A DNA stretch of 33,814 bases from an uncultured Candidatus Poseidoniales archaeon. Lineage in GTDB: Archaea > Thermoplasmatota > Poseidoniia > Poseidoniales > Poseidoniaceae. Shown one piece after another: positions 1-33,814 of the stretch. The number at the start of each line of letters is the position of its first letter. Position 1 is the stretch's first letter. The translations under genes and the position numbers were made by a program. The stretch covers positions 1 to 33,814 of the forward strand of contig CABYOM010000011.1 of assembly GCA_902520595.1 (NCBI GenBank), in the 5' to 3' direction. The notes below the pieces were generated by a model that saw only the letters and a program-made list of their open reading frames with translations, made no database searches and had not been told where the DNA came from.

Positions 1-3000
1 TCAATTGCTTTGTATGCTTCTTCTTCTTCAATTGCCACAAAGGATAGATCCGAATCAGCGACAGCAGTTGCGTTCACCATGCTGTTTTCCACGATGGTGA
101 TTGAAGTGTCTGAGTTAATGCTGCGTGTGTAGGAAAGAGCGACTGGTGAGCGGCCTTCAGCAACAAGCGTCACAGCACCACCAATGTAGTCCATTTCGAG
201 GTTAAGGTCATGCTGAATTGTCTCAAAGGATGAATCCATTTCGATTTCTTCAGCTGGCATCAAGATACTGATGGTTCCGTCATCTCCGACTGGCATATCC
301 CATTCGATGTCAGAGCCGATAGCAAAGGTCACAGACACGGACTCATTCAAGAGAGCAGAGCCGTTAACATCTGCAGAACCTGCGTGGTGGTCATTCAAGT
401 TGATGTCTGTCCAAGAAGTGGTCAGATCAATCCAACCACCAAGTGACATTTCAAGATCGAGTGTTGCGCCATCGGAAATACTTGCATCAAGCAATCCAAC
501 AGCAACACCGCCACCGTTTTCACCAGCGTTGGCTTGTGTTACAACAACAATCCATTCGCCGGGTGCAATGACCGCAGACCATGTCAACTGATTATTTTCA
601 AAGACTGGAGTGACGGTTTGGATATCTCCTGCCATACCGCTCGAAGGATAAAGGACGACCGTCGAGCCGTTCAATCGGTTCGCATCATTGATGTCAGTAA
701 CATTACCGGAAACGACAACGTTTCCAGCAGTCATTTCAATGTCATGCGATTCAGGTTCTGAATAGACAGGGAAAGCGCTTGAGTTCGAGACATTGTATAA
801 TTCAGTGCTGAAACCTTCTTTACTCACTGTGACTTGGTATTCATCATCAATCGGGACAAACAAAGACCAAACTCCAAATTCATCGGTTGTCACGTTCGTA
901 TCGATTTCAGAATTATTCATTCCAAGAATAGAGACCGTTGTGTTTGCAACACCCTCAGTTCCACCAGGTAGGTCATTGTCATCAAGATCCCAGAAGACCT
1001 TTCCGCCAATTTCTACTTCCAAATCTGCATAAATGAGACCGATATCAAGAACACCTTCCACTGCACTATCGGTATGGAATGGTCCGTATTCAAGAGACCA
1101 GTGTCGCTGTGGTGCTGTTTCGTTAAGGAAGAGACTCCAGTTACCTGGCATTATTTCTTCTGAAACATTACCGCTTTGATCAGACTTCGACAGCGTGACA
1201 TTGCCAAATCCGTCATGACTAACCAAAGTAACACGTATTCCAGACATGTTGGAATCAGTGTCCGATTCTTGCAGCTGGAAATTCATTTCTATGACATCTT
1301 GTGAAATCAAAGAAAGATTGTATCGAACGGATGAATCAGGACCAACGGTAAACGGATAGCGCAGAGTTTCAGTGCTGTCGTTATCCGCTATGAAAGGAGC
1401 AACAATCGCTACCCAATCACCTGCTGTGACATAGGAGGCGAAACTACCGTTCTCATCTGAGGCCATGTTAAACCACAGATCGTCGGCTTCATTTCGTAGC
1501 AAGAACTGCTTCTCTACTGCTCCACCGCTGTTGTTCAACAGTTCTCCTGTTACCAGGTACTCATTACGTAGCGGGAATGGAACTGCTTCTTCATATGCAT
1601 CAAGTCCAACAATAACTGGGTCAAACACATTTGCTCCAATGAGTGCATAATCAGATGCATTGCTATCTTCAGCGCTTGTCGAGTTGAGTTGGAATGAGTA
1701 AATTCCAGGCTCTAAAACAACAGTAATGTTGCCCGCAGAGGTATAGTCTGCAGCGGTGTAGTTGTGCTGTTGACCATGGTCATTAAGCGGCATGAGCGTG
1801 AAAGACGGGCTCACAGCCGTGCCATTGGCAAACACACCATCTGCTCCAGCATCCATGAAAATATTGAGTTCAATGGTTATAAAGTCAGGATTGACAAACA
1901 GTTCAACAGGTGTTGGCGCAGCGTCAGCCTCACTGACGATGTTGTAATTGACAACTTCAGTAGAATTCAATGCTTCCACATCAACAGTGAAGTCCCATGC
2001 ACCGTATTGCAGGTTGAATATGAACTCACCAGTATCAGTGATTGGTGACCTCCATTCAAGTCCATCTGCATCGGTGGCTACAACTTCTTGATTATTTTCA
2101 TAACCCGGTGCGAGACCATCCCAAAGTGACGTATTGTCATAAAGGAATACGAAGCCAGTGATTGCAGTGGTTGGTTTGAGGTACATTAGACCGAGATTCA
2201 GTTCAGCATCTCCTGAAAGTTCAATCAACTGACCGCCAGACATCTGAGATGCGATACTAAACGTTGTCATGTGGAAATCATTACCACTCGGTAGCCGAAT
2301 ACTGTAGTTTCCGTCTGTTTCAACAACCGTCGAGAATGACAGGTCATCAGAGATGAAGAAGACATCAAGGCCTGAGGCTGGTTGACTTTCGTCAAGTTTG
2401 ACATTCTCATCTTGTTCAGACCAATCATCGAAATTCAGATCACTGTTGAACAAACCACCGTCAACAACTCGAACACTTCCGTTCACCCAAGTTCCAATTG
2501 CGTAAGCACTTGAAATCGACAAGTCTTCGGTTTCAAGTGTCACGTGGTCGAACAGAATGTAGTCGTCCCCAGTTTCATCAGAAATCGTATAGGATCCCAT
2601 TGGCAACTCGATGTAAACAAGACCTGTTTCATTCGATGTAGCATTCAATGGACCGAACAGAGGGTCGTCATTGGTAAAGGTAACAACTCTATCAGCAACA
2701 TCAGCGTATGCCTCTTGTGTTTGTGGGTCAATAGGCGAAGTGAGTTGTAAAGAGATGTCGTGCATCTCTGGAATACTCATTGCTAATGTGAAATTCTCAG
2801 AGGAATCACCAACGATGAAGGTTTCATTCAATTCATACCAGGTATCGTTGTCAACATCGACTCTGTAGTAATATTCACCTGCCGAAATTGGACCATAGGA
2901 AAAGTTTCCAAATTCATCGGTGATGATTTCAACAACTTCAGAAAGGCCGAGGTCAACGTCAACCAATTCAATGGTTTCATTGGCGAACACAACATCATAG

Positions 3001-6000
3001 AAATCGTCAAGAGTGTCTTCAAAGATTGAACCTGGCATGTTCATTTGCAAGTCATAAGTTGGCGAAATTTCGACATTTACTGGGTCTGGAAGCAAGACTT
3101 CCTTTCCGTTATCCAACTGAGCAATCATGTTGTAAACACCAGGGATTAATCCCGTAATGTAGAACGAACCTGCTTGAACCATTGGGCCAGAGAAATCACC
3201 AGCACCGACAAAGAGACCGGTTCCATTGAGAGTTCCTGTTCCTTCAAACGAACCAGTCGCTTCAAACGAATCACCGACGTGTTCTGTAACCAAGGTAGAA
3301 ATTCCATCAGAAGTTATTCTTCCATTCGCTTCAACTTCTCCGTCTAAGAGGTAAATCTGAGGAGAGGCAGTTGCGTCTTGGAGACAAATCGACTCATTTT
3401 CAGGCATTGGAGCTGTTTCATTATCGAGGCAAGAAACGACGCTCTCAGAGGCAATCCAAGATGCTTCAAGTGTTCCCTTGCCGCTCCAGGTACCGTTACT
3501 TGTGTAGACACGACCATCTGAAATCGAGCGCGTAAATGTTCCTGTGAAGTCATCAGCAAAAGCTACACCCTCGCTTTCGAAAGTTCCATTTTCAGTGAAT
3601 GTCACTTCACCAGTGCCCTGGAGAATTCGACTTTCTTCAGAGGAGAATGAACCATTGGTTGTTGTCAATGTGTAATTTTCAGTCATGGACCATATGTTAC
3701 GCAAAATGAAGTCAGTACTGACCAAGGCATCACCGTCGAAGGATTCGTGCCCGCTCCAAGTTACTTGACCTGACACACCGCTGCTTTCTACAGCAATGTC
3801 AAACGAAGTAGGGACATCGACGAACCGATCTGCTTGTGGAGCAGTGATGTTATGTTGGAATTCACCAAGCCAACTCATGTTGGCAACTTCACCGAGGATT
3901 GCGGTAATATCGTTGATTTGACGGTCTTCGTTGGTTACCGTCAAAATGTCGCCTAAGCCTTGAGAGAAAGCACCAGTACGGATGTTATCTTGAGCGGTGG
4001 TTGGATTGTAATCACCAGCAAAAGCGCTCACACGAATGCGTCCAGCCGGAGCGTCAAACGACCACTTTCCATCATCATCCGCATCGGTATAGCCGATTGG
4101 AACCCAATAGGTGTCCGGATCTAGGTCTTCAACACCCTCGCCCGAGAAAGCGTCACGTTCAATCAAAATTCGAACGCCAGGCAAGCCTTGTCCGTTGTCG
4201 CTCATTGTTACTTGGCCAGAAATTTCTGCACCGGAGTAATACTTGAGAATCTTGACAAGTGTGTTTGTTGAAGCGATTCCAGTGGATTGCTGCTCAGCGG
4301 TTACTGAACTGTTCTCCTCAGCAGTATACCAGTTTGCAATAACAAAGTGATTCTGCATTGCACCGGGTAACGGAAGTGCTTGAGTCAATATACTACCTGG
4401 ACTTCCAGATTGTCCGAAGTGTTGTGCTGGTTGTGGATTAGATGAACCTGCATCGACGCCAAGAGATGACGCACCGTATCCGACGTATGCTCGGGCGAGC
4501 ATGGTGTCGAAGAATGCAGCGTTGTGATCAACACGAACGTCTTGCACCTGTAGTGGATCGATATCAGCACCTGATTGTTGATTGAGGAAATCTTCCGTAA
4601 TAGCGAGGTCAACTTCTTCACGTGTCATTTCATCAGGGAACTCTCCACGCATTGTTTCGTAGACCTCGTCCATGTAAGTGGAAACATCTTGACCACTCAA
4701 GATAGTAGGTGCACCAAAGATACCCATTGGCTGTCCTTGGTTGTAATTCATATCTTCAGTATAACGTCCTGCTCGAGGGTACAATCGGTTGTCAATTGCG
4801 AAGTAACGAATTTCATGATCACGATCGATAGTTTCTCCGGGCGCTCCATTATAATCTTGCACCGAATAATAGTCTTCAAGGTTAATCAATTCGTCATACA
4901 TGTCGATGATTTGACTAGATTCAAGAGACTGGGAAAGCAATTGCACAGTCAGCGAGAGACGGGTATTCTTACGATGGATATTGGTTCCAACCGAGTCGTA
5001 CTCTTCGATGAGATCAGCAGTATACCAGTAATCTCCGATGATGTAATGTGTGGTGTCGTAAATATTGTCCGCACCTGTTCGAATATTGTTGTTGAATGTT
5101 CGGTTCGCTTCGAACAATTCAGACCAGTCACCGTCAACACATGTCAGAGAGAGTGCATCGGTACAGAGCATGCGTTCTCCGTCTTCATAGACACGCCAGT
5201 AAGGTGTCGACTTGTCAAACACTCCATCCGTGTGATGATAACCTTCTGCTAAGGCGATATCATCATTGGTTTGGAAGACTCGGAAACTGCTCAGTTCTGC
5301 CAACTCAATCATTTCATCATGGTCGACGCTTGTTGACATGGTCGTAAAGAGTTCCATTTGTTGAGGATCGTCGAGGTAATTGTCAACGATGTTACTGTAT
5401 CCTGATGTGAAGGCAGTCTCTCCATTTCGGGCTTGATTGTATTCAATGTCGCCTTGGCCAAGTTGCCAAATAAACATCGAGACTAAGTCCTCTTGACTAC
5501 GTGCTAGCAACATATTTCCAGTAGCCGGGATTCCGGACTGGAAGTTATCAGACACTGACGGATGTTCACCGGTATCGAGCGCTTGGAAACCATAGTCCCA
5601 CCATGATACGAATGCTGGACGTTCAGAATAAGTCATATCGGTATCCTGAGATGCAAGCCACTGATACGCAGTATTCCAACCGTTATCATTAAAACCTGAT
5701 CCAAATGAACCGAGATACCAATTTCCGTCATAATTACTGTCATCAAGCAAAGAGAAACCACCAATTTCCCAACGGAAAGCGTCAGGAATGATGTTGTAAA
5801 TCGTTTCGTCAATATCGTCTTCAGCGTTGTTGCTGCCTGGGATAGCCGCATCGAGACCGTATGTGAATTGCTGACCAAACAGCATAATCATGACAAGCAT
5901 GATGGCTGAAAATGACGGTGTACGCCAAACAGCCAATCGTGCTCCACGGATTCGGTCTTCGGGAGAACGAATGCCGAGTTTCTTCCAAGTCTTGACAAGT

Positions 6001-8468
6001 CCGCCCCAGTTTGCCCACTTCCAAAGCGAGACAATACCCCATGCACCGAGAACGGCAATGGCTGGTGTAGCATTGAACATGAATCGAGCCGCAGTCCAAG
6101 CCATGAAAGAGGCAGCCAGTATCCAGATACCGAAGACAAGGTTGGTTTGCTTACGTTCACGAAGAGCAGACCAGATGCACAGAACTCCCATGATCAAGGA
6201 GAGTACAAAGGTAATTGGTCCGAACTGCGCAAAGAGTTGTCCTCTATTGGGTGCGTTTGCTTCTGCAACGGTTCCGAAAATCTTGGTCTTGGTAAAGTAA
6301 CCACTGCCTGTGAACAAGACGTCCCATGCATTGGAAATATTTGCTTGCTTGAGAAGCCACAATGCGAGGAAGAACACAGCACCAGAAGTTGCAAGAACGC
6401 CTAAAATAAGCAACCAAGGCTTGTCTCGGAAACCGGTTGTTACAAAGCTGATCGCCAATGTGAACACGAAGATGAACAAGAACGGTTGAAGGCCAGTGCC
6501 GTCAAGAACCAAGTTGATTTGTGGGTGACCGTAGAACGGTAATGCCATCAAGAAATTGACGCTGAGCATGGTCAAGAACAACACATTGAGCGTTGTAGAA
6601 TCACGACGGCGGAACATGTTGATTGAAACTTGAGCAGCATATGCCAAGAACAGAATCGATGGACCGACAACGAAACCTTTCCATCCAAGAGAGACCACTC
6701 CAAAACTCACACCTGCTAATACAGCAGATGCAAAGGCAGCCTTACGCTGAGTCAAAACAGCCGAAATAGCCGCAATGAACGCTGTTGGAGTCGCTGATGA
6801 AGAACGTAGCAATCGTTCGGTTCCTGCATACTTGACCGCACGTAACCAGAACATGAATCCGAGAGTGAGGAACAGCATGATGAATGCGTCGTGGTCAGCA
6901 AGAGCCCATGTTGTGTGGCTCACGTGAGCCGGCATGAAGGCAATGAGCCAAGCAGCAATAACAGCCGCTTTGTCGTTGATGTGTTCACGTGCAATAGCCG
7001 CAACTGGGAAGATGGTGAGTGCACCGTAAATTGCAGGTAGGGACAATATAGCCCACCATACTGCATCACCGTTGTCAAAGAACGGTTCAAGAATCATAGC
7101 CAAGACTGCAATCGACCATGTGAATATCGGAGGTCGAGGATTGATTCCGCCGACTGGGTAGAACCTGTCTGCGTCAAAAATCATGTGTGCATTGTTGGCA
7201 AGGATGTAATCGACAACACGCTTCATGTACCACGGGTCAGAGCCGCCAGTCATGTCCCAGTTTCCAGTGCCGTAAGCATTCATGGATGGGACAAGATACC
7301 ATTGCGTTCGAATCACTAATCCAAAGAAAAAGGCGAGACCAATCATGACACTGGCCCAGTTTTGATTCCAAAACAGTCGAGCTCCGGAGTATTCGTGATC
7401 TTCGCGATTTACCCAACCGCCCCACGAGTCGTGAGTGGAAATCGAGTAAATTCCAACGCCGATGAAGAATGTTGCTCCAAGCCAAATGAGGCTTCCCCAG
7501 CTGTTTTCTAACATTGCAACTTCAAACATTCCTGCATCATACCAAGTCGAAATTTGATACAATAACCACATGGATGAAAGCGTCATGGCACGTGTATGCC
7601 ATCGTTCAGCAAACATTCCTGCTACGATAAGTGCAATCATTCCAGTGAAGAAAGCAGACCAGTAGCTGAAGTATCCGTGATAGCCTTCAACGGTGTTGAT
7701 TCCCAATTGGTCAGCAACAGTTACACTGTCGTAATGCCAGAGGCTTCCAATGTGAGCCAACGCCCAAATTGCGAGAGCGAATTGGAAAGGTAAGTTGTTC
7801 TTGTTGATGAAGGATGATGTGTCCTTGTTCATGTAGCTGAACCAGCCCTGTTCACTAACAGGCGTCAAATGACCACGAGCAAAGGTCGCAACAAGAGCGC
7901 CCAGCAGAACGAATAGAGTCAGATACGAAAAGAACTGGTAGCCAACGGCTTGATTTTTGAGATTGAAAGTCGATACATAACTCGGTTGTTCGTCAACTGC
8001 TGCCATGTTGTAAATCTCAGGGAGATTCGCAAGGGCATCTCCTGCCATGATGATACCCACGTTGATTCCAACGGCAGTGAAGATAAAAATCGAAGCAAGT
8101 TCGTATCGTCCACGGCTGGCCATGAAATGAACGCCAAAAGTCACAAGTGCGAACAGGAGACCTGTGAATGCACCGTAATCTTGGAGATAAATAATTTCTG
8201 CACCAACAAGAGCAACGGCCAATGTTGAGAGGGAGAGAGTGGCCTTTGAGAAAGATGCAGAGTCAGATTGGTTCAGCATCGATGGAAGTAGTCCAAAGAT
8301 ACTTGCGACGATGACGAATATCATCGGCGTCATGCTGTCTACGTTGAGCTCGAAGTCTACTCCGACGAGCTTGATGGCTGCGATAGCGAGCAGGACTGCT
8401 AGGGGGGCAATTAGCCATCCCAACGGTGCTGCCGGCGCAGTGCTTTGTGTGCCAGTTTTTTGTTCCAT
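1..8468 (-). CDS. aglB: STT3/AglB-family dolichyl-phosphooligosaccharide-protein glycosyltransferase with multi-TM N-terminal extension and giant secreted C-terminal tail; 3' end truncated by window edge
   Basis: Manual reverse-strand translation from ATG at 8468 (MEQKTGTQSTAPAAPLGWLIAPLAVLL...). Frame spot-checked at about 7976, 5597, 3059 and 5-3, and no stop was seen. STT3 signatures: GGSDPWYMKRVVDYIL (~7255), ALADHDAF (~6895), TVAE (~6275), SWWDYGFQALDTG (~5590-5610). Absent from the ORF track because no stop lies within the window. Confidence 0.93.
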   Translation of the reverse strand, partial: MEQKTGTQSTAPAAPLGWLIAPLAVLLAIAAIKLVGVDFELNVDSMTPMIFVIVASIFGLLPSMLNQSDSASFSKATLSLSTLAVALVGAEIIYLQDYGAFTGLLFALVTFGVHFMASRGRYELASIFIFTAVGINVGIIMAGDALANLPEIYNMAAVDEQPSYVSTFNLKNQAVGYQFFSYLTLFVLLGALVATFARGHLTPVSEQGWFSYMNKDTSSFINKNNLPFQFALAIWALAHIGSLWHYDSVTVADQLGINTVEGYHGYFSYWSAFFTGMIALIVAGMFAERWHTRAMTLSSMWLLYQISTWYDAGMFEVAMLENSWGSLIWLGATFFIGVGIYSISTHDSWGGWVNREDHEYSGARLFWNQNWASVMIGLAFFFGLVIRTQWYLVPSMNAYGTGNWDMTGGSDPWYMKRVVDYILANNAHMIFDADRFYPVGGINPRPPIFTWSIAVLAMILEPFFDNGDAVWWAILSLPAIYGALTIFPVAAIAREHINDKAAVIAAWLIAFMPAHVSHTTWALADHDAFIMLFLTLGFMFWLRAVKYAGTERLLRSSSATPTAFIAAISAVLTQRKAAFASAVLAGVSFGVVSLGWKGFVVGPSILFLAYAAQVSINMFRRRDSTTLNVLFLTMLSVNFLMALPFYGHPQINLVLDGTGLQPFLFIFVFTLAISFVTTGFRDKPWLLILGVLATSGAVFFLALWLLKQANISNAWDVLFTGSGYFTKTKIFGTVAEANAPNRGQLFAQFGPITFVLSLIMGVLCIWSALRERKQTNLVFGIWILAASFMAWTAARFMFNATPAIAVLGAWGIVSLWKWANWGGLVKTWKKLGIRSPEDRIRGARLAVWRTPSFSAIMLVMIMLFGQQFTYGLDAAIPGSNNAEDDIDETIYNIIPDAFRWEIGGFSLLDDSNYDGNWYLGSFGSGFNDNGWNTAYQWLASQDTDMTYSERPAFVSWWDYGFQALDTGEHPSVSDNFQSGIPATGNMLLARSQEDLVSMFIWQLGQGDIEYNQARNGETAFTSGYSNIVDNYLDDPQQMELFTTMSTSVDHDEMIELAELSSFRVFQTNDDIALAEGYHHTDGVFDKSTPYWRVYEDGERMLCTDALSLTCVDGDWSELFEANRTFNNNIRTGADNIYDTTHYIIGDYWYTADLIEEYDSVGTNIHRKNTRLSLTVQLLSQSLESSQIIDMYDELINLEDYYSVQDYNGAPGETIDRDHEIRYFAIDNRLYPRAGRYTEDMNYNQGQPMGIFGAPTILSGQDVSTYMDEVYETMRGEFPDEMTREEVDLAITEDFLNQQSGADIDPLQVQDVRVDHNAAFFDTMLARAYVGYGASSLGVDAGSSNPQPAQHFGQSGSPGSILTQALPLPGAMQNHFVIANWYTAEENSSVTAEQQSTGIASTNTLVKILKYYSGAEISGQVTMSDNGQGLPGVRILIERDAFSGEGVEDLDPDTYWVPIGYTDADDDGKWSFDAPAGRIRVSAFAGDYNPTTAQDNIRTGAFSQGLGDILTVTNEDRQINDITAILGEVANMSWLGEFQHNITAPQADRFVDVPTSFDIAVESSGVSGQVTWSGHESFDGDALVSTDFILRNIWSMTENYTLTTTNGSFSSEESRILQGTGEVTFTENGTFESEGVAFADDFTGTFTRSISDGRVYTSNGTWSGKGTLEASWIASESVVSCLDNETAPMPENESICLQDATASPQIYLLDGEVEANGRITSDGISTLVTEHVGDSFEATGSFEGTGTLNGTGLFVGAGDFSGPMVQAGSFYITGLIPGVYNMIAQLDNGKEVLLPDPVNVEISPTYDLQMNMPGSIFEDTLDDFYDVVFANETIELVDVDLGLSEVVEIITDEFGNFSYGPISAGEYYYRVDVDNDTWYELNETFIVGDSSENFTLAMSIPEMHDISLQLTSPIDPQTQEAYADVADRVVTFTNDDPLFGPLNATSNETGLVYIELPMGSYTISDETGDDYILFDHVTLETEDLSISSAYAIGTWVNGSVRVVDGGLFNSDLNFDDWSEQDENVKLDESQPASGLDVFFISDDLSFSTVVETDGNYSIRLPSGNDFHMTTFSIASQMSGGQLIELSGDAELNLGLMYLKPTTAITGFVFLYDNTSLWDGLAPGYENNQEVVATDADGLEWRSPITDTGEFIFNLQYGAWDFTVDVEALNSTEVVNYNIVSEADAAPTPVELFVNPDFITIELNIFMDAGADGVFANGTAVSPSFTLMPLNDHGQQHNYTAADYTSAGNITVVLEPGIYSFQLNSTSAEDSNASDYALIGANVFDPVIVGLDAYEEAVPFPLRNEYLVTGELLNNSGGAVEKQFLLRNEADDLWFNMASDENGSFASYVTAGDWVAIVAPFIADNDSTETLRYPFTVGPDSSVRYNLSLISQDVIEMNFQLQESDTDSNMSGIRVTLVSHDGFGNVTLSKSDQSGNVSEEIMPGNWSLFLNETAPQRHWSLEYGPFHTDSAVEGVLDIGLIYADLEVEIGGKVFWDLDDNDLPGGTEGVANTTVSILGMNNSEIDTNVTTDEFGVWSLFVPIDDEYQVTVSKEGFSTELYNVSNSSAFPVYSEPESHDIEMTAGNVVVSGNVTDINDANRLNGSTVVLYPSSGMAGDIQTVTPVFENNQLTWSAVIAPGEWIVVVTQANAGENGGGVAVGLLDASISDGATLDLEMSLGGWIDLTTSWTDINLNDHHAGSADVNGSALLNESVSVTFAIGSDIEWDMPVGDDGTISILMPAEEIEMDSSFETIQHDLNLEMDYIGGAVTLVAEGRSPVALSYTRSINSDTSITIVENSMVNATAVADSDLSFVAIEEEEAYKAI

Positions 8469-8579
8469 TTTTTTTCCCTCAAAGGTGTTTGCGCGACAGC
8501 AGCAAGGCTGAAGCGTCTTCGCCACTTGAGAGCCTCTTTTAATGACTCCGCTGATAGAACGACATATGAAAGCAACGCT

Positions 8580-8595
8580 GTGTCACATTTGACAC
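8580..8595. promoter_or_regulatory. palindromic operator candidate upstream of aglB
   Basis: GTGTCA-CATT-TGACAC perfect inverted repeat about 112 nt upstream of the aglB ATG (minus strand). Confidence 0.4.
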
Positions 8596-8604
8596 CCGTT
8601 TTTC

Positions 8605-8635
8605 AACCCCTCTTTCTAGGCTATTTTGAGGGGTT
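8605..8635. terminator. 8-bp perfect stem-loop 12 nt beyond the purD stop (terminator or attenuator candidate)
   Basis: AACCCCTC (8605-8612) pairs with GAGGGGTT (8628-8635), 15-nt loop. Confidence 0.4.
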
Positions 8636-8646
8636 TAAATGGCTGT

Positions 8647-9921
8647 CTAAAGTGCGCGAAATGCGATGTCGCTTCGGTAATGCGAGCCCTCTAATTCAAT
8701 CGATTCAATAAGTTCGTAGGCCAACTTTACAGACGCCTCAAGCGTTGGTGCTGCCGCACTGCATGAGAGTACTCTTCCACCGGTCGAAATCAAACGGCCC
8801 TGCTCATCATAACTCGTGCCTGCATGGTTGACCCATGCGCCAACTCCGCTGGATTGCAGAACTTTTTGTTCAGTCCCATGAATCAGACGGCCCTTGACCG
8901 GAGATTGTGGATAACCCTCCGCTGCCAGAACAACGGTAGTCGCAAAGAGATTATGAAATTCTACATCCAATTCAGACAAGCGGTCCAAGGCCGCAGCCTC
9001 AAGCACTTCGAAGACATCAGTTTTGACTAAAGGCAGGGTAATTTGACACTCGGGGTCTCCAAAACGAACGTTAAATTCAACAACATTCGGCTCTCCAGAT
9101 TCGGGAATCATCAAGCCCACATACAGAACTCCACGATACGGAGTTTCACCTGACAGTAAATACCGGTGCATCGGTTCAATGATTGTCTCAATGGTTGTTT
9201 GACGGATTGCATCTGTGACCACTGGTGCAGGACAATAAGCACCCATGCCACCGGTGTTCGGACCTTCATCGCCATCATAAGCTCGCTTGTGATCTTGGCT
9301 AGCAGGAAGACAAACATAGCCGGAGCCATCCATAATGACAAGCATACTGGCTTCTTCACCTGGCAAAAAATCTTCAAGTAAAACTTGTCCATCGCTTTCG
9401 ATGGAACTTTGAATAAATTCGAGGGCCTCTTGTCTGTTTTGAGTTACAACAACACCCTTACCCCCAGCCAAAACATCTCGCTTGACCACCCAAGGATTGC
9501 CTGAAAAGTCATCTAATGCAGCATCAATGTCGCTGGAACTTGAAAGAACATGGAATGCTGCAGTCGGAACATTAGCAGCACGCATGACTTGCTTTGCGTG
9601 TAACTTCGAGCCCTCAAGATTTGCAAGTTTTGCCACGGGTCCAAAACATGGAATCCCAACCTGTTCTAATCGGTCTGCAAGTGAGGCGCACAGGGGTGCT
9701 TCAGGACCAGCAACAACCAAATCTGCACCAATACTTTTGGCAAGATTAAGCAGTCCATCAATATCTGTAGCGGAAATGGAATGGTTTGTCGCAAGATGCA
9801 ATGTTCCAGCATTACCCGGAGAACAATGCAATTCTGCAACATGTGGGGAACGGTTTAATTCCATGCAAAGCGCGTGTTCACGCCCTCCTCCGCCCACGAC
9901 GAGTACCACCTTCCCTGCCAT
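8647..9921 (-). CDS. purD: phosphoribosylamine--glycine ligase
   Basis: ORF 424 aa; MAGKVVLVVGGGGREHALCMELNRSP, SPGNAGT, KRDVLAGGKGVVV, ATP-grasp core and NVRFGDPECQ motif typical of PurD. Confidence 0.97.
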   Translation of the reverse strand: MAGKVVLVVGGGGREHALCMELNRSPHVAELHCSPGNAGTLHLATNHSISATDIDGLLNLAKSIGADLVVAGPEAPLCASLADRLEQVGIPCFGPVAKLANLEGSKLHAKQVMRAANVPTAAFHVLSSSSDIDAALDDFSGNPWVVKRDVLAGGKGVVVTQNRQEALEFIQSSIESDGQVLLEDFLPGEEASMLVIMDGSGYVCLPASQDHKRAYDGDEGPNTGGMGAYCPAPVVTDAIRQTTIETIIEPMHRYLLSGETPYRGVLYVGLMIPESGEPNVVEFNVRFGDPECQITLPLVKTDVFEVLEAAALDRLSELDVEFHNLFATTVVLAAEGYPQSPVKGRLIHGTEQKVLQSSGVGAWVNHAGTSYDEQGRLISTGGRVLSCSAAAPTLEASVKLAYELIESIELEGSHYRSDIAFRAL

Positions 9922-10062
9922 AGTTTGCTATGGATGACGCCATCACATAATCCCATCGCGTCTGCATTCAGACAGTTTGCACTCTTGCATCGATTCAAAG
10001 GGGATGTTTCAAAGACCGTCCCTCTCGACATTGAGTAAAGGTGCTCGCCTTTAGTGATTGAA

Positions 10063-10716
10063 ATGAATTTTCTTGGACTCTGTTTGCTCACACTTTGGCT
10101 CTACTTACCTGGGTTTCTGGCAAATACATTTGCTATGATGTGGGGTAAGTGGCTACCAAAAACCGGATATGGGCCGTGGCCTATAGATGGCGGTCGTACT
10201 CTCAGCGACGGAAAACGAATTCTTGGTGATGGGAAAACGTGGAATGGACTTATCGGCGGTTCACTCACCTCGGGATTACTTTGTGTGTTGATTGTCGCTT
10301 CCCTTGGAGACATACCCGGTGCGGATGTCGCTGTTGGTGAAAATGGGATTTTTGCTCACCCGTTGCAAGGAGCGGAAGGTGCTTGGTTCTCTGTAGGAGG
10401 TGAAACGCTCACTGCGTTTATCCTTGGAAGTTTCCTTGGATTCTTTTGCCTTGTAGGTGACAGCACGGGCTCTTTTGTTAAGCGTCGGAGAGGTCTTAAG
10501 CGAGAAGGAGATATCTCTTCAAAAGCACCACTACTCGACACTTTGCCTTTCGCCATAATGGTCTTTTTAGCGGGTCAACTTTTCCTCGGAACATCAATTC
10601 TCGCAGATTCAGAATTGAGATTACCTATGCTGGCATTGGTCCTCTTTACACCAGTTTTACACCGCTCATTCAACGTATTTGGTTACAAGATTGGCTGGAA
10701 AGACGTTCCCTACTGA
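10063..10716 (+). CDS. carS: CDP-2,3-bis-(O-geranylgeranyl)-sn-glycerol synthase (CDP-archaeol synthase)
   Basis: Polytopic protein with WLPKTGYGPWPIDGGRTLSDGKRILGDGKTWNGLIGG and DSTGSFVKRRRGLKREGD, matching the CarS/DUF46 family. The ORF opens at 10054; the ATG giving MNFLG at 10063 is the likelier start. Confidence 0.92.
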   Translation: MNFLGLCLLTLWLYLPGFLANTFAMMWGKWLPKTGYGPWPIDGGRTLSDGKRILGDGKTWNGLIGGSLTSGLLCVLIVASLGDIPGADVAVGENGIFAHPLQGAEGAWFSVGGETLTAFILGSFLGFFCLVGDSTGSFVKRRRGLKREGDISSKAPLLDTLPFAIMVFLAGQLFLGTSILADSELRLPMLALVLFTPVLHRSFNVFGYKIGWKDVPY

Positions 10717-10755
10717 CGGAGAGAAGCCTATAGTGTGGGATTAATACGCACACAC

Positions 10756-12405
10756 ATGCGAACCGCTGTCTGCTTCACACTTCTCCTCCTTTTCACATCA
10801 TTGAGCGCAATTGCAGGCGTTCATGCTTCACCGCCAACAGAAGGCTCAACTCTTCTTATCAGTGCTGATGATACTTGGAATGGAACACATGCTATGAATG
10901 GAAACATTGTAATTGAAAATGGCGCTGTTTTAACCATTAATGGCGATGTGACAGTTGCTACTGGGAATGCTATTACCGTGCAGGAAAATTCTACTCTCTC
11001 CGTATCGGGATCTCTTATCGGGGAAGAGTTGGATTCAGGAATTGCAATAATGAACAACACTCAACTGCATTTGAACTTTGGTGATTTAGCAGAATCTGGG
11101 CAGCTGAGGGTTGACTTTGACCAAACAATTCCAAACTCTGCCATGTTTAACATGACTGTAGGTGAAGAGACAATCGATGCTGTTGGTAGTGACCACATCT
11201 TCATCGACGTATCTCTTAACGGAACTGATTTGTTAGCAGAATTCTATGTGTATTACGCTTTTGAAATACAGATTGTGTCCATTCAAGCACTGCATTCTGG
11301 GAGTGGCGAATCACCTCTTCTCTTAGCCAATGAAATCAACCAAACCAATGGTAGTCTGAAGTGGAACAGTGCCTCTTTTGAACTCGAAGTGTTCGGAACA
11401 TTGCTCCTTAATGGAGCTACAATTTATGGCGCAGATTTGACCTGTTCGCACATGTGTGAAATTCAATCCAGTTCGATAATTGGTAGTGCCCCTATTCATG
11501 TTAATGACGGTTCGAGTATTACAGTGAATGCAAGTGAGATCCTTGGAAGCCGAACAGATGAGGACATCATTGTTCACGACCTTGCAGAAATCACTTACAC
11601 CGATAATCAAGGTACGGGTGGCTATACCGATGGTTGGATTCGATTACTGTCCCAACGCCAAATCCAAACCAATGCCGCCAACATTACGGTCCACCAAACA
11701 GGAATCGGCTACGGAAGTTCAGTCCGTGACGACATAACCGATGCAAACGGCGTCGTCGACATCGGCGGTAGTGAATGGCAGCGAATCGTTGAATGGGTAG
11801 ACCAAAACGGAGTCTATCACTCAGAAAATGCTGAACTTATACTCACATTGAGTTCAGGCTGGGGAGACTTTACCACCACGGTTCCAGCACCACAAACACC
11901 AACCGCAGAGATCAATGTTCCACTACCTTACATCGAAGTTGTCTCAATAGATGCTGAAGATACTACTGCCGAGGTCAACAAAAGGATTGGTGCAATGGTA
12001 AGCGTTCGTAATACAGGTGATGCTGCTGCAACCGTCAACATTTGGTGCTATGTAGGTGATAATCTCACTGAAACAACTGCACTTACCACCACTTTGGCAC
12101 CCAGTGAAGAAAAGGAATTGCCCGTCTCGTGGTGGGCCAACAGTGATGGCGCTCAAGTCCTCAACTGCCGAACTCTGATTCCGAACATACTGAGTTCAAT
12201 CGCTGGCGACATCACCAATGTTGAAGGTGGAAATTCACAAGAAGTTGGATGGTATATCGGAGAAGAAACCGAAGATCAACCGCTTATCATCTACGGTATT
12301 CTTGTCGTTCTCATTGTGATTGGAACTACACTCTTTGCAAGAAGAGCAGCACAGAAGATAAATCATGGCGATGTCCCAGAAGCCTTTGAAGAAAATGAAG
12401 CATAA
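10756..12405 (+). CDS. secreted, C-terminally membrane-anchored surface protein (N-terminal beta-helix-like repeats, CARDB-like domain)
   Basis: ORF 10735..12405 opens at GTG; ATG at 10756 begins a signal peptide MRTAVCFTLLLLFTSLSAIAGVHA. Beta-rich NGNIVIENGAVLTINGDVTV repeats, CARDB-like EVNKRIGAMVSVRNTGDAAATVNIWCYV, C-terminal TM IIYGILVVLIVIGTTLFARRA. Confidence 0.75.
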   Translation: MRTAVCFTLLLLFTSLSAIAGVHASPPTEGSTLLISADDTWNGTHAMNGNIVIENGAVLTINGDVTVATGNAITVQENSTLSVSGSLIGEELDSGIAIMNNTQLHLNFGDLAESGQLRVDFDQTIPNSAMFNMTVGEETIDAVGSDHIFIDVSLNGTDLLAEFYVYYAFEIQIVSIQALHSGSGESPLLLANEINQTNGSLKWNSASFELEVFGTLLLNGATIYGADLTCSHMCEIQSSSIIGSAPIHVNDGSSITVNASEILGSRTDEDIIVHDLAEITYTDNQGTGGYTDGWIRLLSQRQIQTNAANITVHQTGIGYGSSVRDDITDANGVVDIGGSEWQRIVEWVDQNGVYHSENAELILTLSSGWGDFTTTVPAPQTPTAEINVPLPYIEVVSIDAEDTTAEVNKRIGAMVSVRNTGDAAATVNIWCYVGDNLTETTALTTTLAPSEEKELPVSWWANSDGAQVLNCRTLIPNILSSIAGDITNVEGGNSQEVGWYIGEETEDQPLIIYGILVVLIVIGTTLFARRAAQKINHGDVPEAFEENEA

Positions 12406-12417
12406 GACTTCATTTTC
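12391..12417. terminator. 10-bp perfect stem-loop spanning the stop codon of the 10756..12405 gene, in the gap between convergent genes
   Basis: GAAAATGAAG-CATAAGA-CTTCATTTTC; the TAA stop lies in the loop and the 3' arm ends in CATTTTC. Terminator role inferred. Confidence 0.5.
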
Positions 12418-12465
12418 ATAGAACGGTTACTCAGTGCACAACACATTGAAACGTCTAATCTTTGC

Positions 12466-13716
12466 CTAACAGACTTCCATTGTCCTTTGGTTGCTATCTG
12501 CATTGAAGTCAAGTTCCCATGAATTACTGCTCACCATTATTCCAGTTGAGGAAGAACCTGAGTCCGTCATACCAGCATAGAAGTCATTAGTAATGACTAT
12601 TTCAAAAGTGTAACATCCTGCACCATCATAAAAGGAGTCTTTCTGTATGTATTCGGTATTTAGAGAGTCTGTGGCAGTACCCGGGAGTCCTAACCAGCCG
12701 TTTGTCTTACCACTCTTTGAACCACTAACTGCACTGGTCCATGTTGCGTCAAGGCCATCAACAGTAATGACTGGGGAACTGTATTCGGTCGACCCACTCT
12801 TCTTGATTCTCAACTGCATTGTGTAATCGGTCGATACTGGAGTGAGACCGAGATTGGTCATTGAATGTTCTCCGTTATCCTGGGGGCCTTCACCAGGCGC
12901 AAACATACCCATTATCGATTCAACGATTAAACCATCAACGGAGGTAGTGGTTGTTGTTCCCGAGGTCTCGGTCTTTAGTACCTCAGAGATTCGAGCACCT
13001 GAATTCAAGATTTCACGATTCATCAACGATGGAGTAATCTCTGATGATGCGGTTTGGTCATCATCGGAGGTGACATCAATGAGATAAGAGTTCATGGATG
13101 CCAAACGATAATCTTGTGAATTACCGTCAAAGAAAGCGCTGAGAGGTGCCTTAAATTTAGCCCTGTCGTTTGAGAGTGTTAAGGTGTCAGACCAAACACT
13201 TTCGCCATCGAGGCTAATAGTTGCCGTAGCAGAATCAAATGAACCACGGACATAGAATGTGATCTCATCTGTATCCTCGTTGAGAGCGATTTCTGTGAGA
13301 GCCATCGATGAATCTGCGGGAACGAGGACCAAGGCTGCATAGGGCCCTGCAGCGACAATGACTGCCACGAAAATTGAGAGGCCGAGCTTGACCACATTCA
13401 TGTCACCCTCAGCAAGCCGCTCTGATTGTACGATGAGTCCGATACCTACAAGCAATACACCCAGCACTACGAGTATACCCATTCCACCGCCTTGCAAAGC
13501 GAGGATTCCTCCAACCACAATTGCAACCCAACCAGCAATGTTGAGTTTCATTGCTAACTCTGGATTTTGTTTTGGTGCTGAAGAACTGGAGGGGGAGGGT
13601 TTTGAACTGGATTTAGCATCCACAGTTGTGGGCTTTGTCTTGACCTTAACAGTCACTTCTACTTCTTCAACAGTCTCTGTTTTGGTCGCGTTGGCCTTGT
13701 CAAGTAATCCACCCAT
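12466..13716 (-). CDS. membrane protein with charged/Ser-Pro-rich N-terminus, TM segments and large beta-rich ectodomain, function unknown
   Basis: ORF 416 aa; TMs WVAIVVGGILALQGGGMGILVVLGVLLVGIGLIV and LGLSIFVAVIVAAGPYAALVL, then a ~280-aa ectodomain. Confidence 0.75.
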   Translation of the reverse strand: MGGLLDKANATKTETVEEVEVTVKVKTKPTTVDAKSSSKPSPSSSSAPKQNPELAMKLNIAGWVAIVVGGILALQGGGMGILVVLGVLLVGIGLIVQSERLAEGDMNVVKLGLSIFVAVIVAAGPYAALVLVPADSSMALTEIALNEDTDEITFYVRGSFDSATATISLDGESVWSDTLTLSNDRAKFKAPLSAFFDGNSQDYRLASMNSYLIDVTSDDDQTASSEITPSLMNREILNSGARISEVLKTETSGTTTTTSVDGLIVESIMGMFAPGEGPQDNGEHSMTNLGLTPVSTDYTMQLRIKKSGSTEYSSPVITVDGLDATWTSAVSGSKSGKTNGWLGLPGTATDSLNTEYIQKDSFYDGAGCYTFEIVITNDFYAGMTDSGSSSTGIMVSSNSWELDFNADSNQRTMEVC

Positions 13717-13816
13717 AGTAATCCCTGCTAATACACCGATTAGCGAAGGGGATTATCAAAGCGACCCTTGAATGAGTCAACGAAAGCACTGTTCACGAGG
13801 GCCGTTACAAGTGCCG

Positions 13817-14755
13817 TTACAGCCCGGGAGCTGAATCGTGCCAAACAACATCTTCTTCATCTTCACGATCTTCACGGTCTTCTGAGAATCGACGACCAGC
13901 GGCTGCTGCTGCAAGGGCGATCATAGAGATGGCTGGAACAACTTCGAAGCCGGGCAGGTAAACACCACGGACATAGACAGTAATCATCTGAGATTCACGA
14001 ATACAACCACCGTTGTTACATGCGAATTCTGATTCTGCGAAGAAGTCGAGAACGTGGTAAGCATCGCTCCATCCCTGAGTCTTTGGCGTTCGGGCCATGA
14101 CACGGACTTTGGTTGCGGTTGGGATTGCATCAATCTGAACCTTGACAGCAGGTAGGTTGATGGTGAAACCAGCCTCTTCAAGATTTTCGCGACTGGTTTC
14201 AGTAATGCCTACTTTCATGAAGTCAATCTGATTACCAAGGTTGTAGACTTTGAATTCGAAGTTCTTGTCCTTCTTTGGCATCAATTGAACGAACGGTTCG
14301 ACTGCTTCGACTTGGACCAGTGAATATTGCATGATGTTCACAATCATGTTGTTCTGTGAAGAAGCGGTATTCACCGGAGGAAGCGAATTGATTTCTTGAA
14401 CTGTGGCAGAAACCGAAAGCGTTCGACTTTGCATGACCATGTAAGGCGTTGCTCGAACGGAGATTTGGAAGTCTACTTCTTGATTACCTCCAATATACAT
14501 GTCACCGGGAGCCGCAGTTGCTAATCCATCGCTGGTAACCAAAATGCTGATTTTTTCTTGGTATGCAGTAGGGTTGTTTGCTGTGCAGGTGGTGAAACCG
14601 TTGTATGTCGAACCAGGCTTAACTTCAATGTTAATCGAAATTGGAGCACACGAGAGAGAGATAGCAGCAGTTGGGGCCTGAGCAGATGCAGGAACAGCAA
14701 CCAGCATGACCGAGCAGACGTAAAGAGTAAGTAAGAACAGAGCGCGCTTCATCAT
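13817..14755 (-). CDS. secreted surface protein with signal peptide and PGF-CTERM-like C-terminal segment
   Basis: ORF 312 aa; signal MMKRALFLLTLYVCSVMLVAVPASAQA; near the C-terminus LPGFEVVPAISMIALAAAAAGRRF followed by an acidic tail. Confidence 0.75.
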   Translation of the reverse strand: MMKRALFLLTLYVCSVMLVAVPASAQAPTAAISLSCAPISINIEVKPGSTYNGFTTCTANNPTAYQEKISILVTSDGLATAAPGDMYIGGNQEVDFQISVRATPYMVMQSRTLSVSATVQEINSLPPVNTASSQNNMIVNIMQYSLVQVEAVEPFVQLMPKKDKNFEFKVYNLGNQIDFMKVGITETSRENLEEAGFTINLPAVKVQIDAIPTATKVRVMARTPKTQGWSDAYHVLDFFAESEFACNNGGCIRESQMITVYVRGVYLPGFEVVPAISMIALAAAAAGRRFSEDREDREDEEDVVWHDSAPGL

Positions 14756-14853
14756 ATAGGTTCCACCTAGTAGTCTACCCCAGTGATGAGACCCTCATAA
14801 CCGTTGCGCACTAGTGGTTCTAAAAAACGCCTACGTGGACCCCTCGTCAAAAG

Positions 14854-14927
14854 TGGGCCCGAAGGGACTTGAACCCTTGACCCCCCGGTTATGAGCCGGG
14901 TGCTCTAACCAACTAAGCTACGGGCCC
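14854..14927 (-). tRNA. tRNA with CAT anticodon (elongator Met or Ile2)
   Basis: Reverse strand GGGCCCGTAGCTTAGTTGGTTAGAGCACCCGGCTCATAACCGGGGGGTCAAGGGTTCAAGTCCCTTCGGGCCCA: full cloverleaf, anticodon stem CCCGG/CCGGG, loop CTCATAA, A discriminator, CCA not encoded. Met vs Ile2 not resolved. Confidence 0.95.
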
Positions 14928-14970
14928 CTACGCCAAGGGAATAGGCGCAAGACATGAACTTACCCCTGCA

Positions 14971-16278
14971 TCATTCAAACTGTGCAAGCGAGGACTGTGA
15001 TGGTTTAACCCATTCGCGAACACTGGTCTCAAGTTCATCTCGGATTGAATCGGGTACGAATATCAATGCACGTTCATTAGGTTGGGTAAGTGAACGAACA
15101 AGTGGTGAATGGTCTGCTGCGTCTCGGCCATCTTCGATCAAAATCCCCTGCTCATATGGCATGTAACCACGTTTTGAAATCCGAGCTGTGATGATGTCAA
15201 TAGCAGGATTATAACCTGCCTCTTGAACAAGAGGTTCGAGTCTTGGCAATACAACATCAACCATTTCTGTGGTCAAGCCTTCGATTCTCAACGACTTGTG
15301 GAAGTCTCTTCGAGAGAGTAAACGCATTGCATAGTGCGACAAAACAGTGTCTTCATGTTCTGCCCATTCTGGTAAAGCAACTCGTATGTGTGCGTCGTTC
15401 AGTGATGCGTATCCTTTGGGATTAAGAGATGTGTTCAACAACATATTTTGAAGCGGTTGTGAGAGTGTAAGGTTGCCATCTTGTGCGAGGGTTCGGGCAC
15501 GAACTAGCATTCGGACGAGGTAATTTTGAGTCAGCATATTGACCTTATGGAAATAGACTTGATGATACATGTGATACCGAGTAACAAGGTAGGCTTCTAT
15601 TGCGGGCAAGCCCCAGGATTTGACGATGAAGTGACCTGCTTTGTTCACTCGCAAGGCACGGATGACTCGAGCAATATCAAAACCACCAATTTGGGCCCCT
15701 GTATTGGCTTGGTCACGGACCATGTAGTCCATACGGTCTACGTCGAGTTGGCTTGCTACTATCTCTTTCATAAAAGGTGGAATTCTAACGCCACCGTGCT
15801 CTGCTTGACCATCGAGGAGTGCGAACAAACGGTCTCGACGGTTTGAACCGAGAACTTCCAAAAGGGCTTTTCCAACTTCTGTGTCTTCAGATTCCAATAA
15901 CAATCGCCCCCAATGTTCGTGCGAATGGTATGTAGCAAACACTTCTGGAGTTTCAAGCAAGTGTGAGAACGGTGGGTGGCCTACATCATGGAGTAGAGCC
16001 GCCAATTGTATCAATTCGCAATCCTCATCGGAGACAAGGCCGGGTTGAACCTCATTCAGCGAGGAAACCAAAGTGCCCGCCAAATGATAGGCTCCAAGTG
16101 AATGAGAAAAGCGGTTATGATTTGCTGCTGGAAATACGTATTCACAGGTAGAAAGTTGCTGAATTGACCGAAGGCGTTGAAATTCGCGAGTATCGATAAT
16201 CTTAGCATGGTTGGCAGGTACGAAGATATCCTTATGAATCTCATCGCGAATCACACGGTCACGCATGGCCATCCCCAT
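14971..16278 (-). CDS. HD-domain phosphohydrolase, SAMHD1/dGTPase-like
   Basis: ORF 14971..16365; likely start at internal ATG 16278 (MGMAMRDRVIRDEIHKDIFV). HD ligands present: NRFSHSLGAYH, LLHDVGHPPFSH, QLDVDRMDYMVRD. Confidence 0.88.
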   Translation of the reverse strand: MGMAMRDRVIRDEIHKDIFVPANHAKIIDTREFQRLRSIQQLSTCEYVFPAANHNRFSHSLGAYHLAGTLVSSLNEVQPGLVSDEDCELIQLAALLHDVGHPPFSHLLETPEVFATYHSHEHWGRLLLESEDTEVGKALLEVLGSNRRDRLFALLDGQAEHGGVRIPPFMKEIVASQLDVDRMDYMVRDQANTGAQIGGFDIARVIRALRVNKAGHFIVKSWGLPAIEAYLVTRYHMYHQVYFHKVNMLTQNYLVRMLVRARTLAQDGNLTLSQPLQNMLLNTSLNPKGYASLNDAHIRVALPEWAEHEDTVLSHYAMRLLSRRDFHKSLRIEGLTTEMVDVVLPRLEPLVQEAGYNPAIDIITARISKRGYMPYEQGILIEDGRDAADHSPLVRSLTQPNERALIFVPDSIRDELETSVREWVKPSQSSLAQFE

Positions 16279-16396
16279 CGAGCGGTCTACTTTTCCATTA
16301 AAAAGGCCCCGCACGCCTAGAATCTCTAGAAATCTCAATCTCAACGACGGAATGATGGATGGCAATGCCTAAGCATGGGGGTTAAGTGAAGCAACT

Positions 16397-18145
16397 ATGG
16401 CGGATGCTCTCAAAGACATTATGCTAAAAATAACGGATGACAATCCAGCGACACGGGGCCAGAAATTATGGGTCATGTTCGCTCTCTCGGTATTCTTGGT
16501 TGCCACATTAAACTGGTATGCTATGGTTCGTGAGCCACAGATTGTTGAGGTTGAAGATTTAATTCAATACAAAAATGAAGTTGTATTGGTCGAAGGAGAA
16601 GTCATCTCCTGGATTGAAGACCGTTATGGAAACGGAGAAGACCGCGTGGATTTAGTCATCGAAGACGATACTGGTGTGATACAAGTGCGATGGTATTCGA
16701 CCGGTGAAATTCCACCAATTGGAACGAATGTAACCGTTATGGGTGATGTCGTCGATTGGAACGGTCGCTTTTACATGCAAGCTACGGGTTCCGGGGCTTT
16801 GTATTGGGAACCAGAAGATTTGCCAGTGCTTCAACGAGTATCGATTACCGACCTCGCTGTTGCTCCCGAAGACTACATTGGAGAAATTGTAACGGTTAAC
16901 GGCTTCATCAGTGAATCTGTAAATCCTGATGCAACCTTTACCAGCGCATACATTAGTGATGAAGCCCACCAAATGCAACTTCTCATCCAATCCTCTCCCG
17001 GAGTTTGGATTGAAGCGGATTCAAAAATCGAAGTGACAGGTATGATCGCTTACCAAGAAACCAGTTTGAGATGGGCACTCATGACTCAAGGACCAACCAT
17101 TCTCCTCGACCGAAGCCATTCACCTCAAGTCAAAATGCTCGAATGGGCTGGAGAATCGACATGGAGTTATGAATCGGGAAGTATGGTCTCGATGGCGGGT
17201 ATAGTCTCGATATCAGATGGACAGTGGTCGCTTTCTGGACCAAACGGAAATCATATTTGCATCCTTCCAACCGACGAGGATGCCTCCAATGCCATCGCCG
17301 AGGGATACAATGGATCCACCTACGAGGCTGTCGGGCGGTTAATGTGGAACGATGGTCGAAGCATGTGGTGCATAGATGCGAACAACGGCAATGGGACGAA
17401 TCTCATCGACCCAATGTCAGCTATGTCAATGCAGGCAATGCTTTCTGCAGATCCTGCTTCCATGCTGATGGATCCAAATAAAATTTACACGCTCAGTACG
17501 TTCATGCAGTATTCATTTGAACCACTGGATACCGAAGGCTACTTTGTCGATAGTCAAACATACTCGTTCGGGCAAACACGTGTTGCAATGACATTCCCCT
17601 CAACACGAACCGAATGGATTGAAGCAGGTCAGGGTATTGTTGCAAACGTAACCGTTTCCTGGGACGATGAAAAAATGATGATGCGCCTTATGGTTGACAC
17701 TTACCAACTGGTCGGAGAACCGGCAGCACCTGAATCACTCCTTTGGGATGCAGGGGCTACGCAATGGGGATATTCTCAAAATAAATTTGTACTCATCGAT
17801 GGAAAAGCAGCCATGCATGACGACGGTTGGTATCTTGAACGCCCCGGTTCAGAACAGTCAATCAAACTCAATGTAAAGCTCAACGCTATAGGTACCGACT
17901 CACTTCACGAAAACCAATCACTCACATGGAGTGGTCGACTCCGACAAATAGAGCATCCAACCGATTTATCACTCGTATTCTCACTGGATGAGGCAGATGC
18001 ACTGGATGCTGATGGAGACCGTCTTGCAGACAGTTTTGAAGACGCCACAGGTTTCAATTCCAATACCGTAGATTCTGATGGTGATGGTGTAGATGACCGA
18101 GAAGAAATGGAAAACGGAACAGGGCCGAATAACGAAAACTCCTGA
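16397..18145 (+). CDS. membrane-anchored surface protein with tandem OB-fold-like domains and C-terminal calcium-binding (TSP3-like) DxDxDG repeats
   Basis: ORF 582 aa; N-terminal TM KLWVMFALSVFLVATLNWYAMV; OB-fold-like NEVVLVEGEVISWIEDRYGNGEDRVDLVIEDDTGVIQVRWY...GTNVTVMGDVVDWNGRFYM; second EIVTVNGFISESV...SKIEVTGMIAY; C-term DADGDRLADSFEDATGFNSNTVDSDGDGVDDREE. Confidence 0.75.
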   Translation: MADALKDIMLKITDDNPATRGQKLWVMFALSVFLVATLNWYAMVREPQIVEVEDLIQYKNEVVLVEGEVISWIEDRYGNGEDRVDLVIEDDTGVIQVRWYSTGEIPPIGTNVTVMGDVVDWNGRFYMQATGSGALYWEPEDLPVLQRVSITDLAVAPEDYIGEIVTVNGFISESVNPDATFTSAYISDEAHQMQLLIQSSPGVWIEADSKIEVTGMIAYQETSLRWALMTQGPTILLDRSHSPQVKMLEWAGESTWSYESGSMVSMAGIVSISDGQWSLSGPNGNHICILPTDEDASNAIAEGYNGSTYEAVGRLMWNDGRSMWCIDANNGNGTNLIDPMSAMSMQAMLSADPASMLMDPNKIYTLSTFMQYSFEPLDTEGYFVDSQTYSFGQTRVAMTFPSTRTEWIEAGQGIVANVTVSWDDEKMMMRLMVDTYQLVGEPAAPESLLWDAGATQWGYSQNKFVLIDGKAAMHDDGWYLERPGSEQSIKLNVKLNAIGTDSLHENQSLTWSGRLRQIEHPTDLSLVFSLDEADALDADGDRLADSFEDATGFNSNTVDSDGDGVDDREEMENGTGPNNENS

Positions 18146-18154
18146 GGTGAACAG

Positions 18155-19666
18155 ATGTTTGATGCTTACATGTATGAACTGGGCTGGATGTTTGCAGCCT
18201 TGTTTTTCGGCGTAGGTATGGGCACACTTACCGGAATTATTCCCGGGTTCCACGTCAACAATGTCGCTCTTATTTTGCTAGCATTAGCCCCAGCGCTCTT
18301 CAGTTTAGGAATACCGCTTTCAGCTGTAGCAGGGATTATCGTGTCTACCAGTACTGTACACACTTTCCTGAATTATATCCCCTCAGCGTTGATGGGGGCT
18401 CCTGATGCTGATCAAGCACTCTCATTACTCCCTGGCCACCGAATGCTGCTTTCGGGAAACGCTGCTCGAGGTGTTGCTTGGTCGGCTCGAGGATCCCAAC
18501 TGGGTCTCTTCTTGTCGCTTCCATTAATCATCGTTGCACGTATTGCTTTCGGACCTGAACTTGGATGGTATGAAGATTTACGAACGATGCTGCCCTTCAT
18601 ATTACTGACAATTTCCTTGCTCCTGCTCGCTACCGAAACGACTCGACTCGACTGGCCGATGTGGTTGCAAAAGACAACAGGAGGGCGATTTGGAACCGAT
18701 TCTCGATTAGCTGGATTCTTCTCTGCAACCGCCTTTTTCCTTTTGACCGGTTTATTTGGATGGACGATTATTGGCCCTCATTCATTGCCTGCCCGTTCAC
18801 CTCTTGATATGCCTGGTGCAAGCCTTCTGCTGCCGAGCTTAGCAGGTCTGTTCGGAATTGCTAATCTACTTGACATCTATGCTACAACATCACATCTGCC
18901 ACCTCAAAAAGAAAATTGGGATTTACCTCCTGCTCAACCATTAATCATTCCCTGCTTTTGGTCCGGAGTTGCAGGTGCATCGATGGGGGTTCTTCCCGGC
19001 ATGACTGCTTCACAAGCCACAGTGTTGGTGATGGGCGGCCGAAACGTTGCTGCTAAAATGCAAGGTAAGCAGGGCTTTGGCATGGATTGGGAAACCCGAC
19101 GATTGACTGAATTATCTGACGATGAATTACTCGAGATTGCCAAAGCGGAGGCTGACGATGGAGTCGAAGGACCACAAACAAAACAGGATTTGGAAATCAT
19201 CGCTATTTTATCTGCAGTAAATACTTCGGTAACAGTCTGCGTTCTAGGATTCCTCTACATTATCGGACGCTCCCGTTCAGGTGCAACATTAGCTCTCAAG
19301 GCAATGTATCCCGTTGACACTTGGAGCACCCTTGAGCCAACTGCTGATTTCATACGACTGCTTGCGATTACTCTGGCAGCAGGTTTGCTGGCTATGCCTA
19401 TTATGCGATATGTGGGCAAGGGAATGCTCCGACTTCACGCTGCAATTCCACTCCAGCAGATGATCATGAGCGTGATTGTATTCGTTGCGTCGCTGGTGTT
19501 TGTGAGTACCGGTTTTATTGGTCTGGCTGTCATGATCGTCGGAACAATGCTCGGACTTCTCCCTCCTCGACTCGGAATACGTCGCAGTCACGCTATGGGT
19601 GTTATTTTGGTTCCAATCACCTATTTACTGTTCAAAAATCTCGTTGACAATGCGGGATTCCTTTGA
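18155..19666 (+). CDS. TctA-like (tripartite tricarboxylate transporter permease family) polytopic membrane protein
   Basis: ORF 503 aa; GVGMGTLTGIIPGFHVNNVALILLALAP, repeated as ASMGVLPGMTASQATVLVMGG, multi-TM; GAGGTGA Shine-Dalgarno just upstream. Confidence 0.75.
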   Translation: MFDAYMYELGWMFAALFFGVGMGTLTGIIPGFHVNNVALILLALAPALFSLGIPLSAVAGIIVSTSTVHTFLNYIPSALMGAPDADQALSLLPGHRMLLSGNAARGVAWSARGSQLGLFLSLPLIIVARIAFGPELGWYEDLRTMLPFILLTISLLLLATETTRLDWPMWLQKTTGGRFGTDSRLAGFFSATAFFLLTGLFGWTIIGPHSLPARSPLDMPGASLLLPSLAGLFGIANLLDIYATTSHLPPQKENWDLPPAQPLIIPCFWSGVAGASMGVLPGMTASQATVLVMGGRNVAAKMQGKQGFGMDWETRRLTELSDDELLEIAKAEADDGVEGPQTKQDLEIIAILSAVNTSVTVCVLGFLYIIGRSRSGATLALKAMYPVDTWSTLEPTADFIRLLAITLAAGLLAMPIMRYVGKGMLRLHAAIPLQQMIMSVIVFVASLVFVSTGFIGLAVMIVGTMLGLLPPRLGIRRSHAMGVILVPITYLLFKNLVDNAGFL

Positions 19667-19746
19667 TGGGCCAAAACCATTTCATCGGAATGACATAGGG
19701 AAAGTGATATGCCCTTAGACCGAATCCATCGCATGTTGGTGATACC

Positions 19747-22700
19747 ATGAATGCCGTCTTTCGCTCCCTCTGTCTCGCAACTCTCATGGTGATTTCTACT
19801 TCGGTGCCACTTGGTATTTCATCGCTTGAACAAAACCCTGAGGTCACAAATACTTCAAGCCGCTCACAGGTTTGCTCAGGGGATATTTGCCTCAACGAAG
19901 CTCTACCAAATCCAAATGGCTATGATGATGCTACTTGGCCAGATGGCGAATGGATGGAAATCCACAACTCCGGCAACACGACTGTCGATGTTCGAGATTG
20001 GTATATTACCAACAAGGCTTCACGAACTCTCTACTTCAATTCAACATCAATCGTTGACTATGATGCTGCGGATTCGACAAGTTGGGAAATAGAACCCGAT
20101 GAATACATGGTCATCGCACGAAACGGAGTGCCAAATTCAGTGTTCTATCTCACCAACACCAACGATATTGTATCGCTCTTCAATTCAGGAGGGGTTCAAC
20201 TCGACCAAGCAACGTGGACCTTTTCCTCCTCCGGTGCGCCATCGGGTTCAAGCCTTGAAGAAGACAGTTCCAACGCAACCAACGATTGGGTTACTACAAA
20301 TGGTCCTACACCTGGTGCAATAAATTCAGGTGGTTCAACAGGCGGGCCAACCACCTATGCATCTGATTTAATCATCAGTGAAGTCATGCCAAATCCCTGG
20401 CCTTCCGATGATAATGCTTCATGGCCAGGTGGAGAATGGGTTGAGGTTTTCAATTCAGGAGTAGATGAAATAGACTTGACCGGTTGGACTATTCAAGATA
20501 CTGCTGGAAATGCTCTCGAGTTCGATGCTGACCATTTGATAGGATTTACAGCCAATGCAAGTTCAATGAAAATCCTGCCTGGAGAAACACGAATAGTTGC
20601 TGTAAATGGCTCTGGAACTTCTGGAGTGTTGAACAATGGTGTTGAAACATTGTCATTGTATTGGCCGAACGGTACAAAGTCCCAGCAGATCACATGGACC
20701 AACACAAAGTCTGGTTTTTCTATGGTCGAAAGCAGCTCATCTCAATATTGGGACTATGCTGCTTATCCATCGCCCAATGCAAGTAATCCTCTTGAATTTG
20801 CAATCATCGCTATGACACCATCTCCAATCGAATTTTCCGAACTCCTGTCAAACAGTAGTTCAGATGGTACGGCTTTCCCTGACGGGGAATGGATTGAATT
20901 GCTCAACACCGGATCCTCTACTGTAGATTTGACAGGTTGGTCAATCATTGACGGCATCGGTAATGTCACGTATTTAGATCCCGGATCGCTGATTTTTAAC
21001 CAAACTCAAGGTTCGTCATTAATCGATGCTGAAGAACGACGATTGGTCCAATTTAACGGAGACACGCAGTTGTGGGATTATTACAATCAACTCATGCTCC
21101 GAGATGCCAATGGGATGATCGTTGATACTGCTTGGTATGTTACGAACTATGGGCTGAATGTTTCGCTTATTCCCGCTGAAAATGACGCTGACCCTTGGGT
21201 TCCTTCAACCTGGATGACACCGGGTCAGCCAGATCCTAGTGAGACGCCTTCAACAGGCCTCGTTATTTTCACTGAAGTGTTCCCTGATGCTGTTGGAAGT
21301 GATTCACAACAGTGGCCTCTCGGCGAATGGTTGGAGATTTATAATAACGGCACGACCGCTCTGGATGTCGGTGGTTGGAAATTACAATCCTCTAACAGCC
21401 GCTCTTTAACACTCCATCAATTCAATATGCCCTTACAATCAACATCGGTAATTCAACCTGGAGAAGTTGCCCTCGTAGCGCTTAATGGCACGACCAGTTT
21501 CTATCTCAAGCACACGACGCCAGATTCGATTGTGTTGATTGACTTAAGCGGTAACATGGTTGATTCCATGTCATGGACTTCCACTGTCGAAGGTGAATCA
21601 TTAATTCCGTCGAACAGCAGTCACGCTGGGGCGGGACCACTTGGAGACGGCGCTTCTAACAGCAGTGGCTGGATACAGTCGGCATGGGCTACACCGGGGC
21701 AAATTAATCCTGTCTGGCCCGCATATTCAGGAACACATGACCTCGTAATGACTGAAATTCTCGCCTATTGTAACGGTGATTCAATCGAACCAGTTGAGGA
21801 TTGGGTAGAGGTCATGAATACCGGAATTGAAGACCTTAATTTAAGCCGCTGGAGGTTGGACACAAATGATGGAGATCGAAGGTTCTTCAGGACCACTTCA
21901 ATGTGGAATTTATCGGATGATTCAATGATTCTAGCACCTCAACAACGCGCTGTGCTGTTGATGGAAAGCAACATCATCTCTGGTTTAAGCGACCAAATTC
22001 ACCTCTCCGACCCCGATGGCGTCCTTGTACAAACCGCTCAATGGAATATCGTTAGTGATTGTCAAACCATGGGACCTGGAGAAGTAGAAACTGACAGCTG
22101 GGAGTTGTTATTATGGCCAACACCTGGAACAGAGGAGCCCGATGAGAGCTTGTTTGCAGAAGCACAAGACATCGTCCTCAGTCGATTTATGCCAGAAGGT
22201 TCTACTGATATTTCAAGCAATACTGAATTCATTGAAATCACCAACATTGGAGACAGCCTTGCTTACATGAACGGCTGGACCTTAACCCTGATTAATTCTG
22301 CAAATGATGCAACGGATTACTCGTTCACAGAAGTTGCTATTCCTTCCAACGGTTCTGTCATAATTGCAACTGATTACAGTGGCCTTTCAGTATACGAAGA
22401 CGGTGCAATTATTGCTTTTGATACGGCTCTTTCACCCCCAGGATTCACGCTTCCAGATTCGGGAGCTACTCTTCAGATTACCACACCTGCTGGTGTTCTT
22501 GCAGATACTGTTGCCTACGGAAACGGACCTGTCGAAGTTCAAGGATGGAGCGGTATAAGTTTGGTAGAACCGGTTTCAAGTATCCCTCTCTTGGTTTATC
22601 ACCGTGGTGATGGTTGTGGGAATTTACCTGATACAGACGTAGCAGTCGACTGGCAACACCGATGGGGGCGTTTAGGAGGAAGTACATTCTGCGGTCCAAC

Positions 22701-24681
22701 TCTTTTCTCCGGTTCCAGTGTCGTCACTCCGTTAATTGGTCCACAAGACGGTTTGGTTGACTTGCTTGCATGGATTGGTGGTGCAAATGAATCGCTTCAC
22801 GTCCACCTTTACCAAATTGAACAACCGAATTTAGTCCAAGCACTCATCGAAGCACACAACCGTGGTGTTGACGTTACTGTTGTTCTCAACCACGCAGAGT
22901 ATTGGTGGAATAATTACGATAAAAACAACCAATTAGGGACGGCGAATTATCTTGCAACTGCTGGAATAAACACTCTTTGGTTCGGTGGACAGAGCGATGA
23001 ACCTTACACGTATATCCACAGCAAAGTAGCTGTCAAGGATAACGAGAGTATTTGGATTGGTTCAGGAAACTGGAAGAGTTCGTCTCAACCTGCTCCGGAT
23101 GATCGAGGAAACTCTGAGTGGGGAGTCATTGTAGAGAACATAGAACTGGCGAACAAGGTTATGGAACAACTCGCATATGATGAATCGGAAAGTCGTACTT
23201 ACATCACCCAAGTAAACCCGGGTTCTGGACCTTCTGACTGGTCGATGGATTCGCTCAAATCGGTAGCCAATGGAACGCTCGCTGAACCGATCACAACCGA
23301 TGTCTCTGGCCGACTAATTACCTGCCCAGATACATGTGTTGACGGCTTGGTTTGGATGATTGAACAAGCTGATGAAGAAATACTGTTGTCCCTCCAATAT
23401 TTCGATGTTGAATGGAGTTGGGGATGGGGAGATAATCCCATTGTAAATGCACTGGAAAAGGCAGCGCAAAATGATGTGCGCATTCGATTGATTTTGAACG
23501 GTGCATACCTTGACAAAGACATACAGGAAGTTGTTGACACGTTCAATGAAGACTGGAACACGACACTTGGCTATGACGTCAGTGCAGTGGTAATGAGCGA
23601 GGATGATGAAGTTTCAAAATTGCACAACAAGGGCGTAATTATTGACGAAGAACACGTACTTATTTCCTCAATTAACTGGGGGGACTCTGCTCCAACCAGA
23701 AATCGCGAGATGGGACTCATTCTCAGCAGTGCTGAAGTCACGGCTCCATTCCTTGCAGGATGGCACAGAGATTGGGTTCGAACAGATAACGTCACTGACA
23801 CCGATAACGATGGCATGCCAGACTATTGGGAGGTCGCTAATGGACTGAACCGAACAACTCGAACCCTTGGCAATCTCAACATGCTTGAGGGAGAATACGA
23901 TGCAGATGGAGACGGTCTGAGCAACGAAGTCGAATACGTCTACGGTAGTCATGCAACGAATGCAGATACGGATGGTGACTGTATACTGGATGCCGTCGAA
24001 GTTTCATGGGCTCAGTCAACTGCAATGGATTCCACTCTCTTTGACGTATCTCCAACCGATGCGCTAACGCTTGCAGACGCAGACGGAGACGGCATCAATG
24101 AATCTGAGGTGCTCGGATGTGACCTGGGAGGTGTTTTGTTGGATGATGACCAAACGGTTGTTGACAATGGCTCATTAGATGACGATGGAGACATGGTAAT
24201 CAACCGAGATGATTTGTGCCCGAATACCACTGCAAATATTCCAGTCGATTCAAACGGCTGTTCGACTGAGCAACGAAACTCCAACGCTACACCAAGCGCG
24301 GATACAAGTTCGAACCTTGGAGCCGGCATGATGCTTCTTCTGATGCTTGGAGGCGTTGCGTTAGCAGGTGGAGCATTCTTCATTTTGAGAAATATCGAAA
24401 CAGAGGGTGAAGAAATGAAGGATCAGATTACACTTGAAAGCGAAAACCTCGATGCATTGGCGAACGGAGAAATCAATGCAGAAAATTGGCAAATACCCGT
24501 TCTTGACAGCAGTGCAGATGATGTAAAACCTACTGGCATATCCCCAGAAGATTTAGCTCGTTGCCCAGGATGGCCTGAAGAAACGATTCAAAAATATCTT
24601 GACCAAGGATGGCCAATGGATGAACTGGCAGCATACTATCAAGAACAGGTCGACCAACACTCCTCAAGAACACAAGATTGA
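19747..24681 (+). CDS. secreted/anchored phospholipase D-superfamily protein with six lamin-tail-like domains, TSP3-like repeats, C-terminal TM and cytoplasmic tail
   Basis: ORF 1644 aa; signal peptide; six LTD-like units (e.g. EALPNPNGYDDATWPDGEWMEIHNSGNTTVDVRDWYI, EVMPNPWPSDDNASWPGGEWVEVFNSGVDEIDLTGWTI); HKD motifs HSKVAVKDNESIWIGSGNW and HNKGVIIDEEHVLISSINW; DADGDGLSNEVEY, DADGDGINESE; TM MMLLLMLGGVALAGGAFFIL. Confidence 0.9.
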   Translation: MNAVFRSLCLATLMVISTSVPLGISSLEQNPEVTNTSSRSQVCSGDICLNEALPNPNGYDDATWPDGEWMEIHNSGNTTVDVRDWYITNKASRTLYFNSTSIVDYDAADSTSWEIEPDEYMVIARNGVPNSVFYLTNTNDIVSLFNSGGVQLDQATWTFSSSGAPSGSSLEEDSSNATNDWVTTNGPTPGAINSGGSTGGPTTYASDLIISEVMPNPWPSDDNASWPGGEWVEVFNSGVDEIDLTGWTIQDTAGNALEFDADHLIGFTANASSMKILPGETRIVAVNGSGTSGVLNNGVETLSLYWPNGTKSQQITWTNTKSGFSMVESSSSQYWDYAAYPSPNASNPLEFAIIAMTPSPIEFSELLSNSSSDGTAFPDGEWIELLNTGSSTVDLTGWSIIDGIGNVTYLDPGSLIFNQTQGSSLIDAEERRLVQFNGDTQLWDYYNQLMLRDANGMIVDTAWYVTNYGLNVSLIPAENDADPWVPSTWMTPGQPDPSETPSTGLVIFTEVFPDAVGSDSQQWPLGEWLEIYNNGTTALDVGGWKLQSSNSRSLTLHQFNMPLQSTSVIQPGEVALVALNGTTSFYLKHTTPDSIVLIDLSGNMVDSMSWTSTVEGESLIPSNSSHAGAGPLGDGASNSSGWIQSAWATPGQINPVWPAYSGTHDLVMTEILAYCNGDSIEPVEDWVEVMNTGIEDLNLSRWRLDTNDGDRRFFRTTSMWNLSDDSMILAPQQRAVLLMESNIISGLSDQIHLSDPDGVLVQTAQWNIVSDCQTMGPGEVETDSWELLLWPTPGTEEPDESLFAEAQDIVLSRFMPEGSTDISSNTEFIEITNIGDSLAYMNGWTLTLINSANDATDYSFTEVAIPSNGSVIIATDYSGLSVYEDGAIIAFDTALSPPGFTLPDSGATLQITTPAGVLADTVAYGNGPVEVQGWSGISLVEPVSSIPLLVYHRGDGCGNLPDTDVAVDWQHRWGRLGGSTFCGPTLFSGSSVVTPLIGPQDGLVDLLAWIGGANESLHVHLYQIEQPNLVQALIEAHNRGVDVTVVLNHAEYWWNNYDKNNQLGTANYLATAGINTLWFGGQSDEPYTYIHSKVAVKDNESIWIGSGNWKSSSQPAPDDRGNSEWGVIVENIELANKVMEQLAYDESESRTYITQVNPGSGPSDWSMDSLKSVANGTLAEPITTDVSGRLITCPDTCVDGLVWMIEQADEEILLSLQYFDVEWSWGWGDNPIVNALEKAAQNDVRIRLILNGAYLDKDIQEVVDTFNEDWNTTLGYDVSAVVMSEDDEVSKLHNKGVIIDEEHVLISSINWGDSAPTRNREMGLILSSAEVTAPFLAGWHRDWVRTDNVTDTDNDGMPDYWEVANGLNRTTRTLGNLNMLEGEYDADGDGLSNEVEYVYGSHATNADTDGDCILDAVEVSWAQSTAMDSTLFDVSPTDALTLADADGDGINESEVLGCDLGGVLLDDDQTVVDNGSLDDDGDMVINRDDLCPNTTANIPVDSNGCSTEQRNSNATPSADTSSNLGAGMMLLLMLGGVALAGGAFFILRNIETEGEEMKDQITLESENLDALANGEINAENWQIPVLDSSADDVKPTGISPEDLARCPGWPEETIQKYLDQGWPMDELAAYYQEQVDQHSSRTQD

Positions 24682-24704
24682 CAAGGGACCGCACATTGCT
24701 ATGT

Positions 24705-25463
24705 ATGATTGCCATGGCCTACTCATCAAGTAACCCCGTTCTCTCAAACGGTTTTTGGAACAGCATTAGCGGATATGAAACCATGTCCTATGAGGGCACA
24801 ATGCAGAAAATCGGAATCCTTTTTGGAACGATGGCTTTTTCTGCTCTAATGCTTGTTAGCATTGGGATTACTGTTGATCCGAACATTCTGGTTGTCGGCA
24901 CCGGGATTGGATTTGTTGGTGGATTTATCACATACCTCATCCTCTTGTTTAAGCGCCCTGAAAATCCGGCTAAACTCATGATTACCTACGCTGTTTTCGA
25001 AGGATTGCTAATCGGCGGTTTCTCCTTAATGTTCGAAGCCATGTACAGCGGTATTGTCTTCCAAGCTGCTCTAGGAACCGTATGTATTACCGGGACTATG
25101 TATGGTTTGTATGCAACAAGAATCATCAAGGCGACTCCAATGTTCACAAAAATTTTGATGACACTTGCAGGTGGAATAATGCTACTTTACTTCGTTTCAA
25201 TTATCTTTTACTTCTTGCCTGGTAATTTCACTGTCCCATTCCTTCACTCATCAGGTCCTGTTGGAATCTTAATCACTGTTGCAATCTTAGCAGTTGCCTC
25301 ATTTCTCCTCATCGTTAACTTTGATTTCATCGAAAAAGGAATCCAACAACGTTCACCAAAAGTCGGTGAGTGGTGGGGTGCATTTGGTTTACTGGTCACC
25401 ATCGTTTGGATTTATATCGAAATGCTTCGACTACTCGCCAAAGTTCGCAGTAACCTTGATTGA
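24705..25463 (+). CDS. Bax inhibitor-1/YccA-like integral membrane protein
   Basis: ORF 24678..25463 opens at TTG; likely start at the ATG for MIAMAYSSSNPVLSNGFW. Seven-TM pattern and YEGTMQKIGILFGTMAFSALM / VNFDFIEKGIQQRSPKVGEWWGAFGLLVTIVWIYIEMLRLLA resemble the YccA/BI-1 group. Confidence 0.8.
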   Translation: MIAMAYSSSNPVLSNGFWNSISGYETMSYEGTMQKIGILFGTMAFSALMLVSIGITVDPNILVVGTGIGFVGGFITYLILLFKRPENPAKLMITYAVFEGLLIGGFSLMFEAMYSGIVFQAALGTVCITGTMYGLYATRIIKATPMFTKILMTLAGGIMLLYFVSIIFYFLPGNFTVPFLHSSGPVGILITVAILAVASFLLIVNFDFIEKGIQQRSPKVGEWWGAFGLLVTIVWIYIEMLRLLAKVRSNLD

Positions 25464-25471
25464 GGTGAGTC

Positions 25472-26431
25472 ATGATGCGAAGCATCCCAGTAATTGATTA
25501 TTCAGATTACACCAGTGGCGATGTTAAACGACAGGAGAAGTTCATCCAGGAAGTTGGAGATTCTCTCAAGGACATCGGCTTTTTCGCCTTAGAAAATCAC
25601 GGAATCCCACTGGAAGCAATTGACCAAGCGTATGAGCAAGGAGATGTGTTTTTCTCTCTGGACGACACCGTCAAAAAATCATACCTCCAACCAAGCATCG
25701 CACACCAGCGTGGATACACTGCCTTTGGAGTTGAACATGCAAAAAACAATCCAGCCCCTGACTTGAAGGAGTTTTGGCAAAGTGGCCGTAGTCACCCAAC
25801 CAGCGGTAAAGTCCCGACATACGTTGCTAATGTTTGGCCTGATGCCCACGCACCGGAATTTCAGCCCGTCATTGATGGATTGTTTAATCAAATGGAGTCG
25901 TTATCTCAGAACCTTTTGAACTCGTGTAGTCTCTATCTTGGAAAGGACAAAACGTGGCTAAGCTCAATGTCAGAAGATGGCAATACAATCATGAGACTTA
26001 TCCACTATCCACCACTTGGACAAGACGTACCTGAGGGCGCAGTTCGATCTGCAGCGCATGAGGATATCAATTTCATCACTTTACTCGTAACCGCTACGGC
26101 AGATGGGCTAGAGGTGATGGACCATGATGGAAGCTGGATCAAGGTGCAAGGCGATGCACGTCACATTATTGTTGATTCGGGTGATATGTTGCAGAATCTC
26201 ACTAATGGGCTGTTCAAATCGACTACCCATCGCGTCATCAATCCGAGCAACTCGAACGTTCGGCGTTTCTCAATGCCGATGTTTGTCCACCCTCGTAACG
26301 AAATTGACCTTACCCCGCGTCCGGAATTTGTCGAAATGACGGGCGGTAAACCTCTGTATCAATCAATAACTGCAGGTGCGTATTTGCATCAGCGCTTGGT
26401 AGAAATTGGGTTAGCTGAAGATGAAGGGTGA
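25472..26431 (+). CDS. isopenicillin N synthase-like 2-oxoglutarate/Fe(II)-dependent dioxygenase
   Basis: ORF 319 aa; IPVIDYSDY...LKDIGFFALENHGIP N-terminal module; Fe ligands AAHEDINFITLL and TTHRVINP, 2OG-binding RRFSMPMFVHP (RxS). Confidence 0.92.
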   Translation: MMRSIPVIDYSDYTSGDVKRQEKFIQEVGDSLKDIGFFALENHGIPLEAIDQAYEQGDVFFSLDDTVKKSYLQPSIAHQRGYTAFGVEHAKNNPAPDLKEFWQSGRSHPTSGKVPTYVANVWPDAHAPEFQPVIDGLFNQMESLSQNLLNSCSLYLGKDKTWLSSMSEDGNTIMRLIHYPPLGQDVPEGAVRSAAHEDINFITLLVTATADGLEVMDHDGSWIKVQGDARHIIVDSGDMLQNLTNGLFKSTTHRVINPSNSNVRRFSMPMFVHPRNEIDLTPRPEFVEMTGGKPLYQSITAGAYLHQRLVEIGLAEDEG

Positions 26432-26435
26432 ACAA

Positions 26436-27758
26436 ATGAGTGATGATCTCATTTTACGCCTGTGTGCATCCATTGAAAATCATCAACCTATGGAAAGGTT
26501 AGAATTGGCCCTTTTTATCGAAGGGGTTGCGCAACGTAAATTTCCGGTAGATGAAATTGAAAAGTGGCTGCGTTGCGTACACATGCACGGAATCTCCGTA
26601 GCAGAGACAACCGCTCTCACGCAAGGAATGATGAATTCAGGTGCTGCTCTTGAGTGGAAAGGATTAGCCAACGTTGCAGACAAACACAGCACAGGTGGAG
26701 TTGGAGACAAAATGTCGTTGATTCTCGCTCCTGCCCTTGCTGCATGTGGCCTGCGAGTCCCGATGCTTGCAGGAAGGGGTTTGGGTCATACTGGAGGAAC
26801 AATCGACAAACTTGAGTCAATACCTGGATTCAATTGCAATCTTACGCCTTACCAAATGCAAGAAACTGTCAAAAAAGTGGGATGCTGCATCGCAGCCCAG
26901 AATGAGGCAATCGCACCGGCTGATGGATTACTGTATGCTATTCGAGATGTCACCAATACAGTTGATAGCATCCCACTCATCACTGCTTCGATCGTTTCGA
27001 AAAAAGCTGCAGAAGGGTTGAATGCTCTGGTTTTAGACGTGAAATGTGGCCATGCAGCGTTCATGAAAAACGAAAAAGATGCCATCGCTCTTGCACAATC
27101 AATGGTGGATACTGCAAAGGGGTTAGGCATCAACACTGTTGCTCAAATAACGGACATGAATGAACCAATTGGCAGCCATATTGGGAATGCATTGGAAGTT
27201 CTTGGCAGCGTTCTTGTTTTACAAGGTAAAGGATCTCAAGACACTCGAGATTTGGTTGCACTTCAAGGAGGGCAATTACTCGCTTTAACTGGAATCACAT
27301 CCACACGTGCAGAGGGTGTGAAATTGATTCATGAAGTGCTTGATAACGGTAAAGCAATGGCCCTTTTTGTTGAAATGTGCGTTCAACAAGGAACTTCCAG
27401 AACGGTTGCAGAAAAACTCGCCATTCACCCCGAACAGATTTTGCCTCAATCAAAGAAAGTCACCACACTTTACTCACCGAATTCGGGATTTGTGGAATCC
27501 ATTGATGCAATGGTTTTGGCTGAAGTTGCAAGAGAACTCGGAGCAGGTCGCTTTTCGATGAGTGATTCGATTAACCACGTCATAGGCTACGTTCTTGAAA
27601 CTGGAAAAAATCACCCGATTGAGAAGGGGAAACCTTGGATTTCAATACATCATGACCTCGAATTAAGCTCTGTACACCTTGCGCGCCTTCGCAATTGTCT
27701 GAAAATCAGCGACGAACAATCTGCAGAATTTCAGCGACTCATTACCATCATCACCTAG
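26436..27758 (+). CDS. deoA: thymidine/pyrimidine-nucleoside phosphorylase (bacterial/animal type)
   Basis: ORF 26421..27758, likely start at MSDDLILRL (26436). KHSTGGVGDKMSLILAPALAACGLRVPMLAGRGLGHTGGTIDKLESIPGF and DVTNTVDSIPLITASIVSKKAAEGLNALVLDVK signatures; lacks the long N-terminal domain of archaeal AMP phosphorylases. Confidence 0.93.
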   Translation: MSDDLILRLCASIENHQPMERLELALFIEGVAQRKFPVDEIEKWLRCVHMHGISVAETTALTQGMMNSGAALEWKGLANVADKHSTGGVGDKMSLILAPALAACGLRVPMLAGRGLGHTGGTIDKLESIPGFNCNLTPYQMQETVKKVGCCIAAQNEAIAPADGLLYAIRDVTNTVDSIPLITASIVSKKAAEGLNALVLDVKCGHAAFMKNEKDAIALAQSMVDTAKGLGINTVAQITDMNEPIGSHIGNALEVLGSVLVLQGKGSQDTRDLVALQGGQLLALTGITSTRAEGVKLIHEVLDNGKAMALFVEMCVQQGTSRTVAEKLAIHPEQILPQSKKVTTLYSPNSGFVESIDAMVLAEVARELGAGRFSMSDSINHVIGYVLETGKNHPIEKGKPWISIHHDLELSSVHLARLRNCLKISDEQSAEFQRLITIIT

Positions 27759-27805
27759 TTGGATTGATAGAAGTCGTCATAAAGGTGAGGCTATTCGCCC
27801 ACTTT

Positions 27806-27878
27806 GCCGATTTAGCTTAGCTGGTGGAGCGTGGGACTGTTAATCCCAAGGTCGAGGGTTCGAACCCCTCAATCGGCG
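27806..27878 (+). tRNA. tRNA-Asn (GTT)
   Basis: GCCGATTTAGCTTAGCTGGTGGAGCGTGGGACTGTTAATCCCAAGGTCGAGGGTTCGAACCCCTCAATCGGCG; acceptor GCCGATT/AATCGGC, anticodon loop CTGTTAA, T-arm GAGGG-TTCGAAC-CCCTC; CCA not encoded. Confidence 0.97.
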
Positions 27879-27879
27879 T

Positions 27880-28416
27880 TTACAACTGAACCGTTGTGCC
27901 ATTGCCTATTCGAAATTCGAAGGTGAAATCTCCCGGATGAGTGAGTTCATAAATCTCCCGAATACTCTGGAATAGGTTGCTTCGTACTGCATCTTGCAAC
28001 GATTCAAAGGTAAAGCCAATCAGGATAAAATGACGTGTAATTCGACCGCAACTTCGCAAATGTCTGCGCATGACTTGCCCTAAAGACTGCGAAATTAAAT
28101 CGACATGTATTGCACAGGTTTCATGGCATGTGCCACCAGGTCGTCCGGGGTAACAATTGATTCCACCGCCACTGATTCCCGCATCGTCAAAGAAGGGTTG
28201 GGCAAATTCACCATCGTCAAGATAATCAGGATGAATTCTCCAACCGTCTTGAACCGTATTGCAGTGAACGCAGAGAACTTCACCATGTTCGATGAACTGG
28301 TGAGATGGTTGGTGGCCTCCTTCACAATATGGGCCGTTTGCAGTGGTGATGCTTGGCATGTTGATGATGCCTGCATTCGCTTCAGTTCTATGTGGTAAAG
28401 GGACAAATTTTTTCAT
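27880..28416 (-). CDS. conserved-looking Cys/His-rich protein of unknown function
   Basis: ORF 178 aa; YCEGGHQPSHQFIEHGEVLCVHCNTVQDGW and NCYPGRPGGTCHETCAIHVD; sits between tRNA-Asn and guaA-B with little spare sequence. Confidence 0.7.
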   Translation of the reverse strand: MKKFVPLPHRTEANAGIINMPSITTANGPYCEGGHQPSHQFIEHGEVLCVHCNTVQDGWRIHPDYLDDGEFAQPFFDDAGISGGGINCYPGRPGGTCHETCAIHVDLISQSLGQVMRRHLRSCGRITRHFILIGFTFESLQDAVRSNLFQSIREIYELTHPGDFTFEFRIGNGTTVQL

Positions 28417-28455
28417 ACCTCATAAGAGAATTCGACACTATATCAAGTGCGAGTC

Positions 28456-29406
28456 TCATTCCCATTCGATTGTGCCGGGGGGTTTGTGAGTAATATCGTA
28501 AACAACACGGTTTACCGCACCTTTCACAGTATTTGTGATGCGAGTACTGATCTTCTGCAAGATTGAGTGGGGAATCTCAGAGTATCGTGCAGACATTCCA
28601 TCCATTGATTGAACAGCGCGTACAACAATTGTTTCACCATACGCACGCACGTCTCCATGAACCCCCACACTGCGAACAGGCAAGAGAGCAGCAAAATATT
28701 GCCAAGGAAGTTGCATCTTACAATCTGCTGCTGCTGCTTCAAATTCTTCCTCGACAATGGCACAGGCTTCTCGAACGACTGCTACACGTTCAGGAGTCAA
28801 CTCACCGAGTGTTCGAACTGCAAGACCTGGACCCGGGAAGGGTTGGCGCTCTGCAACATTAATCTTCAAAGTTCGAGCAAGTTCTCGAACTTCATCTTTG
28901 TATAAATCTCGAAGCGGTTCCACCACTGTGAGGGTCATGTCTTCAGGTAATCCGCCAACATTGTGATGCGATTTGATGGTGTCGCGAACGCCGCCACCTG
29001 ATTCAATCCAATCTGGAGCAATGGTTCCTTGAACGAGATATTTGGCTCCACATTTCTTTTGTTCGTCTTCAAATATTCGGATGAAGAGTTCTCCAATCAC
29101 TTTGCGCTTTTGTTCGGGTTCAGTAACCCCTTTGAGTGCCTCAAAATACCGATCTGCTGCCTTGACAGTGACGAGATTTTTGATACCTTGTGCGGCAAGA
29201 AGTTTTTCGATTTCTTCAGTCTCGCCTTTACGCATAAAACCGGTATCGACATAGACACAGTGGAGTAATTCTCCTACAGCCTGATTCGCAATAACAGCGG
29301 CAACAGTTGAGTCAACTCCGCCTGAACAAGCGATGATTGCAATGTCATCAATGGTTGATTTGAGTGTCTCGATGGATTCTTGAATGAATTCATTCGAGTC
29401 AAACAT
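28456..29406 (-). CDS. guaA: GMP synthase (glutamine-hydrolysing), ATP-pyrophosphatase subunit B
   Basis: ORF 28456..29421; SGGVDSTVAAVIANQAVG P-loop, LVQGTIAPDWIESGG, RQPFPGPGLAVRTLGE, C-terminal ITHKPPGTIEWE. No glutamine amidotransferase domain, so it is the split archaeal form. Confidence 0.95.
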   Translation of the reverse strand: MFDSNEFIQESIETLKSTIDDIAIIACSGGVDSTVAAVIANQAVGELLHCVYVDTGFMRKGETEEIEKLLAAQGIKNLVTVKAADRYFEALKGVTEPEQKRKVIGELFIRIFEDEQKKCGAKYLVQGTIAPDWIESGGGVRDTIKSHHNVGGLPEDMTLTVVEPLRDLYKDEVRELARTLKINVAERQPFPGPGLAVRTLGELTPERVAVVREACAIVEEEFEAAAADCKMQLPWQYFAALLPVRSVGVHGDVRAYGETIVVRAVQSMDGMSARYSEIPHSILQKISTRITNTVKGAVNRVVYDITHKPPGTIEWE

Positions 29407-29407
29407 T

Positions 29408-29887
29408 TCACTGGCCCCCATTGACTTCTCGGTCTTGGGACTTTACACGTTCAATTTGGTCGAGTTTGTTCTGTATCAATGCAGCTTCATATTCAGGGTT
29501 CTTGAGAGCAAGAATTTGTGTTGCAAGATAGCCTGCGTTATCTCCACGGTCAACACCAACCGTTGCAGCGGGAACACCAGGTGGGAGTTGAACAATGGAA
29601 AGGAGTGAATCAAAAGGAACCCTTCCACCGCAAGGAACACCAATAACTGGTTTGGTCGTCAAAGCAGCAACAGCACCTGGTAGCGCTGCTGCAAGTCCCG
29701 CCATAGCGATGAAGATTTGACAACCGTCTTCTTCAGCCTTGTGAATAATATCTTCGACAAATTTTGGCGACCGGTGAGCACTTGCCACACGTAGTTGATA
29801 ACTGACGTTGAAGTGTTCAAGTATTTTCGTGCATTTTTCGGCTACGGGCATGTCTGATGAAGAGCCCAGTAATATGGTAACATCCAT
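29408..29887 (-). CDS. purE: N5-carboxyaminoimidazole ribonucleotide mutase (PurE)
   Basis: ORF 29408..29935, likely start at MDVTILLGSSSDMP (29887). SSDMPVAEKC, VASAHRSP, AMAGLAAALPGAVAALTTKPVIGVPC are PurE hallmarks. Confidence 0.95.
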   Translation of the reverse strand: MDVTILLGSSSDMPVAEKCTKILEHFNVSYQLRVASAHRSPKFVEDIIHKAEEDGCQIFIAMAGLAAALPGAVAALTTKPVIGVPCGGRVPFDSLLSIVQLPPGVPAATVGVDRGDNAGYLATQILALKNPEYEAALIQNKLDQIERVKSQDREVNGGQ

Positions 29888-29954
29888 GCGTCTACGCCGG
29901 CGCGGGTGGTTCATCAAGATGTCTCTCCATCTCAACGGGAATCAATACCCAGAA

Positions 29955-30629
29955 TCACTCTTCTTCAGAGAGAATAGAAGATTGAAGAAGAGGCCAATCG
30001 ACACCAAAATTGAGGCTCTTGAATTGCTCTCGAGTTTGGCATCCAAACACATCAAATCGCAAATAGGGAAGACCGTCCTGAATAGAACCATAAATTTGCA
30101 CAAACTGATTCGCTTCAAACCTCTTCATGGCCATGCAGGTTTGAGAAAATCGAGTTGACTTCACATCCCAATCGCTCAAGGACCCGATGGGTAATTTTTG
30201 CTTTGGGTTCCAGCGCATCTCAAAGACGTAACCTGCATCTTTGAAGATGAAGTCCAATGCTTTGACTAGAAGATAAATCGAGACGGTAGAATAAATCAGT
30301 CCGAATAAAACTCGATCAGGATTTTGGGAGACAAAGCCCCAAACCATTACCCCAAAGCACACAGATGCAAGCGCGACACCTACTCTTGATGCATTGAGAG
30401 TACCAACACGACTGGATACTCCTGCAAGCCCTCCAGTAAGCATGAGCAACATGCTGAGAGACCCCAGCCAAGGAATGAATTCTGAAGATGCGCCGGTAAA
30501 CCACATTATCCAGCAAAAGGCCAATGGCAAAAATCCCCAAGCCATTGGGAAAAGTGCCTTCGATGCTTTGTTTTCAATCTGGACAGAACGCCAGCCAAAC
30601 TTGCGCAACTTCCTGATATCCATGTGCAT
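29955..30629 (-). CDS. small polytopic membrane protein with C-terminal soluble domain, unknown function
   Basis: ORF 224 aa; several hydrophobic stretches (FPMAWGFLPLAFCWIMWFTG, WLGSLSMLLMLTGGLAG, VGVALASVCFGVMVWGFV, VLFGLIYSTVSIYLLV), then a polar C-terminal ~90 aa. Confidence 0.7.
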   Translation of the reverse strand: MHMDIRKLRKFGWRSVQIENKASKALFPMAWGFLPLAFCWIMWFTGASSEFIPWLGSLSMLLMLTGGLAGVSSRVGTLNASRVGVALASVCFGVMVWGFVSQNPDRVLFGLIYSTVSIYLLVKALDFIFKDAGYVFEMRWNPKQKLPIGSLSDWDVKSTRFSQTCMAMKRFEANQFVQIYGSIQDGLPYLRFDVFGCQTREQFKSLNFGVDWPLLQSSILSEEE

Positions 30630-30644
30630 GCGACATATTGGCGC

Positions 30645-30650
30645 TATATA
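30645..30650 (-). promoter_or_regulatory. TATA-box candidate for the 224-aa membrane protein gene
   Basis: TATATA centred ~25 nt upstream of the internal ATG at 30623 (MDIRKLRKF), spacing that fits a leaderless archaeal transcript. Confidence 0.35.
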
Positions 30651-30658
30651 CGCATTTC

Positions 30659-32158
30659 TTACTCATCATCGTATTCGTGACGAAGACAGAGGTTACGAGC
30701 TGCATAGACTTCATCGACGCGCCGAACAGGTGTCGTGATTGGAGCGGCATGAAGCGTTTCAGCATCAACTTGGAGAACTTCAGCAAAGTGAATTGCGAAG
30801 GTGTCAAGCGTATCTTTACTTTCTGTTTCAGTCGGTTCAACCATCATACACTCAGGAACGACCAGTGGGAAATAAACTGTGGGAGCCATGTAGCCCTTGT
30901 CAAGTAATCCTTTGGCAATATCCATAGCCGAAATGCCATACTTTTCTTTGGCAGGTTGTAATGAAAGTGTGAATTCGTGTTTTGCAACTTTTGCTTCTGC
31001 ACCGTCTTTGACCAACGTGTCGACACCCGCTTCTTTAGCAGCTTTGTGAATCGCATGTCGGAGATAGTTCGCATTGAGAACGGCGTGTTCTGACATCGTT
31101 CGCAAACCTCGTCCATATCGTCGGTAATAAGCCCAGCAACGAATCACTGCACCAGCATTACCATGCCATTGCTGAACTTTTCCGATACTGTGAGTCGGTT
31201 GATACCAACCATACCACATGTCGTCAATGGCCATTTGGGATTCGTCACCCACTGGAGGACGTTTCTTGACCAGAGGGCCTGGAAGGAATTCGGCAAGATG
31301 AGACTTCACGCCTATTGGACCAGAGCCTGGGCCGCCACCACCGTGAGGTTGACTGAAGGTCTTGTGCAAGTTGAAGTGTACTGCATCGAACCCCATAAGA
31401 CCAGGCGAAGTGATTCCGAGAATGGCATTGAAATTTGCACCATCATAGTACATCTGTCCACCGACATCGTGGACAATTGCAGAGGCTTCAACGATATCTG
31501 CTTCAAACAACCCGAGTGTATTCGGATTCGTAATCATCATGACGGCAGTTGTTTCATCAGCAACTGCCCGCAGAGCATCAAGGTCAATTCTACCGTCTTC
31601 TCGGCTTGGAATCTCAACAATCTCAAAGCCGCACATTGCAGCACTCGCCGGGTTTGTTCCGTGAGCGGAATCAGGTACAATGACCTTGGTTCGCTGAGTT
31701 TCACCGCGTAGTCTAAAGTATTCTTGAACACATCGAACAGCGGTGAACTCTCCTTGAGCACCTGCCACGGGTTGTAGAGTCACTTGATCCATACCTGAAC
31801 AGACTTCAAGCATATACTGCATCTCATGGAAAATCGCCAAGAGACCCTGAATGTGGTGTTCAGGTTGATGTGGGTGAATGTCAGCAATGCCTGGTATTTG
31901 GGCAATGACTTCATTGACACGTGGATTGTGTTTCATGGTGCACGAACCAAGTGGATAAAATCCGGTATCGATTCCGAAGTTACGCTTCGACATCCACGTG
32001 TAGTGACGGACCATTTCAGGTTCAGATAAACGGGGCCAACGCGGCAGGTTTTTTCGAGCCAAAGTCTCTGGCAACGCGATTGAGGATGCTGGTAAGACAG
32101 GGGCAGGTTGTGAATAGCCTTGGCCTACAGCGCCATTGTGTTCAAACAAATGACTCAT
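30659..32158 (-). CDS. gcvPB: glycine dehydrogenase (aminomethyl-transferring) subunit 2
   Basis: ORF 30659..32257, likely start at MSHLFEHNG (32158), overlapping the gcvPA stop as ATGA. FYPLGSCTMKHNPR, NPNTLGLFE, NLHKTFSQPHGGGGPGSGPIGV (PLP lysine). Confidence 0.96.
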   Translation of the reverse strand: MSHLFEHNGAVGQGYSQPAPVLPASSIALPETLARKNLPRWPRLSEPEMVRHYTWMSKRNFGIDTGFYPLGSCTMKHNPRVNEVIAQIPGIADIHPHQPEHHIQGLLAIFHEMQYMLEVCSGMDQVTLQPVAGAQGEFTAVRCVQEYFRLRGETQRTKVIVPDSAHGTNPASAAMCGFEIVEIPSREDGRIDLDALRAVADETTAVMMITNPNTLGLFEADIVEASAIVHDVGGQMYYDGANFNAILGITSPGLMGFDAVHFNLHKTFSQPHGGGGPGSGPIGVKSHLAEFLPGPLVKKRPPVGDESQMAIDDMWYGWYQPTHSIGKVQQWHGNAGAVIRCWAYYRRYGRGLRTMSEHAVLNANYLRHAIHKAAKEAGVDTLVKDGAEAKVAKHEFTLSLQPAKEKYGISAMDIAKGLLDKGYMAPTVYFPLVVPECMMVEPTETESKDTLDTFAIHFAEVLQVDAETLHAAPITTPVRRVDEVYAARNLCLRHEYDDE

Positions 32159-33558
32159 GCAGTCACCAACCGTGAAGATGCCCAAACAGCAAGATGAGCG
32201 GCGAACAATTCGATCTGCTTTTCGCTGGTTTGATCGGTGAACGTTACTAAAAGCCAATTTTTGCGTTCAGGATACCAAGCAGACAGGTCAAAGCCTCCGA
32301 TGATTCCTAACGTGTCTAAGTGCGCCAAACATTCTTCACTCGAACCGGGCAATTCAATGACAAATTCGTTGAAATGATGATTGTTTGCGTGAGGTAATAC
32401 AATGTTTTCTATTTCTCCTAATTTCTGTTTTGCGAGAAGACAAGCGGTCATGTTACGAACTGCGAGCGTGTGAAGGCCTTCAGGGCCGAGTAAGGCCATG
32501 TGCATTGCACCCATCAATGCAATCAATGTCTCGTTTGTGCAGATGTTTGAAGTCGCACGGTGTCGGCGAATGTGCTGTTCTCGGGTTGATAATGTGAGAC
32601 AATAAGCTACTTTTCCATCGACATCTATACTGCGTCCAACAATTCGACCTGGCATCAAACGGAGATAGGCTTTGGTGCATGCAAATATTCCATAAATTGG
32701 ACCCCCGCCAGTGACTGGGCTGCCAAGAGGTTGCCCTTCACCGACAACGATATCTGCGCCGTATTGGCCTGGTGCTTCGACTAAACCAAGAGAAACAGGT
32801 TGAACGGCCACAATCAAAGCAGTGTGCTCTCCAATGATGTCTTTGAGTTGTGAGATTCCACCATCGAGAATCCCGAGAGGATTTGGCTGTTCGATGTATA
32901 TACCGCAAGAGCCAGCAGCCTCAGATACACTCTCTAAATCCAAAGTTCCATCAGCATGATGTCTAAGGAATTTGATATTAATTTCAGCACCTTGACAATA
33001 ATTGTGCATTACCGAAAGACGGTCCGGAGGGGTGAGTTCAGAAACATACACAGTATCTTTTTCAGTCGCCTTACGGTTGTGAACGCGCACTGCACACGTC
33101 AATGCCTCGGCAGCTGCAGTCGAACCATCATACAGAGAAAGATTCGCCACGGGCAAACCAACAAGTTCCGATATCAAAGTTTGAAACTCCCACATTGCCT
33201 GTAGCATTCCTTGGCTTACTTCCGGCTGATATGGCGTGTATGCGGTAAGGAATTCCCCCCGTGTGACCAGTTGGAATACGGAAGCAGGAACATAATTCCT
33301 GTACAATCCCGCTCCGAGGAAAGAGACACGTTCACCCATAGCCACGTTTGCACCGAGGAGTCTTCTTGCATCTGCCAAGATTTCTTCCTCGGATTGTGGA
33401 GGCGGTAATGGCAAGTCCCCAGTCATCCGAACCTCTGCAGGAATATCTTCGAACAAATCTTCGATTGAAGACATTCCCATTGCTGCAAGCATCTCAGCCT
33501 CTCGGCCCAAATTCGGTAGTTGGTCGACCATATCATCACTCACGCCACATGGGTGCAA
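32155..33558 (-). CDS. gcvPA: glycine dehydrogenase (aminomethyl-transferring) subunit 1
   Basis: ORF 467 aa; FLGAGLYRNYVPASVFQLVTRGEFLTAYTPYQPEVSQGMLQAMWEFQTLISELVGLPVANLSLYDGSTAAAEA. The ORF opens at TTG, so the exact start is uncertain. Confidence 0.95.
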   Translation of the reverse strand: MHPCGVSDDMVDQLPNLGREAEMLAAMGMSSIEDLFEDIPAEVRMTGDLPLPPPQSEEEILADARRLLGANVAMGERVSFLGAGLYRNYVPASVFQLVTRGEFLTAYTPYQPEVSQGMLQAMWEFQTLISELVGLPVANLSLYDGSTAAAEALTCAVRVHNRKATEKDTVYVSELTPPDRLSVMHNYCQGAEINIKFLRHHADGTLDLESVSEAAGSCGIYIEQPNPLGILDGGISQLKDIIGEHTALIVAVQPVSLGLVEAPGQYGADIVVGEGQPLGSPVTGGGPIYGIFACTKAYLRLMPGRIVGRSIDVDGKVAYCLTLSTREQHIRRHRATSNICTNETLIALMGAMHMALLGPEGLHTLAVRNMTACLLAKQKLGEIENIVLPHANNHHFNEFVIELPGSSEECLAHLDTLGIIGGFDLSAWYPERKNWLLVTFTDQTSEKQIELFAAHLAVWASSRLVTA

Positions 33559-33654
33559 CTTAAACCAAGCGCGAGACGCCCTTAATTATCGCTCTTCAGC
33601 GCTGTGCTTTTGAAATGCCGAATACCTCATGTTCTCCCTCTTCATGGAATGACT

Positions 33655-33814
33655 ATGGCGCACATAGCAATGGTCGTAACCAATGCCTGTTCACCAGACC
33701 CTCGAGTCTTGCGGCAAGCGGGTTGGCTTGTCCAGCAAGGCCACGAAGTAACCGTTCATGCTTATGATCGAAACCAAGAACATTCTTTGAGTGAATCTTA
33801 CAACGGAGTTCGCA
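33655..33814 (+). CDS. N-terminal fragment of a probable GT4-like glycosyltransferase (truncated by window edge)
   Basis: ATG at 33655: MAHIAMVVTNACSPDPRVLRQAGWLVQQGHEVTVHAYDRNQEHS..., typical of GT-B glycosyltransferase N-termini (NxCxxDPRVLRxA..L...GHEVTV). Open to the window end. Confidence 0.7.
   Translation, partial: MAHIAMVVTNACSPDPRVLRQAGWLVQQGHEVTVHAYDRNQEHSLSESYNGVR

Follow-up and report, generated by a model that had tools for sequence, protein, structure and literature searches.

Characterised AglB oligosaccharyltransferases measure approximately 600–1,050 residues. The window analysed here (33,814 nucleotides from an uncultured Poseidoniaceae archaeon) begins with a far longer reading frame of this family, which raises the question of whether a single polypeptide of this size is real and what its additional parts do. 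On re-translation, the giant STT3/AglB oligosaccharyltransferase gene (3..8468, minus strand, as are all of its parts given below) runs from the ATG at 8468 to base 3 as a single uninterrupted frame of 2,822 codons, with no stop or frameshift. The initial annotation, which reported at least 2,822 codons still open at the edge, was correct on this point. The ORF is incomplete because the first base of the window is also base 1 of its contig (C11); the frame runs off there and no extension is possible. Relatives are even larger, at approximately 3,190 codons. A GTG located 57 bases upstream of the ATG would give 19 more codons. This start was rejected, as a stop codon is found just before the ATG in relatives (L004–L007).

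A homologue was identified in 59 of 60 relatives, with a single frame of approximately 3,120–3,330 codons where the contigs allow. The closest loci belong to Candidatus Poseidoniaceae/Poseidoniales (marine group II), the nearest being UBA91 (98% in the core). Among 79 complete distinct homologous ORFs drawn from many independent assemblies, 77 are single frames of 2,975–3,335 codons, and both Poseidoniales families are represented. The two exceptions have 1,447 and 2,002 codons; in the latter, the rest of the protein comes immediately after, in the neighbouring frame. Two loci in the complete set, AH-287-P07 and AH-273-F07, carry plate-format names that suggest a single-cell origin. In one single-contig relative (G061, locus L181, 4943–14520), a frame change splits the gene into parts of 1,603 and 1,646 codons that overlap by 58 codons, probably through an indel in the assembly. 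The split gene and the open contig edge are what could be said for an assembly chimera or a mis-predicted frame. Against it, single giant frames recur across many independent assemblies and in both families, the two loci with single-cell-style names included. The agreement of 77 of the 79 ORFs thus excludes a chimera of core and tail, and we leave this explanation virtually no probability.

The proposed STT3/AglB identity is borne out by profile searches. Pfam STT3 (PF02516) matches residues 408–670 with 54.3 bits, above the gathering score of 24.5, and TIGR04154 also matches the core (E 7e-47). The latter match reaches 160.2 bits, well under the curated cut-off of 450, and an assignment to the archaeosortase-associated STT3 proteins was rejected on this basis. 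The order-level core profile identifies A. fulgidus AglB (3waj) in the PDB with an E value of 2.7e-14. The GT-C membrane domain comprises approximately residues 362–870 (5859..7385), a region that also matches the 3waj profile, and its hydropathy shows segments compatible with 13 transmembrane helices, although hydropathy does not give the exact count. The catalytic extracellular globular region follows at approximately residues 871–1411 (4236..5858). Its boundary is approximate and is based on the conservation profile and on PDB matches to 3vu0 and 3vgp, which are isolated AglB globular domains.

All four catalytic signatures that had been read from the sequence are present: GSDPWYM, the first acidic or DXD-type motif (7224..7244, residues 409–415); ADHD, the second acidic motif (6888..6899, residues 524–527); TVAE, the TIxE/SVSE-type motif of external loop 5 (6261..6272, residues 733–736); and WWDYG, the sequon-binding motif (5589..5603, residues 956–960). 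Over 19 aligned homologues, GSDPWYM and WWDYG are invariant, as are D-H-D of the second motif and T and E of the third. The two acidic motifs, the TIxE/SVSE glutamate and WWDYG stand in the expected order on the same GT-C core as in A. fulgidus AglB. Judged from its sequence, the Poseidoniales enzyme is probably active. It is the only STT3/AglB oligosaccharyltransferase found in this archaeon. In a published study, an MGII oligosaccharyltransferase gene was one of the genes transcribed at higher levels during activity of genus O1 (PMC9723583).

Approximately 360 residues stand ahead of the first STT3 helix. This N-terminal extension (7386..8468, residues 1–361) is predicted to contain ten transmembrane helices, and the AlphaFold2 model likewise consists of ten membrane helices (pLDDT 81.6, pTM 0.83). 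It is specific to the Poseidoniales. A profile of the extension finds matches in 63 of the 64 Poseidoniales genomes sampled and no credible match in the other 179 genomes of the phylum, where one weak match covers the STT3 helix itself. Pfam and PDB sequences gave no convincing match, and Foldseek of the modelled domain gave none against PDB and viral structures, so its assignment to a known family or fold was rejected. No copy outside the fusion was found in its own genome. As a guess, the domain could be a binding site for the lipid-linked donor or for a partner in secretion. In L047 and L048 (families f20 and f13), a GTDPYY motif is located near residue 292, and that lineage therefore carries an N-terminal extension of its own; the Poseidoniales profile has no match in G174, the source of L048.

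The arm (3..4235) is a sequon-rich string of β-sandwich modules approximately 1,800 residues long, which in relatives ends about 370 residues beyond the window. The claim of more than 1,800 residues after WWDYG is, if anything, an underestimate: 1,800 are visible in the window, and the tail from WWDYG to the end measures approximately 2,200 residues in complete homologues. In complete relatives, more arm follows and then a single predicted transmembrane helix, after which comes a short basic tip whose last residues are -RF or -PF; this arrangement is conserved. With such a C-terminus, the arm is predicted to be a loop tethered to the membrane at both ends. The residues past the final helix are conserved by lineage in the long-armed STT3 proteins (-RF, -PAPF, -RGVFSRRK) and may be an interaction or sorting signal.

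The first β module (ISGQVTMSDNGQGLPGVRILIERD...) lies directly after the catalytic domain (3969..4229, residues 1414–1500), and the best CarboxypepD_reg module is found at residues 2505–2558 (795..956; Pfam PF13620, E 8.3e-12). AlphaFold2 predicts residues 1391–2590 to be all-β with a pLDDT of 87.5 and a global pTM of 0.44; high local and low global confidence is as expected for beads on a string. A glycine-rich region (3189..3650, residues 1607–1760) has unusually long strands of 14–26 residues in the predicted secondary structure of the model. It lies in a stretch without alignment to other lineages and may be a separate fold.

The carboxypeptidase-regulatory, CNA-B and SdrD-like character given to the tail agrees with its Pfam matches (CarboxypepD_reg, SdrD_B and SpaA, as well as a NOMO-like module), and in a Foldseek search with the tail model, adhesin and pilin structures of the Cna-B/SdrD type rank first. 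By sequence, the only significant solved relative of the Poseidoniales arm profile in the PDB is NOMO2 (E 5.5e-8), which the arms of other Thermoplasmatota match at 1.2e-28 and 5.8e-25. Pfam NOMO_5th matches at E values down to 1.4e-19, and there are matches to the EMC7 β-sandwich; both are ER membrane-biogenesis proteins. General CarboxypepD_reg models give far stronger scores. NOMO is one of the few long many-module proteins of its class in the PDB, and the NOMO2 match therefore points to a shared module class and layout rather than to proven orthology.

Of the "adhesin- or S-layer-like stalk" described in the initial annotation, the Cna-B-like fold stands. The free adhesin stalk was not kept because of the C-terminal membrane anchor, and the only solved protein with strong sequence similarity to the arm is NOMO, which serves as a scaffold in the ER lumen. 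Proteins with Cna-B/SdrD-B modules share the module fold but are free stalks on bacterial cell walls, whereas the arm returns to the membrane; no LPxTG-type end was seen in it. NOMO forms a complex with TMEM147 and nicalin. In the BOS complex of the multipass translocon (9c7v), it resembles the arm: a transthyretin/prealbumin-like array faces the outer (lumenal-equivalent) side and is closed by one transmembrane helix with a short tip. However, NOMO is a separate type I protein of the ER with a free N-terminus, whereas in the archaeal protein one ORF joins the array to STT3, and both ends of the arm are anchored.

The giant protein is not the trait of one ORF that it had been taken for, as long arms occur across the phylum. 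STT3 frames measure approximately 2,300–2,375 codons in f3, the sister family within the class; 2,360–2,744, 2,080–2,260 or 1,860–1,900 codons in many other families; and 930–1,430 codons in several short-tailed families. All long tails that could be followed to their ends carry the final membrane helix; short tails do not. Over 1,288 columns, the Poseidoniales arm can be aligned with the arm of other lineages (E 1.6e-73), and the long arms are therefore homologous in those lineages; its match to the arms of Thermoplasmatales is weak. The first 440 or so tail positions in Poseidoniales, including the glycine-rich region, fall outside this alignment. In a midpoint-rooted core tree, the short-tailed forms are placed both basally and nested. 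A split of the fusion into a separate neighbouring arm gene was seen at none of six loci from short-tailed lineages. No description of this architecture was found among open-access papers, an absence that is not proof. One STT3 phylogeny discarded sequences that were "too long" (PMC4973528), a step that could have hidden such proteins.

Sequons were counted in 15 Poseidoniales arms, with D, Q and reversed motifs as controls. NxT occurs 368 times against 133 expected (2.76-fold) and NxS 249 times against 143 (1.74-fold), while the controls are flat (DxT 1.01, DxS 1.12, QxT 1.14, reversed TxN 1.04). A composition effect was rejected on the strength of these controls. NP[S/T] is depleted, with 3 observed and 10.2 expected. 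The arm in the window has 23 NxT against 6.9 expected, the membrane and catalytic parts show no sequon excess, and arms elsewhere in the phylum show the same excess (NxT 3.2-fold). The preference for T over S and the absence before proline are what selection for N-glycosylation would produce. The NxT and NxS excess and the NP[S/T] depletion would offer indirect support for transfer of a lipid-linked glycan to N-x-S/T. The enzyme is the obvious agent of arm glycosylation, since 138 of the 139 class genomes with an STT3 match have just one.

One family departs from this pattern. All nine genomes tested from family f17 carry mcrA, which identifies the family as methanogens, probably Methanomethylophilaceae. 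We aligned 30 of its STT3-like proteins from 11 genera. GxD, TIxE and WWDYG are kept in genus g95 only; 27 sequences from ten genera (L184–L202, L206–L212, L214) lack both WWDYG and TIxE, and the GSD aspartate is also missing from 22 of these 27. An intermediate state, WLDYG or WLDFG, is seen in genus g138. Complete proteins among the 27, approximately 1,830–2,555 codons, retain the arm, the C-terminal helix and the basic tip. The persistence of arm and anchor after motif loss suggests that the protein is retained for a purpose other than catalysis, and the motif-less forms are candidate pseudo-oligosaccharyltransferases. These methanogens may have a replacement oligosaccharyltransferase of another family. 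In the first 19 proteins examined, NxT is 1.18-fold. L205, a motif-intact member of g95, has no sequon excess either, so the excess does not track motif integrity perfectly.

The reading that we favour, and to which we give an even chance, is that an active single-polypeptide oligosaccharyltransferase glycosylates its own arm, anchored at both ends, and that the arm scaffolds the surface around the secretion site. The polypeptide would combine four parts: the ten-helix domain, the GT-C core, the extracellular WWDYG domain and the NOMO/Cna-B-type arm. Returning to the membrane through the final helix, with its short basic tip in the cytoplasm, the arm would form an extracellular loop beside the active site. 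The enzyme would glycosylate this arm, either its own or that of a neighbouring molecule, while modifying secreted proteins, and the coated arms would become part of a cell-surface glycoprotein scaffold around the site of secretion and glycosylation. The initial annotation had suggested that the enzyme may also be a structural component of the surface. A role in addition to catalysis gains support from the sequon-rich arms and from the methanogens that keep the arm after motif loss. The ORF, its conservation, its motifs and the sequon excess are observed directly, and the module fold and, in relatives, the C-terminal anchor are predicted with them to give a firm anatomy; enzyme activity, glycosylation in situ and the surface or translocon scaffold itself are what we infer. 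The N-terminal membrane domain, final helix, phylum-wide spread, NOMO likeness, sequon excess and motif-less methanogens were absent from that annotation.

Several points speak against a surface scaffold. Enzymes are seldom abundant enough to form a coat, and a doubly tethered arm cannot stretch out in the manner of a free stalk. Only weak sequon enrichment is seen in the remaining presumed surface proteins of the window, and the intact L205 lacks the excess. NOMO acts inside the ER at the translocon, and by analogy a protein-handling role would also suit the arm. The arm could be a NOMO- or ribophorin-like chaperone or scaffold at the translocon that holds chains as they emerge and offers them to the catalytic site, its sequons being incidental, as they are on many proteins of the secretory pathway. 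The NOMO2, NOMO_5th and EMC7 matches favour such an accessory, as does an array that ends, as in NOMO, in one transmembrane helix and a short tip, and the fusion would place it at the active site. The scores, however, are summed over many modules and favour NOMO as one of the few long arrays in the PDB, general CarboxypepD_reg models do far better, and adhesin and pilin modules come first by fold. The sequon excess is also specific and is lost where the motifs are lost, as though selection acted on glycosylation of the arm itself. We consider this accessory role possible, at well below an even chance; it overlaps with the self-glycosylated scaffold.

Alternatively, the protein may be a conventional oligosaccharyltransferase whose repeat tail has expanded and is largely dispensable, its size reflecting drift of a modular linker. 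Across the phylum, the tail after WWDYG ranges from approximately 300 to 2,350 residues, and several short-tailed lineages have no final helix, a pattern that such drift would leave. Yet the length is held within the range given above across the order despite a tail identity of 20–40%, every long tail followed to its end has the anchor, and the arm outlasts the catalytic motifs. We regard drift as quite unlikely.

Compared with characterised AglB proteins, the Poseidoniales protein of approximately 3,190 residues, with its ten-helix N-terminal domain and membrane-tethered β-module arm, appears to have an architecture new to its known enzyme family, in which the membrane domain is order-specific and without a solved fold match and the arm is phylum-wide. 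It belongs to the archaea that are most abundant at the ocean surface, its arm looks heavily sugar-coated, and it is probably also part of the cell-surface machinery. For these dominant archaea, which have no cultured representative, it offers a concrete and testable surface glycoprotein system. Thermoplasmatales are described as having no S-layer but an unordered, likely glycoprotein layer of unidentified nature (PMC12448462), and the protein is a candidate for the coat of S-layer-less Thermoplasmatota. A more far-reaching version holds that the Thermoplasmatota oligosaccharyltransferase is fused to a NOMO relative, that self-glycosylated arms help to build this layer and that the methanogen family has converted the whole enzyme into a non-catalytic scaffold; taken as a whole, we find it doubtful. 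An N-glycosylation enzyme physically tied to NOMO-like modules would be a possible prokaryotic precedent for ER machinery, and the motif-less methanogen forms are natural mutants in which the role of the arm is parted from catalysis.

The giant gene adjoins purD. In both Poseidoniales families, an S8 subtilase gene is found directly downstream on the same strand (L182, 3156–4388; L183, 2119–3408), a position just beyond the edge of the window. Elsewhere in the window, 19747–24681 (plus strand) encodes a presumed surface protein of 1,644 residues; it contains six lamin-tail and two PLD-like domains, and a membrane helix lies close to its C-terminus.
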